Positions 1-64,000 of a stretch of 64,000 nucleotides of DNA are shown one piece after another (the stretch's first letter is position 1; the number at the start of each line of letters is the position of its first letter). Both the position numbers and the translations under genes were made by a program. The DNA is taken from assembly GCA_017464345.1 (NCBI GenBank), contig JAFUAH010000017.1, forward strand, positions 40,640 to 104,639. Direction: 5' to 3'. Under the pieces are notes generated by a model, which worked only from the letters and a program-made list of their open reading frames with translations, did no database searches and was not told the origin of the DNA. The DNA comes from Bacteroidaceae bacterium (GTDB lineage Bacteria; Bacteroidota; Bacteroidia; Bacteroidales; Bacteroidaceae).

Positions 1-492
1 CAACTGACCTCCGAGCGCCACTACGACGAAGTCATCTTTACCTCGCCCGACGGCGAACAGTTCTCGCAACCCATGGCCAACACGCTGAGCCTCTGCGAAA
101 ACCTCATCATCCTCTGCGGCCACTACAAGGGCATCGACTACCGCATCCGCGAGCACCTCATCACGAAGGAGGTCAGCATCGGCGACTACGTCCTGACGGG
201 CGGCGAACTGGCGGCGGCGGTGATGGCGGATGCCATCGTGCGCATTCTGCCCGGTGCCATCGGCGACGAGCAGAGTGCCCTCAGCGACTCATTTCAGGAC
301 AACCTCCTCGCAGCTCCCGTCTATACGCGCCCTGCGGAGTACAAGGGGTGGCGCGTGCCCGACATCCTACTCTCGGGCCACGAGGCCAAGATAAAGGAAT
401 GGGAACTGGCACAGAGCATGGAACGCACCCAACGGCTAAGGCCCGATTTGCTGAAAGAAAAAGAAGTTAAAGGGAAGTTAAAGGGCAGTTAA
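1..492 (+). CDS. trmD: tRNA (guanine-N1)-methyltransferase TrmD, 3' part
   Basis: TrmD methylates G37 of tRNAs in the cytoplasm using S-adenosylmethionine. The reading frame is open from base 1, so the N-terminal third lies outside the window and about 163 residues are visible. The knot region that binds the cofactor is clear ([14 protein letters not shown]), preceded by [11 protein letters not shown], the Bacteroidota variant of the usual GRYEGIDER, and followed by SALSDSFQ, which carries the catalytic Asp, and YTRP. The last ten codons ([10 protein letters not shown]) are encoded by AGTTAAAGGG-type tandem units that continue past the stop, so the native C-terminus seems to have been replaced by a repeat element. 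The identity is secure; the tail origin is inferred. Confidence 0.95.
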
Positions 493-603
493 AAGGAAGT
501 TATAGGGACGATACCCATGCTGTTCAAAATCATCCAGTCAAAGACTATCGTCCTTTTAACTTCCAAGGCCGAAGGCCGATAACTTCCCTTTAACTTCCTT
601 TTT
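463..603. repeat. Modular short element with GTTAAAGGG-type arms
   Basis: The left arm is built from AAGTTAAAGGG-like units (463-515) and the right arm from inverted units (about 553-603, TTAACTTCC). GGGACGATA and TATCGTCC are also inverted across the middle. A GGCCGAAGGCC mini-palindrome sits in the right half. The left arm overlaps the end of trmD and encodes its C-terminal tail. The layout matches the other modular elements in the window but the arm unit differs. Confidence 0.6.
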
Positions 604-622
604 ACTCCTAAAATATAGGAAT

Positions 623-1234
623 ATGAACGACAAGAAACTGAACCTCTACATCATCGCAGGCTGCAACGGTGCCGGTAAGACGACGGCCTCGTTCACCGTG
701 CTGCCCGAGATGCTGGACTGCCGCGAGTTCGTCAATGCCGACGAGATTGCACGCGGCCTCTCGCCCTTCCACCCCGAAGGCGTGGCCATACAGGCTGGGC
801 GACTGATGATTGAACGCGTCATCTACCTGCTGAAGGAGGGCGAGACCTTCGCCTTCGAGACCACGCTCTCCACACGCTCCTACGTAAAGCTCATACAGCA
901 AGCCCAGAAGCGCGGCTACTTCGTCACGCTGCTCTTCTTCTCCCTGGCCACACCGGAGCAGGCCGTGCAGCGCGTGGCCAAGCGCGTGAGTCAGGGCGGC
1001 CACAACATCCCCACCGACGTTGTCTATCGCCGCTTCGAAGGGGGACTCAGCAACCTCTTCAACCTCTACATGCCCATCGTCGATTACTGGGCACTCTACG
1101 ACAACTCGAACATCCCCACGCGCCACATCGCCAGCGGCGAGCGGGGCAAGGAGCCCACACTGATGGACGCAGAGACCTTCGAGGCATTACGAACCAAATA
1201 CCTTACCCTAGATGAGCCGCAAGAACAAGAATAG
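623..1234 (+). CDS. Zeta-toxin-like P-loop kinase
   Basis: This 203-residue protein resembles the zeta-toxin/AAA kinase family. Characterised zeta toxins phosphorylate UDP-N-acetylglucosamine and block cell wall synthesis. The Walker A motif GCNGAGKT is at residues 13-20, followed by NADEIARGLSPF, an acidic segment typical of the substrate pocket, and FETTLSTRSY around residue 75. Whether this member is a toxin or a housekeeping kinase cannot be told from sequence: many Bacteroidota genomes carry such stand-alone copies. It overlaps a small downstream ORF by 23 bp, so the two are probably co-translated. No epsilon-type antitoxin is visible upstream. The start at 623 follows an A-rich leader (AAAATATAGGAAT). 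Confidence 0.75.
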   Translation: MNDKKLNLYIIAGCNGAGKTTASFTVLPEMLDCREFVNADEIARGLSPFHPEGVAIQAGRLMIERVIYLLKEGETFAFETTLSTRSYVKLIQQAQKRGYFVTLLFFSLATPEQAVQRVAKRVSQGGHNIPTDVVYRRFEGGLSNLFNLYMPIVDYWALYDNSNIPTRHIASGERGKEPTLMDAETFEALRTKYLTLDEPQEQE

Positions 1235-1388
1235 TGCCGACGTGGCACTGATGCAGCGTCGCATCGACGAAGGCATCCTGCTGGCTCAGCGCCGCTTACT
1301 CAACCGTGGTCTGCACGACGACCTCTCTTTCGTGGTCTTCCAAGGGGGCATGGTCAGCGAGGTTCCAGCCAGAGAGATAAAGTGGTAA
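1212..1388 (+). CDS. Small protein overlapping the zeta-like kinase
   Basis: A 58-residue ORF starts with ATG at 1212 inside the end of the kinase gene and ends with TAA at 1386-1388. It begins MSRKNKNSADVALMQRR and ends in VSEVPAREIKW. It is charged, with no signal peptide or membrane segment. The overlap and good codon use suggest it is a real partner gene, and I recall similar small ORFs next to zeta-like ATPases in related genomes. A role as antitoxin or kinase partner is only an inference. Confidence 0.6.
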   Translation: MSRKNKNSADVALMQRRIDEGILLAQRRLLNRGLHDDLSFVVFQGGMVSEVPAREIKW

Positions 1389-1426
1389 CAATAGTTTAAT
1401 TAAAAATTAAGAACTAAGAACTAAGA

Positions 1427-2614
1427 ATGATGAATATATCCAACACCATCCGCTACATTGGTGTCGATGACCTTGACATCGACCTCTTCGAGAGCCAGTA
1501 CAAGGTGCCCGAGGGCATGAGTTACAACAGTTACGTCATCCTGGACGAGAAGGTAGCCGTTCTGGACACTGCCGACCAGCGCAAGAAGATAGAATGGCAG
1601 AAACGACTGCTCGACACGCTGGACGGACGCGAGGTCGATTACCTCGTCGTCCACCACATGGAGCCCGACCATGCTGCCTGCATCGCAGGCATGGCCGCCG
1701 CCTATCCCGAAATGAAGATTGTGCTCTCGGCCGCCGCCGCAAAGATGCTGCCCAACTTCTTCCCCGACACGGACCTTGCCACACGCACGCTCATCGTGAA
1801 GGAGGGCGACACGCTCGCGCTGGGCATCCACACGCTCCAGTTCATCGCCGCCCCCATGGTTCACTGGCCCGAGGTGCTGATGAGTTACGAACAGACCGAG
1901 AAGGTGCTCTTCGCCGCCGACGGCTTCGGCAAGTTCGGTGCGCTGGAGCACGAGCAGCGGAACACTGACGGCACACTGGCCGACTGGGCCTGCGAGGCCA
2001 GACGCTACTACTTCAACATCGTAGGCAAGTACGGCATCCAAGTACAAAACGTGCTGAAGAAGGCCGCAGGGCTCGACATCCGCACCATCGCCCCACTGCA
2101 CGGCCCCGTGCTCACAGGCAAGGACCTCAGTGAGGCCGTCCGCCTCTACGACATCTGGAGCCACTACGATGTGGAGACAGAAGGCGTGTTCGTGGCCTAC
2201 GCCAGCATCCACGGCGGCACAAAGGCCGTCGCTGAACAGATGGTGGAGATGCTGAAGGAGAAGGGGGCCAAGAAGGTTGCCGTCGCCGATCTCACGCGCG
2301 ACGACCAAGCCGAGGCCGTCGAGGATGCCTTCCGCTACGGTCGGCTCGTCCTGCTGGCCGCCTCCTACGACGCCGGCGTCTTCCCCCCGATGCACGATTT
2401 CCTCTATCACCTGCAGATAAAGAACTTCCAGCGCCGCCGCTTCGCCCTCGTCGAGAACGGCTCTTGGGCCCCCTCGGCCGGCAAGATCATGAAGGAGATG
2501 ATTGCGCAAATGAAAGACTGCGAAGTGGTGGAACCCATGGTCACCATCCGCAGTCGCATGAAAGCCGCCGACCTGCCCCAACTGGAGGCACTGGCCGAGG
2601 CGATACTAAATTAG
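1427..2614 (+). CDS. fprA: Flavodiiron protein (FprA family)
   Basis: A-type flavoprotein of 395 residues that reduces O2 to water or NO to N2O, protecting anaerobes. The N-terminal metallo-beta-lactamase-like domain carries the di-iron ligands: H77, E79, D81 and H82 in HHMEPDH, a His in MVHWPE, an Asp in FAADGFG and a His in PLHGP. The C-terminal flavodoxin domain starts near residue 258 (FVAYASIHGGTKAVA). There is no rubredoxin domain, so an external electron donor is needed. The gene starts with two ATGs (1427 and 1430) after GAACTAA-type tandem units. Family identity is secure; substrate preference (O2 or NO) is not readable. Confidence 0.93.
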   Translation: MMNISNTIRYIGVDDLDIDLFESQYKVPEGMSYNSYVILDEKVAVLDTADQRKKIEWQKRLLDTLDGREVDYLVVHHMEPDHAACIAGMAAAYPEMKIVLSAAAAKMLPNFFPDTDLATRTLIVKEGDTLALGIHTLQFIAAPMVHWPEVLMSYEQTEKVLFAADGFGKFGALEHEQRNTDGTLADWACEARRYYFNIVGKYGIQVQNVLKKAAGLDIRTIAPLHGPVLTGKDLSEAVRLYDIWSHYDVETEGVFVAYASIHGGTKAVAEQMVEMLKEKGAKKVAVADLTRDDQAEAVEDAFRYGRLVLLAASYDAGVFPPMHDFLYHLQIKNFQRRRFALVENGSWAPSAGKIMKEMIAQMKDCEVVEPMVTIRSRMKAADLPQLEALAEAILN

Positions 2615-2745
2615 AAGTTGAAAGTTGAAAATTGAAAGTTGAAAATTGAGAATTGAAAGTTGAAAATTGGGCTACACCATTATTGCGAGTTTAGTCTCGC
2701 CGAAGGCATAACTTTCAATTTTCAACTTTCAATTTTCAATTCTCA
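2613..2745. repeat. Modular element, TTGAAAR arms, between fprA and pyrD
   Basis: The left arm (2613-2667) is made of 7-bp TTGAAAR units. The right arm (2710-2745) is its inverse (TTTCAA units). The centre, read on the minus strand, contains TATGCCTTCGGCGAGAC and later GCAATAATGGTGTAGCCC, the same centre family as the insert in the uvrA gene at 43.7 kb. The right arm supplies the stop codon of pyrD (GAG AAT TGA). It may fold as a long imperfect hairpin between the two convergent genes. Confidence 0.75.
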
Positions 2746-3653
2746 AGTGCTCCGATAATCTCCCTGACAGAGGAGAAGCCATGACGTGCGAGGTATTCAC
2801 TGATGCCTCGCACTACTTTTGTCGACACGCCAGGGTCGATGAAGTTGGCCGTGCCTATCTCCACCGCCGTGGCACCGGCCAGCAGGAACTCCACGGCATC
2901 GGTGGCCGACATGATGCCGCCCAGCCCCACGACGGGAATCCCCACCGCCTTGCTGACCTGGTGGACCATCCGCAAGGCCACGGGCTTCACGGCCGGGCCC
3001 GACAGGCCTCCCGTACCGATGCTCAGCACCTTCCGCCTGCGCTCCGCGTCAATGGCCATGCCCATGAGCGTATTGATGAGCGACACGGCGTCCGCCCCCT
3101 CGGCCTCCACGGCGCGGGCTATCTCGGCAATGTCCGTCACGTTGGGCGACAGTTTCACGATTAGGGTCTTCGGGTAGGCCCGGCGCACCGCCTTCACCAC
3201 ACTGGCCGCCCCTTGGCTGGTCACGCCGAAGGCCATGCCGCCCTGACGGACGTTGGGGCACGAGATGTTCAGTTCGATGGCCGGGATGCGCTCCAGCTCG
3301 CCGATGCGGTGGGCCGTCTCGGCATAGTCCTCGATGGTGGAACCGCTCACGTTCACGACGACCTGCGTCGGCAAGTCCTTCACCTCGGGGTAGATGTGTT
3401 CGCAGAAATAATCGACACCCTTGTTCTGCAATCCCACGCAATTGAGCATCCCGCTCGCCGTCTCCGCCATGCGCGGATAGGGGTTGCCCTCGCGGGGACG
3501 GAGCGTAGTGCCCTTTACCACGATGCCGCCCAACTCCGACAAATCCACAAAGTCCTGAAACTCCAGCCCGTAGCCGAACGTGCCGCTGGCCGTCATCACG
3601 GGGTTGCGCAACTCCAGTGCGCCGATGCTTACCTTCAAGTCTGCCATCTTCAT
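2736..3653 (-). CDS. pyrD: Dihydroorotate dehydrogenase B, catalytic subunit
   Basis: Class 1B PyrD of 305 residues oxidises dihydroorotate to orotate in pyrimidine synthesis, using NAD through the PyrK subunit. FMN-site features are visible: [13 protein letters not shown] at 17-29, VVKGTT with Lys47, and NISCPN with the class-1 catalytic Cys132. The length fits the family. It lies just downstream of pyrK on the same strand, the usual pairing. The start at 3653 (MKMADLKV) follows an AAAAGG ribosome-binding-like stretch; 3647 is an alternative. The last codons and stop come from a repeat arm. Confidence 0.95.
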
Positions 3654-3730
3654 TTACCTTTTACCACATAATCAGTTTTCGCTCGCTGTGCGAGAATTAC
3701 ATGAAATTCACAAATTGTTGTCCCTTTTAG

Positions 3731-4495
3731 TTAATCCCAGTTCAGTTCCTCCGCCCCGAACACCGGCCCGTCGGTGCAAACACAGCGGTTGTGTCCGGTG
3801 CGGTCTTCCGTCACGCAACACAGACAGGCCCCCACGCCGCAGGCCATGCGGTTCTCCAGCGACACCTCGCATCGCATACCCTGCTCGTGCGCCAGCCGCG
3901 CCACGGCCCTCATCATCGGCGTGGGGCCGCAGGTCTGGACGAGGGTGTAGGGGGCGGCGAATGCACTGTGCTGCGTCACGAGTCCACACTCCCCCGCGCT
4001 GCCGTCCTCGGTGGCTACGAACACTTCGCCCACGCGGCGGAACTCCTCCAACTGGAGCAGCAGGTCGGCACTCCGCGCCCCCAACAGGAAGGCGAACGGA
4101 ATCCCACGTTCCCTGAGCCTTTGCCCCTGGAACAGCAACGGAGCCACGCCCACGCCGCCGCCCACGAGCAACACTCGATCTCCAGAGCCAGGCATCCCGA
4201 AACCATTGCCCAGCGGCATGACGGCGTTCAGACAGTCGCCCGCCTTCAGCGTCTGGAACCATCGCGTTCCCCGGCCCACGGCCTGGACGAGGAACCACAC
4301 GCGCCGTCCCCCTTCCTCCACGTTATGGATGCTTATCGGGCGACGCAGCAGCGCCCCCCCTGTCCGTAGCTGAGCGAACTGCCCCGGCCTGCACTCGGGC
4401 AGCGCCCCCTCGGTCGGCTCCGCCTTCAGCAGCACGAAACCCTCCCAGGGGCTCGTCGCCTCCGCTATTTGCAAGTCTAGAATCTCTTTCTTCAT
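3731..4495 (-). CDS. pyrK: Dihydroorotate dehydrogenase electron transfer subunit
   Basis: PyrK (254 residues) passes electrons from dihydroorotate via FMN, a 2Fe-2S cluster and FAD to NAD. The FAD-binding motif RPISIH is at 52-57, the nucleotide-binding loop GGGVGVAP near 112-119, and four cysteines near the C-terminus (CGVGACLCC and a later Cys in GHNRCVC) bind the cluster. An upstream extension to 4651 is open, but the conserved start is MKKEILDL at 4495. A TACCTTTG box at 4563-4570 (minus strand) with a TTTG 17 bp upstream of it may be the promoter. The gene forms an operon with pyrD, 77 bp downstream. Confidence 0.95.
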   Translation of the reverse strand: MKKEILDLQIAEATSPWEGFVLLKAEPTEGALPECRPGQFAQLRTGGALLRRPISIHNVEEGGRRVWFLVQAVGRGTRWFQTLKAGDCLNAVMPLGNGFGMPGSGDRVLLVGGGVGVAPLLFQGQRLRERGIPFAFLLGARSADLLLQLEEFRRVGEVFVATEDGSAGECGLVTQHSAFAAPYTLVQTCGPTPMMRAVARLAHEQGMRCEVSLENRMACGVGACLCCVTEDRTGHNRCVCTDGPVFGAEELNWD

Positions 4496-4599
4496 AGTAT
4501 TGCCATTCTTTTTTCTATTTTCCGCCGTCGCCGCCAGTATGAGCGACAACCGCTTACGGGCACAAAGGTACGAAAAATGTGCGAGAGCAAAGAATGCCA

Positions 4600-4691
4600 A
4601 GGAAAAAAAATGCCCCCGTTGGAGGACGAGGGCCAAACCTAATGTTTTCACAACGGAATAATCCTTATTGTGATTTGCTAAAAATTAGTAT
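4600..4691 (-). ncRNA. Putative tracrRNA
   Basis: On the minus strand, 4691-4668 is the anti-repeat: on the plus strand this reads TTGTGATTTGCT then AAAAATTAGTAT, matching the array repeat (minus orientation) over 24 bases with one missing G. It would pair with the crRNA repeat with a single bulge. Downstream come a short nexus-like hairpin (GGATTATTCC), a linker with GTTGTGAAAACATT, and a GC hairpin with a T-run. The predicted start falls at the edge of the anti-repeat, 3-5 bases after a TACCTTTG box. The RNA would be about 85-90 nt. The fit of promoter, anti-repeat and terminator makes this call strong. Confidence 0.88.
4603..4633 (-). terminator. Intrinsic terminator of the tracrRNA
   Basis: A 7-bp stem (4612-4618 with 4627-4633, one G-U pair) has an 8-base loop and is followed on the minus strand by eight Ts (4610-4603). 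Confidence 0.85.
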
Positions 4692-4693
4692 GA

Positions 4694-4725
4694 CAAAGGT
4701 AGGGATAATCTTAAAATAATCCAAA
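4694..4725 (-). promoter_or_regulatory. tracrRNA promoter, Bacteroidota type
   Basis: On the minus strand TTTG (4725-4722), exactly 20 bp, then TACCTTTG (4701-4694). This matches the known Bacteroidota -33/-7 consensus. The start would fall near 4689-4691, at the 5' edge of the anti-repeat. Confidence 0.8.
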
Positions 4726-4730
4726 ATATC

Positions 4731-4762
4731 TTTGCAGAATTTATTGCATTTCCCTAATTTTG
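4731..4762 (+). promoter_or_regulatory. cas operon promoter, Bacteroidota type
   Basis: TTTG (4731-4734), exactly 20 bp, then TAATTTTG (4755-4762), placing the transcript start about 20 bases before the cas9 ATG at 4789. Its -33 box lies 5 bp from the -33 box of the opposing tracrRNA promoter, so the two promoters are back-to-back. Confidence 0.75.
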
Positions 4763-4788
4763 TTGCATAAATACTTAAAATCAATACA

Positions 4789-7700
4789 ATGAAACGCATA
4801 TTAGGACTCGATTTAGGGGTAAGTAGTATTGGCTGGGCTTTGGTAAACGAAGCCGAGAGCCAAGAAGAGAAGTCTTCTATTGTCAAACTTGGTGTTCGTG
4901 TCAATCCGCTGACGGCTGACGAACAAAGAAATTTCGAAAAAGGGAAATCCATAACCACCAACGCCGACCGCACCCTGAAAAGGGGCATGCGCCGAAGCCT
5001 GCAACGCTACAAACTCCGTCGTAACGAACTCATCCGATTACTGAAGGAGCATCATTTCATCACTGACGAAACTCTCCTGTATGAGAACGGTAATCGAACC
5101 ACCTTTGAGACCTATCGTCTACGCGCCAAGGCTGCTACGGAACAAATCTCGCTGGAAGAACTAGCTCGCGTACTCCTTATGATAAACAAGAAACGTGGCT
5201 ACAAGAGTAACCGTAAGGCCAAAGGCAATGACGAAGGGCAATTGGTCGATGGTATGGAGGTGGCCAAAATCCTCTATGACGAAGGACTTACACCTGGCGA
5301 ATACTCCCTTTCGCTCATTGACCAAGGAAAGAAATATCTGCCCGATTACTATCAATCTGACTTACAGGCAGAACTCAAAAGAATCTGGGATAAGCAGAAA
5401 ACGCTGTATCCCGAAAAACTTACCGACGATTTTTGGCAGGTACTGCAAGGCAAGAGCAAGACCCAGACCAATAAAATGTTTATTGCTCGCTACCAAGTAT
5501 TTTCGCCAACCCTGAAACGGGACGAAGCCCGTCATCAGCTCTTGCAGTGGCGTGTAAACGGATTAAGCAAACAACTAACCATAGAAGAGGTATCTGCCGT
5601 AGTGGCTGAACTAAACGGGCAGATAAATGGGACAAGTGGCTATCTGGGCAAAATCAGTGACCGTAGCAAGGAACTCTATTTCCGCAAACAAACCGTCGGG
5701 CAATATCTAATGGCCCTACTTGATGCAAATCCCAATGCCAGCCTCCGCAACACGGTGTTCTATCGTCAGGACTATCTCGACGAGTTCGAAATGATATGGC
5801 AGACACAGGCTCGATTCCATCCTGAACTAACAAACGGGCTCAAACACGACATTGGAAATGTGACCATCTTCTACCAGCGCCCCCTCAGAAGCCAAAAAGG
5901 CCTTGTCTCCATCTGCGAACTCGAACAGCAGCAACTCGAGACCATGGTCGACGGGAAGAAAAAAGTCATCACAATTGGCAGTAAGGTATGCCCCAAGTCC
6001 TCCCCACTCTTCCAAGACTTCCGTATGTGGCAGCGCCTCAACGACCTCCGCATCCTCAGCGACGAACTTTTTGGCAATCGCAGTTTAGACTTGACAGAGA
6101 AACAGACTCTGGCACACGAACTCAGCATCCATGCCAAACTCACCAAGCAACAAGCCTTGAAATTCTTGTTCAAAAAGGCAAAAGGCATAGACCTGAACTT
6201 CAAGGAACTGGATGGCGACACCACACAGGCGGCGCTATTCGAAGCCTACAAGAAGATTGTAGACATGTCGGGACATGGGGAATACGACTTCTCCAAGATG
6301 CCCACTGACGAGGTGCTGGATATCGTAGAAAATGTCTTCTCCGCACTGGGATTTAGCACTGCGCCATTACGTTTCGATGCCACGCTACAAGGGAAAGATT
6401 TGGAACGCCAGCCCTGCTACCAACTCTGGCATCTGCTATATTCCTATGAAGGTGACAAGTCCAAAACCGGTGACGAAGCACTTATCCGCAAAATACGCAA
6501 CATCTTCCACTTCGACAACGACGATTACGCAAAAATCATTGCCCAAGTATCCTTCAAGCCCGATTACGGCAGTCTCAGCGCCAAGGCTATACGTAAGTTG
6601 CTACCCTACATGTATGAAGGATATGACTACTACGAGGCTTGTGAGATGGCGGGGTATCGTCATTCCGCACGTTCACTTACCAAGGAAGAACTGGAACACA
6701 AAGAACTAAAGTCACAATTAGACCTCTTGCCTCGAAACAGCCTCCGCAATCCTGTTGTAGAGAAAATTCTCAATCAGATGGTTAATGTCGTCAATGCCGT
6801 AGTTGAGACTTATGGCCCCATTGACGAGATACGCATAGAATTGGCTCGCGACCTGAAAAAGAGTGCCAAAGAGCGTGAGGACGACACCACCGCCATCAAC
6901 AAGGCAACAAAAGAACACGAGGAGTATCGCAAGACGCTACAAAATGCACCTTTTAACATTCTCCATCCCAGCCGAAACGACATTATCCGCTACAAACTCT
7001 ATTTGGAACTCAAGGAGAACGGATTCCACACACTCTATTCCAATACCTACATCCCACAAGAGAGTCTGTTCACCAATGACTTCGATATTGAACACATCAT
7101 CCCACAATCCAGTGCCTTCGACGATTCGTTCTCAAACAAAACGTTGGAACTGAAAACGGTAAACCTAAAGAAAGGTAATGCCACAGCATTTGATTTCATT
7201 AGGAGTGAATATGGCGAAGCGGAACTGGAGGAATACAAAAAGCGTATTGACGACCTGCTACGGCGGAAAGTCATCAGCCCGAAGAAACACGAGAATCTGC
7301 TCAAAACTGCGGCTGACATCAAGGGTGATTTCATTGCACGAGACTTACGCGACACTCAGTACATCTCGCGCAAGGCACGCGAGATATTGGAGCAAATGGT
7401 TCGCGTAGTAACACCGACGACTGGTAAAATCACCGACCAGTTACGTGAAGATTGGGGGCTGGTGGACGTGATGCAGCAATTGAGCTGGGAGAAATACGAT
7501 GCCGCTGGACAAACCGTATCATGGCAGAACCGTGAGGGCAAGACCATCTACCGAATCAAGGACTGGACAAAGCGCAACGACCATCGCCACCACGCGATGG
7601 ACGCCCTTACCATAGCCTTTACTCGTCACAGCATCGTGCAATATTACAATAACATGAACGCACGTTCGGACAAGACAAGCGACATCTACGGCATCGAATG

Positions 7701-8913
7701 TAAGGACATGGAACGCCACAACGGTCACTTGCGTTTCAAACTCCCCATTGAGCACATGCGCGAGGAGGCAAAGCACCATCTTGAGACCATTCTGGTTTCC
7801 ATCAAGTCGAAGACAAAAGTAGCCACACAGAATGTCAATCGCAGTAAGGCACCACGGGCAGAAGGTGGCCAAGTCCGTAAAGTGCAACTTACGCCACGCG
7901 CACAGTTACATAAGGAGACCATCTATGGCCGACACAGCCAATACCGTGTATCAATGGAAAAGGTAGGGGCGGCATTCGACGAAGCAAAGATTTCCACTGT
8001 TGCCAACAAAGAAATTCGCGAAGCCTTAGGCCGTCGTCTGGCCGCATACGGAGGCGATGCCAAGAAAGCATTCACAGGAAAGAACTCCCTCGAAAAGAAT
8101 CCCATCTGGCTCAACGCCGAACATAGCCGGGCTGTACCCCTGAGAGTGAAATGTGTGGTATTGGAAGATATCTTCACCATCCGCAAGCCCGTCAGCAAAG
8201 ACCTTGCACTCGACAATGTCGTCGACCCTGCCATCAGAGCCATTCTGCAACGTCGGCTCGACGAATGCGGAGGCGACGCAGGAAAGGCATTCTCCAACCT
8301 CGAGGAGAATCCCATTTGGCTTAATAAAGAACGAGGCATTGCCATCAAACGCGTAGCCATAAATACCGGCCTTAGTGCACCTGAGCCCATCCACGAAAAG
8401 CGCGACCGCACTGGACAGCACATAAAGGACAACGACGGGAAAGGACAACCCACCGACTATGTACAGACAGGCAACAACCATCATGTCGCCATCTTCGAGG
8501 ATGCCGACGGCAAGTTACAGGAACACATCGTATCTTACTACGAGGCCATGACGCGTCTTACGCAAGGCCTTCCTGTAATAGACTACAACTACAATGCCGA
8601 GTTGGGATGGAAGTTCTTGTTCACCATGAAGCAGAACGAATACTTTGTATTCCCAGGCGAGAGTTTCAATCCGGTAGAAGTAGATTTAAAGAATCCTGAA
8701 AACTATTCAAGGATTAGTCCTCATCTTTTCCGCGTGCAGAAATTGGCCTCAAAAGATTACTTCTTCAGACATCATCTGGAAACTACGGTAGAAGACAGAA
8801 AAGAATTGCACACAAAGACATGGTTTAGAGTCACAAATATAGAGAAACTTCGCCATATCGTAAAAGTCCGCATCAATCACATCAGCCAAATTGTTGCTAT
8901 AGGAGAATATTAA
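4789..8913 (+). CDS. cas9: CRISPR-associated endonuclease Cas9, type II-C
   Basis: RNA-guided DNA endonuclease of 1374 residues that cuts both strands of invading DNA. RuvC-I is at the N-terminus (GLDLGVSSIGWA, Asp8). The arginine-rich bridge helix follows near residues 62-80 (RTLKRGMRRSLQRYKLRR). RuvC-II is IRIELARD with Glu684, the HNH domain has FDIEHIIPQS with His769, and RuvC-III is HHAMDALTIA with Asp938. All key catalytic residues are present. The long C-terminal WED/PAM-interacting region contains a duplicated motif (GGDA-KAF-NPIWLN) near 1082-1115 and 1155-1185. The gene is followed within 1 bp by cas1 and then cas2, with no csn2 or cas4, which defines subtype II-C. Base composition is AT-richer than the flanking housekeeping genes. 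Confidence 0.98.
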   Translation: MKRILGLDLGVSSIGWALVNEAESQEEKSSIVKLGVRVNPLTADEQRNFEKGKSITTNADRTLKRGMRRSLQRYKLRRNELIRLLKEHHFITDETLLYENGNRTTFETYRLRAKAATEQISLEELARVLLMINKKRGYKSNRKAKGNDEGQLVDGMEVAKILYDEGLTPGEYSLSLIDQGKKYLPDYYQSDLQAELKRIWDKQKTLYPEKLTDDFWQVLQGKSKTQTNKMFIARYQVFSPTLKRDEARHQLLQWRVNGLSKQLTIEEVSAVVAELNGQINGTSGYLGKISDRSKELYFRKQTVGQYLMALLDANPNASLRNTVFYRQDYLDEFEMIWQTQARFHPELTNGLKHDIGNVTIFYQRPLRSQKGLVSICELEQQQLETMVDGKKKVITIGSKVCPKSSPLFQDFRMWQRLNDLRILSDELFGNRSLDLTEKQTLAHELSIHAKLTKQQALKFLFKKAKGIDLNFKELDGDTTQAALFEAYKKIVDMSGHGEYDFSKMPTDEVLDIVENVFSALGFSTAPLRFDATLQGKDLERQPCYQLWHLLYSYEGDKSKTGDEALIRKIRNIFHFDNDDYAKIIAQVSFKPDYGSLSAKAIRKLLPYMYEGYDYYEACEMAGYRHSARSLTKEELEHKELKSQLDLLPRNSLRNPVVEKILNQMVNVVNAVVETYGPIDEIRIELARDLKKSAKEREDDTTAINKATKEHEEYRKTLQNAPFNILHPSRNDIIRYKLYLELKENGFHTLYSNTYIPQESLFTNDFDIEHIIPQSSAFDDSFSNKTLELKTVNLKKGNATAFDFIRSEYGEAELEEYKKRIDDLLRRKVISPKKHENLLKTAADIKGDFIARDLRDTQYISRKAREILEQMVRVVTPTTGKITDQLREDWGLVDVMQQLSWEKYDAAGQTVSWQNREGKTIYRIKDWTKRNDHRHHAMDALTIAFTRHSIVQYYNNMNARSDKTSDIYGIECKDMERHNGHLRFKLPIEHMREEAKHHLETILVSIKSKTKVATQNVNRSKAPRAEGGQVRKVQLTPRAQLHKETIYGRHSQYRVSMEKVGAAFDEAKISTVANKEIREALGRRLAAYGGDAKKAFTGKNSLEKNPIWLNAEHSRAVPLRVKCVVLEDIFTIRKPVSKDLALDNVVDPAIRAILQRRLDECGGDAGKAFSNLEENPIWLNKERGIAIKRVAINTGLSAPEPIHEKRDRTGQHIKDNDGKGQPTDYVQTGNNHHVAIFEDADGKLQEHIVSYYEAMTRLTQGLPVIDYNYNAELGWKFLFTMKQNEYFVFPGESFNPVEVDLKNPENYSRISPHLFRVQKLASKDYFFRHHLETTVEDRKELHTKTWFRVTNIEKLRHIVKVRINHISQIVAIGEY

Positions 8914-8914
8914 G

Positions 8915-9850
8915 ATGATAAAGAAGACACTCTACTTCGGCAACCCCATTTACCTAAGTCTGCGCAACGGGCAGTTGGTACTCCGCTTCCCCGACATCGA
9001 GAAGAACGAAAACCTTTCCGATACATTCAAGAAGGAAACAGAACGTACCATTCCCATAGAAGACATCGGGGTTGTGGTGCTCGACAACAAACGCATCACG
9101 CTCACCACAGGGGCAATGGAGGCCCTGCTGGACAATAATTGCGCACTCATCACCTGCGACGACAAGAGTATGCCCGTCGGCCTCATGCTACCCCTCTGCG
9201 GTAATACGTTGCAAAACGAGCGATTCCGTTCTCAGATAGACGCCTCTGTCCCCCTGAGAAAGCAACTATGGCAGCAGACCGTCCGGCAGAAAATCCTCAA
9301 TCAGGCCGCCGTGCTCGAATATAGCACGGGGAAAGAGGCAAAGAACATGCTGGCGTGGGCAAACGACATAAAAAGCGGGGACAGCGAAAACATGGAGGCA
9401 CGGGCGGCCGCCTTCTACTGGAAGAACGTCTTCCCCACCCTGCCTGGCTTCGTCCGTGGACGTGAAGGCGAGCCGCCCAACAATCTCCTAAACTACGGGT
9501 ATGCCATCCTGCGGGCCTGTGTGGCTCGTGGCTTGGTCGGGAGCGGACTACTGCCGACACTGGGCATCCACCACCACAACCGCTATAATGCCTACTGCCT
9601 GGCCGACGATATTATGGAGCCCTATCGCCCATTTGTCGACCAACTGGTAGTAGACATCATCCGGCAGAACTACGACTATTCCGAACTGACACGCGAACTG
9701 AAAGCACGGCTTCTCACCATTCCCTCGCTCGATGTTAAGGTAGACGGTAAGCGCAGCCCACTCATGATAGCCGTGGGACAGACCACTGCCAGCCTGGCCA
9801 AGTGTTTCAGTGGCGAGGTGCGGAAGATTTCCTACCCCGACCTCGGATGA
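8915..9850 (+). CDS. cas1: CRISPR integrase Cas1
   Basis: Type II Cas1 of 311 residues, the catalytic subunit of the Cas1-Cas2 complex that inserts new spacers. The conserved metal ligands are visible: Glu161 (NMEARAAAFYW), His in GIHHHNRYNAY near 220 and an acidic residue in ADDIMEPYRPFVD near 235. The start follows the cas9 stop by 1 bp, so translation is probably coupled. Confidence 0.97.
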   Translation: MIKKTLYFGNPIYLSLRNGQLVLRFPDIEKNENLSDTFKKETERTIPIEDIGVVVLDNKRITLTTGAMEALLDNNCALITCDDKSMPVGLMLPLCGNTLQNERFRSQIDASVPLRKQLWQQTVRQKILNQAAVLEYSTGKEAKNMLAWANDIKSGDSENMEARAAAFYWKNVFPTLPGFVRGREGEPPNNLLNYGYAILRACVARGLVGSGLLPTLGIHHHNRYNAYCLADDIMEPYRPFVDQLVVDIIRQNYDYSELTRELKARLLTIPSLDVKVDGKRSPLMIAVGQTTASLAKCFSGEVRKISYPDLG

Positions 9851-9853
9851 CCT

Positions 9854-10198
9854 ATGACAACCAGACAAGTACGTATCAGCCAATATCGCGTCATGTGGAT
9901 TCTTGTTTTCTTCGACCTCCCTACTGAAACCAAGAAAGACCGCAAGCGGTATGCTGAATTTCGGAAACGGCTGCAAGGCGACGGCTTCGTCATGTTTCAG
10001 TTTTCCATCTACATCCGCCACTGTGCCAGTGCCGAGAACATGGATGTCCACCTAAAACGCGTCAAGTCTTTTATCCCCGAGTTCGGCAAGGTGGGACTAC
10101 TGACCATCACCGACAAGCAATTTGGCAACATCCAACTTTTCCATGGGAAGAAGGAGGAGCCCCCAAAGGCTCCAGGCATACAACTCGAACTTTTTTAG
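9854..10198 (+). CDS. cas2: CRISPR adaptation protein Cas2
   Basis: Cas2 of 114 residues, the structural partner of Cas1 in spacer acquisition. It has the ferredoxin-like fold signature with an Asp at residue 21 (ILVFFDLPTET) and the RKRYAEFRKRL helix, then FSIYIRHC. It starts 3 bp after cas1 and ends the cas operon. Confidence 0.96.
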   Translation: MTTRQVRISQYRVMWILVFFDLPTETKKDRKRYAEFRKRLQGDGFVMFQFSIYIRHCASAENMDVHLKRVKSFIPEFGKVGLLTITDKQFGNIQLFHGKKEEPPKAPGIQLELF

Positions 10199-10222
10199 TA
10201 AGAGACATAAAAACATCAGGAT

Positions 10223-10276
10223 ACGAATAGTCCCAGCCTTTCGGTTGGGACTATTCGTGCAGCGACTTCTTTTTTT
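10223..10276 (+). terminator. Hairpin terminator after cas2
   Basis: ACGAATAGTCCCA (10223-10235) pairs with TGGGACTATTCGT (10246-10258), and inner pairs extend the stem to 16 bp with a 4-base loop. A T-run follows at about 10268-10276 on the plus strand, and a short T-rich stretch on the minus side, so it may stop both the cas operon and leftward transcription from the array. Confidence 0.7.
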
Positions 10277-10328
10277 ATTCCTAATCATCGGCCTAAACCT
10301 CTGATTCTCTTTGCGTTCCTCAATATGA

Positions 10329-12065
10329 GTTGTTTATGCCACTGCAAAGATACTAATTTTTCAGCAAATCACAACTGTTGCAGCGTCGATGACCTCATAC
10401 ACACTGTTGTTTATGCCACTGCAAAGATACTAATTTTTCAGCAAATCACAACCTACACGCGCACGTGTGATTACCTATAAAGTTGTTTATGCCACTGCAA
10501 AGATACTAATTTTTCAGCAAATCACAACTGCATACGCTAATACCGTAGTACCTACTGGGTTGTTTATGCCACTGCAAAGATACTAATTTTTCAGCAAATC
10601 ACAACCGAAGCCGTTGAGCGTAAGTCAATTAGGAAGTTGTTTATGCCACTGCAAAGATACTAATTTTTCAGCAAATCACAACTTGCCAGCAACTGGCTGC
10701 TCACCTCGGCCAGTTGTTTATGCCACTGCAAAGATACTAATTTTTCAGCAAATCACAACTGCCTGCCTGCTGCCTACCTCTCCCCCCTGTTGTTTATGCC
10801 ACTGCAAAGATACTAATTTTTCAGCAAATCACAACTCGCGCTGAAAAATGGAAAAAACAGCAACGGTTGTTTATGCCACTGCAAAGATACTAATTTTTCA
10901 GCAAATCACAACTGAAGGTTATTAATTTCTTCGATGTAGTCCGTTGTTTATGCCACTGCAAAGATACTAATTTTTCAGCAAATCACAACGTGCGCGTGAA
11001 ACGGTGTACACCTTCTTTGGTTGTTTATGCCACTGCAAAGATACTAATTTTTCAGCAAATCACAACTGGACGAGAGAGGAGAAAATAAATGCATTTGTTG
11101 TTTATGCCACTGCAAAGATACTAATTTTTCAGCAAATCACAACCAGTTACGATGGCGTTCTTTCACAAAATTGGTTGTTTATGCCACTGCAAAGATACTA
11201 ATTTTTCAGCAAATCACAACGAATACCTCGGCGGTAAGGATTTCTATATTGTTGTTTATGCCACTGCAAAGATACTAATTTTTCAGCAAATCACAACTTT
11301 CACTTGCGACGCCAATGTATTCACTCGGTTGTTTATGCCACTGCAAAGATACTAATTTTTCAGCAAATCACAACACAAATGCGGCAGCGGGCGGCGTTGA
11401 AAAAGTTGTTTATGCCACTGCAAAGATACTAATTTTTCAGCAAATCACAACTGCCGGCAACTGGCGTAATGTTGTCGGACTGTTGTTTATGCCACTGCAA
11501 AGATACTAATTTTTCAGCAAATCACAACTGCATTGATGTAGGCCACCACATCCTTGTAGTTGTTTATGCCACTGCAAAGATACTAATTTTTCAGCAAATC
11601 ACAACACTACGGCACCGACCAAACACTCCTTCTGGTTGTTTATGCCACTGCAAAGATACTAATTTTTCAGCAAATCACAACATCCAGGGCTTTCGCCATG
11701 GCATCGAATGAGTTGTTTATGCCACTGCAAAGATACTAATTTTTCAGCAAATCACAACAACGACACAGACGCCGCCCAGCGGGCCGACGTTGTTTATGCC
11801 ACTGCAAAGATACTAATTTTTCAGCAAATCACAACACTCTCAACTGTGCGCCGTACTCCTTCAGGTTGTTTATGCCACTGCAAAGATACTAATTTTTCAG
11901 CAAATCACAACTAACGATGTGTACGGAACATACAACAACGAGTTGTTTATGCCACTGCAAAGATACTAATTTTTCAGCAAATCACAACGTTCGTTTATCG
12001 CTTTTGTTGGATGCGTCTGTTGTTTATGCCACTGCAAAGATACTAATTTTTCAGCAAATCACAAT
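10329..12065 (-). CRISPR. Type II-C CRISPR array, 23 repeats, 22 spacers
   Basis: The repeat is 47 bp (plus strand starts GTTGTTTATGCCACTGCAAA and ends CAGCAAATCACAAC). All copies look identical except that the rightmost one (12019-12065) ends in T instead of C. Spacers are 29-30 bp. The tracrRNA anti-repeat implies that crRNAs come from the minus strand, where the repeat reads GTTGTGATTTGCTG first. In that orientation each repeat holds TATCTTTG at positions 24-31 and GTTG at 1-4, a candidate internal promoter. Short ORFs across the array on the plus strand are translated repeats, not genes. I saw no spacer matching the rest of the window by eye. Confidence 0.98.
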
Positions 12066-12102
12066 TTGCTTGCGAATGAAGTGTAGATGAAAGACGAAAG
12101 GG

Positions 12103-12154
12103 TTATGCAAGCGCCGAAGTGTGACACTGGTGTCGCACTTCGGCGCTTGCATAA
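12103..12154. repeat. Strong perfect inverted repeat beside the array
   Basis: Two 19-bp arms (12103-12121 and 12136-12154) are perfect inverses, starting TTATGCAAGCGCCGAAGTG, and the 14-base interior can pair further (GACAC/GTGTC). There is no adjacent T-run on either strand, so it is not a typical terminator. It lies 38 bp beyond the cas-distal end of the CRISPR array. The rest of 12066-12274 shows no gene. Confidence 0.8.
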
Positions 12155-12274
12155 TGGACACAAACCTGCAACCTGGAACCGTCTGGAGCAAAAAAGGCCG
12201 GAATTATTTTGTATTGCGCACGCAAATTCGTATCTTCGTCCCCAAGAAAACGCACACACACAGACACAGACTGT

Positions 12275-13567
12275 ATGGAAACTTCTGACCACCGCAACGG
12301 GGAGACAACGACCGGCAAGTCGCCCAAGACGTGGGTGCCGACACTGTACTTTGCCATGGGGCTGCCCTTCGTCGTGCTGAATATGGTGACGACACTGATG
12401 TACAAGGGACTGAACGTCAGCGACACGCAGATTGCCTTCTGGACATCGCTCGTCATGCTGCCCTGGACGCTGAAGCCGCTATGGAGCCCCCTGCTGGAGA
12501 TGTACCGGACGAAGAAGTTCTTCGTCGTGGCCACGCAGCTGACCTCGGGCCTGCTCTTCGGCATGGTGGCCCTGGCCCTGCACCTGCCCCACTTCTTCGC
12601 CGTCACCGTAGCCCTGTTCTTCGTCGTGGCCATGAGCGGCGCCACGCACGACATAGCCGCCGACGGCGTCTATATGCAAGTGCTCTCCGAACAGGAGCAG
12701 GCACAATACATCGGATGGCAGGGAGCCTTTTACAACATCGCCAAGATTGTGGGGACGGGACTGCTGGTGTCGCTGGCCGGCGTGCTCATAGAGCGCATCG
12801 GCGTGGCACAGTCCTGGACCATGGTGATGATGCTGGTGGCCGTCCTGCTGGCCGGTGCTGGCCTGTACCATGCCTTTGTGCTGCCCGAGACGCCACACAC
12901 GGGGCAGGGGGCCTCGGCGACTGACTTCTGGACCGTCTTCCGCGACTTCTTCCGCAAGCGCCACATCGCCTACTACATCGCCTTCATTGTCCTCTACCGC
13001 CTGGCCGAGGGGTTCGTCATGAAGATTGTCCCCCTGTTCCTGAAGGCCAGCCGCGGCCAGCAGGGTCTGGGGCTGACGGAGAAGGAGATAGGGCTGCTGT
13101 ACGGCACCTTCGGGGCGGCGGCCTTCGTGCTGGGAAGCATTCTGGCGGGGTATTACATCGCGCACAGGGGGCTGCGCCGCTCGCTTTTCCGACTGGCGCT
13201 GGTCTTCAACCTGCCCTTCGTCGCCTACACGCTGCTGGCCCTCTACCAACCCGAAAGCCAGTGGCTCGTCGGTACGGCCATCGTGCTGGAGTACTTCGGC
13301 TACGGGTTCGGATTCGTGGGGCTGACGCTGTTCATGATGCAGCAGGTGGCTCCGGGACGGCACCAGACGGCCCACTACGCCCTGGCCTCAGGCATCATGA
13401 ACCTGGGTGTCATGCTTCCCGGCATGGTCAGCGGAGCGGTCAGCGACTGGCTAGGATACAGGCTCTTCTTCGTCCTCGTCCTCCTGTGCACCATCCCTGC
13501 CCTGCTCGTCACCTGGTTTGTCCCCTTCACCTACCAGGACAACGGGCCCACACACCCTAATCCCTAA
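12275..13567 (+). CDS. MFS transporter (AmpG/PAT-like)
   Basis: A 430-residue inner-membrane protein with about twelve hydrophobic segments. It opens METSDHRN then [20 protein letters not shown]. The [16 protein letters not shown] and [19 protein letters not shown] segments resemble the AmpG/PAT branch of the major facilitator superfamily. The frame extends upstream to 12209, but the conserved start is the ATG at 12275. It sits 31 bp before a GH130 phosphorylase gene. Transporter-GH130 pairs in Bacteroides import mannosides for phosphorolysis, so a beta-mannoside or N-glycan core sugar is the likely substrate. The substrate is inferred from context only. Confidence 0.82.
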
Positions 13568-13598
13568 TCAACTGAATCACCTTTTCCCTCATAACACT

Positions 13599-14570
13599 AT
13601 GACCCTAAAAATTTCTGGCACACCCCTCCCCCACATGCCTTGGGAAGAGCGCCCACAAGGCTGCCGCGACGTAATGTGGCGCTCGCTGCGGAACCCCATC
13701 ATCCCACGCGACCTGCTGCCCACATCGAACAGTATCTTCAACAGCGCTGTCGTACCCTACGGCGACGGCTACGCCGGCGTCTTCCGCTGCGACGACCGCA
13801 ACAGGCGCATGGCACTGCACGTCGGCTTCAGCGAGGACGGCACGGCCTGGGACATTGACGAGCAGCCCCTAGACATCGTCGGGGACTACGGCTACGACCC
13901 CCGCGTCTGCTTGCTGGAAGACCGCTACTACGTGACCTGGTGCAACGGATACCACGGCCCCACCATCGGCGTGGCCTGGACGAAAGACTTCCGGCAGTTC
14001 CATACGCTGGAGAACGCCTTCCTGCCCTACAACCGCAACGGCGTACTCTTCCCCCGCCGGATAAACGGTCGCTACGCCATGCTGAGCCGCCCCAGCGACA
14101 CGGGTCACACGCCCTTCGGCGACATCTTCTACAGCGAATCGCCTGACATGGAGTTCTGGGGCAGGCACCGCCACGTCATGGCCCCCGCACCCTTCGAACT
14201 GAGCGCCTGGCAGTGCATGAAGATTGGCGCAGGCCCCGTCCCCATCGAGACAAGCGAGGGATGGCTGCTACTGTACCACGGCGTACTACGTTCCTGCAAC
14301 GGATACGTCTATTCCTTCGGCTCCGCACTGCTCGACCTGGACGAACCCTGGCACGTGCTGGCACGCAGCGGCCCCTACCTGCTCTCGCCGCAGATGCCCT
14401 ACGAACTGACGGGCGACGTGCCCAACGTCTGCTTCCCCTGCGCCGCCCTCCACGACCCGGAGACGGGCCGCCTGGCCGTTTACTATGGCTGCGCCGATAC
14501 GGTGACGGGTCTCGCCTTCGGCTACATCCCGGAAATCATCGATTTCACGAAGCGCACCAGCATTCTCTAA
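13599..14570 (+). CDS. GH130 family beta-mannoside phosphorylase
   Basis: A 323-residue cytoplasmic five-bladed beta-propeller enzyme of family GH130. The family cleaves beta-1,2- or beta-1,4-mannosides with phosphate, giving mannose-1-phosphate. The signature Asp lies in [13 protein letters not shown], and [30 protein letters not shown] and [14 protein letters not shown] match blades of the fold. Length and motif style suggest the subfamily acting on mannosyl-N-acetylglucosamine, but mannosylglucose cannot be excluded. The start at 13599 ([12 protein letters not shown]) is the conserved one. It is probably co-transcribed with the MFS gene. Confidence 0.85.
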
Positions 14571-14624
14571 AAAAGCGGATACCCGTTTGAGATTACGGAA
14601 AAGAAAGGAAAGCATACTCCTATC

Positions 14625-14711
14625 ATTTTTTAACCACGAATTACACGAATTGTGGTCTTTCCTTAGATGAGAGGCTAAGTTACAATTCGTGTAATTCGTG
14701 GTTAAAAAAAT
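14625..14711. repeat. Inverted element with ACCACGAATTACACGAATT arms
   Basis: The left arm (14625-14653) and right arm (14682-14711) are perfect inverses over about 29 bases apart from one extra A in the A-run. The 28-bp middle shows no conserved centre. Related arms occur at 17.06 kb, 23.8 kb and, as a short stub, near 38.88 kb. Confidence 0.8.
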
Positions 14712-14741
14712 GAGGCTATGTCGTTTTATTTTGACGTAGCC
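14703..14741 (-). terminator. Terminator of the XRE regulator gene
   Basis: A 9-bp stem (14714-14722 with 14733-14741, one G-U pair) is followed on the minus strand by a run of seven Ts (14710-14704). It overlaps the edge of the inverted element. Confidence 0.7.
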
Positions 14742-14766
14742 CCTTAAAAATAAATACATGTCTGCC

Positions 14767-15258
14767 TTACTTGCCTGGGAAGGTCTCGAACGTCCCGTCG
14801 TCAAAAAAGATACGAACCTCGGTGACTTTCCGCTTCGGTTTGTCAATATATTTTACCACCTCACGAACTACAGGGAAGCCCCCAACGTCGCCCACGACTG
14901 TCGAATGTCCGCCCTCGCTCGTCACATCGGTTTCCCCCGGAACTGCCCCTCCGGCTGCATAGGCGTCACCTGCCATCTCGTTGGGGAAGAGCATAGGGGC
15001 CGAGGAGCGGTCGCGGGACTGCCCGCCTGGCTGTCCACCCACCGACGGCTGGGCAAACATCTCCCCCTCGCCGAACATCAGCCAGGGCATACTCAACTTC
15101 GGGAAACAGCGGTGCAAGGCTTCTGCATGGTTGAGTGTGGGGCTGGTTCGCCCATTGAAAATACTTGACAAAGTAGCAGGGCTAATTCCCGTCAGCGCGG
15201 AGAACTCTTTTTGATTGAGTCCTTCCTGTTTCATGATTTGGAAAATACGTTCTTTCAT
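14767..15258 (-). CDS. XRE-type helix-turn-helix regulator
   Basis: A 163-residue DNA-binding protein. Residues 1-60 form a Cro/C1-type domain (NQKEFSALTGISPATLSSIFNGRTSPT). A low-complexity Gly/Pro-rich linker follows, and the C-terminus VTEVRIFFDDGTFETF is a short domain that recurs in Bacteroidota regulators of this kind. The start is taken as MKERIFQIMK at 15258 rather than the upstream ATG at 15291. A full promoter lies at 15312-15343. It stands alone between a GH130 locus and holA, so its target is unknown. Confidence 0.85.
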   Translation of the reverse strand: MKERIFQIMKQEGLNQKEFSALTGISPATLSSIFNGRTSPTLNHAEALHRCFPKLSMPWLMFGEGEMFAQPSVGGQPGGQSRDRSSAPMLFPNEMAGDAYAAGGAVPGETDVTSEGGHSTVVGDVGGFPVVREVVKYIDKPKRKVTEVRIFFDDGTFETFPGK

Positions 15259-15311
15259 ATTTTGACAAGGAGGGGAGGTATATCTCCTCAATTTGCATTT
15301 CTAATTCAATA

Positions 15312-15343
15312 CAAAGTTAGCAAATTGAATTTAATTGGCCAAA
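15312..15343 (-). promoter_or_regulatory. Promoter of the XRE regulator
   Basis: On the minus strand TTTG (15343-15340), 20 bp, TAACTTTG (15319-15312). The spacer holds inverted CAAATT/AATTTG half-sites, which could be an operator for self-control. The operator idea is a guess. Confidence 0.65.
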
Positions 15344-15975
15344 TTTGTCAATCAATATTTAAATCCACGATTATCGAATTGCAATTCTCGTTTATGAATT
15401 TTCAAAATTAAATCAAATATGTTTAGCATTTGAGTTTGTATCTCCAAACGTTTCCACTGACTCTGATTGTCACCTACTCCCTTTCTTTCGCCAAATAAAT
15501 ACAATCTACTGGCATTATTAGACTTATTTATACAAGAAATGGCATTATGTCCCCGTAACGAATACTGTCAAAACTCCTGTAGGCTATGAGTTTTATTAAT
15601 TAAATGTAAAAAGTGTCATATAAAGCTGATTTTTAGATGGATAAACTCGAAACATTCTACTGGATGAATATTCATTTCTATTTACACATCAAACAATTGT
15701 GATTTGCATTGCAATATTTTAATGCCTAAACCATTACCGTGTATTAACACATTCGAATTCGAAAGCCGAACAAGCCGCCCGGTCGAATTTATTCAACTGA
15801 ATTTCTGTTGCGATTTATGAATCCGCCGAAAACGGAAAACAAAATCAAAAAAGACAATATCACCCCATTTTTCTTGTCCTTAACATATTTACGAACAAAG
15901 GGAAGGGAGTGACGCTCTACACGATTCTCAGCCCACAAGAATCACCGCTAACCCCTTTGTACATCGGATTTTGTA
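15344..15975. other. AT-rich gene-free stretch
   Basis: About 630 bp with clearly higher A+T than the flanking genes. No convincing ORF, RNA gene or repeat was seen on either strand. It could be a decayed insertion or a long regulatory region. Confidence 0.6.
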
Positions 15976-16007
15976 TGAAAAATTTTGCCTCGCACAAGCG
16001 AGGCAAA
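15976..16007 (-). terminator. Terminator of holA
   Basis: TTTGCCTCGC (15984-15993) and GCGAGGCAAA (15998-16007) form a 10-bp stem with an ACAA loop, followed on the minus strand by a T-run (AATTTTTC). Confidence 0.85.
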
Positions 16008-16018
16008 TAGAATAGAAA

Positions 16019-17041
16019 TTAGTGAAGAATGAAGAAAACGAGTTCCTTCAGGAGGTCTCCAGGCGAGGTTTTACACCCTCCTACCCCCTTGGATTTGGCA
16101 TCAGTTTGGCGTATTTCACTTATTATATCCATAACCTTCTTGCCAGAAAAATTCCGCCGCGCCGGAATGATGGCTTGCTTACATTGCCAAGCCGGCTTCC
16201 CCAAATATTGGGCAATACCATCGTCTGTCTGCGATGGAGCAAAATAGGCCAGCAGAACATCTGAGAAAAAACCGAACAACAAAGAAAGTGTAGCCGGCAA
16301 GGCGAAAGAGCGTGGGTTGTTGTCAAAATATTTTACTATCTGATTAGCCTTATAGACATCGCGAACGGCCAGCGCATTTTGGAGTTCAAAGTTATTGAAG
16401 TCCTTGCTCATGCCCGTCTGCTCTTCCACGAGCTTCGCCCCCACCCTGGTTTCGCCCTGAGGCAGGGCCAGTATCAGTTTCTCCATTTCGGTGACCAGAC
16501 GGCTCAGGTCGCTGCCCACATGGTCGCAGAGCATCTGGACGGCTGCCGGCTCTATGGCACATTGCTTACGCTGCATGTAGCTCATGACAAAGCCCGGCAG
16601 TTCACGGTCGTAGAGGCGCTTGCTCTCGAAAAGCACGCCCTGACGCTTGATTTCCTGAGCCAAGGAGCGACGGGAATCCAGTTTGCCGTGCTTGTGGCAT
16701 AGGATGAGAATGGTGGAGCGGTTGGGATTCTTGACGTAGGCTGCAAGTGTCTCCTTGTCGGCGAGTGCCTGGAACTCGCGAACCACCACTACGCGACGTT
16801 CTGCCATCACGGGATACTGACGGGCTATGTTTATCACGTCGTTGGCACGCGTTTCTGCCCCATAGAGCAGGTCGTAGTTGAAGTCGCGTTCCTCGGGCCG
16901 CAACGCCTGTTCCGCAACGTACTGGCTGAGGTTGTCGATGTAGTAGTCCTCGTCGCCCATGAAGCAATAGACGGGCGCGAACTTTCCGGCGCGAATGTCC
17001 TTCACGACGTCCATGTACGTGATGCCTACTTCCTTTGCCAT
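16019..17041 (-). CDS. holA: DNA polymerase III subunit delta
   Basis: HolA (340 residues) opens the beta sliding clamp within the clamp loader. Typical elements are APVYCFMGDEDYYIDNL near residue 20, the divergent P-loop-like region, and ERRVVVVREFQAL. The C-terminal helical collar domain ends PGDLLKELVFF. An upstream ATG at 17077 would add twelve residues, but MAKEVGITY at 17041 is preferred. It is followed by a strong terminator and is not in an obvious operon. Confidence 0.92.
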   Translation of the reverse strand: MAKEVGITYMDVVKDIRAGKFAPVYCFMGDEDYYIDNLSQYVAEQALRPEERDFNYDLLYGAETRANDVINIARQYPVMAERRVVVVREFQALADKETLAAYVKNPNRSTILILCHKHGKLDSRRSLAQEIKRQGVLFESKRLYDRELPGFVMSYMQRKQCAIEPAAVQMLCDHVGSDLSRLVTEMEKLILALPQGETRVGAKLVEEQTGMSKDFNNFELQNALAVRDVYKANQIVKYFDNNPRSFALPATLSLLFGFFSDVLLAYFAPSQTDDGIAQYLGKPAWQCKQAIIPARRNFSGKKVMDIISEIRQTDAKSKGVGGCKTSPGDLLKELVFFILH

Positions 17042-17056
17042 AAACACACTATTTCT

Positions 17057-17155
17057 TTTCAACCACGAATTACACAAATTTCACGAATCCCCTCTTACCG
17101 GTTCCATTAATCCGAATTTCACAAATTCTTAATTCGTGTAATCCATGATCGTAAA
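17057..17155. repeat. Inverted element with ACCACGAATTACAC arms
   Basis: Upstream of holA, AACCACGAATTACACAAATTTCACG is mirrored imperfectly by TTCACAAATTCTTAATTCGTGTAATCCATGATCG. It is the same arm family as the element at 14.63 kb, more degenerate. It fills most of the gap to amn. Confidence 0.65.
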
Positions 17156-17163
17156 ATCTCTCG

Positions 17164-17940
17164 TTAATAATCGAACTTCAGGTGTCGGACAGTCTTCTTC
17201 TCCTGCTTAATCATTTCCAGGGCCTCGATGCCGATTTCCACATGGTCTTCGACATAGTTGGCCGTCACCTGACTGTCGCTCTCCGCCGTCTTCACGCCAT
17301 CGGGTGTCATGGGATTGTCCGAGACAAGCAGCAGGGCTCCCGTGGGGATGTGATTGGCAAAGCCGCAGGTGAAAAGCGTGGCAGTCTCCATATCTACGGC
17401 CATGGCACGGGTCCGGCGCAGGTAAGCCTTGAACTCGTCGTCATGCTCCCAGACGCGTCGGTTGGTCGTATAGACCGTTCCCGTCCAGTAGTCGTGCCCC
17501 AGGTCGCGGATGGCAGAGGAGACGGCACGCTGCATCATGAAGGCCGGCAGGGCTGGCACTTCGGGCGGAAAATAGTCATTCGACGTACCCTCTCCCCGGA
17601 TGCCAGCAATGGGCAGGATGAGGTCGCCCCGCTTTGTCTTCGTGGAGATGCCGCCGCACTTGCCCAGGAAGAGGCAAGCCTTGGGGCTGATGGCTGAGAG
17701 CAGATCCATGATGATGGCGGCATTGGGCGAGCCCATGCCGAAGTTAATCATCGTGATGCCCTCGGCCGTGGCCGTGCGCATGTTGGAGCGGTAGTCTGGA
17801 CGTTCCACGCCATAGCGGTCGCAGAAGATATCGACATAGTTGTTGAAGTTGGTCAGCAGAATGTACTCGCCAAAATCCTCCAACTTGCGGTTGGTATATC
17901 GCGGAAGCCAGTTCTGCACGATTTCCTCTTTTGTTTTCAT
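17164..17940 (-). CDS. amn: AMP nucleosidase
   Basis: A 258-residue enzyme of the PNP/UDP phosphorylase superfamily, matching the short Bacteroidota AMP nucleosidase form. It splits AMP into adenine and ribose-5-phosphate and helps set adenylate levels. MINFGMGSPNAAIIMDLL and LFLGKCGGIS form the phosphate and base site, and AVDMETATLFTCGF is the conserved purine-binding helix. It starts at MKTKEEIVQNWLPRY. Its promoter faces that of the next gene and shares a CAATTG palindrome with it. Confidence 0.9.
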   Translation of the reverse strand: MKTKEEIVQNWLPRYTNRKLEDFGEYILLTNFNNYVDIFCDRYGVERPDYRSNMRTATAEGITMINFGMGSPNAAIIMDLLSAISPKACLFLGKCGGISTKTKRGDLILPIAGIRGEGTSNDYFPPEVPALPAFMMQRAVSSAIRDLGHDYWTGTVYTTNRRVWEHDDEFKAYLRRTRAMAVDMETATLFTCGFANHIPTGALLLVSDNPMTPDGVKTAESDSQVTANYVEDHVEIGIEALEMIKQEKKTVRHLKFDY

Positions 17941-17963
17941 AATCTATATCTATTATTCGACGA

Positions 17964-18023
17964 CAAAGGTACAAAATAATTGTCAATTATCAATTGTTAA
18001 TTGTCATTTGTTTTGTACCTTTG
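17964..18023. promoter_or_regulatory. Face-to-face promoters sharing one CAATTG box
   Basis: Leftward: TACCTTTG (plus-strand CAAAGGTA, 17964-17971), 19 bp, then the CAATTG palindrome (17991-17996) read as ATTG. Rightward: the same palindrome read as ATTG, 19 bp, then TACCTTTG (18016-18023). The arrangement is symmetric about CAATTG. The rightward -7 box ends only 5 bp before the ATG at 18029, implying a very short or absent leader. Confidence 0.6.
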
Positions 18024-18028
18024 CCTTT

Positions 18029-18487
18029 ATGAAGACTACACCGACACTGAACCTCCCCCCAGCCCCACTGCGGCTGACCCAGCGCAACGGACAGACGTGC
18101 GTCTTCGACGAACTGCGCCGGCGCTACATCAAGGTGACACCAGAGGAATGGGTCAGACAGCATTTCGTGCACTTCCTCATCGGCCATCTTGGCTATCCTC
18201 AGGGACTGCTGGCCAACGAGGTCTCGCTCTCGCTAAACCAGACCACGAAGCGCTGCGACACGGTGCTCTACGACCTGCAGGCCCGGCCCCGGATGATTGT
18301 CGAATACAAGGCTCCGCACATAGAGCTCACCCAGAAGGTGTTCGACCAAATTTCGCGCTACAACATCGTGCTACGTGTCCCCTACCTCATCGTCTCGAAC
18401 GGCATCCAGCACTATTGTTGCCGCATCCACTACGAGCTGGGGAGGTACGAATTCCTGCCTGAGATTCCCGCATACGCAAACTTATAG
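18029..18487 (+). CDS. HsdR N-terminal-type nuclease domain protein
   Basis: A 152-residue protein matching the stand-alone type I restriction HsdR N-terminal (PD-(D/E)XK) family. Candidate catalytic residues are Glu63 (LANEVSL), Asp77 (RCDTVLYD), Glu92 and Lys94 (IVEYKAP). The TPEEWVRQHFVHFLI segment is characteristic. There is no helicase, HsdM or HsdS nearby, so this is not a type I restriction system. I recall such genes as common next to holA in Bacteroidota, which suggests a housekeeping DNA role. An upstream open frame to 17840 contains the promoter and is not coding. Confidence 0.8.
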   Translation: MKTTPTLNLPPAPLRLTQRNGQTCVFDELRRRYIKVTPEEWVRQHFVHFLIGHLGYPQGLLANEVSLSLNQTTKRCDTVLYDLQARPRMIVEYKAPHIELTQKVFDQISRYNIVLRVPYLIVSNGIQHYCCRIHYELGRYEFLPEIPAYANL

Positions 18488-18525
18488 CCGGGAGCACGAA
18501 AATACGCGATTCTCGTGCTCCCGGC
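18487..18525. terminator. Hairpin between convergent genes
   Basis: GCCGGGAGCACGA (18487-18499) pairs perfectly with TCGTGCTCCCGGC (18513-18525). There is no clear T-run, so termination is plausible but not certain. Confidence 0.45.
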
Positions 18526-18550
18526 CTTGCGGCATTAAGTATCTACGCTT

Positions 18551-19381
18551 TTACTCTTCCGCAGCCTTTTTCGAGGCGCGACGCGACGTGCGCTTCGGTT
18601 TTTCCTCTACGGGCTTGGCAATCTCCACGCCGGCCAGTTCGGGGTCAATCATGATACGACCACAATACTCGCAGACGATGATTTTCTTGCGCATACGGAT
18701 GTCGAGCTGGCGCTGGGGCGGAATCTTGTTGAAGCAACCGCCACAAGCGTCGCGCTGCACATAGACGATGCCCAGTCCGTTGCGGGAGTTGCGACGGATG
18801 CGCTTGAAGGCTGCCAGCAAACGGGGCTCGATGGTCACCTCCAGGTTCTTCGAGCGCTCGCGCAGCTTCTCTTCCTCAGCTTTCGTCTCGGAGATAATCT
18901 CGTCCAGTTCCGACTTTTTGATGTCCAAGTCCGTGCGCCGCTCCGTCACCTGTGTCGAGCAGTTCTGCACCTCTTCTTCCTTGCGGTGCACGACCTCCTC
19001 GGCCTCGCGTATTTTCTTCTGGTTCAGTTCGATGTCCAGCGTCTGATATTCTATTTCCTTGTTCAGAGAGTCGTACTCGCGGTTGTTGCGCACGTTGTCC
19101 ATCTGCTCCTTGTACTTGGTTATGCTGGCCGTACTGGCCTCGATGCTGCCACGGCGGTCGGCAATCTCGCGCTTCAGTTCTACGATTTCGCTCTGAATCT
19201 TCTCGATGCGCGTCGTCAGTCCCTCGATTTCGTCCTCCAAGTCCTGCACTTCCAGGGGCAGTTCACCACGGAGGGTCTTAATCTTGTCAATCTCCGAAAG
19301 CATCGTTTGCAGTTGGTAGAGGTTCTTCAGTTTCTCCTCCACAGTCATTTCTGCGGCATCCTTAGTCTTTGTTGTTGCCAT
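18551..19381 (-). CDS. Coiled-coil C4 zinc-ribbon protein
   Basis: A 276-residue protein with a long coiled coil (residues about 10-190, rich in E, K, L and I) and a C-terminal zinc ribbon made by CGGCF and, 27 residues on, CEYCGR. The end is basic (KPKRTSRRASKK). This family is widespread, and in Bacteroidota it commonly neighbours Nif3, as here. Its function is poorly defined; roles linked to RNA or translation have been proposed for relatives. Confidence 0.85.
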   Translation of the reverse strand: MATTKTKDAAEMTVEEKLKNLYQLQTMLSEIDKIKTLRGELPLEVQDLEDEIEGLTTRIEKIQSEIVELKREIADRRGSIEASTASITKYKEQMDNVRNNREYDSLNKEIEYQTLDIELNQKKIREAEEVVHRKEEEVQNCSTQVTERRTDLDIKKSELDEIISETKAEEEKLRERSKNLEVTIEPRLLAAFKRIRRNSRNGLGIVYVQRDACGGCFNKIPPQRQLDIRMRKKIIVCEYCGRIMIDPELAGVEIAKPVEEKPKRTSRRASKKAAEE

Positions 19382-19447
19382 AGTATAATTAAATTAAAAA
19401 ATAAAAATTAAACATTAAAAATTGAATGCAATAGTGCATTCCTAATA

Positions 19448-20248
19448 TCACAGGTATCGTATTGGATTCGTGTCGATATTTGTCACGAACAGCGGCAGGC
19501 CGGGTGCCATGTCACTGATGAGCTGGTAGAAGATTTCCTTCGTGTATTGTTCGCTCTGATAGTGTCCCATGACGGCCAGCTGTATCTCCTGCTCGTGCCC
19601 GAAGAACTGATGATAAGACATCTCGCCTGTCAGGAAAGCATCGGCCTCCAGACGAATAGCCTCACTGAGCAGGAAGGCACCAGCCCCACCACACAGCGCC
19701 ACCGTCTGTATGGGACGTTGCAGGAGTTCGTTGTGCTGAAGCATCTCTATGTGGAAGACATCTTTAATCCTTTGCAGGAAGGCCAGCGAATCCTCCGGCC
19801 CGGGCAGATAGCCAATCAGACCACTGCCGGCCACGACCTCCCTGTCGCCCACATCCACCGTATGAGGCTGCATCATCTGGACATCCACCAGCCCCAGTTT
19901 CTCCGCAATACGGTAGTTCACGCCGTCCTCTGCATTGTCCAGGTTGGTGTGTGCGGCATATATGGCGATGTCGTTCTGGATGGCCAGGCGCACACAACGC
20001 TCCACCTGCGTCCCGTCCGTTACCCGCTTCAGCGGGCGGAACAGCAAGGGATGATGGGCCACGATGAGGTTGCACCCCAAATCGACGGCCTCACGAATGA
20101 CCTCTTCGGTCACGTCTAAACACAACAATGCCCCTGAGGCTTCCTGCTCCGCTGTCAGTCCAACTTGCAGGCCAGCATTGTCATAACTCTCCTGCAAGGG
20201 CAACGGCGCAAAATGTTCAAGGGCGCAAATGATTTCCTTTATTTTCAC
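19448..20248 (-). CDS. Nif3-like dinuclear metal protein
   Basis: A 266-residue member of the NIF3/YqfO family, a hexameric protein with a two-metal centre and no settled substrate. Metal-ligand segments are visible: AHHPLLF, HTNLDNA and, near the end, MGHYQSEQ. The conserved start is VKIKEIICALEHFAP, so a GTG at 20248 is used. The ATG at 20341 would add a 31-residue tail encoded by a hairpin. A promoter at 20270-20301 also supports the GTG start. It probably forms an operon with the zinc-ribbon gene 66 bp downstream. Confidence 0.87.
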   Translation of the reverse strand: MKIKEIICALEHFAPLPLQESYDNAGLQVGLTAEQEASGALLCLDVTEEVIREAVDLGCNLIVAHHPLLFRPLKRVTDGTQVERCVRLAIQNDIAIYAAHTNLDNAEDGVNYRIAEKLGLVDVQMMQPHTVDVGDREVVAGSGLIGYLPGPEDSLAFLQRIKDVFHIEMLQHNELLQRPIQTVALCGGAGAFLLSEAIRLEADAFLTGEMSYHQFFGHEQEIQLAVMGHYQSEQYTKEIFYQLISDMAPGLPLFVTNIDTNPIRYL

Positions 20249-20269
20249 GCTGTATGAAGTATGTGACTG

Positions 20270-20301
20270 CAAAGATAGTGCAAAAATCCGAATGAAACAA
20301 G
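20270..20301 (-). promoter_or_regulatory. Promoter of the Nif3 gene
   Basis: On the minus strand TTG (20300-20298), 20 bp, TATCTTTG (20277-20270). It lies downstream of the alternative ATG at 20341 and therefore favours the GTG start at 20248. Confidence 0.6.
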
Positions 20302-20333
20302 TGCGAAGGCCAAAATTTGGTCTTCGCACTTGT
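20297..20333. repeat. Long perfect hairpin upstream of Nif3
   Basis: ACAAGTGCGAAGGCCAAA pairs with TTTGGTCTTCGCACTTGT over 18 bp with one G-U pair and almost no loop. It overlaps the -33 region of the Nif3 promoter. There is no strong T-run nearby. Confidence 0.75.
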
Positions 20334-20379
20334 CTTATCATGAATCTAAAGAGTCAATCAGTAAGTATTAGCTGCCAGA

Positions 20380-20545
20380 AAAGGGGGCTCCTTTTCGTCC
20401 TGCATAGGATGGAGGCGAAACCCGTACAGGTTGGGCCTCCGTCCTGCCCAGGTTTGGGCTCCGTCCTGTACGGGACGGAGCCCAAACCTATCAACGTGCG
20501 TGCGCGTACGTGCGAGCGCACACGCATTCCTCTTATATATTTACG
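20380..20545. repeat. GC-rich palindromic intergenic element
   Basis: It contains CCCGTACAGG, then a 40-bp near-perfect palindrome at 20450-20489 (AGGTTTGGGCTCCGTCC and its inverse around TGTACG), then CTATCAACG and a GTGCG/CGCAC-rich block (20490-20530). The same order of parts recurs at 54.12-54.25 kb, and part of it at 60.38 kb. The rest of 20546-20617 shows nothing, and a TATCTTTG box lies at 20618-20625. Confidence 0.7.
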
Positions 20546-20647
20546 CTCATTCCCAGAAACGGATTCACATTTATGCACATTTTCCGAAACAGATTACTCG
20601 GAATCGCATTTTTTGTATATCTTTGCAGTCAAAAGACACAAGACAAT

Positions 20648-21451
20648 ATGACTTTAGGAAAATGGATTGGTGGCTTCCTGGGACTGCTGAATGGCGGGCC
20701 GCTGGGAATGCTGGCCGGCATCGTACTGGGTGCGGTGCTGGACTCGGCTTTTGACGAGAAGAACTACTTCACGGATGCAGAGAAACGGATGTATGGGCCC
20801 GACGCGGACAATCAGACGGAGGAAATGCGCGAACGCGACGGCGAGAGAAACGGATTCCTGTTCTCGCTGATGGTGCTGGCGGCCCACATCATTCATGCCG
20901 ACGGGCGCATCATGCACTCTGAGATGGAGTTCGTGCGCCTGTTCCTGCGACAGAACTTCTCGGCGCAGGCCGAAGCGGAGGGCGAGGGCATCCTGCTGAA
21001 ACTCTTCGAGCAGAAGAAGCGGATGGGCACCGCCCAGTGGAATGCCCAGATTTCGGCCGTCTGCCGGCAACTGGCTTTTGCCATGCCACGGGAACAGCGG
21101 TTGCAGCTGGTGGCCTTCCTGTGCGAGATAGCGAAGGCCGACGGCACCGTACAGCCCCAGGAACGCGAGGCCCTGCAGCAGATTTGCCTCAACATGAGGC
21201 TGGAGGCCGGAACGGCGGAGCAGATGATGGGGCTGGGCGGACAGACGGTGGATGATGCCTACAAGGTGCTGGGACTGACACCCAATGCCACGGACGACGA
21301 GGTGCGACAGGCTTACAAAAAGATGGCCCGCGAGAACCATCCCGACCGCGTTGCCTCGCTGGGCGAGGACATCCGCCGGGCCGCCGAACGGAAGTTCCAG
21401 GAGATTGCCGACGCCAAGGACCGCATCTACAAGGCTCGAGGCATGAAATAA
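20648..21451 (+). CDS. TerB and J-domain protein (DjlA-like)
   Basis: A 267-residue protein. A short glycine-rich hydrophobic segment near the N-terminus (GGFLGLLNGGPLGMLAGIVLGAVL) may be a membrane anchor. A TerB-like helical domain spans about 65-190 (HIIHADGRIMHSEMEFVRLFL, ADGTVQPQEREAL). The C-terminal J-domain carries the HPD motif (ENHPDRV) that stimulates DnaK. The order matches DjlA-type co-chaperones. The start is taken as MTLGKWIGG at 20648; an open upstream frame to 20510 lacks conservation and overlaps the GC-rich element. Confidence 0.87.
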   Translation: MTLGKWIGGFLGLLNGGPLGMLAGIVLGAVLDSAFDEKNYFTDAEKRMYGPDADNQTEEMRERDGERNGFLFSLMVLAAHIIHADGRIMHSEMEFVRLFLRQNFSAQAEAEGEGILLKLFEQKKRMGTAQWNAQISAVCRQLAFAMPREQRLQLVAFLCEIAKADGTVQPQEREALQQICLNMRLEAGTAEQMMGLGGQTVDDAYKVLGLTPNATDDEVRQAYKKMARENHPDRVASLGEDIRRAAERKFQEIADAKDRIYKARGMK

Positions 21452-21457
21452 GGTACG

Positions 21458-21970
21458 TTAGGAGACTTCGGGCCTTGCCTCACGGGCAAACTTAAACAGG
21501 GCCAGGGGCAGATGGCAGTAGCCGTCGGGATGCTGGTCGAGGTAGTCCTGATGATATTCGCTGGCCGGATAGAAGTTGCGCAGCGGCTCCAGTTCCACCA
21601 CCATCGGGGCGGCGTAGTGTGTCTGTTCCTCGTCGAAGACCTTTTGAATAACGGGCCGTTCGGTCTCGTCGGTGTAATATACCCCCGTGCGATAACGCGT
21701 CCCCTCGTCATGCCCCTGACGGTTCAGCGAGGTAGGGTCAATGGCACGGAAAAACATCCGCGTGAGGAATCGCACCCCCACCTGCCGTTCGTCGTAGCGC
21801 ACGCGCACCGTCTCGGCATAGCCCGTCTGGTCGGTATAGACCTGCTCGTAGGTGGGACCTTCTGTGTGGCCGTTGGCAAACCCCGTCTCGGTCTCCACTA
21901 CGCCTGCAATCTGTTTGAAGAAGTGTTCCGTGCCCCAGAAGCACCCTCCGGCAAAGTATATCTCTTTCAT
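21458..21970 (-). CDS. msrA: Peptide methionine sulfoxide reductase MsrA
   Basis: MsrA (170 residues) reduces methionine-S-sulfoxide in oxidised proteins. The catalytic motif GCFWG is at 9-13 with Cys10, and GYAETVRVRYD, YRTGVYYTDE and EYHQDYLDQHP are conserved. No MsrB domain is fused. Its ATG overlaps the stop of the upstream flavin reductase gene (ATGA), so the two are translationally coupled. Confidence 0.95.
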   Translation of the reverse strand: MKEIYFAGGCFWGTEHFFKQIAGVVETETGFANGHTEGPTYEQVYTDQTGYAETVRVRYDERQVGVRFLTRMFFRAIDPTSLNRQGHDEGTRYRTGVYYTDETERPVIQKVFDEEQTHYAAPMVVELEPLRNFYPASEYHQDYLDQHPDGYCHLPLALFKFAREARPEVS

Positions 21971-22548
21971 TTTCCCTTTCGGATTTTGTTTCCTTCCACG
22001 AAGGCGTTTCCTACGACCTGACCGATGCGACGGTACTTCAGCGTGGCCTCGTCGAAGCATATCAAGTGCATCTTGTCAAAATCCACGTGTCCCTTTTCAT
22101 TCAACACGCACTCATCGGCCGAGAGGTTCACCACCTCACCCACCACACGCACTTCGCCCGTCGGTGTCTCACGTACCTCAGTCAGGCGGCATTCCAGTGT
22201 CACGGGCAGTTCCTCGAAAGCCGGTGCATCCACCACCTCGGCCCGCATCGGAGTGAGTCCGCTTCTGGCCACTTTGTCGTGTGCCTTCAGTCCCGAGACT
22301 ATGCCCACGTAGTCGGCAGCCACCATGGTCTCTTCCGTGGCAAACATCACGGTGAAGGCTTTCTTCAGGCGCATGTTTTCCAACGTCTGTCGCTCATGCC
22401 CCAGATTCAGGGCCACGTGCTGGTCACTGCACTGTCCGCCCCAGGCAACATTCATGAGGTTTGCCACTCCGTTTTCGTCGTATGTGCCCACCAGAAGTAC
22501 GGGCAAGGGGGCCGTAAACATCCCCTTCTTTCCAAAGTTCTTACGCAT
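21967..22548 (-). CDS. Flavin reductase family protein (flavoredoxin-like)
   Basis: A 193-residue FMN-binding split-barrel protein. MFTAPLPVLLVGTYDENGVANLMNVAWGG is the family N-terminus, and later segments (MLNLGHER-like, KAHDKVARSGLTP) contact FMN. Such proteins move electrons from NAD(P)H or ferredoxin-type donors to flavin. Coupling to msrA suggests a shared redox or stress role, but the partner is unknown. A TATTTTTG box lies upstream on the minus strand (plus-strand 22590-22597). Confidence 0.85.
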   Translation of the reverse strand: MRKNFGKKGMFTAPLPVLLVGTYDENGVANLMNVAWGGQCSDQHVALNLGHERQTLENMRLKKAFTVMFATEETMVAADYVGIVSGLKAHDKVARSGLTPMRAEVVDAPAFEELPVTLECRLTEVRETPTGEVRVVGEVVNLSADECVLNEKGHVDFDKMHLICFDEATLKYRRIGQVVGNAFVEGNKIRKGK

Positions 22549-22642
22549 AGTTAAATGGGTATTTATCGTCTAGTTCATATTTGTCGGTGCAAAAATACGA
22601 AATATTTTTTATTTATTGAGTTGTTATTTGTAATTTTGCACT

Positions 22643-23794
22643 ATGGCACTGCAATACCGACTAACCACAACGACCATCGAAGACCTGACGCTCGACCTCA
22701 ATCCCAGCCGCATGGCGGGACCGGAGCAGAGCGAGATACGCGCCACGCACCTGCCCGCAGAGTGGGCTCGACAGAGTGGTGTGCAGCTGACGTGGCCACA
22801 CGAGGGCACCGACTGGACACCGATTCTGCGGGAAGTGACGGAGTGCTACATCCACATGGCCTTGGAAATAGCCCTGAGGGAACGCCTCATCATCGTTACC
22901 CCCGCCCCCGAGGGGGTGCGCCAATTGCTGAAAGAGCGACTGCCCCAACGGGCATTGGCGAACATCACGCTCTGCCGGGTTCCCACCAACGACACCTGGG
23001 CACGCGACCACGGATTCATCACACTGAAGACCTCGACGGGGTGCCAGTTGCTGGACTTCCAGTTCAATGGTTGGGGGCGCAAGTTCCCTGCTGGCCTGGA
23101 CAACGAGATTAATCGCCGGCTGATGGGGATGATGGGAGACGAAACAGATACGCCCGTGTTACAAGGCCAGTACGAAGACCATCTGGACTTCGTTCTGGAG
23201 GGTGGCAGCATAGAAAGCGACGGACGGGGCACCCTGCTGACGACGAGCCGGTGCCTGCTGGCTCCGAACAGGAACCAGCCTCTAAGTCAGGCCGAAATCG
23301 AGGAGCGACTGCTTCGCTACCTCCATGCTGAGCGCGTGCTGTGGCTCGACCACGGCTATCTGGCAGGCGACGATACGGACTCTCACATCGACACGCTGGC
23401 ACGCCTCTGTCCCTCGGACACCATTGCCTACGTCCGCTGTACGGACACCGAGGACGAGCACTACGGGGAGTTGCATCGGATGGAGGAACAACTACAGAGT
23501 TTCCGCACGCTGGAGGGCACACCCTATCGTCTCATCCCCCTGCCCATGGCCGCCCCAGCCTATGATGCAGAGGGGCAACGGTTGCCTGCCACGTATGCCA
23601 ATTTCCTCATTATCAACGGGGCCGTGCTGATGCCCACCTACCGCGCCCCAGAACGCGACGAACTGGCTCGCCGACAACTGCAACAAGCCTTCCCCCGACA
23701 CGAAATCGTACCCATCGACTGCCGCGTGCTCATCGAGCAGCACGGTTCGCTACATTGTTCGGCGATGCAGTTCCCCACGGGGGTGATACAATAA
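22643..23794 (+). CDS. aguA: Agmatine deiminase
   Basis: A 383-residue guanidine-modifying enzyme that converts agmatine to N-carbamoylputrescine. Family features: HLPAEWARQSGVQLTWPHEGTDW at the front, TNDTWARDHGFI, EGGSIESDG, WLDHGYLAGDDTDSHID, and the nucleophile Cys372 in GSLHCSAMQFP. That last motif departs from the classical GGGNIHCITQQ but keeps the HC. A TAATTTTG box ends 5 bp before the ATG at 22643, so either the mRNA is nearly leaderless or translation starts at the in-frame ATG 22712. The next gene, aguB, completes the pathway to putrescine. Confidence 0.9.
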   Translation: MALQYRLTTTTIEDLTLDLNPSRMAGPEQSEIRATHLPAEWARQSGVQLTWPHEGTDWTPILREVTECYIHMALEIALRERLIIVTPAPEGVRQLLKERLPQRALANITLCRVPTNDTWARDHGFITLKTSTGCQLLDFQFNGWGRKFPAGLDNEINRRLMGMMGDETDTPVLQGQYEDHLDFVLEGGSIESDGRGTLLTTSRCLLAPNRNQPLSQAEIEERLLRYLHAERVLWLDHGYLAGDDTDSHIDTLARLCPSDTIAYVRCTDTEDEHYGELHRMEEQLQSFRTLEGTPYRLIPLPMAAPAYDAEGQRLPATYANFLIINGAVLMPTYRAPERDELARRQLQQAFPRHEIVPIDCRVLIEQHGSLHCSAMQFPTGVIQ

Positions 23795-23799
23795 TTGTT

Positions 23800-23945
23800 T
23801 TCAACCACAGATTACACAGATTATTTGTAACGGCGAATTCTTCGAATTAAACGAATTAAGAAATAGCGTAATTTGCGCAATTCTTCGACGAGCGAAGTGG
23901 CAGAGCCGATTACGCCGACAAAAAACAAAGGATTAAGCCGTTCTA
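23800..23945. repeat. Composite element upstream of aguB
   Basis: It opens with ACCACAGATTACACAGATT-type arm units, continues with GAATT-rich units (GCGAATTCTTCGAATT), and contains a 33-bp centre at 23881-23913 (TTCTTCGACGAGCGAAG...GCCGATTAC). That centre is 31/33 identical to one inside the vsr gene on the opposite strand (25575-25607). The frame upstream of aguB reads SSTSEVAEPIT through it, parallel to SSTSEAAGPIT in Vsr. Confidence 0.75.
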
Positions 23946-23959
23946 AAAAGAGAATCGAT

Positions 23960-24835
23960 ATGAAAGTAGGACTGATACAACAGACATGCACGGCCGACGT
24001 AGAGGCCAACAAACAGAAACTGGCACGGAACATTGCCGACGTGGCGCGGCAGGGCGCAGAGCTGGTGGTGCTACAGGAACTGCACAACTCGCTCTACTTC
24101 TGTCAGGTGGAGTCGGTCGATAACTTCGACCTGGCCGAGCCCATCCCTGGCCCCTCAACCGATTTTTACAGCCAATTGGCACGGGAGCACGCCATCGTAC
24201 TCGTCACGAGCCTCTTCGAGCGTCGCGCTGCCGGTCTTTACCACAACACGGCCGTCGTCTTCGAGCGCGACGGAAGCATCGCAGGCAAGTACCGCAAGAT
24301 GCACATCCCCGACGACCCAGCCTACTACGAAAAGTTCTACTTCACCCCCGGCGACCTCGGTTTCCGCCCCATCGAGACCTCCGTGGGCCGCCTGGGCGTG
24401 CAGGTGTGCTGGGATCAGTGGTATCCCGAGGGTGCACGCCTGATGGCTCTTGCCGGAGCCGACTTGCTCATCTACCCCACGGCCATCGGCTATGCTGCCG
24501 AGGACACGCCCGAGGAGCAAGAACGCCAGCGCGAAGCCTGGACACTGGTACAGCGCGGACATGCCGTAGCTAACGGTCTGCCCGTCATCGCAGTCAATCG
24601 AGTTGGTCACGAGCCCGACCCCAGCGGGCAGACATCTGGCATACAGTTCTGGGGCAGCAGTTTCATCGCCGGTCCTCAGGGCGAACTCATCTACCGCGCC
24701 TCAAACGAAAAGGAGGCCAATGCCGTTATCGACATCGACCTCCTTCGTTCCGAACAGGTACGCCGCTGGTGGCCCTTCCTGCGCGACCGCCGCATTGAAA
24801 CTTTCGGTGACCTCACAAGACGCTACCTTGACTAA
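23960..24835 (+). CDS. aguB: N-carbamoylputrescine amidase
   Basis: A 291-residue nitrilase-superfamily enzyme that hydrolyses N-carbamoylputrescine to putrescine, CO2 and ammonia. The catalytic triad is Glu40 (VLQELHNS), Lys113 (GKYRKMHIPDD) and Cys150 (VQVCWDQWYPE). The start is the conserved MKVGLIQQTC at 23960. The frame is open upstream to 23873 through a repeat element, but this extension is not expected in the protein. It is on the same strand as aguA, 165 bp away. Confidence 0.95.
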   Translation: MKVGLIQQTCTADVEANKQKLARNIADVARQGAELVVLQELHNSLYFCQVESVDNFDLAEPIPGPSTDFYSQLAREHAIVLVTSLFERRAAGLYHNTAVVFERDGSIAGKYRKMHIPDDPAYYEKFYFTPGDLGFRPIETSVGRLGVQVCWDQWYPEGARLMALAGADLLIYPTAIGYAAEDTPEEQERQREAWTLVQRGHAVANGLPVIAVNRVGHEPDPSGQTSGIQFWGSSFIAGPQGELIYRASNEKEANAVIDIDLLRSEQVRRWWPFLRDRRIETFGDLTRRYLD

Positions 24836-24883
24836 TCCCGTCTTCTTAAATACCCATACTCTTCCTCTGGGCCTCGCATGAGG

Positions 24884-25255
24884 TCATCGGGCAGCGATGC
24901 ACTCTATCTCCACCAGTGCGCCTTTGGGCACTGCCTTTACGGCAAATGCACTGCGGGCAGGATAGGGCTCGCTGAAGAACTCGCTATAGACCTCGTTCAT
25001 GGCAGTAAAGTCCGCAATGTCCGCCAGCAGTACGGTCGTCTTCACCACGTTCTGCATCCCGAGTCCTGCGGCCTCCAGTATGGCCCGGGCATTTGTGAGT
25101 GCCTGACGTGTCTGGGCACTGATACCCTCCGGCATCTTGCCCGTCGTCGGGTCGATGGGCAACTGTCCACTGGCAAATACCATACCGTTCACTTCAATCC
25201 CCTGGCTGTACGGCCCGATAGCCGCCGGTGCCTTCTCTGTCTTAATTGCTTTCAT
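24884..25255 (-). CDS. ridA: RidA family enamine/imine deaminase
   Basis: RidA (123 residues, trimeric) hydrolyses reactive 2-aminoacrylate formed by PLP enzymes. Signature segments: AIGPYSQGIEVNG, FASGQLPIDP, NVVKTTVLLADI, and YPARSAFAV with the substrate-binding Arg. It follows vsr by 6 bp on the same strand, an unusual pairing that likely reflects insertion of the defence genes next to a housekeeping gene. Confidence 0.95.
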   Translation of the reverse strand: MKAIKTEKAPAAIGPYSQGIEVNGMVFASGQLPIDPTTGKMPEGISAQTRQALTNARAILEAAGLGMQNVVKTTVLLADIADFTAMNEVYSEFFSEPYPARSAFAVKAVPKGALVEIECIAAR

Positions 25256-25261
25256 TGTTAT

Positions 25262-25831
25262 TTATTTTTTAGGTGTCGAATATCCCATTCCGGGCTCTGC
25301 TGCCATCGGCAACGTTTCTTCCTCTATGACATACCGCGTGGAGTGGTCTTGCAGATAGATGCAATTCAGTGTATATTCAAGCGACTGCAGCGTCCGTTCC
25401 CGCAATCGTGGGCGCAGTTCGCACTCCCAGACCGTTATGCAGTGCCACCCCATCTCTCGCAGTCGTTTTCGTTCCTCCGCATCCCGTTCCTGATTACGCC
25501 GAATCTTCTGCACCCAAAAGTCGCGGTTCGTCTTCGGAATCTTGCAGCATTCCGAACTCTCAATTATGCATTGTGTAATCGGCCCTGCCGCTTCGCTCGT
25601 CGAAGAACTATACATTGTGAATTGAATATTATGTCCATGCCAAAAGCATCCATTCACGAAGATACACGTCCGGTATCTTTTAAGCACCAAGTCAGGATGC
25701 CCCGGCAACCTCGGCGAGTTCAGTCGATAGCGGAATCCCCTACTCCACAGCCACCGCCTCACCACCATCTCCGGTTTCGTATCCTTCGAATGTATAGCGG
25801 CCATATTTCGTGAACGCTGTTCGCTTGTCAT
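25262..25831 (-). CDS. vsr: Very short patch repair endonuclease Vsr, with insert
   Basis: Vsr nicks DNA 5' of the T in T:G mismatches that arise by deamination of 5-methylcytosine at Dcm-type sites. Motifs: RSRNMAAIHSKDTKPE, LPGHPDLVL with the catalytic Asp47, and FVNGCFWHGH with His65; WECELRP lies near the end. The protein is 189 residues, longer than the usual 140-155, because about 26 residues (IQFTMYSSSTSEAAGPITQ and following) sit between HGH and the PKTNRDFW segment, encoded by a repeat element. The start is ATG 25831; TTG 25834 is possible. It fits the nearby Dcm-type methyltransferase. Confidence 0.92.
   Translation of the reverse strand: MTSEQRSRNMAAIHSKDTKPEMVVRRWLWSRGFRYRLNSPRLPGHPDLVLKRYRTCIFVNGCFWHGHNIQFTMYSSSTSEAAGPITQCIIESSECCKIPKTNRDFWVQKIRRNQERDAEERKRLREMGWHCITVWECELRPRLRERTLQSLEYTLNCIYLQDHSTRYVIEEETLPMAAEPGMGYSTPKK
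25552..25628 (-). repeat. In-frame modular element inside vsr
   Basis: Arms are CAATTCACAATG-like and its inverse (CACAATGCATAATTG) around the 33-bp centre at 25575-25607 shared with the element upstream of aguB. The reading frame stays open across it and adds about 26 residues in a surface region next to the zinc/active-site segment. Confidence 0.75.
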
Positions 25832-25914
25832 CAATGTCGCAATTGCTCTATATACTTATCAAAATCAGACAAACACATCCTATTTTGTTACCCCCTATTG
25901 CACCCCGGCCTCGA

Positions 25915-26070
25915 CTATTTCTCGTTGTTCAATATAATCAGGGCTGCAAGCACACCAAGTACCCACCCCACACACGTCAAGATAAAAACGATGAGCACTG
26001 AACCACATCCTTTGTCACAAACCGCCAACGGTGAAAAGAAAACGGACAATATCACTCGTAAACAAGACAT
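25915..26070 (-). CDS. YqaE/Pmp3 family small membrane protein
   Basis: A 51-residue protein with start ATG at 26070 and stop TAG at 25915-25917. It begins MSCLRVILSVFFSPLAVCDK and has two hydrophobic segments, the second ending GWVLGVLAALIILNN. The FFSPLAV and GWVLG-like features match the YqaE/Pmp3 (UPF0057) family of stress-linked membrane peptides. It lies in the defence island between vsr and a broken gene. Confidence 0.8.
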   Translation of the reverse strand: MSCLRVILSVFFSPLAVCDKGCGSVLIVFILTCVGWVLGVLAALIILNNEK

Positions 26071-26184
26071 TATATAATGTATTTATTATTATGAAATGGT
26101 GACAAACTTACAAATCTATTTCAGTTGGTTCTTTTCATAGTGAAAAAATACTTATTACAATTGCAACTTTGCAACTTTTGAGGC

Positions 26185-26848
26185 TTAAATAATATTCACC
26201 TCTAAGCCCAACTTCATTACAGAAGAAATCATACGCAACAGTTTGCATTTGTCTTTCGTCTGACCCGGCACTGTCACCCACTTGTTCTTATCTACCTGCA
26301 CCTGTCCGTTATACAATTTGGAGTATGTTATAATGGGCTTTCCTAAAAAATCCATTTCTTTTCTGGCAATATTTTCCACCCCTATTTTTCCAAATGCTTT
26401 CGAGAAGAGAATCGATAGGATTCTCGCCAGCCACGAAAGTCCTGTCTGGGAATTGCACCAACAACTTGTTGTCCTTTTTCCTACCCGAGTTTTTTATCCC
26501 CAGTTTTTGCGTGATGAAGTCATCTCCGATTTCCACTTCCATGTTTAGCCCTAACTGTTTCGCTATGGAACGCAGTTGCAGGTATTTTTCAGAAGTACCA
26601 CCCGACAATATTACGTACCACCCATTTCCGAGGTCCTCTGTTTTTTTTTGATATTTAGGGTAGGTTTCTTTACTCAGCAAAGGGTAAATCCCCACTTTTA
26701 AGTTAATTTGGGGATAAAGACTGCTATCAATTTTTTTCAATACATCCAAATAGGTATGCTTCACTCTATTGTAGCAAATAACCTCACCATCAGGCATGCT
26801 AACTCTCAGTAGCCTTGGTTTTTCGCGTTGTCTAAGGTCATCCTCCAT
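26185..26848 (-). pseudogene. Unknown restriction-linked gene with a frameshift
   Basis: The frame from 26848 runs into another frame near 26380. Removing one base from the A5 run (minus strand, 26389-26385) would join SIWK to IGVENIARKEMDFLGKP and give one protein of about 220 residues ending at 26185. The intact-looking part (LRVSMPDGEVICYNRV, GGTSEKYLQLRSIAKQLGL) is not a family I recognise. It follows the EcoRII-type endonuclease gene on the same strand and may belong to that system. The frameshift could be a true mutation, a homopolymer sequencing error or phase variation. Confidence 0.55.
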
Positions 26849-26987
26849 AAGTTTATTCTTTATATAAGTTCAATATGTATTCGTATGAGATTAAATCCCT
26901 TAGTTGCATCTTTGTTCGATAGATTCAATGGTTAAGAGTTCGTTCCTGAGTGTGTCCGCATTGTATCGTTGTTCTGAAAGAGGGGCA

Positions 26988-28166
26988 CTAATTTTGACGC
27001 TCCCTAACCATTCCTATGAACTCAGACAAACACATTATGTTATCATGAAATTCCGGTAGGAAAAGGGACTTGTTGTCTTTTGGTACAACTAGAGTCAATC
27101 GTTCATCTCTCATTTCCTGCAATTGGTTTCGAGTAACACCGCGTTGCAAGGTAAACAAGTGCTTATTGGGAATTCGGTCTGCTTCGTTTAGAACCTGCCG
27201 CCAGCGGTCTTTGCATGTGGTTTTAGCACCAAGCATCGTCAGTTTATCAGAAGGAAACATGAAGTTGTGATAACTCTGCCCGTCAGGAAATATAAAGTCT
27301 GGTTTTTTATTGTTCTCTGTGACAACCTGTTCATCAAACCTCAGATGTGAAGCAGTAAATATTTCTGCCAAATGATGCTCTAAAGACTTTCCAGCGCGAG
27401 ATTTTCTCCTATTCAGGATTGAATTTGAGAATTCAACAAGACTTTGGCAGTTTTCAAATGGTTTAGTGAAAACGGGACGATATATTTTCTCTTCTAACCC
27501 ACGGAATAACTGATATTCGGCATCTGTCCATTCCATGATAATGCTATCGGATTTTTCTGAGATGAAACGTTCTGTATAACCATTAGCAGCAATTATGCAC
27601 TTGCGCACAAATTTTGCAATTTCTGTTGTGTCTGGAAAGTCCGTGTGCTCATTGATGAAGACCATGAAATCATTTTCTAATCTCTGATTAGGAGATATAG
27701 AGGCAGTCACCTTGTCAATCACTTGATTTCCCTTTGTAACATCAAGGCTGAAAGAGTCCATGAAACTCTCAATATTGTCTTGATTCGACAATACATAAGC
27801 GAAATATTCACCCTCGCTGTTTTTTGTCATGATTTGCAGGCTGCCAATGTATTCCTCGCAAAGAAATTCAAAGCCATTCCCAAATCGTGTCAGTCTATAT
27901 TCATTTCGGGTTCCTACACCATAGTATATTGCACGACTTTTAGTTTTGATAAGACCTTTCTGCCAATCAACTTCTACAAAGTTTTCTTTATTCGAGCCCT
28001 TCTCACCAGGCTCGTCAAAGAACATCTTGTAACATGGCTTCGCAAACGTAAATCCGTACTGGTGTCCACCTGTCGCCCCTACATCATTTGGAGTGATGTA
28101 GTGACAATATGCGTATACCGATTCATGAACCAGTTGTATTGCTTCTTGTAAACTTTCCTCTATCAT
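26988..28166 (-). CDS. EcoRII-type type II restriction endonuclease
   Basis: A 392-residue protein whose C-terminal half matches the EcoRII catalytic domain: GKSLEHHLAEIF, NKKPDFIFPDGQ and LGAKTTCKDRWRQVLNEAD form a PD-(D/E)XK core, followed by KHLFTLQRGVTRNQLQEM and LTLVVPK. The N-terminal half is the likely effector domain. EcoRII cuts CCWGG, which is also the usual Dcm target, and the adjacent Dcm-type methyltransferase supports this specificity (inferred). The start at 28166 lies 2 bp after the methyltransferase stop, so the two are coupled. AT-rich codon use suggests acquisition. Confidence 0.88.
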   Translation of the reverse strand: MIEESLQEAIQLVHESVYAYCHYITPNDVGATGGHQYGFTFAKPCYKMFFDEPGEKGSNKENFVEVDWQKGLIKTKSRAIYYGVGTRNEYRLTRFGNGFEFLCEEYIGSLQIMTKNSEGEYFAYVLSNQDNIESFMDSFSLDVTKGNQVIDKVTASISPNQRLENDFMVFINEHTDFPDTTEIAKFVRKCIIAANGYTERFISEKSDSIIMEWTDAEYQLFRGLEEKIYRPVFTKPFENCQSLVEFSNSILNRRKSRAGKSLEHHLAEIFTASHLRFDEQVVTENNKKPDFIFPDGQSYHNFMFPSDKLTMLGAKTTCKDRWRQVLNEADRIPNKHLFTLQRGVTRNQLQEMRDERLTLVVPKDNKSLFLPEFHDNIMCLSEFIGMVRERQN

Positions 28167-28168
28167 GA

Positions 28169-29458
28169 TTATACCTCCATAGTTTTTACGATTTGTTCTG
28201 ATACGGCTGTTATCAAAGGGACTACAACCGAGTTTCCACATTGGCGATAGGCTTGGACATCAGACACTTGGTTAAGGCGATATTCATCAGGATACCCCAT
28301 CAAACGCGCACACTCTCTTGGCGACAGGCGTCTAGGATTCTTGCCCCTTTGTGGGATTAAGATTTCAGAACCATCCTTATAATATCTTGCGCTCAACGTG
28401 CGAGATATGCCGTTCTTATCGACAAGCCCAAAGCCGAACCCGTTGCCCTTGGCTTTATGCTTTTCTGCATAGTTCTGCAGATATGTCCAAAGTTTATCAC
28501 TTAGGGTGTATTTCTCATCCACTCTCTTATCTAAAATCTCTGCAATAGTTCGTTTCGTACTAGGTGACTGTGGGAATGAGAATTGTTCTTCCCCATGATA
28601 CCGTCTACGATCAAACCCGACAATCATAATGCGCTCACGATGCTGGGGCACATAACCCTGTCCGTCCAAAACTTGGAAATGAATGGAGTAATCCAGTTCT
28701 TCCAGAGTTTCGCGAATTACGCGGAAAGTATTTCCCTTATCATGCGAGGCGAGGTTTTTCACATTCTCTAAATAAAAGGCTTTGGGGCGATGGCGGCTTA
28801 TAATGTCTGCCACATCAAAGAACAACGTTCCCTGTGTCTTGTCTTTGAAACCAGTTTCGCGCCCAAGGCTTTTCTTTTTGCTTACACCAGCTATGGAAAA
28901 AGGCTGACAAGGGAAGCCAGCACAAAGAATATCAAATTGTTGGGGAATAAAACTTTTCGTAACTTCCTTTGTGATGTCGCCAAAAGGCATTTCACCGAAG
29001 TTTGCAAAATAGGTCTGCTGGGCATACTTATTCCACTCCGACGAGAACACGCATTTCCCGCCTTGGCGTTGCATGGCAATTCTAAATCCGCCCATTCCGG
29101 CAAATAAATCGATGAATGTAAAACGCGGTTGATGGGGGGCAGGGAAAGGCACTTCGAAGAAATCCCGGAAAAAATAATATCTTCCAGGCTCTTCTGCAAC
29201 TTGCCCCACAAAGTCTTCCGTTATTTCTTCATCAAACGCTCCGCCATGTTCCTTTTTATCTTCCAAAAACTGCTGGATGGCTCTAATAATGGAGACTTTC
29301 TTATTGTCGTCCGCCTCCATTCCCCCATTGTGAAGAAACTGGCTCAATATAGCCAAATGATTCTCATACGACGTTTCACCGTAGATTTTCACGCCATCCT
29401 TTTCGTCCACCTCTTCGGGGAAGTCCGTGAGTTTTAAGTCCTTTATTTTCTTTACCAT
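28169..29458 (-). CDS. DNA cytosine-5 methyltransferase (Dcm type)
   Basis: A 429-residue C5 methyltransferase. Motif I is FIDLFAGMGGFRIAM, motif IV GFPCQPFSIAG with the catalytic Cys184, motif VI ENVKNL, motif VIII PQHRERI, motif IX RECARLMGYP and motif X QCGNSVVVPLI. A long N-terminal region (about 110 residues) is as in Dcm and M.EcoRII, consistent with protection of CCWGG. The start is ATG 29458; the GTG at 29461 overlaps the stop of the upstream AIPR gene (TAGTGATG), so translation is coupled. It protects against the EcoRII-type enzyme, and its mC-to-T products are the substrate of Vsr. Confidence 0.95.
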   Translation of the reverse strand: MVKKIKDLKLTDFPEEVDEKDGVKIYGETSYENHLAILSQFLHNGGMEADDNKKVSIIRAIQQFLEDKKEHGGAFDEEITEDFVGQVAEEPGRYYFFRDFFEVPFPAPHQPRFTFIDLFAGMGGFRIAMQRQGGKCVFSSEWNKYAQQTYFANFGEMPFGDITKEVTKSFIPQQFDILCAGFPCQPFSIAGVSKKKSLGRETGFKDKTQGTLFFDVADIISRHRPKAFYLENVKNLASHDKGNTFRVIRETLEELDYSIHFQVLDGQGYVPQHRERIMIVGFDRRRYHGEEQFSFPQSPSTKRTIAEILDKRVDEKYTLSDKLWTYLQNYAEKHKAKGNGFGFGLVDKNGISRTLSARYYKDGSEILIPQRGKNPRRLSPRECARLMGYPDEYRLNQVSDVQAYRQCGNSVVVPLITAVSEQIVKTMEV

Positions 29459-29460
29459 CA

Positions 29461-31482
29461 CTAACTTCTGAATCCTAATTCTATTGCCTTTTCTACGATT
29501 TTTAGGGCAAACTGCGCCTGTTTAAGTGACGAGATTTCGCGCCCACGAGACTTCATGGTACCAAAATTGAAAGCGGCCTTGCGCTCAATTGGAGTCAATT
29601 GGTTGTGGGCCTTTGCCCATTGAGCAAGTCCGAACCAATAGTTAGGCTCTATCTCTATGGCCTTCTCTACACATTGCTTTTGAGCCTCGTTCAAGTATGT
29701 ACCATCCTCATTGGTGTCGGGCTGCATCAATTCGTCACCAAATTTTTCTATTTCTCCCAATTTTAACTTCAACTTATTCCAACAATCTGGTTTCTTCGTC
29801 CACTCACCCACATTGGAAGATTGATTACCTCCTCCAGTGGAGTTTGTCAAGTGGTTCCAAACGAGGGGGATTAGTTCTTCCACCATTTTCAGTACTTCGG
29901 GTTGCACAGACTGATGTTCCCAAATGTAGGTGAGGTCGAGATTCTTGTCAGAAAGGAAGGAAATTGAGGCCAAAATATATGCATTCATATTTGCCTTATA
30001 ACCACCCAAATTTTGAGCGTTTACCAGCGAGTCAATGGCATTAAAGAGAATGCACTTCGCTACCATGTTCTTGTAGTATGCAGCCGTTATGGTTGGATTT
30101 TCCTTCTTTATTTCTTTTGAAAAAAGATTGTAATTTTTCTCTGCGCCTCGTGCCACATCAAACGGACGTTGTTTCCAGGAAAAATCGTACTTAGCAATGT
30201 CGGTCTTTGTGATTTTCTGCTTCTTGGGATATTCCACCTTGAAACTCTTTTCGTTGAATCCGCTGAGCTGAGCCAACTGGTCAAGATACTGACCGCGTGT
30301 GCGTTCGAAATACCACTTGCAAATGGGTTTGTTGTTGCCATTTGGCACCCACTCTTGACGGCTGAACTTCTCCATATCCACCAGATAGGGGTCGTTAGCC
30401 GAGAGGTCGGACTCCTTGATGGCAGTCTGCCTATTGGCTGAGATGGAAATGGTCTTGATGAGTTCGTCGTCATGCTCTGCGTCACGAATCACACTGATCT
30501 TCATGGGAACAAACACCTTGCTCAGGTCAACGGTTTTGTCTGTCATGGAGGCTGCAATGGAGGCCGTAGTTTGGCCACCATTCACAATTTGCCAATCGTA
30601 AAGGCGCGTGATGTAGAGCATTCCATCTACCTCCTTGGTTTCAATCTCACTGGCAGTGGTGGAGATGCCGTTATTATAAGAAAAGAACATATCAGGACAA
30701 TCGCGCAAGGTTTTGCGAATCTGCTTATTTACTTTTCCCTTGAACTGGAGAAATGTACGAACATTCTTTTCCAAAAGTACCTGCTGATACTTTTTATAAA
30801 TCTTTGCCAACGTCTGCCCAGGGATAATGGCCAAATACGCATCGACAAACAAGTTTTGGTCGCTCATCTTCAAGCATTGTAACTCCGTATTGTAGGAGGT
30901 GGGAAAATCTATCTCCACTTTCTCCTTGCCCGCACGGATGTTATGCTGCTGATAAACACGTTGCATGTCCCACACATTGAATTCTGTGACATACGAGCCG
31001 TCGTCGCTTTCCACAGAAGCCGGAACAGCCGAGGGGTCGGTGAGGCCGTCGGTAATGACATAGATGCGCAATTGTTTTATCTGCCCTTTGCTGCTTTGCA
31101 CCAATTGAGCCACCTCCACAATCTCATCGCTAGGTTTCAAATCCTTTTCCTTGAATAATTGTCCATTGGTGGCCTCGCGATGGAAAGCAATCAAGTAATT
31201 AAAACCTTGCTGCACCTTGTTGTTGTTTACCTTACCAAGGGGATTGTCGGCCTTTATCAGATAAAAAAGGTCGAGTGATTCGGCCTCGTCGTTGTAGTCA
31301 TAGGCAGTGATACGAGCCCTTGTCTTCTGGAAAGCACAAATCTCAGGATTGTTTACCTCCCCGTTGTCCTCCATATATTCCAGGATACCGATGGCCAGTT
31401 CCAACTCGTAGTCTGTGCCGTTCATCTCTGCGGACAGACGGATGTTGTCTATAAAATCCTTAGCAAATTCTTTTATGTCCAT
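29461..31482 (-). CDS. AIPR-family abortive infection protein
   Basis: A 673-residue AIPR protein, a family linked to phage resistance and often beside restriction-modification genes. Recognisable segments: FFSYNNGISTTASEI, WQIVNGGQTTASIAAS, and ISANRQTAIKESDLSANDPY. No signal peptide or transmembrane segment is seen. It is the first gene of the AIPR-methyltransferase-endonuclease operon. A TATATTTG box (plus-strand 31510-31517) lies upstream, with no clear -33 box. Its precise action is not known. Confidence 0.88.
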   Translation of the reverse strand: MDIKEFAKDFIDNIRLSAEMNGTDYELELAIGILEYMEDNGEVNNPEICAFQKTRARITAYDYNDEAESLDLFYLIKADNPLGKVNNNKVQQGFNYLIAFHREATNGQLFKEKDLKPSDEIVEVAQLVQSSKGQIKQLRIYVITDGLTDPSAVPASVESDDGSYVTEFNVWDMQRVYQQHNIRAGKEKVEIDFPTSYNTELQCLKMSDQNLFVDAYLAIIPGQTLAKIYKKYQQVLLEKNVRTFLQFKGKVNKQIRKTLRDCPDMFFSYNNGISTTASEIETKEVDGMLYITRLYDWQIVNGGQTTASIAASMTDKTVDLSKVFVPMKISVIRDAEHDDELIKTISISANRQTAIKESDLSANDPYLVDMEKFSRQEWVPNGNNKPICKWYFERTRGQYLDQLAQLSGFNEKSFKVEYPKKQKITKTDIAKYDFSWKQRPFDVARGAEKNYNLFSKEIKKENPTITAAYYKNMVAKCILFNAIDSLVNAQNLGGYKANMNAYILASISFLSDKNLDLTYIWEHQSVQPEVLKMVEELIPLVWNHLTNSTGGGNQSSNVGEWTKKPDCWNKLKLKLGEIEKFGDELMQPDTNEDGTYLNEAQKQCVEKAIEIEPNYWFGLAQWAKAHNQLTPIERKAAFNFGTMKSRGREISSLKQAQFALKIVEKAIELGFRS

Positions 31483-31640
31483 ATAGTTAGTTTAATTATT
31501 TCTCGCCTACAAATATACAAATAATGTTTGGGATTTTGCGTCTATTTGCCATTTCTTTTTTATTTCCTACCTATTTCGTTTCCTCAATTATAAAGCGGTG
31601 GATGGCAATCTTCTATAGGGGGGCATTGAACAATCCCGTT

Positions 31641-31905
31641 TTGCCATAAGGACGACGGGGGCTGGTCATAAGGACGATAGGACTCTGTCATAAGGATGAC
31701 GAAGGTCTGTCATAAGGATGATGGAGGCTGGTCATTAATAATGGCAAACGAGAGGCATTAATAATGCGAGGACAAAGGCATTAATAATGCGAGAATGGCG
31801 ACATTAATAATGCGAAGACTACAACATCATAATGCGGAGGATGGGGCATCATAATGCGAGGACGCTGGCATTAGTATCCTCTGGATGTGGCGTTAGGGAG
31901 TATGG
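31641..31905. repeat. Degenerate tandem array of 22-24 bp units
   Basis: About twelve imperfect units follow one another. The first four read TCATAAGGAYGAY, the middle ones CATTAATAATGCGAGGA (holding the palindrome GCATTAATAATGC), later ones CATCATAATGCGGAGGA, then decay. Units are 22-24 bp and drift gradually along the array. It fills most of the gap between the GH89 gene and the AIPR operon. The remaining 31483-31640 holds the AIPR leader and no gene. Confidence 0.8.
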
Positions 31906-31920
31906 GGGCTAAGATTGGGG

Positions 31921-34767
31921 CTATCGGACGAGGTGTTTCTTTCCCTCCTTGATGTGGATGCCGGAATGGGCGGACGAGGAGATACGACGACCGGAGAGGT
32001 CGTACACTGGAGTTTCCGGCACGGGGGCCAATAGCGAGGTGACGCCCGTGGGAGTCACGGGCGTCAGATGGAGGCAGGCGGTGGCGCTACGACTCTGGGA
32101 CACAAGGACGCAGGCCTCGGCCCATGCGCAGTCGGGAGCCATATAGACCTCCTGGCCAGCCTCCTGCAAGTAGTAGCGCTCGTCACACTGATAGAGATAG
32201 AAGTCAGTGCCCTCCTGGGCGAAAGTGAATGCAGGATAGGCCGCAGTGGAAGGCTTGGAGGAGAGGAAGGAGGGAGCAGAGGTGTTGTTCAGTTCCTGCA
32301 AGTAGACATTTTGCAGACGCACGGCCTCGGCATCGGTAGGGGAAGTCACGAAGCGCCACTGGTAGGCGGTATCACTTGCCTTCAGGGCACTTCGCTTGAG
32401 GCGGTAGCCCTTGTAATCGTTATTGGGCAGTGTCAGGTTCAGGCCCTCGGAATCGGCCTCGCGGTACCACTTCTGGGCGTTGGTGAGCATGTAGGTATGC
32501 TGTGTATCGGGCAACACCCGTGTCCATATCTCGGGACGGAAATCGTGGAAGTACTTGGCGTAGAGTTCCTTCACGACCGCAATCTCGTCCCCCACGGCCT
32601 CGGCCTGGAATGTGCCATAGCCGTATGGGACCCCCTCGGGGAGGTAGGCGGCGTTGGCGCCCGACGTGCCACTGACGAAGGGCCATTCGTAGTTGGCAAA
32701 CCAAGACTGGGCCTGATAGTTGCGAGCGAAGAAGGCCTTCCATCGCGGATAGTAGTAACTGGAAAGCAGTCCGTTCCACTCGCGGTTGGCATAGTCGTGC
32801 AGACCACCTGCCTCACACTGGGCACGGTCGCCCCAGGTGGTCAGGAGCATACGGGCATTCTTCTCGTAGAGCGTGCACTCGTCGTCCGTTGTGCCCAGCG
32901 CACGAGCCATCTCCGTCCAGCGCCCAAGGCGGAACTCCGCACGTGTGCCCAGAAGCCTGTCCTGGTCGAGAATGAGGGTCAGAAATCGGTCTGCCAGGGC
33001 CGTACGAGCAGTCCCCGTGACCGAGGTGATGGAGTCGAGCGTGAGTTTGCCCAGGTCGGCCAGAGACTGACGCATGAGGTCCACCAGGTCGTAGCGGAAA
33101 TTGTCGTTATCCTTCAGAGTTTCGGCCACGGAGAGCATTTCATACAAGGCCGTCCGCAGGTCGAAGAAGTCCCAGTACCACGTGGAGTTAGCCCAACTGC
33201 TCACCGTCCCGGGCTTCAGTGCCGGGCGCATGAGGAAGACGCTCTCCGTGGTGCCCTGCTGCTGGTCGTTCGGGCAGTTGTAGGGACCGGCTACCAAACG
33301 CGTCCATGCGGAAAGGAGCGGAGCGTATGCCACGTCGCCCGGACGCACGCCATAGCGCATCTGCACATAGTCGGCCAGCCACGTCTGGCGGGTGTAATCC
33401 GAATTAGTCCACGGCAGTGCATAGAGCAGGTCGTAGAGCATACTATTATTCTCGATGCCTTCGGGGATGGCCCCGATACCGACGAGGTGATTCGAGGCTG
33501 CGTTGTCGCGAGCCTTGTAGAAACAGTTTATCAGGCGGTCCATACGCCCGAAGAGGCCCACGTTGCCCCCAAAGTTGGAGACCTGCCCCCATACCCAGTC
33601 GTGGGGCGTACCGTCAGCCGTGGTGTGATTGCCGCTGCACTCCACGTCACCATTGTTATCGCCATGCAGGTCAAGAATCATCAGACGACCCGCCGGAACG
33701 GTATGCGTGAGGATGTTCGTCGGGTTGTCCTGCCAGTGCTGGCACACCCACACGGCCTCGGCATCATAGGCGAGCAAGGCATCGTACATGGCCTTGACGG
33801 AGGCCGATGCGCTGGTGACACCGCTGGGCACACCGCCCTCGTGGAAGGGGTCGATGGCATAGAAGTGAGTCGTACAGCAGTCGCCAAAGAGTTTGTCGAA
33901 AGCCGTATAATACGCAGCTGCGAATTCCTTGAGGCGGTCAGTGTTATTCACAAAGTAGGGGCGCTGGAAACTGCACCACTTGCCACCATTCACGATGTCG
34001 GAGGCCTGCCAGTCCTGAACCTTGTCAGCCGCTGCATAGGAGAGGAACTTCTGAGGCACCATGCCCACATAGCCTGGGACGACGGGCGTCATGCCCAAGT
34101 CGCTCATGCGCTGGAATATCCGACGGGCCAGTTCCGTGCGCTGGCGATACCAACTATCGGGTTGCGGACCGCCCCACCCCGTCAGGTTATTCATGAAGAA
34201 CCAACCATAAAAGGCACTGCCACAGACGAACTCGTTCACCTGGTTGAGACTGCCGTAACCGTAGTCTTCCAGAACCTGTCGCCAGACTCCCTCCATGCCC
34301 GTAATGACAAGAGGCAGATTGACCCCATGCAGGGCCATCCAGTCGATTTCCTGCTGCCAGCGCTCCCAGCCCCAGAAGGCCATGGAATAGGAATGCGTAC
34401 AGAAGTTCAGGTAATAGCGATAATCCACACTCGACGTGTGACGCTCATTCCTGACGACGGGCAACACCCGTGGCAGCGTAGCCGTGGGGCTGTTCCAGGA
34501 AATATCGACCCCAGCATAGTGCTGAAGATACCAGTTGATGCCCGTGGCGACAGCAACGTTGTCGGAGGCTTCCACGCGAACCCTGTCGCCGTCACAACTC
34601 AGCGTAAAATACTGGTCGGACGAATCTTGGTCGGTGACCGTCCATTCGAAACGTTGGGCATCGCCGTTCTCTGGCAAGACACGCTGGAGAAGGTCGGCAA
34701 TGGGGTCGGCTGCAGAGAGTACGAGAAAATGAGAAAATGAGAAAATGAGAAGGAAGAAGCGCTTCAT
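31921..34767 (-). CDS. GH89 alpha-N-acetylglucosaminidase
   Basis: A secreted 948-residue GH89 enzyme that removes terminal alpha-linked GlcNAc, for example from mucin or heparan-type glycans. After the signal peptide, the N-terminal domain is followed by the NAGLU barrel (YYLNFCTHSYSMAFWGWERW, MALHGVNLPLVITGMEGVW, YAIDPFHEGG with an acidic catalytic residue, IGAIPEGIENNSMLYDLL). The C-terminal part is fused to a lectin-like region and a short tail (VYDLSGRRISSSAHSGIHIKEG cut here) resembling a Bacteroidota secretion tail. The signal peptide is encoded partly by four GAGAAAAT-type 8-bp repeats. Confidence 0.9.
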   Translation of the reverse strand: MKRFFLLIFSFSHFLVLSAADPIADLLQRVLPENGDAQRFEWTVTDQDSSDQYFTLSCDGDRVRVEASDNVAVATGINWYLQHYAGVDISWNSPTATLPRVLPVVRNERHTSSVDYRYYLNFCTHSYSMAFWGWERWQQEIDWMALHGVNLPLVITGMEGVWRQVLEDYGYGSLNQVNEFVCGSAFYGWFFMNNLTGWGGPQPDSWYRQRTELARRIFQRMSDLGMTPVVPGYVGMVPQKFLSYAAADKVQDWQASDIVNGGKWCSFQRPYFVNNTDRLKEFAAAYYTAFDKLFGDCCTTHFYAIDPFHEGGVPSGVTSASASVKAMYDALLAYDAEAVWVCQHWQDNPTNILTHTVPAGRLMILDLHGDNNGDVECSGNHTTADGTPHDWVWGQVSNFGGNVGLFGRMDRLINCFYKARDNAASNHLVGIGAIPEGIENNSMLYDLLYALPWTNSDYTRQTWLADYVQMRYGVRPGDVAYAPLLSAWTRLVAGPYNCPNDQQQGTTESVFLMRPALKPGTVSSWANSTWYWDFFDLRTALYEMLSVAETLKDNDNFRYDLVDLMRQSLADLGKLTLDSITSVTGTARTALADRFLTLILDQDRLLGTRAEFRLGRWTEMARALGTTDDECTLYEKNARMLLTTWGDRAQCEAGGLHDYANREWNGLLSSYYYPRWKAFFARNYQAQSWFANYEWPFVSGTSGANAAYLPEGVPYGYGTFQAEAVGDEIAVVKELYAKYFHDFRPEIWTRVLPDTQHTYMLTNAQKWYREADSEGLNLTLPNNDYKGYRLKRSALKASDTAYQWRFVTSPTDAEAVRLQNVYLQELNNTSAPSFLSSKPSTAAYPAFTFAQEGTDFYLYQCDERYYLQEAGQEVYMAPDCAWAEACVLVSQSRSATACLHLTPVTPTGVTSLLAPVPETPVYDLSGRRISSSAHSGIHIKEGKKHLVR

Positions 34768-34816
34768 GTTAAGGTTAAAAGGTTAAAAAGTTAAAAGGTT
34801 AAAAAGTTAAAAAGAT
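34768..34816. repeat. Tandem GGTTAAAA octamers
   Basis: Five to six copies of an 8-bp GGTTAAAA/AGTTAAAA unit lie just upstream of the GH89 start (minus strand). The same unit separates slyD from aroC at 46.76 kb. No conserved centre or second arm is seen here. Confidence 0.7.
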
Positions 34817-34850
34817 TATGCTCTGTGATGTTGAAAAAGGAATAGAAAGG

Positions 34851-36944
34851 CTATTGCTTCGCCTTCAGCAGTTCTTCGAGTCTGAGGAGTTCGTCGCGAT
34901 AGTGAGCAGCCTCGATGAAGTCGAGCCGTTTGGCCGCATTTTGCATCTGGCGACGGGTATGGTCGATGGTCTTCTGGAGTTGAGGAACGGACATGGCATC
35001 AAGGATGGGGTCGGAAGCACTGAGCATAGAGGGTTCGGCAGCCATGGACAGTTGTTCCGGAATCTCGCCATAACGACTGGCCGTATGCGGATGCTGAACC
35101 TTGCCGGCTTTGCCTTGCAGGGATGTCTGCACCGCATCCGCCGGAGCGGCTGGAGCCAGCGGCGTGGCAATCTCCTTCCGGACGGCATGGGGCGTGATGC
35201 CATGTTCCTCGTTGTAGCGCAGTTGCACTTCTCGCCGGTGGTTTGTTTCTTCAATGCAGGCGGCCATGGACTGCGTGATACGGTCGGCATAGAAGATGGC
35301 CTTGCCATGGACATGGCGGGCAGCACGGCCAATGGTCTGGGTGAGACTGGTCTTGCTGCGAAGGAAGCCCTCCTGGTCGGCGTCCAGAATGCCCACCAGA
35401 GAGACTTCGGGCAGGTCTAGTCCCTCGCGAAGCAGATTGACACCAACCAGCACGTCGTACTCGCCCCGACGCAGGGCATCCATAATCTGGACACGCTCCA
35501 TAGTATCAACCTCATGGTGGATGTAGCAGGCATTGATGCCAGAGCGGACGAGATAAGCCGAGAACTCCTCGGCCTGCCGCTTACTGAGGGTGGTGACGAG
35601 CACACGCTCGCCTACCTCAATACGCTGGACGATTTCCTCCAGCAGGTCGTCGGCCTCATGTTCGCGAGGACGTACTTCGATGATGGGATCCAGAAGCCCC
35701 GTAGGACGGATAAGTTGCTCTACGACAACGCCGTCGGCCTGCGTCAGCTCGTAGTCGGCGGGAGTGGCGGAGACGTAGATAATCTGATGGGTAAGTTGCT
35801 GGAACTCCTCGAACTTCAGCGGACGGTTGTCCAACGCTGCAGGCAAGCGGAAACCATATTGCACAAGGTTGGTCTTGCGGGCACGATCGCCACCGTACAT
35901 GCCACCTATCTGGGGCACGGAGACGTGACTCTCGTCGATGAACATCAGAAAGTCTTTGGGAAAGAAATCGAGCAGGCAGAAAGGACGTGTGCCCGGCTCA
36001 CGCCCGTCGAAGTAGCGGCTGTAGTTCTCGATGCCCGAACAATGGCCCAGTTCACGCATCATCTCCACGTCGTACGTTACACGTTCGTGCAGTCGCTTTG
36101 CCTCCAGTGACTTGCCTTCTTCTTCAAAGTACTGTACCTGCTTACCCAGGTCATCCTCAATCTGGCGGATGGCACGCTCCTGAGTATCCTTGGAAGTCAT
36201 GAAGAGGTTGGCGGGATAGATGTTATACTCCTCGAAACGGGCCACTCGCTGCATGGTTGTGGGGTCGATTTCCTCTATCGACTCTATCTCGTCGCCCCAG
36301 TAGGTGATGCGCAACAGATTATCGGAGTAGGCCAATGCCACATCTACGGTATCTCCTTTCACACGGACTTCGCCCCGATTCAGGCTTACATCATTACGTA
36401 CATAAAGACTATCCAAAAGCTTGCGAAGCAAAATGTTACGATCCAGTTCCTGCCCTACCCTGACGGAAATGACGCTCTCGTAGAATGCAGCAGGATTGCC
36501 CATGCCGTAGATGCAACTGACGGAGCAGACGACAATGACATCCCGACGCCCCGAAAGCAGAGCGCTGGTGGCCGCCAGGCGCAGTTTGTCAATCTCGTCG
36601 TTGATGGCCAGGTCTTTCTCGATGTAGGTGTCGGTGGAGGGGATGTAGGCCTCGGGCTGATAGTAGTCGTAGTACGACACATAGTACTCCACGGCATTCC
36701 GGGGAAAGAAAGCTTTCATCTCGCGGTAGAGCTGTGCGGCCAGTGTCTTGTTGTGACTGAGGATGAGCGTAGGTCGCCCCACCTGTGCAATCACGTTGGC
36801 CATGGTGAAGGTCTTGCCCGACCCCGTCACGCCCAGCAGCACCTGTGCCTCATCGCCACGGCGAACGCCATCCACCAGCTGGCGAATGGCCTCAGGCTGG
36901 TCGCCAGTTGGCTGAAAGGGGGATGTAAGTTGAAACGTTGCCAT
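34851..36944 (-). CDS. uvrB: Excinuclease ABC subunit B
   Basis: UvrB (697 residues) verifies DNA damage in nucleotide excision repair together with UvrA and UvrC. Walker A is GVTGSGKTF near 38-46, the beta-hairpin YYDYYQPEAYIP follows, FIDESH is the DEAD-type box, and the helicase motifs LREGLDLPE and QTIGRAARH are present. The C-terminal UVR motif (LQKTIDHTRRQMQNAAKRLDF cut here) binds UvrA/UvrC. A TATCTTTG box lies just upstream (plus-strand 36954-36961). Two uvrA genes are in the same window. Confidence 0.97.
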   Translation of the reverse strand: MATFQLTSPFQPTGDQPEAIRQLVDGVRRGDEAQVLLGVTGSGKTFTMANVIAQVGRPTLILSHNKTLAAQLYREMKAFFPRNAVEYYVSYYDYYQPEAYIPSTDTYIEKDLAINDEIDKLRLAATSALLSGRRDVIVVCSVSCIYGMGNPAAFYESVISVRVGQELDRNILLRKLLDSLYVRNDVSLNRGEVRVKGDTVDVALAYSDNLLRITYWGDEIESIEEIDPTTMQRVARFEEYNIYPANLFMTSKDTQERAIRQIEDDLGKQVQYFEEEGKSLEAKRLHERVTYDVEMMRELGHCSGIENYSRYFDGREPGTRPFCLLDFFPKDFLMFIDESHVSVPQIGGMYGGDRARKTNLVQYGFRLPAALDNRPLKFEEFQQLTHQIIYVSATPADYELTQADGVVVEQLIRPTGLLDPIIEVRPREHEADDLLEEIVQRIEVGERVLVTTLSKRQAEEFSAYLVRSGINACYIHHEVDTMERVQIMDALRRGEYDVLVGVNLLREGLDLPEVSLVGILDADQEGFLRSKTSLTQTIGRAARHVHGKAIFYADRITQSMAACIEETNHRREVQLRYNEEHGITPHAVRKEIATPLAPAAPADAVQTSLQGKAGKVQHPHTASRYGEIPEQLSMAAEPSMLSASDPILDAMSVPQLQKTIDHTRRQMQNAAKRLDFIEAAHYRDELLRLEELLKAKQ

Positions 36945-36966
36945 AATTGTTCACAAAGATAGGGCA

Positions 36967-37081
36967 ATAAGTTGAAAGTTGAAAACCGAACGTGGAAAAA
37001 GAAGTCCCGAAGCGTAAAAAAACATTAAATATCGTCCTTGGGTACACAATTTTCAACTTTCAACTTTCAACTGTCAACTTT
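36967..37081. repeat. Modular element between uvrB and bamD
   Basis: The left arm has TAAGTTGAAAGTTGAAAA and the right arm AATTTTCAACTTTCAACTTTC and CTGTCAACTTT, both of 7-bp GTTGAAA type. The middle lacks the GCCTCCGGC centre. The right arm is adjacent to the bamD promoter region. Confidence 0.65.
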
Positions 37082-37121
37082 ATTTCGTATCTTTGCGCCT
37101 CGAAATATGCGCGTATTAGAG

Positions 37122-37973
37122 ATGAACAAGGTATTTCTGACCTTTCTTTTGAGCCTAATGCTGGTCTCCTGCGGCGAATATGCCTCTGTGCAGAAGACTC
37201 CCGACTATGAATACAAGTACGAAGTGGCCAAAGCCTACTTCATAGATGGGAAATATACCAAAGCCTCCACCCTGTTCTACGATTTGCTGGGCGTGATGAA
37301 GGGCACGGCCAACGGCGAGGAGTCGCTGTTCCTGACTGCGATGAGCGAGTTCGGGCACAAGAGTTTCGAGACGGCACACGACAGTTTCAAGAAATACTAC
37401 CAAACCTACCCGAAGGGCATCTACGTGGAGCAAGCCATCTACTATTCCGCACTTTCCCTGTACAATCAGACACCAGACCCACGCCTGGACCAGACAAGTA
37501 CGATCCAGGCCATGGGCGAATTCCAGCATTTCATTGAACTATATCCCTACTCCCCGCTGAAAGCACAGGCCCAAGATATGATTTATGCCTTGCAGGACAA
37601 ACTGGTGGAGAAGGAATGTCTCTCAGCTAAACTATATTACGATCTGGGAACCTACATGATAAACAGCCTCTACGGCGGCAGCAACTACGAAGCCTGCGTC
37701 GTGACGGCACAGAATGCTCTGCGCGACTATCCCTACGCCTCGGCAGACAAGCGGGAATTGCTCTCCATCCTGACGCTCCGCGCCAAGTATCAACTGGCAG
37801 CCCGCAGCGTGGAGGAGAAGCGCATCGAGCGCTTCCGCGATGCCATCGACGAGTACTATGCCTTCGAAAACGACTACCCCGAGTCGAAATACCTGAAGGA
37901 GGCCCGCAGCTTGTTCCGCCAGGCCGAGGCCATCGTGAAGCGTAAGCACATCGAACTTGGCAAAGAGGAGTGA
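37122..37973 (+). CDS. bamD: Outer membrane assembly lipoprotein BamD
   Basis: A 283-residue lipoprotein of the BAM complex that inserts beta-barrel proteins into the outer membrane. The signal peptide ends in LVSCGE (lipobox), and tetratricopeptide-like helices follow (KYEVAKAYFIDGKYTKAS, AMSEFGHKSFETAHDSFKKY). A TATCTTTG box at 37088-37095 places the transcript start near 37100, which favours the ATG at 37122 over 37107 and excludes the open upstream frame to 37038. The order bamD-rpoZ-DUF4293 is conserved in the phylum. Confidence 0.92.
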   Translation: MNKVFLTFLLSLMLVSCGEYASVQKTPDYEYKYEVAKAYFIDGKYTKASTLFYDLLGVMKGTANGEESLFLTAMSEFGHKSFETAHDSFKKYYQTYPKGIYVEQAIYYSALSLYNQTPDPRLDQTSTIQAMGEFQHFIELYPYSPLKAQAQDMIYALQDKLVEKECLSAKLYYDLGTYMINSLYGGSNYEACVVTAQNALRDYPYASADKRELLSILTLRAKYQLAARSVEEKRIERFRDAIDEYYAFENDYPESKYLKEARSLFRQAEAIVKRKHIELGKEE

Positions 37974-38013
37974 AACAGACAACAGAAAGAATATCGAAAT
38001 TAACACATAAGAC

Positions 38014-38349
38014 ATGGATTACAAAAAGACAAATGCGCCCACCAACACGGTGACGCGCGACATCATGAACCTGTGCAACGGGACGGGCAACATCTACGAA
38101 TCGATTGCCATCATCGGCAAGCGTGCCAACCAAATCTCGGTGGAGATAAAGCAGGAATTATCCAAGAAGCTGCAGGAGTTTGCTTCCTCAACGGACAATC
38201 TGGACGAAGTCTTCGAGAACCGGGAACAGATAGAGATTTCGCGTTACTACGAAAAACTGCCGAAGCCCTCCCTCATTGCCACACAGGAGTTTGTGGAGGG
38301 GAAGATATACTTCCGCAATCCCACCCAAGAGAACGAGCTGGAGGACTAA
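38014..38349 (+). CDS. rpoZ: RNA polymerase omega-like subunit
   Basis: A 111-residue protein matching the Bacteroidota RpoZ/omega family; the NIYESIAIIGKRANQIS core is diagnostic. Omega helps fold and stabilise RNA polymerase. It is 40 bp downstream of bamD and 3 bp upstream of the DUF4293 gene, forming one operon. Confidence 0.9.
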   Translation: MDYKKTNAPTNTVTRDIMNLCNGTGNIYESIAIIGKRANQISVEIKQELSKKLQEFASSTDNLDEVFENREQIEISRYYEKLPKPSLIATQEFVEGKIYFRNPTQENELED

Positions 38350-38352
38350 AAC

Positions 38353-38808
38353 ATGATTCAGCGCATACAGACCCTCTACTTGCTGCTTAGCGCCATTCTG
38401 AGCATCGTCTGCCTGAGTATGCCCTTGGGCTACTTCTGTACAGCACAGGGCGAGCACGTAGCCGACCTTTACAACCTGTGGCTGCGCATCAGCGAGACGG
38501 GGGGCCACGATTTCAGTCCCTGGGTGCTGTTTGCCCTGCTGCTGACAGTCACCACGCTCACGCTCATCGATATTTTCCTCTATCGTCGCAGGGCCCTGCA
38601 GATGCGTCTGCTCACATTCAGCATGATACTGCTTGTGGGCTACTATGCCTTCTTGGCATTCTTCATATTCGTGGCGAATAAGGAATTTTCATTTACGCCC
38701 GCTATGACGGCCGCATTCCCCTTCGTCTGCATCGTGCTGGACTATCTGGCCTTCCGTGGCATACTGAAGGACGAACTGCTGGTGCGCTCTCTGGACCGGC
38801 TACGCTGA
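38353..38808 (+). CDS. DUF4293 membrane protein
   Basis: A 151-residue inner-membrane protein with four hydrophobic helices (IQTLYLLLSAILSIVCLSM, WVLFALLLTVTTLTLI, LTFSMILLVGYYAFLAFF and AAFPFVCIVLDYLAF). It matches the DUF4293 family, which follows rpoZ in Bacteroidota. Its function is unknown. A strong terminator follows. Confidence 0.88.
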   Translation: MIQRIQTLYLLLSAILSIVCLSMPLGYFCTAQGEHVADLYNLWLRISETGGHDFSPWVLFALLLTVTTLTLIDIFLYRRRALQMRLLTFSMILLVGYYAFLAFFIFVANKEFSFTPAMTAAFPFVCIVLDYLAFRGILKDELLVRSLDRLR

Positions 38809-38830
38809 ACGGGGACTTTTTAACCATCAA

Positions 38831-38880
38831 AACAAACGGGGCTATGTCTACATGAACGACATAGCCCCGTTTGTTTTTTT
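38831..38880 (+). terminator. Terminator of the bamD operon
   Basis: AACAAACGGGGCTATGTC (38831-38848) pairs perfectly with GACATAGCCCCGTTTGTT (38858-38875), followed by a T-run to 38880. Confidence 0.93.
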
Positions 38881-38918
38881 ACCACGAATTACGCCCCCCT
38901 CTCTTTATCCTGTTTACT

Positions 38919-39680
38919 TTAGTTTTTCTTGTTGAAGAGGTCAAAGAGATAGGTGACCTTGGCCACAATGGTGCCATTGGCCGAACGACCGAAGGCGTCG
39001 GACTTGCCATTGCGGAACATGTCGCTCAAGGCAAAGTAGTAGCGTCCCTCCAGCATGTAGTGACCGGCGTGGCGCGTATTCACTTCCATGCCCAGTCCGC
39101 CCGTAATGCCATACTCGAAAGTGCGCTGTATGGGCAAGTCGTATTGTTCCACCACGTTATTGGGACGCAGGGCCAGCGTAGCAGCACTCCATTCGCCAGT
39201 GCGCTTGTCACTGTCACTCAGGTAGAATCCCAGCTGAGGACCGAGCACCAGATACCCCATCACGCCCCGTTCTTCCCTTCCGAAGCCCAGACGGGCCAAC
39301 AGAGGCACCTGCACGTAGTTTACGGTTCGACTGTATGTATCGGCACTGGTCTCTATCTTTTCCTTCCAGCCCAGCTGGGCATAGTTGACCTCGGCCTGTA
39401 CGGCACAGAGCATCTTGAAGTAACGTTCGCAGGTGTATCGCACCGTGAGCCCCCCCGTCAGTCCGCCGTGGTAGTTTTGTTTGACTGTTGGGTCGAAGGA
39501 TACCTTGTTCAGGTTATAGCCACCATTCACGCCTATGGCCAAGGCACTACGATACTCGCCCACCTGGGCATGGAGAGACTGGGCCGACAGACAGACACAC
39601 AAGAGCACGGCGAAAAGGGGAAACTGCATGAAACGCCCCCTTCCCCTGCGGCTTCCGTTACTGTTCATCCCCTTTTCCAT
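38919..39680 (-). CDS. PorT-family outer membrane barrel protein
   Basis: A 253-residue protein with an export signal (MQFPLFAVLLCVCLSAQSLHA) and an eight-strand-type barrel (ALAIGVNGGYNLNKV, GGLTGGLTVRYTCERY, VNYVQVPLLARLGFG, GITGGLGMEVN). It matches the PorT/outer-membrane beta-barrel family. Some members serve the type IX secretion system, but membership alone does not prove that here. The start at 39680 has an RBS-like GAGAAG; 39629 is the other candidate. It follows the binding-protein gene by 4 bp. Confidence 0.82.
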   Translation of the reverse strand: MEKGMNSNGSRRGRGRFMQFPLFAVLLCVCLSAQSLHAQVGEYRSALAIGVNGGYNLNKVSFDPTVKQNYHGGLTGGLTVRYTCERYFKMLCAVQAEVNYAQLGWKEKIETSADTYSRTVNYVQVPLLARLGFGREERGVMGYLVLGPQLGFYLSDSDKRTGEWSAATLALRPNNVVEQYDLPIQRTFEYGITGGLGMEVNTRHAGHYMLEGRYYFALSDMFRNGKSDAFGRSANGTIVAKVTYLFDLFNKKN

Positions 39681-39684
39681 ACTC

Positions 39685-40815
39685 TCACTTCTCCAGTTGT
39701 ATCGTGTTGTTAGGGGTATAGTGCACCATCAGCACGTTGAGGTTTACGAAACCGCCCTCGCTGCCACCGACGCGCTGAAAGCGGAAAGTGTGCTGGAGGG
39801 GCTGCTGGGCCAGCGTGGACTGCTGTTCCTCAAAGGCTGTCCCCAGCGCAGCGATACCGTGCAGAAAGTAGTAGGCCAGATCGTAGCCCAGCATCTCGGC
39901 CCTGGGATAGGAGACGCGCGAGGCCTGGCCGTAGTGGGCCTGATAGGTCTGTTCGAAACGGGCCACCCGTCCGCTGAGCGGATTGCGGTAATAGGCAGAG
40001 AAGACGTGGGTGTCGTACTGATAGAAGTCCTTCAGCAGGCTGCGCGTGTAGGTCAGCCACTCGGGATAGCCCAGGAGGGTCACCTTGTACTGGGGATACT
40101 TCTGCTGGTAGGCCTTCAGTCCGGTCAGCATCTGGGTGAGAGCTGCCTGGCTGCGGCTGTCGGGGACAACCACGTTGTTACGGAACTGATTGAGGGCCCG
40201 GTCGTAGGCAAACTCATCGGCATTGACGTTCAGATGAGTGGTCTGCATCCCGCGCAGTTCCAGTACCTGCCCCAGATGCTCCACAAAACTCTGGGCGCGG
40301 CTGTCCGTCTCGCCCGTGTGCATCATCACGAAGTTGCTGTTGGCCAGATGCTCCATCACCAGATTGGAAATGCCCGGATAGAGCAGTTCCTGAGCCACGC
40401 CCACCTGATAGACCCAGGGATTGGAGTAGACCTGCGGACAGGGGGTGTTGAAGGGCAGCACCATGCGGATGCCGTGCTGACGGCAAAACTCGCTGAGCGT
40501 GGTCACCTGCACGGCATCCACGGGCCCAAAGAGGACATCCAGCTGCTGCAAGGCTGGTGTCTGCAAAGCCTGGCACAGGGAAGTCTCCGACGAACCGCAG
40601 TCGATGGCCGTCACCTCCACATTGGTGCCCTCCACCTTCACGGCATCCACCGCCATCAGCAGTCCGCGGTAGAACTCCACCATCGTGGTTCCGCGTGCCG
40701 TCTGCTCCTTCAGTGGCAGCAGCACGCCGACCTTCACCGTCGCAGCCGCGCGAAGCGACACGACGGCCACGCACAGCAGCAATAATGCAAAGAAACGTCT
40801 CATAGGCTGACTCAT
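39685..40815 (-). CDS. Periplasmic binding protein-like (LivJ type)
   Basis: A 376-residue exported protein with a type 1 periplasmic-binding fold: a signal peptide (MRRFFALLLLCVAVVSLRA), then VKVGVLLPLKEQTARG, LDVLFGPVDAVQVTTLSEF, and LLGYPEWL in the second lobe. No ABC permease or ATPase is nearby and the LysM domain seen in some homologues is absent. The ligand is unknown. Starts at 40815 (MSQPMRRFF) or 40803 are both possible. A TACATTTG box lies upstream (plus-strand 40832-40839). Confidence 0.75.
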   Translation of the reverse strand: MSQPMRRFFALLLLCVAVVSLRAAATVKVGVLLPLKEQTARGTTMVEFYRGLLMAVDAVKVEGTNVEVTAIDCGSSETSLCQALQTPALQQLDVLFGPVDAVQVTTLSEFCRQHGIRMVLPFNTPCPQVYSNPWVYQVGVAQELLYPGISNLVMEHLANSNFVMMHTGETDSRAQSFVEHLGQVLELRGMQTTHLNVNADEFAYDRALNQFRNNVVVPDSRSQAALTQMLTGLKAYQQKYPQYKVTLLGYPEWLTYTRSLLKDFYQYDTHVFSAYYRNPLSGRVARFEQTYQAHYGQASRVSYPRAEMLGYDLAYYFLHGIAALGTAFEEQQSTLAQQPLQHTFRFQRVGGSEGGFVNLNVLMVHYTPNNTIQLEK

Positions 40816-40942
40816 TTTACAAAGATTGCCACAAATGTACACAAAAATTTCGACATTCTGCTCCATGCTGTATAAAAAAGTCATCCCACACGTGCATCTT
40901 TCTCCTCCTGCAGCCCGCCACGGTCTGGCCGTCCTGCCCGGG

Positions 40943-41012
40943 GCGGGGTTATTCGTTCACGAGCGTTTAATTATTCGCAGGTGAGCGTTTAATTATTCGC
41001 TCACCTGCGAAT
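40943..41012. repeat. Hairpin preceded by a partial direct copy
   Basis: ATTCGCAGGTGAGCG (40973-40987) pairs perfectly with CGCTCACCTGCGAAT (40998-41012). The loop TTTAATTATT and part of the stem also occur just before it (GAGCGTTTAATTATTCG at 40961-40977). The surrounding 40885-41111 has no gene. Confidence 0.7.
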
Positions 41013-41124
41013 AACTCTGTCATATACAGGAGCATTACGGAGAATGTATACTTTTTTGCCCCAAAGCGTGAAAAAAACGGCTTCAGGCATAGCGGATTTA
41101 AGAAAATGTCGTAACTTTGCCCTT

Positions 41125-41856
41125 ATGATGAAGTATCGCATCCTATACCTTATACTCGTATTGTGCACATTGCCCCGTATGGGCAGAGCGCAGGTAGTGG
41201 CCTTTCCCAGCGTGGACCCGCAGGCCAAGTACACGACGGTGGAGGGTGAGGAAACGGACGATGCCACGACGGCGCAGAGTGCCCCGCTGGTGGCCCGTTT
41301 CACGGCCAATCCGTCGAACCTGGGACTATGGACGGCCCGCTACGAGTGGAAAATCTATCGCCCCGGCGAGGAACAGGCTCCGCTGGTGCACCGCTTCGAT
41401 GAAGACATCGACTACACGTTCACCGAGAGCGGTTCGTTCTACGTCCAACTGTATGCCACATTTGTACTGGGAACTGACACCATAGCCTTCCCCGAGGAGG
41501 GCGAAGCCTCGCCCATACAAGTGACCATAAGCGAGAGCAAGCTGGAGTTTCCCAATGCCTTTTCGCCCAACGGCGACGGCTTCAACGACGTCTACAAGGC
41601 CAAGGACAGCTACCAGAGCATCGTCTCCTTCCAGGCCACCGTCTTCAGCCGCTGGGGGCAGAAGATATACTCCTGGGACAGCCCCTCGGGCTCGTGGGAC
41701 GGCCGCTGGAACGGCCACACGGTGAAGGATGGAGTCTACTATCTCGTCGTCAATGCACGAGGGGCCGACGGACACAAGTACAACATCCGCAAGGCCATCA
41801 ACGTCATCACGGGTTACAACAATGATTCGCAAGGTGACGGTAGCGGAGAAGAGTGA
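41125..41856 (+). CDS. CHU_C (type IX secretion type B tail) protein
   Basis: A 243-residue secreted protein. The signal peptide (ILYLILVLCTLPRMGRAQ) is followed by a PKD-like region (YEWKIYRPGEEQAP, FTESGSFYVQLYA). The C-terminus is a gliding-motility-type CHU_C domain (FPNAFSPNGDGFNDVY, SRWGQKIYSWDS, WDGRWNGHTVKDGVYYLVV), which directs export by the type IX secretion system. A TAACTTTG box ends 5 bp before the ATG at 41125. Its surface role is unknown. Confidence 0.87.
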   Translation: MMKYRILYLILVLCTLPRMGRAQVVAFPSVDPQAKYTTVEGEETDDATTAQSAPLVARFTANPSNLGLWTARYEWKIYRPGEEQAPLVHRFDEDIDYTFTESGSFYVQLYATFVLGTDTIAFPEEGEASPIQVTISESKLEFPNAFSPNGDGFNDVYKAKDSYQSIVSFQATVFSRWGQKIYSWDSPSGSWDGRWNGHTVKDGVYYLVVNARGADGHKYNIRKAINVITGYNNDSQGDGSGEE

Positions 41857-41880
41857 CCGCTCGTAAATAATGAACAAGAT

Positions 41881-44739
41881 ATGAGCGAGAATAAGATAGA
41901 GGTTCTTGGCGCACGTGTCCATAACCTGAAGAATATTGACGTGGAGATACCACGCCAGAGCCTGACGGTCATCACTGGTCTATCGGGGTCGGGCAAGTCT
42001 TCGTTGGCCTTCGACACCATCTTTGCCGAAGGGCAGCGGCGATACATCGAGACATTCTCGGCCTACGCCCGCAACTTTCTGGGCAATATGGAGCGCCCCG
42101 ATGTCGATAAGATTACGGGCCTCTCGCCGGTGATAAGCATCGAACAGAAGACGACGAACAAGAATCCACGCTCCACCGTGGGCACGACGACGGAGGTCTA
42201 TGACTTCCTGCGCCTGCTCTATGCCAGGGCCGGCGAGGCATACTCCTACGTCACGGGCGAGCGGATGGTGAAATATACCGAAGAGCAAATCGTCGAACAG
42301 TTGCTCCACGACTATCTGGGTCGCAAGGTCTATCTGTTGGCACCGCTCGTAAAGAACCGTAAGGGACACTACAAGGAGCTCTTCGAGTCGGTCCAGAAGA
42401 AGGGATACCTCTACGTCCGCGTGGATGGCGAACTGATGGAGGTGGAACGCGGCATGAAACTGGACCGCTACAAGAACCACTCCATCGAAGTGGTCGTAGA
42501 CAGGCTCGTCGTAAAGGAAACGGACGACCGAAGGCTCCAGAACAGCGTACAGAACACACTGAAGCAGGGCGACGGCCTGATGATGGTCTTTGACGTGAAG
42601 GAGGGAACTATCCGCCACTACAGCCGCCGACTGATGTGCCCGACAAGCGGCATCTCCTACAGCGACCCGGCACCGCACGACTTCTCGTTCAACTCACCGC
42701 AAGGAGCCTGCCCGCGATGCAAGGGCCTCGGCTACGTGTCGCTCATCGACCGCGACCTCATCATCCCCGACCGCTCGCTCTCCATCCACGACGGTGCCAT
42801 CGTGCCCCTGGGCAAGTACAAGAGTTCGATGATATTCTGGCAAATCTCCGCCATACTGGACAAGTACGGCTTCACGCTCAACGACCCCGTCAGCAGTCTG
42901 CCCGACGAGGCGCTGGACGAGATATTCAGCGGTTCCATCGAACGCCTGCGCATCCCTGCGGAACTGACGAAGACCTCTAGCGACTACTACTGCACCTACG
43001 AGGGACTGGTGAAATACATCCGCTCCACACAGGAGAACGACCAAAGCGCCACGGCACAGAAGTGGGTAGGGCAGTTCAGTCGTGACTGCACTTGTCCCGA
43101 ATGCAAGGGACAGCGCCTGAACAAACAAGCCCTGCACTACCGCATCGCGGACAAGAACATCGCCGAACTGGCTGCCATGGACCTCGGTGACCTGTATCAG
43201 TGGTTGCAGGGCCTCGACCCACACCTCACGGCCTACCAGCAGAAAGTTGCACCCGAAATACTGAAGGAGATACGCACCCGGCTGAAGTTCCTCCTGGATG
43301 TCGGGCTTGACTACCTGTCGCTAAACCGGGCTTCGGCATCGCTCAGCGGCGGCGAGAGCCAGCGCATCCGACTGGCCACGCAGATAGGCAGTCAGCTGGT
43401 GAACGTACTCTACATATTGGACGAGCCGAGCATCGGCCTCCACCAGCGTGATAACCAACGGCTCATCCGCTCACTGAAGGAACTCCGTGACACGGGCAAC
43501 ACGGTCATCGTCGTCGAGCACGACCAGGAGATGATGGAGAATGCCGACTGGATTATCGACATAGGTCCCCGCGCCGGACGCAAGGGCGGCGAAGTGGTGT
43601 TCCAAGGGACGTACAAGGACATGCTGAAGGCCGATACGCTGACGGCGCAGTATTTAAGAGGCAATTCACAATGCACAATGCACAATGCACAATTAGCCTC
43701 CGGCAAGGCTGAGGAAAGCAATAAAGGCGTAGCCCCCATTGTGAATTGTGAATTGAATCATTGTGAATTGAAACTCTACGGCTGCACGGGCAACAACCTG
43801 AAAGGGGTGAACGTCACCTTTCCCCTCGGCACACTCATCTGCGTGACAGGAGTCAGCGGAAGCGGAAAGTCGAGCCTCATCAACGAGACGCTGCAACCCA
43901 TCCTTTCGCAGCACTTCTACCGCTCGCTGAAGGACCCACTCCCCTACGAGAGCATCGAGGGGGTGGAACTCATTGACAAGGTCGTCAATGTCGATCAAAG
44001 TCCGCTGGGGCGCACGCCACGCTCCAATCCCGCCACCTACACCGGTGTATTCAACGATATCCGTAACCTCTTCGTACAACTGCCCGAAGCCAAGATTCGC
44101 GGCTACAAGCCGGGACGTTTCTCCTTCAATGTGAAGGGCGGACGATGCGAGACGTGCGGCGGAAACGGTTACCGTACCGTGGAGATGAATTTCCTGCCCG
44201 ACGTGCTCGTACCTTGCGAAGAATGTCACGGAAAGCGCTACAACCGCGAGACCCTGGAGGTCAGGTTCAAGGGAAAGTCTATCGCCGACATCCTGGACAT
44301 GACCATCAACCAGGCCGTAGAGTTCTTCGAGAACCAGCCGCAGATACTACAGAAGATAAAGATGCTACAGGACGTGGGACTCGGCTACATCAAACTCGGA
44401 CAGCCCAGCACGACCCTCAGCGGCGGCGAAAGCCAGCGTGTCAAACTGGCCACAGAACTGGCCAAGCGCGACACTGGGCGCACGCTCTACATCCTCGACG
44501 AGCCCACTACGGGCCTCCACTTTGAGGACATCCGCGTCCTGCTTTCCGTCCTCAACCGTCTGGTCGAGAAGGGCAATACGGTCATCGTCATCGAGCACAA
44601 CCTCGACATCATCCGCGCCGCCGACTACTTGATAGACATGGGCCCGGAGGGTGGTCAGCGTGGCGGCCAGCTCCTTTTCCAAGGTACGCCCGAGGCACTA
44701 AAAAAGGCTGGTGTGGGTTACACCAGCCAGTATCTGTAA
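41881..44739 (+). CDS. uvrA: Excinuclease ABC subunit A, first copy
   Basis: UvrA (952 residues) is the damage-sensing ABC ATPase of nucleotide excision repair. Two ABC modules are complete: Walker [13 protein letters not shown] near 35 and [12 protein letters not shown] near 660, signatures LSGGESQRIRLATQ and LSGGESQRVKLATE, and Walker B YILDEPSIGLH and YILDEPTTGLH. Zinc-binding pairs CPRCKG, CPECKG, CETCGG and CEECHG are present. Residues about 594-631, in the linker between the two modules, are encoded by a modular repeat element and read as NAQLASGKAEESNKGVAP. The frame is intact, so the protein is likely functional. Confidence 0.96.
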   Translation: MSENKIEVLGARVHNLKNIDVEIPRQSLTVITGLSGSGKSSLAFDTIFAEGQRRYIETFSAYARNFLGNMERPDVDKITGLSPVISIEQKTTNKNPRSTVGTTTEVYDFLRLLYARAGEAYSYVTGERMVKYTEEQIVEQLLHDYLGRKVYLLAPLVKNRKGHYKELFESVQKKGYLYVRVDGELMEVERGMKLDRYKNHSIEVVVDRLVVKETDDRRLQNSVQNTLKQGDGLMMVFDVKEGTIRHYSRRLMCPTSGISYSDPAPHDFSFNSPQGACPRCKGLGYVSLIDRDLIIPDRSLSIHDGAIVPLGKYKSSMIFWQISAILDKYGFTLNDPVSSLPDEALDEIFSGSIERLRIPAELTKTSSDYYCTYEGLVKYIRSTQENDQSATAQKWVGQFSRDCTCPECKGQRLNKQALHYRIADKNIAELAAMDLGDLYQWLQGLDPHLTAYQQKVAPEILKEIRTRLKFLLDVGLDYLSLNRASASLSGGESQRIRLATQIGSQLVNVLYILDEPSIGLHQRDNQRLIRSLKELRDTGNTVIVVEHDQEMMENADWIIDIGPRAGRKGGEVVFQGTYKDMLKADTLTAQYLRGNSQCTMHNAQLASGKAEESNKGVAPIVNCELNHCELKLYGCTGNNLKGVNVTFPLGTLICVTGVSGSGKSSLINETLQPILSQHFYRSLKDPLPYESIEGVELIDKVVNVDQSPLGRTPRSNPATYTGVFNDIRNLFVQLPEAKIRGYKPGRFSFNVKGGRCETCGGNGYRTVEMNFLPDVLVPCEECHGKRYNRETLEVRFKGKSIADILDMTINQAVEFFENQPQILQKIKMLQDVGLGYIKLGQPSTTLSGGESQRVKLATELAKRDTGRTLYILDEPTTGLHFEDIRVLLSVLNRLVEKGNTVIVIEHNLDIIRAADYLIDMGPEGGQRGGQLLFQGTPEALKKAGVGYTSQYL
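43662..43773 (+). repeat. In-frame modular element in the uvrA linker
   Basis: The left arm has CACAATG heptamers (43662-43694), the centre is GCCTCCGGCAAGGC then GAGGAAAGCAATAAAGGCG (43696-43736), and the right arm has inverted CATTGTGAATTG units (43737-43770). It adds about 37 residues without a stop. The centre family is shared with the elements in the second uvrA and at 2.6 kb. Confidence 0.85.
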
Positions 44740-44757
44740 TTTTTATGCTTAGTTAGG

Positions 44758-44782
44758 AGACGGGGTGCATCAAGCCCCGTCT
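44758..44782. terminator. Hairpin between uvrA and a convergent gene
   Basis: AGACGGGG (44758-44765) pairs with CCCCGTCT (44775-44782) around a 9-base loop. No strong T-run follows. A second stem (GGCTGGTGT with ACACCAGCC) lies inside the last codons of uvrA and is followed by TTTTT at about 44740. Confidence 0.5.
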
Positions 44783-44803
44783 TATCTAATACTCTGAATC
44801 TTC

Positions 44804-45970
44804 TTATCGGGTACTCTGAATCGTGGCCACGACATACTCCGACTGAGTGCCGATGCGGAAGCGACCGCCCCATATGCCGAGACCGCTGGAGACGTAGTAT
44901 TGCGTCCGTCCACGGCGATGGCTGCCCCACGAACATTCGTACATCAGGTCCGTAGCCCACGAGGCGGGCCATACCTGGCCACGGTGGGTATGACCGCTCA
45001 GCTGGAAGTCGATGCCGGCCTGTTCGGCCTCGCCCAGGTCGTGGGGCTGGTGATCGAGCAAGATGGTAAAGGCCCGCTCCAACTCCCCCATAAGGGGGAG
45101 AGACTTACCCCCCCATCCCTCCTGTTCCTCCGTAAGGAGAAGGGAGTTTGCTGCTGACATCAAGGTGGCCAAGGACTTGCGACGAGGGTTCGTGCGGTCG
45201 TCGCGCCCGATGATGACGAGAGCCGAATCTATCAGTATCGCCTCATCACTCAGCAGGTGGATGCCAGCGTCGCGGTAGAACTGCCGTGCTTGGGGACAGC
45301 CGCTGTAGTACTCATGATTGCCAAGACAGGCATAAACGGGAGCCTCCAGCCGACGAAACTCGGCGGCCATGTCTTCTTCTAAGAGGGGACGCACACTGCG
45401 GTCGATGATGTCACCCGCGATGAGTATCAGGTCGGGGCGTTCTGCGTTCATCATATCCACCCACCGCGCCAGTTCACGCCGGTCGTTGTGGTAGCCCAGA
45501 TGCAGGTCGCTGGCCATCACCACGCGATACGAGCGAGGCAGGGGCTTGGAGGACTCGATGGTGAGCGGCACGCGCACCTTGTGGCGATAATGAAGGTAGC
45601 CATAGAGGAACGTGCCGAACATCACAACCAGTATGCACAGCGCCGACCAGCCATTGTCGTGGAGCAGCGAGCGCGGGACAAGACGACACAGCCGGCCCAG
45701 GTCGAGCAGCAAGAAGAGCATGAAGAGATAGAGCAGCACGATGAGCGACGACGTACCTATATTATATAACGAGCTCGCGAGGGGCATGGGCAGAGCGTCG
45801 AGCCCGGGACTGACAGCATAGAACAGCAGCAGGAAACAAGTTACACACAACGCCACGACGACGGACTTCCCCATAGGGGCCAGCGGCAACAGCAGCCACA
45901 CGTGCCAACCGACGTAGGCCAGGCCGGACACTGGCAGGAGCATGAACAATAGCAAAGCAAATAGATTCAT
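44804..45970 (-). CDS. Membrane-anchored metallophosphoesterase
   Basis: A 388-residue protein with about four N-terminal transmembrane helices (to about residue 125) and a calcineurin-like phosphoesterase domain: SDLHLGYHND, GDIIDRS, GNHEYY, LLDHQPH and SGHTHRGQ supply the two-metal ligands. It resembles YaeI/YkuE-type enzymes. A stretch of about 25 residues (NSLLLTEEQEGWGGKS...) before FTILLDHQP is encoded by a palindrome-rich insert. The substrate is unknown. A TATCTTTG box (plus-strand 46016-46023) lies upstream. Confidence 0.86.
   Translation of the reverse strand: MNLFALLLFMLLPVSGLAYVGWHVWLLLPLAPMGKSVVVALCVTCFLLLFYAVSPGLDALPMPLASSLYNIGTSSLIVLLYLFMLFLLLDLGRLCRLVPRSLLHDNGWSALCILVVMFGTFLYGYLHYRHKVRVPLTIESSKPLPRSYRVVMASDLHLGYHNDRRELARWVDMMNAERPDLILIAGDIIDRSVRPLLEEDMAAEFRRLEAPVYACLGNHEYYSGCPQARQFYRDAGIHLLSDEAILIDSALVIIGRDDRTNPRRKSLATLMSAANSLLLTEEQEGWGGKSLPLMGELERAFTILLDHQPHDLGEAEQAGIDFQLSGHTHRGQVWPASWATDLMYECSWGSHRRGRTQYYVSSGLGIWGGRFRIGTQSEYVVATIQSTR
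45074..45150 (-). repeat. In-frame palindromic insert in the phosphoesterase
   Basis: Read in gene direction it holds CTCCTTACGGAGG and then CTCCCCCTTATGGGGGAG, two small hairpins separated by a G-rich stretch. It keeps the frame and adds about 25 residues at a loop before the third metal motif. Its sequence family differs from the GTTGAAA elements. Confidence 0.6.
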
Positions 45971-46095
45971 CGTTAGGGAATTAAGGATTAAGAGTTAAGA
46001 ATTAAGAATTGTCCGCAAAGATAAGCATTTATTCGCAATTTATTCGTATCTTTAACTATCGTTTTAGATACGCCGCTCGAAAAAGCACAAACGAG

Positions 46096-46127
46096 TTTGG
46101 CTTTTTGCTCGCTTATTCGTATCTTTG
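46096..46127 (+). promoter_or_regulatory. slyD promoter with conserved spacer
   Basis: TTTG (46096-46099), 20 bp, TATCTTTG (46120-46127). The whole 32-bp block differs at only four positions from the promoter block upstream of pgi, including the spacer, so it is a third member of that promoter family. Confidence 0.75.
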
Positions 46128-46157
46128 TACGCAAATCTTAATAATATATAATACAAT

Positions 46158-46757
46158 ATGTCTGAATTGAAACCAAATCTGTACGTGGCCGTAGCTTATC
46201 GGCTATACACTAAGAATCAGGAGGGCAAGCGTGAACTCGTAGAGGAGGCCACCAAGGAACAGCCCTTCCAGTTTGTAAGCGGCCTGGGCATGACGCTCGA
46301 CGACTTTGAGGCACACATCACGCCGCTCCCGAAGGATGCCGAGTTCGACTTCGAACTCACTCCCGAGCAGGCCTATGGCGAATACGAGCAGGAGCGCGTC
46401 ATCAAGGTGCCGCGTTCGACGTTCGAGATTGACGGTCGTCTGGACAAGCAGTATATCTACGAGGGTGCCGTCGTGCCCTTGCAGAATGCCGACGGCCAGC
46501 GCTTCAACGGTCTGATTGCCAAGATTGGCGACGAGGAGGTGACCGTAGATTTGAATCATCCCCTGGCCGGCAAGACACTTATCTTCGTAGGCGAGGTGAC
46601 CGACATCCGCGAGGCCACGCCCGACGAGATCACGCGCACGCTGAAGATTATCACTGGCGAGGGCGGATGTGGCTGCGGATGCGAGGACTGCGGCGGCTGT
46701 GACGACCATCACCACGAACACAGCGACCACTGCGGTTGCGGCCATTGCCACGGATAA
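46158..46757 (+). CDS. slyD: SlyD-like FKBP peptidyl-prolyl isomerase
   Basis: A 199-residue FKBP-type prolyl isomerase with the inserted chaperone flap. YRLYTKNQEGKRELVEE, FVSGLGMTLDDFEAHI and the YGEYEQERVIKVPRSTF flap are typical, followed by HPLAGKTLIFVGEVTDI. The tail is rich in Cys and His (GCGCGCEDCGGC and a His run), a metal-binding end as in E. coli SlyD, which delivers nickel. Whether this one handles nickel or zinc is not known. Confidence 0.92.
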   Translation: MSELKPNLYVAVAYRLYTKNQEGKRELVEEATKEQPFQFVSGLGMTLDDFEAHITPLPKDAEFDFELTPEQAYGEYEQERVIKVPRSTFEIDGRLDKQYIYEGAVVPLQNADGQRFNGLIAKIGDEEVTVDLNHPLAGKTLIFVGEVTDIREATPDEITRTLKIITGEGGCGCGCEDCGGCDDHHHEHSDHCGCGHCHG

Positions 46758-46796
46758 GGTTAAAAGGTTAAAAGGTTGAAAAGTTGAAAAGTTAAA
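46757..46796. repeat. Tandem octamers between slyD and aroC
   Basis: AAGGTTAAAA and GGTTGAAAAGTTGAAAAG units fill the whole gap and run into the GTG start codon of aroC (GTTAAAGTG). Confidence 0.7.
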
Positions 46797-47879
46797 GTGA
46801 GGAATACGTTTGGACATATATTTAGGCTAACCTCGTTCGGTGAAAGCCACGGGGCAGGCATAGGCGGCGTCATCGACGGTATGCCGGCAGGCATCAGCGT
46901 AGATATGGACTTCATCCAGCACGAACTGAACCGTCGCCGTCCCGGGCAGAGCCGGCTCACGACGGCCCGGCGCGAAGCCGACCAACTGGAGGTGCTGAGT
47001 GGCGTGTTTGAGGGACGGACGACGGGCCACCCCATCGGTTTCCTCGTGCGCAACACGAACCAGCACTCCGACGACTATGAGAACATGCGCGACGTATTCC
47101 GCCCCAGCCATGCCGACTTCACCTACTGGCAGAAGTACGGCATCCGCGACCATCGGGGCGGCGGTCGCTCGTCGGCCCGTGAGACTATCAGCCGCGTGGT
47201 GGCCGGAGCCTTTGCCAAACTGGTGCTCCGCCAACTGGGCATCTCCATACAGGCCTATACGCAGCAGGTGGGCGACATCCAGCTCCCTGGCACCTACCAG
47301 GACTACGACCTCAGCCAGACGGAGACAAACGACGTGCGTTGCCCCGACGCGGCCACAGCCGAGCGCATGGCCAGCCTCATCTCCGAGGTGAAGGCTGAGG
47401 GCGACACCATCGGTGGTGTCGTTGCCTGCGTCGTCCGGGGCTGCCCCACAGGACTGGGCGAACCGGCCTTCGGCAAACTGCACGCCGAGCTGGGGCACGC
47501 CATGCTCAGCATCAATGCTGCCAAGGGCTTCGAGTACGGCATGGGCTTTGCTGGAGTCACGCAGCGCGGCTCGGAACAGAACGACATCTTCCTGCCCCGT
47601 GCCGACGGCGGCATCACCACACGCACTAACCACAGCGGCGGCATCCAGGGCGGCATCTCCAACGGCCAAGACATCTACTTCCGCGTGGCCTTCAAGCCCG
47701 TGGCCACCCTCCTGCGCGAGCAGGAGACCGTGACCACAGCGGGCCAACCCACCACACTGCAGGCCCGTGGCCGCCACGATGCCTGTGTACTGCCACGTGC
47801 CGTGCCCGTAGTGGAGGCCATGGCCGCCATCGTACTACTCGACAACTACTTACTAAACAAAACCGTAAGAGTGATTTAA
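46797..47879 (+). CDS. aroC: Chorismate synthase
   Basis: AroC (360 residues) makes chorismate from EPSP, the last shared step of aromatic amino acid synthesis, using reduced FMN. GTG is the start codon, giving [18 protein letters not shown] as the conserved N-terminus. The signatures [33 protein letters not shown] and the late [14 protein letters not shown] and [18 protein letters not shown] are present. Its start codon abuts tandem octamers, so spacing to slyD may vary between strains. Confidence 0.96.
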
Positions 47880-47909
47880 AGATTTAAGCATTTACTTTAA
47901 AGATTTACT

Positions 47910-48758
47910 ATGAAACGCTCTGCCCTACTCTTTTTAGTTTTTAGTTTTCAACTTTCAACTTTCAACTTCGTGAGTGCTCAATACATCAACAAGGCCGTAG
48001 AAATATGGCCCAAGGAAGTGCCCGGCGGCGGCGAAAAGCGGCCCGTGGAATGGAAGGAGCGCCCTGCCGACGGCAACAGTTTCCTTAACGTCTCCTCTCC
48101 CACGCTGGAGGCCTTCGTCCCGGAAGCCTCGAAGAGCAACGGCAAGGCCATAGTCGTCTGCCCCGGTGGAGCCTACGCCATGCTGGCCTACGAAAAGGAG
48201 GGGCAGGAAGTGGCACAATGGCTGTCTGCCCTAGGCTACAATGCCTACGTGCTGGCCTACCGTGTGCCCAATAACCGGCAGGGAGCCTTGCAGGACGTGC
48301 AGCGGGCCATCCGTCTGGTGCGCAGCAAGGGAGCCACGCAGGTGGGCGTCATAGGCTTCTCGGCCGGAGCCAGCCTTTCGTGCCGTGCATGCACGCGCTG
48401 GAACGAGCCCGCCTACGAGCCCAATCCCAAGGACAAGACCGACACGCTCTCGTGCCGCCCTGACTTCGGCATCCTCATCTATCCCGCCTACCTCGACGAG
48501 GGACCCGACCACACCCTCACACCTGAACTTACGGTCACCCGGGACACCCCTCCACTCTTCGTCTTCGGCACCGAGGACGACGTGAAGTACAGCGGCCCCT
48601 CCACTCCCGTCATCATGCAGGCCATGCAGCAGGCCGGTGCGCCCGTCGAGGTGCACTACCTGACCAAGGGCGGCCACGGCTACGGTATGCGACGCGGTGC
48701 CGGCCTCATCTGGCCCGCCCTGGCCGAGCAGTGGTTAAAGACACTTCGTAAACCATAA
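47910..48758 (+). CDS. Secreted alpha/beta-hydrolase esterase
   Basis: A 282-residue exported esterase/lipase-like enzyme. The oxyanion segment VVCPGGAYAMLAYEKEG and nucleophile GFSAGASLS are clear, with Asp in FGTEDDVKYSG and His in TKGGHGYGMR completing the triad. This fold includes acetyl-xylan and carbohydrate esterases, and the substrate is not readable. The signal peptide hydrophobic core (LLFLVFSFQLSTFNF) is encoded partly by GTTGAAA-type heptamers (47943-47968). Confidence 0.82.
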   Translation: MKRSALLFLVFSFQLSTFNFVSAQYINKAVEIWPKEVPGGGEKRPVEWKERPADGNSFLNVSSPTLEAFVPEASKSNGKAIVVCPGGAYAMLAYEKEGQEVAQWLSALGYNAYVLAYRVPNNRQGALQDVQRAIRLVRSKGATQVGVIGFSAGASLSCRACTRWNEPAYEPNPKDKTDTLSCRPDFGILIYPAYLDEGPDHTLTPELTVTRDTPPLFVFGTEDDVKYSGPSTPVIMQAMQQAGAPVEVHYLTKGGHGYGMRRGAGLIWPALAEQWLKTLRKP

Positions 48759-48780
48759 AATAAACCCCTAAATAAAAAAA

Positions 48781-48825
48781 AGAATCAGGACAGTCTGCAA
48801 ATGAACTGTCCTGATTCTTTTTTTT
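48781..48825. terminator. Bidirectional terminator
   Basis: AGAATCAGGACAGT (48781-48794) pairs with ACTGTCCTGATTCT (48805-48818), flanked by A- and T-runs on the two sides, so it can serve the esterase gene and the opposing gpsA gene. Confidence 0.93.
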
Positions 48826-48840
48826 ACCAAATTCTGCTGC

Positions 48841-49836
48841 TTAGCGGAAGGAATCCGTAAGAAGTTTAATCTCGATGCTGGGCGCGATACGTTCGTAAAG
48901 GATGTTATACATGGCATCCAATATGGGCATATTGACGTGCATATGACGATTGATGTCCTTCATACACTTCGTGCCGAAGTATCCTTCTGCAATCATCTCC
49001 ATCTCCACCTGTGCCGATTTCACCGAGTAGCCCTTTCCTATCATGGTTCCAAAGACACGGTTTCGCGAGAAGTTGGAGTAACCAGTGACAAGCAGGTCGC
49101 CCAAATAGACAGAGTCGATGATACTACGGTCTATGGGATGCACGGCCCGCAGGAAACGGTCCATCTCCTGTGCGGCATTGGAGAGGAGCACGGCCTGGAA
49201 ATTGTCTCCGTACTTCAGTCCGTTGCATATACCTGCTGCTATGGCATACACATTCTTCAGCACGGAAGCATACTCGATGCCCAGCACATCGTCGGAGGTC
49301 TTGGTCTTGATATAGTCGCTGGCTATCAGATCTGCAAACACCTCTGCCTTATCCAGATCTGCACATCCCACTGTTAGGTAGGTCAGACGTCCCAAGGCAA
49401 CTTCCTCGGCATGGCTGGGTCCTCCCAATACAGCCAAATTTTCATCAGGTACGCTATATACTTGGTGGAAGTATTCAGAAACGACGAGGTTCTCATCGGG
49501 CACTATCCCCTTGATGGCCGTAATGATAAATTTATCCCGAAGACGCACCTTCAGTTTTTTCAAGTGGCTCTTCATGTAGGGCGAAGGCGTTACAAAGATA
49601 AGTGTCTGGCAAGCATTCACCACTTCATTGATGTCCGAGGAGAAGTGTATGCGACTGACATCGAAGTGCACACTGGTAAGATAGGCGGGATTATGCGACA
49701 AGCGTCGGAATTCCTCAATACGGTCGTCACGACGCATGTACCACCAAATCTCGTCGGTGCTCTCCAACATGATTTTCGCAATGGCCGTTGCCCACGAGCC
49801 ACCGCCCATAATGGCTATCTTACCTATTCTGTCCAC
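48841..49836 (-). CDS. gpsA: Glycerol-3-phosphate dehydrogenase [NAD(P)+]
   Basis: GpsA (331 residues) reduces dihydroxyacetone phosphate to sn-glycerol-3-phosphate for phospholipid synthesis. The dinucleotide loop IMGGGSWATAIAK is at the N-terminus, with AIKGIVPDE, VLGGPSHAEEVALG and the substrate-binding LKNVYAIAAGICNGLKYGDN downstream. Its start overlaps the 3' end of lysS by 13 bp, so the two form an operon. Confidence 0.95.
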   Translation of the reverse strand: MDRIGKIAIMGGGSWATAIAKIMLESTDEIWWYMRRDDRIEEFRRLSHNPAYLTSVHFDVSRIHFSSDINEVVNACQTLIFVTPSPYMKSHLKKLKVRLRDKFIITAIKGIVPDENLVVSEYFHQVYSVPDENLAVLGGPSHAEEVALGRLTYLTVGCADLDKAEVFADLIASDYIKTKTSDDVLGIEYASVLKNVYAIAAGICNGLKYGDNFQAVLLSNAAQEMDRFLRAVHPIDRSIIDSVYLGDLLVTGYSNFSRNRVFGTMIGKGYSVKSAQVEMEMIAEGYFGTKCMKDINRHMHVNMPILDAMYNILYERIAPSIEIKLLTDSFR

Positions 49837-51599
49837 TTTTTGATTTCGTCCTGCGAGGGCCGCTCTATGTCGAGCTTATATTTCTTTATTATCTCTATAA
49901 TTTGCTGCTGTATTTTGGCCGGATTCTCTCCCTTCAGTGTCTGTACCAGATTGTAGCCAGCCTTGCGTAGAATGGGGATGACGGATTCTGGGATGCCCAA
50001 GGCTGTGTATGCCTCGTCCTTATCACGCGGAGCACGCACTTCGGGCTTCATTTGGGGGAAGAGCATGACTTCACCTATCTGAAATTTGCCGGTAAGAAGC
50101 ATGACAAGGCGGTCGATGCCTATGCCGATGCCAAAGGTGGGAGGCATCCCGTACTGCAGGGCACGCAGAAAGTCCTGGTCGATAATCATAGCCTCGTCGT
50201 CGCCCTTCTGTGCCAGACGCATCTGCTCCTGAAAGCGCTCCTCCTGATCGATGGGATCGTTCAATTCGGAGTAGGCGTTGGCCAGTTCCTTACCATTTAC
50301 CATCAGTTCGAAACGCTCCGTCAGCCCTGGTTTGGAACGATGCATCTTGGTCAGTGGCGACATCTCCACAGGATAGTCTGTGATGAAGGTCGGCTGGATG
50401 AACGTACCCTCGCAGGTCTCACCGAAGATTTCGTCAATCAGTTTTCCCTTACCCATGGTGTCATCCACCTCGATGCCCAGTCGTTTGGCCACATCGCGAA
50501 TCTCGTCCTCCGTCATGGGGTAGAGGTCGTAGCCCGTTTTTTCCTTGATTGCATCGAGTATGGGCAGACGCTGGAAGGGAGCCTTGAAGGAAATAAGTTT
50601 TCCATCGATCTCGACCTCTGGTTTGCCATTTACTGCCGTGCAAATCTGTTCCAGCATCCGTTCTGTGAAGCCCATGCCCCAGTTCAGATCCTTGTAACTG
50701 ATGTAGAGTTCCATGCAGGTGAACTCAGGGTTGTGGGTACGATCCATACCTTCGTTGCGGAAGTTTTTGCCAATCTCGTAGACCCCCTCGAATCCGCCCA
50801 CAATGAGGCGTTTCAGATAGAGTTCCGTAGCGATGCGCATGTACATGTCAATGTTCAGTGCATTGAAATGTGTGATGAAGGGCCGGGCTGAAGCGCCGCC
50901 AGGGATGCTCTGCAGTGTGGGTGTCTCCACCTCCGTGTACCCTGCTCCGTCCAGAATTTGGCGCATAGTGCGCAGTATGGTGGCCCGCTTCAGGAAGGTC
51001 TCTTTTACACCGGGATTGACAATGAGATCCACGTAGCGCTGACGGTAGCGTAGTTCCGGGTCGTCGAAAGAGTCGAATACGTTACCTTCGGCATCGGTCT
51101 TAACGATGGGGAGGGGCTTCAGGCTCTTACTCAGCACGGTCATATCCGATACGTGGACACTGATTTCACCCGTCTTGGTACGGAACACATAGCCACGGAT
51201 GCCAATAAAATCGCCCAAGTCCAGACACTTCTTAAACACGACATTATAGAGGTCCTTGTTCTCGTCAGGACAGATGGCATCGCGCTGTATGTACACCTGG
51301 ATGCGGCCTTTCGAGTCTTGCAGTTCAGCAAATGCAGCCTTGCCCATGATGCGCTTGCTCATGATACGCCCGGCTATGCTCACCTGGGGGCTATTCTCTG
51401 CCGTTGCCGTCTCGTGCACGTCGTTGCCTTCCTCATCCTTGCCGATGACGGGCAGGTCTACAAAATTCGCTATGATGTCGGCGCTCCATGCCGTGACCGG
51501 ATATTCGGCAGCGGGATAGGGATTGATGCCCAGGTCGCGCAACTGCTGTAGGTTATTGCGGCGAACGATTTCCTGTTCGCTCAGTTCCAGTATATTCAT
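49824..51599 (-). CDS. lysS: Lysyl-tRNA synthetase, class II
   Basis: LysRS (591 residues) charges tRNA-Lys. The OB-fold anticodon-binding domain (VSIAGRIMSKRIMGKAAFAEL) is followed by class II motif 2 (FRNEGMDRTHNPEFTCME) and motif 3 (GIGIGIDRLVMLLTG). A C-terminal extension after position 500 (YTALGIPESVIPILRKAGY, IIEIIKKYKLDIERPS) is usual for Bacteroidota. A perfect promoter lies 50 bp upstream. Confidence 0.97.
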   Translation of the reverse strand: MNILELSEQEIVRRNNLQQLRDLGINPYPAAEYPVTAWSADIIANFVDLPVIGKDEEGNDVHETATAENSPQVSIAGRIMSKRIMGKAAFAELQDSKGRIQVYIQRDAICPDENKDLYNVVFKKCLDLGDFIGIRGYVFRTKTGEISVHVSDMTVLSKSLKPLPIVKTDAEGNVFDSFDDPELRYRQRYVDLIVNPGVKETFLKRATILRTMRQILDGAGYTEVETPTLQSIPGGASARPFITHFNALNIDMYMRIATELYLKRLIVGGFEGVYEIGKNFRNEGMDRTHNPEFTCMELYISYKDLNWGMGFTERMLEQICTAVNGKPEVEIDGKLISFKAPFQRLPILDAIKEKTGYDLYPMTEDEIRDVAKRLGIEVDDTMGKGKLIDEIFGETCEGTFIQPTFITDYPVEMSPLTKMHRSKPGLTERFELMVNGKELANAYSELNDPIDQEERFQEQMRLAQKGDDEAMIIDQDFLRALQYGMPPTFGIGIGIDRLVMLLTGKFQIGEVMLFPQMKPEVRAPRDKDEAYTALGIPESVIPILRKAGYNLVQTLKGENPAKIQQQIIEIIKKYKLDIERPSQDEIKKWTE

Positions 51600-51648
51600 C
51601 TCTGTTTAATTACGAGTTACGAAATGCTATCTTCTATATTCTCGTCTG

Positions 51649-51680
51649 CAAAGGTACGAATAAGCACGCGATTTCACAAA
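51649..51680 (-). promoter_or_regulatory. Promoter of the lysS-gpsA operon
   Basis: On the minus strand TTTG (51680-51677), 20 bp, TACCTTTG (51656-51649). Confidence 0.8.
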
Positions 51681-51802
51681 TTTTGAAGCGGCGTAATCGT
51701 TCCTTTTGCACGCTTTCGTCGCGAAAACGGGAAAAGGATGGTGGGACAGGGCCGCATACCCCCTTTGCCAGAACGAGACAAATCCATGCCACTGAAATGA
51801 TT

Positions 51803-54001
51803 TTAGCAATCTGTCATCTGGCGTAATACCAGATACACCTCGTTATATGAGACATCATCCGGGCAGAGCGGAGTTAGTGCCGATGGGGTTACACTAGCCA
51901 AGGGAAGTTTCGATGCGGTTACATATTCGAACGTCACTTGCCGAATGACAGCCTGATGCTCTGGCGAAACGAGGTCGTCCAATGTCACTTCGCCCGTGGG
52001 CAGGAAGTGTTCGAGATGATGTATGACAGTGGCGAGGGCCAGCCCACGCTCTTGGGCTATCGTTTCGGGATTCATGCCCTGCCGGAAGAGACGCAAACTC
52101 GTATCCCTGGTCTTCTCCTTGTTTTTTTTCGCTTCCTTTGCCTTATGGGCCTTTTTTTCACTGCGCTGCTTAATCTTTTTCTCATCCATGGCATCAAGTA
52201 TGGCTATTTGCTTCTGCCGGAGATAGGAACTGACAGAGAAGTCCTCTTCGGCCATGCGTTCCAACAGATAGCACCGCGAGAGCCATGCATGGCGCAGGTC
52301 AGACAATGTGGTATCCAAGCGATGCATGGCCTGCTTATTGTTGGTTCTCACTTCGCCCGTCCGGGCCAATGGGGAGGAGAGTATCGTCTCCAGTTCCTGG
52401 GCAAAGTAGGCCGAAGCCTTCTGCACACGTTTCCGGAAGGGCGCGTCGTTCAGAGTTTCAAAGGGGGTCCGGTCGATGAGCAGGCGCCACTTGTCAGCCA
52501 CACTCCCCACGCGCTGTCGCAATTTCTCGAGGGTCTGTTTATGGAGGTAGGTCAAGTGGGCATGGTTATGGTAGAAATATTCGTTGAAGAGGCGCAAAAG
52601 GTAGTCCTCGCCGAAGAGGATGGTACGGAAGTCGAAAAGTTCGAGCAAGAGGTGGCGATGATGCTCTTGTTTCAGCATCGGCAGTTGGTTTATGCTGCGC
52701 TTGGCCTCGCCCTCCTGCTGAGCGATGTAGGCATCCACCCGTGGGTCGTTGATGACGGCCTGCAGCGTGAGTGGCGAGGCCATCCACAGCCCCTCCAAAG
52801 TACGACAACGGCTCAGAGCCACATAGACCTGGCCTGGGGCAAACGACTGGTGGGCATCGATGATGGCGTGGTCGAAGGTCAGCCCCTGACTCTTGTGTAT
52901 CGTGATGGCCCAGGCCAACCGCAGGGGGAGCTGTGTGAAGGTACCGACGACCTCGGTCTTGATTTCGCGCGTCACCTCATTCAGCGTATAGCGATTGTTC
53001 TCCCACTCCTGTGGTTCCACCTCTATCTGTTGCCCATCATCGACACAGCGAACGGTGACGTGCTCCGCATCGGTCATAACCACCTGTCCGATGCGCCCGT
53101 TGTAGTAGCGCCCGTCGGGATCGTTCTTGATGAACATCACCTGTGTGCCCACTTTCAGTTCCAGAACCTCGCCGGTGGGATAGGCATAGTCGGGAAAGGT
53201 GCCACGGATTGTGGCCTCATAGCGAAAGGCTGGCGTAGTAAGTTTCCTCAGTTCCCTCTCATTGTAGAGGTTGGCCTGGTGGTTGTGTGTCGTCAGACGG
53301 ATGGCCCCCTCCCTATGCTGTGGGAGGCCTTGGGAAAGATTCTGCCTGTTCAGTATTGCCAGGTCTTCCATGGTGGGTTTCCCCTCACGGATGCGGTTGA
53401 GGATGGCAATGAAACGTTCGTCCTGCTGGCGATAGACGTGTTCCAGCTGGATGGTCACATACTCGGTCTGCGCCAGCGCCTTGGAGCCGAAGAAGTAGGG
53501 CGTGTCGTAGTACGGGCGCAAGATTTGCTCTTCCTCGGGAGTGACGACGGGAGTCAGCTGAGCCAGGTCGCCAATCATCAGCAGCTGCACACCGCCAAAG
53601 GGCAGACTGCGGTCGCGGAAGCGGCGCAGCACGGAGTCTATGGCATCCAGCAGGTCACTTCGCACCATCGATATTTCGTCTATGATAAGCAGGTCAAGCA
53701 AGGCTATGATTTTACGTTTCTCCTGGCTAAAGTTAAATTTACTCCTTACCTGAGCATTCGGCACAAAGGGAGAAAGGGGCAACTGGAAGAAGGAATGTAT
53801 CGTCGTCCCGCCAGCATTGATGGCAGCCACGCCAGTGGGAGCCACCACGATGCTGCGCTTATACGAGTGTTCCACCACCCTCTTCAGGAACGTAGTCTTC
53901 CCGGTCCCTGCCTTTCCGGTCAGGAATATGCTACGTCCCGTATGCTCCACGAAATCCCATGCCTGGTGTTGTTGCATGTTTGTCTCTAAGCTATTGTTCA
54001 T
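51803..54001 (-). CDS. Pif1-like helicase with C-terminal HTH domain
   Basis: A 732-residue superfamily 1B helicase. Walker A is LTGKAGTGKTTFL near 28-40, Walker B LLIIDEISMV, and later motifs are MIGDLAQLTPV, WAITIHKSQGLTFDHA and VYVALSRCRTLEG. The C-terminal 250 residues include a basic coiled segment (EKKAHKAKEAKKNKEK) and a helix-turn-helix-like domain (LFRQGMNPETIAQERGLALATVIHHLE), as in many Bacteroidota Pif1 proteins. Its likely role is in replication or repair. Start 54001 or 53977. A TAACTTTG box lies upstream (plus-strand 54051-54058). Confidence 0.88.
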   Translation of the reverse strand: MNNSLETNMQQHQAWDFVEHTGRSIFLTGKAGTGKTTFLKRVVEHSYKRSIVVAPTGVAAINAGGTTIHSFFQLPLSPFVPNAQVRSKFNFSQEKRKIIALLDLLIIDEISMVRSDLLDAIDSVLRRFRDRSLPFGGVQLLMIGDLAQLTPVVTPEEEQILRPYYDTPYFFGSKALAQTEYVTIQLEHVYRQQDERFIAILNRIREGKPTMEDLAILNRQNLSQGLPQHREGAIRLTTHNHQANLYNERELRKLTTPAFRYEATIRGTFPDYAYPTGEVLELKVGTQVMFIKNDPDGRYYNGRIGQVVMTDAEHVTVRCVDDGQQIEVEPQEWENNRYTLNEVTREIKTEVVGTFTQLPLRLAWAITIHKSQGLTFDHAIIDAHQSFAPGQVYVALSRCRTLEGLWMASPLTLQAVINDPRVDAYIAQQEGEAKRSINQLPMLKQEHHRHLLLELFDFRTILFGEDYLLRLFNEYFYHNHAHLTYLHKQTLEKLRQRVGSVADKWRLLIDRTPFETLNDAPFRKRVQKASAYFAQELETILSSPLARTGEVRTNNKQAMHRLDTTLSDLRHAWLSRCYLLERMAEEDFSVSSYLRQKQIAILDAMDEKKIKQRSEKKAHKAKEAKKNKEKTRDTSLRLFRQGMNPETIAQERGLALATVIHHLEHFLPTGEVTLDDLVSPEHQAVIRQVTFEYVTASKLPLASVTPSALTPLCPDDVSYNEVYLVLRQMTDC

Positions 54002-54111
54002 CTCTGAGCATGTATTGGGATTGCGCCATCGTCTACGGTGGCTGCTACTGCAAAGTTACGGAAATTTGAGAGTAGAACGAAATAATTTCATTTATTTCTT
54101 ATGCAGAGCTG

Positions 54112-54262
54112 GTGCTTTTTAGTCCTGTACGGGTTGAAGGTTCGTCCCGTACGGGTCGGGGCACTGTCCCGTACGGGTTAGAGTCCCAACCTATGCAGGA
54201 CGGAGGCTCAAGCTATCAACGCGTGCGCACACATGCGTATGTGCGCATATATTTATAGATAG
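54112..54262. repeat. GC-rich palindromic element upstream of pgi
   Basis: CCTGTACGGG, two copies of CCCGTACGGG (a perfect 10-bp palindrome) and CCCAACCTATGCAGGACGGAG are followed by CTATCAACGCGTGCGCACA and TGTGCGCAT, which form a stem. The order matches the element at 20.38-20.55 kb. The remaining 54263-54296 shows nothing. Confidence 0.7.
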
Positions 54263-54296
54263 GAAGTATGTCCTGATAGTATACCCTGCCAGAGAA

Positions 54297-54364
54297 TTTA
54301 GGTACTCACACTCGGAAATGCTCAAATTTATTTGGCATTTCGCTCGCTTAATCGTACCTTTGCA
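54297..54364 (+). promoter_or_regulatory. pgi promoter block, duplicated elsewhere
   Basis: The 68-bp block ends with TTTG (54331-54334), 20 bp, TACCTTTG (54355-54362). It is identical at 64 of 68 positions to a block on the minus strand at 57922-57989 upstream of a lipoprotein gene. Confidence 0.8.
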
Positions 54365-54431
54365 CCCGTGAAAATGAAGTGAACCGAATCATTGCAAAAC
54401 GAAAAAACAAACTCAAATACACACTAAGATT

Positions 54432-55796
54432 ATGAAACTTGACATCACACAGGCACTCATCAGTGCCGAGAAAGTTAATGCACTAAAAAGCAAGGTTGAA
54501 GAAGCACAAGTAGCGCTGGAGCAGGGCACCTGCCCGGGCAACGATTTCCTGGGTTGGCTGCACTTGCCTTCGAGCATCACGCCTGAATTCATCGCAGAGA
54601 TTCAGCAGACGGCCGACGTGCTCCGCAAGGAGTGCGACACCGTGGTGGTGGCCGGCATCGGCGGCTCCTATCTGGGTGCCCGCGCCATCATTGAGGCACT
54701 GGCCAATAGTTTCCAGTGGCTGGTCAGCGCACAGGCTGAAATTCAAAATTCAAAATTCAAAAAAGAGAATCCCGACGTGCTCTTCGCCGGTAACAACATC
54801 GGCGAGGACTACCTCTACGAGCTGACAGAGTACCTCCGTGGCCGCAAGTTCGGCGTCATCAACATCTCCAAGTCGGGCACCACGACCGAGACGGCCCTGG
54901 CCTTCCGCCTGCTGAAGAAGCAGTGCGAGGAGCAGCGTGGTAAGGACGTGGCCCGGAAGGTCATCGTGGCCATCACCGATGCCAAGCGTGGTGCTGCCCG
55001 CACGTGTGCCGACAAGGAGGGCTATAAGTCGTTCATCATCCCCGACAACGTGGGTGGCCGTTTCTCGGTGCTCACGCCCGTGGGCCTGCTGCCCATCGCC
55101 ATTGCCGGCTTCGACATCGCAGCCCTCGTCAAGGGTGCGCAGGACATGGAGCGCCAGACCGCCGTCGGCGTACCCTTCGAGGAGAACCCCGCTGCCCAGT
55201 ACGCTGCCGTGCGCAACGCCCTGTATCAGGAGGGTAAGAAGATAGAAATCGTGGCCAACTACCAACCGAAGTTGCACTACATCGGCGAATGGTGGAAGCA
55301 ACTCTACGGCGAGAGCGAGGGCAAGGACCACAAGGGCATCTTCACCGCTGCCGTTGACCTGACCACCGACCTGCACTCGATGGGCCAGTGGATTCAGGAC
55401 GGCGAGCGCAGCATCTTCGAGACGGTCATCTCCGTGGCCCGTCCCGAGCACACCTTGCTCTTCCCCAGCGACGAGGAGAACCTGGACGGCCTGAACTTCC
55501 TGGCCGGCAAGCGCGTGGACGAGGTGAACAAGATGGCCGAGCTGGGCACCAAGTTGGCTCACGTGGACGGCGGCGTGCCCAACCTGCGCATCGAACTGGA
55601 GCGTCTGGACGAGTACAACCTTGGTCAGTTGATTTACTTCTTCGAGAAGGCTTGCGGCATCTCGGGTCTCGTGCTCGGTGTGAATCCCTTCAACCAGCCC
55701 GGCGTGGAGGCATACAAGAAGAATATGTTTGCCCTGCTCGGCAAGCCCGGATACGAAGCCGAAACGGTAGCTATTAAGCAGAGGCTTAATCACTAA
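54432..55796 (+). CDS. pgi: Glucose-6-phosphate isomerase
   Basis: Pgi (454 residues) interconverts glucose-6-phosphate and fructose-6-phosphate in glycolysis. Conserved segments: [16 protein letters not shown] near 77-92, [37 protein letters not shown], and the late active-site [11 protein letters not shown] and [18 protein letters not shown] short stretch before [10 protein letters not shown] ([15 protein letters not shown]) is encoded by three ATTCAAA heptamers at 54741-54760, replacing the usual linker. It has a strong duplicated promoter. Confidence 0.96.
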
Positions 55797-55941
55797 TTCA
55801 AAAGTCAAAGTATCGCACGGGATTCATCAATGAAGATGAGTATAATTCGATTTACTCCGATTGCCAAGAACTGCGTAAACTGATGGGCGCCATCATCAGG
55901 ACGACAAAGCGTAATAAGCAAAAGAAGGAGGACACATTTTG
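55797..55941 (+). pseudogene. Remnant of a four-helix-bundle (S23-type) gene
   Basis: Between pgi and the HAD gene one frame reads YRTGFINEDEYNSIYSDC, then QELRKLMGAIIRTTKR, and ends in TGA at 55939-55941. It resembles the C-terminal helix pair of the 23S rRNA intervening-sequence/four-helix-bundle family. No start codon or N-terminal part exists here, so it is a truncated leftover. It is preceded by AATTCAAAAGTCAAAG units. Confidence 0.45.
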
Positions 55942-56637
55942 AATTTTGAATTGAATAATTTTGAATTAACAGGACGGCTTCGTGCCGTCCTGTTCGACAT
56001 GGACGGCGTGCTGTTCGACAGTATGCCGAACCATGCGTACGCTTGGAGCCACGCAATGACGGACTTCGGCCTGAAGATGGAACCCGAGGAGGTGTATATG
56101 AACGAAGGGCGAACGGGCAAGGGGACTATCAACATCCTCTCGCAACGTTTTTGGGGACGCGACGCAACAGACGAGGAAGTGCAACAGATTTATGATGCCA
56201 AGAGCGCTCTCTTCGACTCCCTGCCCGAAGCGCAGCCCATGCCAGGTGCTATGGAGGTGTTAAAGAAGATACGCGCCCGGGGACTCATGCGCGTCATCGT
56301 CACGGGCAGTGCCACCCACGCCTTGCTCGACCGTGTGAATGCGGCTTTCCCCGGCATCTTCTCGCCCGAACTGATGGTGACGGCCTTCGATGTCAAGCAC
56401 GGCAAACCTAATCCCGAGCCCTACCTCATGGGACTGCAAAAGGCCGGCATCGGCCCGGAGGAGGCCATCGTCGTGGAGAATGCCCCTCTGGGCATACAAG
56501 CAGCCCGTGCTGCTGGCATCTTTACGATTGCCGTCAACACGGGCCCACTGAAGGATGAAGTATTGCGTGAGGCCGGAGCCAACGTTGTCCTGCCCTCCAT
56601 GCTGCACTTGGCCGCCCATTGGCAGGAGTTCTTCTAA
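55939..56637 (+). CDS. HAD family phosphatase (beta-PGM-like)
   Basis: A 232-residue haloacid-dehalogenase hydrolase of the beta-phosphoglucomutase/phosphatase type. FDMDGVLFDS holds the nucleophile and acid Asp pair, VIVTGSATHALLDRV is motif II, HGKPNPEPYL motif III with Lys, and VVENAPLGIQAARAAG motif IV. No ATG precedes the DMDG motif. The best start is TTG at 55939 after AAGGAGG (8 bp), giving MNFELNNFELTGRLRAV. Those first codons come from GAATTTT-type repeat units, so the native start was probably replaced. The substrate is unknown. Confidence 0.82.
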   Translation: MNFELNNFELTGRLRAVLFDMDGVLFDSMPNHAYAWSHAMTDFGLKMEPEEVYMNEGRTGKGTINILSQRFWGRDATDEEVQQIYDAKSALFDSLPEAQPMPGAMEVLKKIRARGLMRVIVTGSATHALLDRVNAAFPGIFSPELMVTAFDVKHGKPNPEPYLMGLQKAGIGPEEAIVVENAPLGIQAARAAGIFTIAVNTGPLKDEVLREAGANVVLPSMLHLAAHWQEFF

Positions 56638-56646
56638 TTCCTAAGT

Positions 56647-57264
56647 CTATCTTATAAAATTCGTGCGCACCTGGGGCTCAAGCTCCGGGTGCCCTTGTTT
56701 TTGCACGTCCAAACGGTGCACCATCCAGGCCATGTTACGCCCCAGCGTGCGCATGGTCTGCATGCCTTCCTCGTCCTGAGCAACTTGTCCGGGTGTCTGG
56801 CCGTAAGCCATGTTCCAGTACTGCGAGCTGACAACAGGCATGGAGAGTATAGTGAAGTACTTGTTCAGGCGGTCGAAGGCCGCCGATGCCCCACCCCTGC
56901 GACAGACCACGACGCTGGCCGCCGGTTTGTACTGCAGTTCGCGCCCGTGGGCATAGAACACGCGGTCCAGCAGGGCACAGAGCGAGCCGTTGGGACCGCC
57001 ATAATAGACGGGCGAACCGACAATGAGCCCATCAATGCCCTCGCGTATGGCACGCAGCACCTGGAAGTAGAGCTCGTCGTGGAAGGTACAGCGTCCCGTT
57101 CGTCCACACATGCCACAGGCTATGCAGCCCTGCACGGCCCGTTTGCCGATACTGATAATCTCCGTCTCTATGCCCTCCTGGTTCAGGGTCTTTGCCACTT
57201 CGCTCAGAGCCGTGAAGGTATTCCCCTGCTCACGTGGGCTTCCGTTGATAAGCAACACTTTCAT
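56647..57264 (-). CDS. Flavodoxin-like NAD(P)H oxidoreductase
   Basis: A 205-residue FMN protein of the NADPH-dependent FMN reductase/iron-sulfur flavoprotein type. The phosphate loop LINGSPREQGNTFTAL is at 5-20, a cysteine cluster CIACGMCGRTGRC near 47-59 and GSPVYYGGPNGSL near 83-95 follow. The Cys spacing could hold an Fe-S cluster. The substrate is not known. It is convergent with the HAD gene. Confidence 0.85.
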   Translation of the reverse strand: MKVLLINGSPREQGNTFTALSEVAKTLNQEGIETEIISIGKRAVQGCIACGMCGRTGRCTFHDELYFQVLRAIREGIDGLIVGSPVYYGGPNGSLCALLDRVFYAHGRELQYKPAASVVVCRRGGASAAFDRLNKYFTILSMPVVSSQYWNMAYGQTPGQVAQDEEGMQTMRTLGRNMAWMVHRLDVQKQGHPELEPQVRTNFIR

Positions 57265-57339
57265 GTCGGTGGTTTAAAGAAATAGTGATTTAGAGGTATG
57301 CAATGGTACGAATTAACTATGAGACACACGTGACGTTGT

Positions 57340-57897
57340 TCATACTCCTTCATCACTGCCGTAACTCGTCGAATCTCCATCCTCATAGTCAAGATTGTCG
57401 TCTTTGACATAGGAATAGCTACCGTCATCAGCAACGGTCATGAGGAATGGTCTGGACATGTCGCTGTCCGGGAAGCTAACGGCTATGGAAAAGACCAGGC
57501 CCTGACCAGACTCCACACGCAAGAAACGGATGCCGTCCAGTATGGCGCCCTGATAGAAGTTTGCATCTATGCTGTTGGAGAAGACGGCCTTGGTGAATGT
57601 CTTGCTGAAATAAGCCTGTCCATCGCGACGGAGCGTCAAGTGGATGGTGTTATCACGGTAAAGGTCGTCCATGTCGTCCTGGACCTTAGGCAGCGAGTCG
57701 CAGGCCTGACGCAGGATGTCATAGACATACAGATGGGTGCCCATCCGCACACTGTCCGTCACGTGCAGAGTGGGCATCTCGCGAACGACGACCTCGTGCA
57801 CCGGAGCCACCCAGGCATCCGACTTATTCTCCTTGTTCCCGCAAGCGGCCAACAGGGTTAAGACCATCCCAACCAGCAGTAGTTTTGCATTTTTCAT
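57340..57897 (-). CDS. DUF4738-like lipoprotein
   Basis: A 185-residue predicted lipoprotein: MKNAKLLLVGMVLTLLAACGN with lipobox LAAC, then a small soluble domain with MPTLHVTDSVRMGTHLYVYDILRQ, TLRRDGQAYFSKTFTKAVF and ILDGIRFLRVESGQGLVFSI. It resembles the Bacteroidota DUF4738 family. Its function is unknown. An open upstream frame to 57954 lies inside the promoter. It is driven by the duplicated 68-bp promoter block. Confidence 0.7.
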   Translation of the reverse strand: MKNAKLLLVGMVLTLLAACGNKENKSDAWVAPVHEVVVREMPTLHVTDSVRMGTHLYVYDILRQACDSLPKVQDDMDDLYRDNTIHLTLRRDGQAYFSKTFTKAVFSNSIDANFYQGAILDGIRFLRVESGQGLVFSIAVSFPDSDMSRPFLMTVADDGSYSYVKDDNLDYEDGDSTSYGSDEGV

Positions 57898-57921
57898 AAT
57901 CTTTTCAGTTAGAAAATATAA

Positions 57922-58036
57922 TGCAAAGGTACGATTAAGCGAGCGAAATGCCAAATATATTTGTGCATTTCCAAGCGTGAGTACCTAAAACTGAAGGTTA
58001 AAGGCACGATTAAGCGAGCGAATTGCCAAATATATT
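57922..58036 (-). promoter_or_regulatory. Duplicated promoter block plus decayed second copy
   Basis: On the minus strand 57989-57922 is the 68-bp block also found at 54297, with TTTG (57955-57952), 20 bp, TACCTTTG (57931-57924). A second core copy lies upstream at about 58036-57997, where the -7 box has decayed to TGCCTTTA. On the plus strand a TATCTTTG box at 58038-58045 probably serves the IMPase gene. Confidence 0.75.
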
Positions 58037-58058
58037 GTATCTTTGTACCGACAAACTT

Positions 58059-58877
58059 ATGACAACAAATATGGAACAGACACTTTTGCCCCTGCTCCGC
58101 GAAGTGGAACAGGTGGCCCGACGGGCTGGAGCATTCCTGCGCCGCGAGCGAGAAGACTTCACGATGGAACGGGTGGAACAGAAGCACGCCCACGACTACG
58201 TATCGGATGTAGACCGACGGTCGGAACGTCTCGTCGTGGATGAGCTGCACAGCCTACTGCCCGAAGCCGGATTCGTCACCGAGGAGGGATTGGGCACCTT
58301 CCGAAACGAGGAACGCTACTGGGTCATTGACCCTTTGGACGGTACGACAAATTTCATTCACGGACTGCGCACTTATGCCGTTAGCATTGCTTTATGCAAG
58401 GGGAGTGAGATAGAACTGGGAGTTGTATATGATGCCGCAGTCGATGAGATGTTCTCTGCCTATCGCGGAGGCGGTGCATGGCTGAACGGCCGCCCCATCC
58501 ACGTTAGCACACATCCATTCTCCCAGGCACTGATGGGAGTAGAGCTCCCCTACAATGCCGAAGGCTATGCCTCTTTTGGTCTGTCGGTGCTCCGGCATCT
58601 CTATGGCCGTGTCGGTGGTATCCGCATGAACGGTTCGGCCGCCATTGCCCTCTGCCACGTGGCTGCAGGCCGTCTCGACGGCTGGCTGGAAAAATATCTC
58701 GGTCGCTACGACTACATGGCCGGTGCCATCATCGTGCAGGAGGCCGGCGGACAGATGACGGACTTCTATGGTTCTCCCGAGTTTACGATGGGTGACAACG
58801 TCGTCGCCACTAATGGACAGTTCCATGACGAGTTGCTTTCCGTAATCAGGCAATATGCTGCAAATTATAAAGAATAG
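58059..58877 (+). CDS. Inositol monophosphatase family protein
   Basis: A 272-residue Mg-dependent phosphatase of the IMPase/SuhB/CysQ group. Metal ligands: VTEEG (Glu pair), IDPLDGTTNFIHG (Asp, Asp) and GRYDYMAGA (Asp). It may act on inositol phosphates, PAP or another small phosphate; sequence alone does not tell. Start ATG 58059 (MTTNMEQTL) or 58071. The region upstream is the promoter of the divergent lipoprotein gene. Confidence 0.87.
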   Translation: MTTNMEQTLLPLLREVEQVARRAGAFLRREREDFTMERVEQKHAHDYVSDVDRRSERLVVDELHSLLPEAGFVTEEGLGTFRNEERYWVIDPLDGTTNFIHGLRTYAVSIALCKGSEIELGVVYDAAVDEMFSAYRGGGAWLNGRPIHVSTHPFSQALMGVELPYNAEGYASFGLSVLRHLYGRVGGIRMNGSAAIALCHVAAGRLDGWLEKYLGRYDYMAGAIIVQEAGGQMTDFYGSPEFTMGDNVVATNGQFHDELLSVIRQYAANYKE

Positions 58878-58878
58878 C

Positions 58879-58909
58879 TTGCCCCTTACCAAAAATAATA
58901 TTATCTTTG
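58879..58909 (+). promoter_or_regulatory. Promoter of the superoxide dismutase gene
   Basis: TTG (58879-58881), 20 bp, TATCTTTG (58902-58909), 37 bp before the ATG at 58946. Confidence 0.65.
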
Positions 58910-58945
58910 TCCCTGTCTAACCCCATAATAAATTATTCCATACCT

Positions 58946-59542
58946 ATGAAAACATTTGAACTCATGACACTGCCCTACGCCCCCGAGGCGCTAGAGCCTG
59001 CGATTAGCCGCGAGACCATCGGCCTGCACCATGGCAAGCATCTACAAACCTATGTTACAAACCTGAACAACCTGCTGCCAGGGAGCGGACTGGAGGACCT
59101 ACCGCTCGAGGACATCGTAAAGCGTGCCGAAGGCGGACTGCGGAACAACGCCGGGCAGGTGATGAACCATGAGATGTACTTCGGCCAGTTTAGGGCAGCA
59201 AAGAAAAATAATGTGCCCGACGGCGAACTGATGGAAGCCATCGATGAAACATTCGGCTCGTTCGCCACATTCCGGGAACAGTTCGAGAAGGCTGCTGCCA
59301 CCCTATTCGGTTCTGGCTGGGCATGGCTTTCTGCCAAAGAAGATGGAGCGCTCGTCATTACACAGGAAACCAACGCCGGGAACCCCGTACAACGCGGTCT
59401 CAGGCCCCTGCTCACCTTCGATGTGTGGGAACACGCCTACTACCTCGATTACCAAAATCGTCGTCCTGCCCACCTCGCTGCCCTCTGGGACATCATAGAC
59501 TGGGATGTGGTGGAAAGCCGATACATTATGATGAAAAAGTAA
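58946..59542 (+). CDS. sodB: Superoxide dismutase [Fe/Mn]
   Basis: A 198-residue cytoplasmic SOD that detoxifies superoxide. Metal ligands are His in ETIGLHHGKHLQTYV, His in VMNHEMYFGQF, and Asp and His in FDVWEHAYYLDY. The start MKTFELMTLPYAPEAL at 58946 is the conserved one. Bacteroidota enzymes of this type are often cambialistic (Fe or Mn), so the metal is left open. It has its own promoter and a strong terminator. Confidence 0.95.
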   Translation: MKTFELMTLPYAPEALEPAISRETIGLHHGKHLQTYVTNLNNLLPGSGLEDLPLEDIVKRAEGGLRNNAGQVMNHEMYFGQFRAAKKNNVPDGELMEAIDETFGSFATFREQFEKAAATLFGSGWAWLSAKEDGALVITQETNAGNPVQRGLRPLLTFDVWEHAYYLDYQNRRPAHLAALWDIIDWDVVESRYIMMKK

Positions 59543-59586
59543 ACGTGATGGGGGGATCGGGAAAATCCCCCCCATCACGTTTTCCA
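59542..59586 (+). terminator. Terminator after sodB
   Basis: GTGATGGGGGGAT pairs with ATCCCCCCCATCAC (one extra C), with AAC before and GTTTTCC after, giving a T-run at 59580-59583. Confidence 0.88.
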
Positions 59587-59657
59587 AAGCCTTAATCTTA
59601 ATTATGAGCGATATCTTCGGACAAAGCCAAGATTCGCTGTTTTCTGTACAGGCGATG

Positions 59658-60269
59658 TCAGCGGCTGACATAGTGGGCCGTGGCACGTGTTCCACAGGCT
59701 TGCAAACGCCCGTCGGCCACCAGCGAGCGCAGGAGAGCCAGTGCCTGGTCGCGAGTGAGACCGAAGTGCTCGACCACAGCCTTGCGCGTCAGACGTTCGT
59801 GGGATGCGAAGTGGGCCTGGAGGAAGTCGGCCACCTCATCTGCCGATGGTTGTCTACGACGGCCCCTGCTCACTAACTGCGGTTTGCCCTTATCGGCCCG
59901 CAGCAGAAGTTCGCTGTCTGGGGTAAAGTGAACACCGCTGACATGCACCTCACGTCCCACAAGACCAGTGGCAGTCTCTGCCACCTGACCCGAAAGGCGG
60001 GGCTGAAGAATGCCAATGCCTGGCAGTGCGACAGGATGCCCGCAGGCCAGCAGTTCGCCCAGCGCACGAGCCAGTGTGTCGGTGGCCAGGAGGCAGGTGC
60101 CCACCGACAGTGTGGACTCCAACTGATGCATCCGCTCCACCACCTCCTGCGGGCCGACAGTTTCCGACGGCATCAGCCGCACGTGATGGCCGACGGGGGC
60201 GGCCTCCCCTCTGTTGCGCGAGGCAGGCGGATTGTCCATAATTGCGTAATTGTAGTGTTCCAGTGCCAT
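59658..60269 (-). CDS. HU-like DNA-binding protein with winged-helix end
   Basis: A 203-residue Bacteroidota HU-related protein. The middle (TLSVGTCLLATDTLARALGELL, ACGHPVALPGIGILQPRL) matches the HU-HIG/DNA-binding fold, and the end (FASHERLTRKAVVEHFGLTRDQALALL) looks like a winged helix. It may act in nucleoid or gene control. Start 60269 (MALEHYNYAIMDN). No operon partner is seen. Confidence 0.78.
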   Translation of the reverse strand: MALEHYNYAIMDNPPASRNRGEAAPVGHHVRLMPSETVGPQEVVERMHQLESTLSVGTCLLATDTLARALGELLACGHPVALPGIGILQPRLSGQVAETATGLVGREVHVSGVHFTPDSELLLRADKGKPQLVSRGRRRQPSADEVADFLQAHFASHERLTRKAVVEHFGLTRDQALALLRSLVADGRLQACGTRATAHYVSR

Positions 60270-60352
60270 GTGTCTTTACGTTTATGAGTTTATACGTGCC
60301 GAAGTTACACATTTTATCTTATATGACCAAATATTTCACCCGTAAACCTTTC

Positions 60353-60444
60353 GCTTGTGGGTCAATTGTCCGTCAAGGCAGACTCGTACAGGTTTGAGCC
60401 CGGACTCGGGCGGGTCTGCCTTGACGGACAATTGACCCACAAGC
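60353..60444. repeat. 31-bp perfect inverted repeat with GC-rich core
   Basis: Arms 60353-60383 and 60414-60444 are perfect inverses (they begin GCTTGTGGGTCAATTGTCCG). The 30-bp middle holds CGTACAGGTTTGAG and a GCCCGGACTCGGGC hairpin, tying it to the elements at 20.4 and 54.1 kb. The rest of 60270-60497 has no gene. Confidence 0.85.
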
Positions 60445-60497
60445 ACATCCTCTACAAGCTATCCGAAAAGGTAGCCTGCGGGATGGAGGGGCTGCGA

Positions 60498-62000
60498 CTA
60501 TAATTTCACCTTCTTCTTCACAGGCTTCGACTCGTTCTGCAAGCGATCCAGCGCCGTCACCACGTAGGTGTACTGTGTCTGGCCGCCGGCATAGGGCAAC
60601 TGCAGATGGGTGTCAGGCGTAATGGCAATAATGTGGCCAGGATCGGCAGTGTCCACTTTTTCGCCCTTGGAAAAGCGGTAGACCACATAGCGCGTGGCCA
60701 TGTCCAGCAGATTCTTGCCCTTCGGAGCCGTCCAGAAGAGCATCAGTCCGTCGCGGGTCCAGACGGTGGCCACCTTTCGCACCTTACCCGGTGCTTTGCC
60801 GTCAATCCATGGCATCTGGGGCTGCAAGGCCGGATAGGGGTGATAGGCTTGTCGCAAGGCGGTGGTGTAGTTCTGCGGATTGTCCACACAGGCCTTGGCA
60901 TACCACTGGCACGAGCCGGCAACGTGGGGCAGTGAGCGCTGTAGATTGTACTTCTGGTACACTTGGTGCATCTGCGGATTGGTGGTGTCGGCATACTTCA
61001 CCGTGCGCTCCACATCCTGCCCGATGACGAGCGGACGCTGAGGGGCATGGTCGTTCCACCAGCGGACGAGCGTAGCATAGTCGGCAGCCTTGTTGCCAAT
61101 CTCCCAGTAGATTTGCGGCACGTTGTAGTCAATCCACCCCTGGCGCACCCACTCCAGTACGTCGGCATACAGGTCGTCGTAATTCTGCAGACCGTTAGTC
61201 TGACTGCCATTGGGGTCGTTCTTCTGGTTGCGATAAATACCAAAGGGCGAAACGCCGAACTTCACCCATGGCTTCGTTTGGTGGATGGTCTGGTAGAGCT
61301 CACGGATGAAGAGGTTCACGTTCTGCCGCCGCCAGTCGTTGCGGTCCATACCGCCTCCGTACATGGCATAACTGCGGTCGTCGGGGATGGGCAGTCCGGC
61401 CACAGGATAAGGATAGAAATAGTCATCGATGTGCAGTCCGTCCACGTCGTAGCGGCTCACGATGTCCTGGGCCACCTGGCAGATGTACTGACGGTTCTCT
61501 GGTATGCCCGGGTCAAAGAGCCAAAGACCGTCGTATTCGAAGAAACGATCGGGATGCTGTTGATAGTAGAGGCTCGTCAGCTGAGGGGTACCTTTCGTCT
61601 TGGCACGGTAGGGATTTATCCAGGCATGCAACTCCATGCCACGCCGATGGCACTCCTCCACCATCCACTGCAGGGGATCCCAGTAGGGGGCCGGCACACG
61701 GCCTTGCTGTCCTGTCAGGTATCGGCTCCAAGGCTCCAGCTGACTTTGGTAAAGGGCATCGCCCTCCGCACGTACCTGGAACATAATCACATTGATGTTC
61801 GTCCGCTGCAACTCGTCCAACTGGTAGGTGAGCGTCTGCTGCATACGGTCCCTGCCTACGGAGTTCCACTGATTATTGACACACTGAATCCACGCTCCGC
61901 GAAATTCTCGTTTAGGCTGCAACTGGGCCATGGCCGACCCAGATGCCGCCAACAGGGCTATAGCGATGAGGATGGACCGAAATACACTGTTATGTTTCAT
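60498..62000 (-). CDS. GHL10-family glycosyl hydrolase-like lipoprotein or secreted protein
   Basis: A 500-residue exported protein (signal SILIAIALLAASGSAMA) of the GHL10/DUF187 family, a TIM-barrel related to glycoside hydrolases. Segments REFRGAWIQCVNNQWNS, NVIMFQVRAEGDALY, GMELHAWINPYR, VDGLHIDDYFYPYP and WVKFGVSPFGIYRN mark the barrel, followed by a C-terminal fibronectin-III-like domain (VTALDRLQNES). The substrate is unknown; relatives are linked to cell-wall or polysaccharide turnover. Start ATG 62000; the frame opens to 62033. Confidence 0.85.
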   Translation of the reverse strand: MKHNSVFRSILIAIALLAASGSAMAQLQPKREFRGAWIQCVNNQWNSVGRDRMQQTLTYQLDELQRTNINVIMFQVRAEGDALYQSQLEPWSRYLTGQQGRVPAPYWDPLQWMVEECHRRGMELHAWINPYRAKTKGTPQLTSLYYQQHPDRFFEYDGLWLFDPGIPENRQYICQVAQDIVSRYDVDGLHIDDYFYPYPVAGLPIPDDRSYAMYGGGMDRNDWRRQNVNLFIRELYQTIHQTKPWVKFGVSPFGIYRNQKNDPNGSQTNGLQNYDDLYADVLEWVRQGWIDYNVPQIYWEIGNKAADYATLVRWWNDHAPQRPLVIGQDVERTVKYADTTNPQMHQVYQKYNLQRSLPHVAGSCQWYAKACVDNPQNYTTALRQAYHPYPALQPQMPWIDGKAPGKVRKVATVWTRDGLMLFWTAPKGKNLLDMATRYVVYRFSKGEKVDTADPGHIIAITPDTHLQLPYAGGQTQYTYVVTALDRLQNESKPVKKKVKL

Positions 62001-62662
62001 TGATATGATGGGATATAAATTAAACTTGTACAAAAGTACGAAATAATTCTCAATAAATGATTATCTTTGTAGCGTAAAAAACGAAATGTACATGGAAGAG
62101 AGCATCAAGATAAAGGGCGCACGGGTGAACAACCTGAAGAACGTCGATTTGGAGATTCCGCGCAACAAGCTCGTCGTCGTGACGGGCGTCAGCGGAAGCG
62201 GCAAGTCTAGCCTGGCCTTCGACACACTGTATGCCGAGGGACAGCGGCGCTACGTGGAGAGCCTGTCGGCCTACGCCCGCCAGTTCCTGGGCAGGATGCA
62301 GAAGCCCGAGTGCGACTACATCAAGGGCATACCGCCCTCGATAGCCATCGAGCAGAAGGTTTCGAGCCGGAACCCACGCTCGACAGTGGGCACATCGACG
62401 GAAATCTACGACTACATGCGGCTGCTCTTTGCCCGTGTGGGCCGCACGTTCTCGCCCGTGAGCGGCGTGGAGGTACGGAAGCACACCACCGAGGACGTCG
62501 TGCAGACGATGCTCTCCTACGGCCGTGGCACCAAGTTTGCCGTACTCTGCCCCCTGCGCGTGCCCGAAGGCCGGACACTCCGCGAACAGCTGGAGATGGA
62601 ACTGAAGGCCGGATTCGCCCGCGTGGAGATAGATAGCGAGATAGTGAGGATTGAAGACCTGC

Positions 62663-62788
62663 TGAAAGTTGAAAGTTCAAAGTTGAAAGTTGAAAGTTAT
62701 GCCTCCGGCGAGGCAGAGGAAAGCAATGGCGTAGCGAACGCGGAATAAAAACTTTCAACTTTCAACTCTCAACTTTCAACTTTAAACT
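62663..62788 (+). repeat. Modular element in the second uvrA, with stop codon
   Basis: The left arm has GTTGAAA heptamers (62663-62698), the centre is GCCTCCGGCGAGGC then GAGGAAAGCAATGGCGTAGC (62701-62735), and the right arm has inverted TTTCAAC units (62752-62786). Read in the gene frame it gives [17 protein letters not shown] and then TAA. Confidence 0.88.
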
Positions 62789-63897
62789 TAGTCATCGACC
62801 GCATGTCGGTGAGCGACGAGAAGGACACCATCAGCCGACTGGTCGACTCCAGCGAGACGGCCTTCTACGAAGGCGGAGGCGAGATGATGCTGCGCTTCTA
62901 TCCAGCCGGCATCATGCACCAGTTCAGCATGAGGTTCGAGGCCGACGGCATCACCTTCGAGGAACCCTCAGACAAGTTGTTTGCCTTCAACTCCCCCGCC
63001 GGGGCGTGCCCCGAGTGCGAGGGCTTCGGCCGCATCATCGGCATAGACGAGCATCTGGTCATCCCCAACTCGGCCCTGTCGGTCTATGAGGGAGCCGTCA
63101 TGTGCTGGCGCGGCGAGAAGATGAGCGAATGGAAGAACTGGTTCATCCGCCTGAATGCCGAACGCGGATTCCCCATACACAAGCCCTACTTCCAGCTCAC
63201 ACAGGCCGAGAAGGACTGGCTCTGGCACGGCACCATCCCTAACTACGTGCCCGACGGACAGCGCGAACTGAAGCCCGAGGAGCGGGAATGGGGAATGATG
63301 TCCATCGATGCCTTCTTCGACAACCTCCGGGCCGGGCAGTACAAGATACAGAACCGCGTCATGCTGGCTCGCTATCGCGGAAAGACGCTCTGCCCCAAGT
63401 GCCATGGTACGCGCCTCAGGCCCGAGGCCAACTACGTGAAGGTGGGCGGGCGCAGTATCACGGACTTGGTGGATATGCCCATAACAGAGCTGAAGCGGTG
63501 GTTCGAGCAATTGACGCTGACCGAACAGGAAGAGAAGATAGCCAAGCGCATCATGCAGGAAATCAACAGCCGGTTGCAATTTCTCTTGGACGTAGGGCTG
63601 GGCTATCTGACACTAAACCGCCTCAGTAACTCGCTCTCCGGAGGCGAGAGCCAGCGCATCAACCTGGCTACGTCGCTCGGCAGCAGTCTGGTGGGTTCGC
63701 TGTACATCTTGGACGAACCGAGCATCGGACTGCACAGTCGCGACACGGCCCGGCTCATCCGCGTACTGAAGCAGTTGCGCGACCTGGGCAACACAGTCGT
63801 CGTCGTGGAGCACGACGAGGACATCATGCGTGCCGCCGACTGGATTATCGACATCGGCCCCGATGCCGGACGGTTGGGGGGACAGGTGGTATGGCAG

Positions 63898-64000
63898 GGA
63901 GAAGTTGAAAATTTAAAGTTGAAAGTTGACAGTTGTGCCTCCGGCGAAGCACAAGCTCCCCATAGAAACACAGCCAAAGAATTTTCAACTTTCAACTTTC
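63898..64000 (+). repeat. Second in-frame element in the second uvrA, partial
   Basis: The left arm GAAGTTGAAAATTTAAAGTTG, centre GCCTCCGGCGAAGC, and the start of a TTTCAAC right arm reach the window end. It reads SCASGEAQAPHRNTAKEF in the gene frame and lies at the same inter-module linker as the element in the first uvrA. Confidence 0.8.

Follow-up and report, generated by a model that had tools for sequence, protein, structure and literature searches.

Putative translated palindromic elements with heptad arms in uvrA and other conserved genes of a Bacteroidaceae lineage

Our analyses show that an intact uvrA gene (excinuclease ABC subunit A) in a 64,000-nucleotide stretch of Bacteroidaceae DNA, hereafter the window, carries an in-frame palindrome with heptad arms and a GCCTCCGGC centre, as a preliminary description of this DNA had proposed and as the open reading frame, the NCBIfam match and the fold confirm. 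Most of what is known of palindromes embedded in proteins comes from Rickettsia, with a few other microbes besides. The explanation that we favour, and to which we give somewhat better than even chances, is that a dispersed palindromic repeat entered genes in frame, is translated as a disordered segment and persists in loops that tolerate it. On a bolder reading, to which we give slightly less than even chances, short non-genic repeats would be a running source of new protein segments.

The palindromic linker of uvrA

The gene lies at positions 41881-44739 of the plus strand, codes for 952 amino acids and reaches 1336 bits against the NCBIfam UvrA model, whose cut-off is 1147. By UvrA, the nearest named relatives of the source genome (1.9 Mb, 61% complete), whose contig 5 supplies the window as bases 40640-104639, are Bacteroidales / Prevotellaceae metagenome assemblies (top identity 88%, RUG14659). 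The element, NSQCTMHNAQLASGKAEESNKGVAPIVNCELNHCEL, constitutes the linker between the two ABC modules and spans 109 nt of the plus strand (43662-43770) instead of the 112 bp given at first, its in-frame location between the modules being as originally stated. Its left arm (43662-43693, plus strand) is a tandem array of CACAATG heptads (period 7, 4.6 copies, 96%); its centre (43694-43737, plus strand), GCCTCCGGC...GGCGTAGCC, codes for the peptide A-S-G-K-A-E-E-S-N-K-G-V-A and matches centres in other genes in both kind and reading frame; and its right arm (43738-43770, plus strand), made of AATTGTG-type heptads, is the pairing partner of the left one. As single-stranded DNA the element folds at -25.0 kcal/mol (z -6.9 against mononucleotide shuffles), and it has terminal inverted repeats, the outer 12 bp, CAATTCACAATG and CATTGTGAATTG, pairing with each other. 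Only two of its six frames are fully open, namely the frame in use, which is the sole open one on the coding strand, and one on the opposite strand. The insert is predicted to be disordered: in an AlphaFold model of only fair quality (29 sequences, mean pLDDT 69, pTM 0.50), residues 596-626 have a pLDDT below 50 and residues 594-628, which connect the end of ABC module 1 with the opening strand of ABC module 2, lack secondary structure. A solved UvrA chain aligns with the window protein over nearly the full length and is gapped opposite the insert.

The linker could be measured between the anchors TLTxxYL and GNNL in 106 of 110 UvrA genes (L058, L092, L153 and L167 were not parsed). It is exactly 69 nt long in 90 of these 106 genes and 123 nt long in the window uvrA, from which the ordinary linker segment is gone; its anchors are 41 residues apart, the usual distance being 23. 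The proposal that the element adds about 37 residues was right about an insertion and wrong about its size, the net gain being 18 residues, and the element is a lineage-specific replacement of the linker and no mere addition to it. Had the linker residues been conserved in UvrA proteins of distant relatives without the element elsewhere, the idea of an inserted element would have been refuted; among the 105 other parsed linkers, 90 have 69 nt and are therefore too short to contain the element segment, and the element residues are absent from all 15 others, which exceed 72 nt.

Strong folding is commoner among the long linkers than among the ordinary ones: z is below -3 in 5 of the 16 linkers longer than 72 nt and in 2 of the 90 ordinary linkers (p = 7e-4). 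These five long linkers are those of L122, another Prevotellaceae assembly with TAGAGTG heptads (z -8.1), of the window uvrA (-5.6), of L159 (-5.3), of L031, a close relative with a 90% identical UvrA and a CCCTCC palindrome (-4.5), and of L155, with a GTGGAAA-type array and little pairing (-3.8). The remaining 11 do not reach this level (e.g., L161 -1.5, L114 -0.8 and L123 0.1), L161 having heptads on one side alone. CCCTCC palindromes seem to stand also at a second UvrA loop, at about residue 453, in close relatives; palindromes at this loop were not borne out by the fold test, in which one of the 62 parsed loops (from 110 genes in total) had z < -3 and was an ordinary 54-nt loop. An insert of another type at residue 453 is common to the named assemblies L092 and L095.

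The window holds a second uvrA (62086-64000, plus strand) that runs off the contig end and matches the NCBIfam UvrA model over 62803-63999, below the cut-off because it is partial. As already described, the window contains the centre elsewhere with other arms; at these two places, 62701 and 63937, TTGAAAG replaces the CACAATG heptads, and both are in this second uvrA and in the same reading frame as in the first. The corresponding copies, with the same kind of centre, span 62663-62792 (plus strand, fold z -9.9) and 63900-64000 (plus strand, z -3.9), the latter being cut by the contig end. This latter copy comes after ABC module 1 of the second UvrA, i.e., it occupies the same junction as the element of the first. 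Inside the former copy there is an in-frame TAA (62746-62748); the halves of the gene on both sides of it share one frame, and three relatives are uninterrupted, carrying other segments at both element sites (of CCCTCC type, by eye, in L195).

Spread, modularity and open frame of the elements

Taken alone, the nonamer GCCTCCGGC is a weak signal (three occurrences in the window vs 0.77 expected, a count reached by 7 of 100 shuffles), and what counts is the centre together with heptads. When more of the centre was used as the pattern, with 3 mismatches allowed, only 2 of 101 genomes matched; the centre combined with three heptads is found at 16 places in 7 of 139 genomes of the genus (one place for the reversed-pattern control). 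Twelve of the 16 places are intragenic by codon statistics and open frames, and represent 10 distinct genes, two places each being found in the second UvrA and in one beta-galactosidase-like gene of genome G017; we read the two G017 places, separated by 1.7 kb on the same strand, as belonging to a single gene. Ten places were scored as coding-like on both flanks, and the two of the second UvrA have no scorable downstream flank owing to the stop and the contig end. The 464-kb sample of the source genome that served for comparison consists of contigs that had already given matches, the window itself included; it contains 34 period-7 arrays, vs none in one Markov shuffle, and 89 inverted repeats of any kind, vs 2 in one order-3 Markov shuffle. 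Five of these 89 inverted repeats are coding, a share far below the 12/16 of the pattern copies (Fisher, p = 5e-9) or the 10/16 scored on both flanks (p = 6e-7), the two sets having been scored by different scripts. Under a looser flank rule, coding inverted repeats amounted to 6/71 in 400 kb outside the window, 0/8 in the relatives G096 and G001 (140 kb), 2/7, one of them weak, in G016 (80 kb), 1/21 at other Prevotella-like UvrA loci (184 kb), 3/7 at the UvrA loci of close relatives (41 kb) and 0/10 in Bacteroides-type isolates (149 kb).

Forward copies share one reading frame of the centre. All nine coding copies with a forward centre read GCC TCC GGC as A-S-G, in frame 0, and the three reversed coding copies (two in the beta-galactosidase-like gene and one in PurL) use other frames. 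The peptide ASGEAE..N.GAAQLST recurs in unrelated genes and species, and a profile built from nine element peptides gave 36 matches in 15 of the 139 genus genomes at E <= 0.001, several of them weak and 10 with stops inside. Of 399 genomes sampled across the family, 3 matched at E <= 0.0001, all of them from this genus (1 of 30 genera), in a run that scored at most 18 candidates per genome and could let weak copies escape. By their best NCBIfam names, the host genes code for AlaS, PdxB, IleS, ThrC, RNase R, GcvPB, an ABC transporter, FolC, PurL, beta-galactosidase and chorismate synthase, although some of them stay under the curated threshold, in part owing to truncated loci. No named isolate is among the carriers. 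There is also a practical side, as the inserts split profile matches and depress annotation scores (373 bits vs a cut-off of 434 for PdxB, 288 vs 293 for DusB). Hairpins in a metallophosphoesterase ORF are unremarkable as a whole (z -0.4). The preliminary description was incomplete: it missed the elements in many conserved genes of several species, the other repeats in the same loops and the avoidance of TGA.

The suggestion that centre and arms are modular is supported, several arm types (TTGAAAG, TTCAAAG, CACAATG, TTCATAA and TTCACAA) being combined with one centre in a way that makes them look exchangeable. The heptamer sequence varies by locus, and the CACAGAG-armed elements of the source genome have a kindred centre, GCCTACGGCGAGGCATAAGGGCGTAGCC. 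Judging from these combinations, centre and arms have been recombined or rewritten.

A TTGAAAG arm is expected to contain TGA once per three units, whichever the frame. The base that would complete this stop is C in 8 coding copies, T in 9 and G in none of the 17, 8 of which were found only by a protein profile that was built from open copies and therefore favours open frames; for the copies found by the DNA pattern alone the count is 0 of 9 (p = 4e-9). At this position G stands in 40 of 48 further coding heptads and in 48 of 50 heptads from arrays regarded as non-coding (p = 5e-14). One coding array (L176:19277-19311), outside this non-coding set, lies in a 625-codon open frame and has TCA at the would-be stop. 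Two in-gene copies do contain a stop, in both cases TAA, one in the second UvrA and one in the chorismate synthase of G017, whose ORF ends at the TAA closing its element copy after matching 269 of 344 profile positions. We infer that element segments are translated straight through from the frame running through conserved genes, from the avoidance of TGA and from an AlaS copy common to three species; the 61%-complete source genome yielded a single AlaS, and this one carries the element.

Loop exchange and possible origins of the elements

The AlaS copy occupies the same site in the three species G000, G037 and G091, with loops of 111-114 nt and fold z from -7.1 to -8.9. Between G000 and G037, 4 of its 38 codons differ (3 silently, 1 not), vs 71 of 252 codons in the flanks (58 silently, 13 not), and silent changes are fewer in the element (3/38 vs 58/252, p = 0.03), a lower divergence that could come from gene conversion or from constraint at the DNA level. 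In five species this AlaS loop, between DW and FLGWD, has 27 nt, and elsewhere it is filled by the ASG element, by GATGAAG heptads (G096), by a C/G-rich palindrome (G106) or by a perfect hairpin, CTCGGCGA-TTCCG-TCGCCGAG (G057). The IleS loop before AWTTTPW varies too: G037 has the ASG element, G017 TTGAAAG heptads, G135 and G106 CCCTCC-like palindromes, G001 and G085 CACAGAG/CTCTGTG, and G000 AGACTAGAT repeats. G135 and G025 have ASG elements with different arms at one shared position of an ABC transporter, each centre resembling those of its own arm type, and a gene judged by eye to be a glycoside hydrolase likewise has elements at one position common to G000 and G017. Among 20 genomes, for which we compared tandem or inverted repeat scores with those of equally long windows from elsewhere in the gene concerned, 8 of 17 AlaS loops (G085 unparsed, G016 without match and the partial G017 left out) and 9 of 19 IleS loops (G127, a weak match only, left out) are in the top 2%. 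The other 9 AlaS and 10 IleS loops fall short of this control level, so that not every loop is repeat-like; the IleS loops of G135, G085 and G027 are only just outside it.

In the explanation that we favour, a repeat of about 95-130 bp, with arms of 7-bp tandem units on either side of a GC-rich centre, would spread as DNA from gene to gene, enter in frame and be translated without interruption into a short disordered stretch. It would persist where loops or domain junctions tolerate the insert, presumably near-neutral for the host protein, and would afterwards be under pressure to stay open, while heptad slippage and hairpin-primed copying reshape its arms. A further proposition, which we find plausible at slightly less than even chances, is that in a clade of uncultured Bacteroidota these elements form a coding-adapted palindrome family, largely stop-free in one frame and chiefly genic, and that sets of unrelated palindromes take each other's place in shared loops of essential enzymes, giving new protein segments. 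We could discern no clean, target-duplicating insertion at UvrA, AlaS or IleS, where the native loop is replaced and, as a consequence, no empty site is readable. As for a mover, a Y1 transposase (PF01797) was considered and rejected: it occurs in 2 of the 7 pattern carriers (G037, with two over the cut-off, and G085) and in 62 of the 139 genomes overall, showing no link to carriers, and none was found in the carriers G000 (61% complete), G017, G106, G127 and G135. A viral origin was likewise set aside, the three pattern places in viral contigs revealing no element by eye.

The replaced loops, with no target duplication seen, would also fit repeats that are immobile and made locally, in loops, by slippage and hairpin-primed template switching, the loops seeming hot spots only because coding constraints forbid repeats elsewhere. 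The unrelated repeats at one loop in different species and the change of heptamer from locus to locus agree with such local origins, which we nevertheless consider rather unlikely, because one centre and one peptide that recur across unrelated genes and species require sequence copying. Slippage and hairpin-primed copying alone would be insufficient to put one centre in one reading frame in unrelated genes, and may still account for a large part of the variety among arms and loops. Selection of the linker for UvrA function (spacing, regulation or partner binding) might explain why both uvrA genes have an element at the ABC-ABC junction, and the low divergence of the AlaS element relative to its flanks would fit; we judge it very unlikely, given that close relatives have no such linker or a different filling, that the segment is disordered in the model and that unrelated enzymes contain similar inserts.

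Short-read metagenomes can yield assembly artefacts, palindromes assemble badly and the contig of the window, 104,639 nt long, ends inside an element; yet three separate genomes agree in the site of their AlaS element, the residue-453 UvrA insert of another type is found in both L092 and L095, and frames are kept, making an artefact highly improbable. We give least credit, almost none, to the idea that the segment escapes translation by RNA splicing or ribosome skipping. It could invoke the strong hairpins inside essential genes and the in-frame stop of two copies; it is countered by the frame that continues through the other in-gene copies read and by Rfam, which has no match in 43500-43900. 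Hairpin bypass or splicing would moreover leave an insert free to break the frame or carry stops, whereas here the 17 copies avoid TGA.

Comparison with known systems

The expectation that protein-embedded palindromes had not been reported in Bacteroidota stands as far as the open-licence papers that we searched go, in which we found no such report, including in the available sections of PMC5771137 and PMC4755523; likewise, those of the Rickettsia papers PMC10969869 and PMC2229807 contain no word starting with "bacteroid". In the same phylum, Prevotella intermedia and P. nigrescens have an amplified 188-bp repeat, PINSR, which differs, by the sections available, in being intergenic, without terminal inverted repeats and non-protein-coding (PMC4755523). 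According to PMC4679880, seven is the commonest repeat unit in most genomes of the survey by Mrazek and co-workers; in contrast to such heptanucleotide simple sequence repeats, ours form inverted pairs around a centre and occur also in coding loops. Like MITEs and REP elements, they are small, palindromic and dispersed and encode no transposase, but here no target duplication was seen and, within the Y1 family that was searched, no partner transposase. Inverted repeats translated within genes, gained and lost between species, are described from the mitochondria of Nematomorpha, with template switching as the proposed origin; unlike ours, these are perfect repeats, as long as 284 bp, and their arms code for conserved residues (PMC6649704). 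The palindromic repeats of Wolbachia and Methanocaldococcus jannaschii have, to go by the titles of the reports, coding potential likewise.

The closest parallel is with the Rickettsia palindromic elements, which in the accessible sections of PMC2229807 and PMC10969869 measure 105-146 bp, have open frames and stand in frame in many conserved genes as well as between genes; in the one case described there as tested, gmk, the protein was made and active. The likeness to Rickettsia drawn at the outset is apt as regards the mode of action, the comparison resting on descriptions of those elements, and kinship would be at most conjectural: five element peptides matched no family and no Rickettsia palindromic element model in NCBIfam and Pfam at E <= 10 beyond a single chance-level hit (SelB_WH2, E 0.11). 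Our elements depart from the Rickettsia ones in belonging to another phylum, in having as arms heptad tandem repeats that vary by copy, and in sharing their loops with unrelated repeats in sister species. They share with them a palindrome within the range of about 105-150 bp (109 nt in UvrA, 111-114 nt in AlaS) and a conserved peptide kept in frame in unrelated genes, and on this analogy the best reading is that they would work like Rickettsia palindromic elements. This lineage, whose named relatives are gut and rumen metagenome assemblies and which has elements in AlaS, IleS and UvrA, would accordingly offer a second study system beside Rickettsia, opening the questions of whether selfish DNA can turn harmless by being translatable and of how the loops of essential proteins get rewritten.

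A half element and in-frame palindromes elsewhere in the genome

A half element, consisting of a left arm alone, occurs at 19277-19311 of L176, a locus cut from contig 5 of this genome (near 39277), where it sits within an open frame of 625 codons and reads TCA at the position at which TTGAAAG heptads would give an in-frame TGA. Further in-frame palindromes, built on other arms, lie in four more loci of the genome, with host genes that are CcsB-like (L184:13062-13156), SpoIID/LytB-like (L186:8766-8844), MnmG (L189:10431-10543) and DusB (L190:19345-19425). A palindrome of TTCACAA heptads with a different centre is likewise in frame within the carbamoyltransferase gene of locus L012 (ORF 973-2058; contig 8, near 48674), whose top NCBIfam match is N-acetylornithine carbamoyltransferase. 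Palindromes that combine the centre GCCTNCGGCGAGGC with CACAGAG arms recur in the same genome (loci L061, L062, L064, L066 and L075).

Hairpins and heptad arrays within ORFs of the window

On the reverse strand of the window, an ORF at 44804-45970, named metallophosphoesterase-like by eye, carries CTCCCCCATAAGGGGGAG and CTCCGTAAGGAG hairpins at 45067-45175, in frame and read as SLLLTEEQEGWGGKSLPLMGELERAF; the fold of this whole hairpin region is ordinary (z -0.4). A TTTTTAG/TTTCAAC heptad array (47931-47968) lies inside ORF 47910-48758, where it codes for the core of a putative signal peptide (MKRSALLFLVFSFQLSTFNFVSA). In the glucose-6-phosphate isomerase ORF, AAATTCA heptads (54739-54762) are in frame at about residue 120.

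Other repeat types

Tandem arrays of period 8 and period 9 are likewise common in the genome, as at 34771-34814 and 46756-46796 of the window, L186:1519-1599 and L182:14491-14559 (L182 being another excised locus). Separately, about 22 copies of a 77-bp direct repeat, whose TATGCCACTGCAAAGATA core is invariant, lie at window positions 10329-12069.
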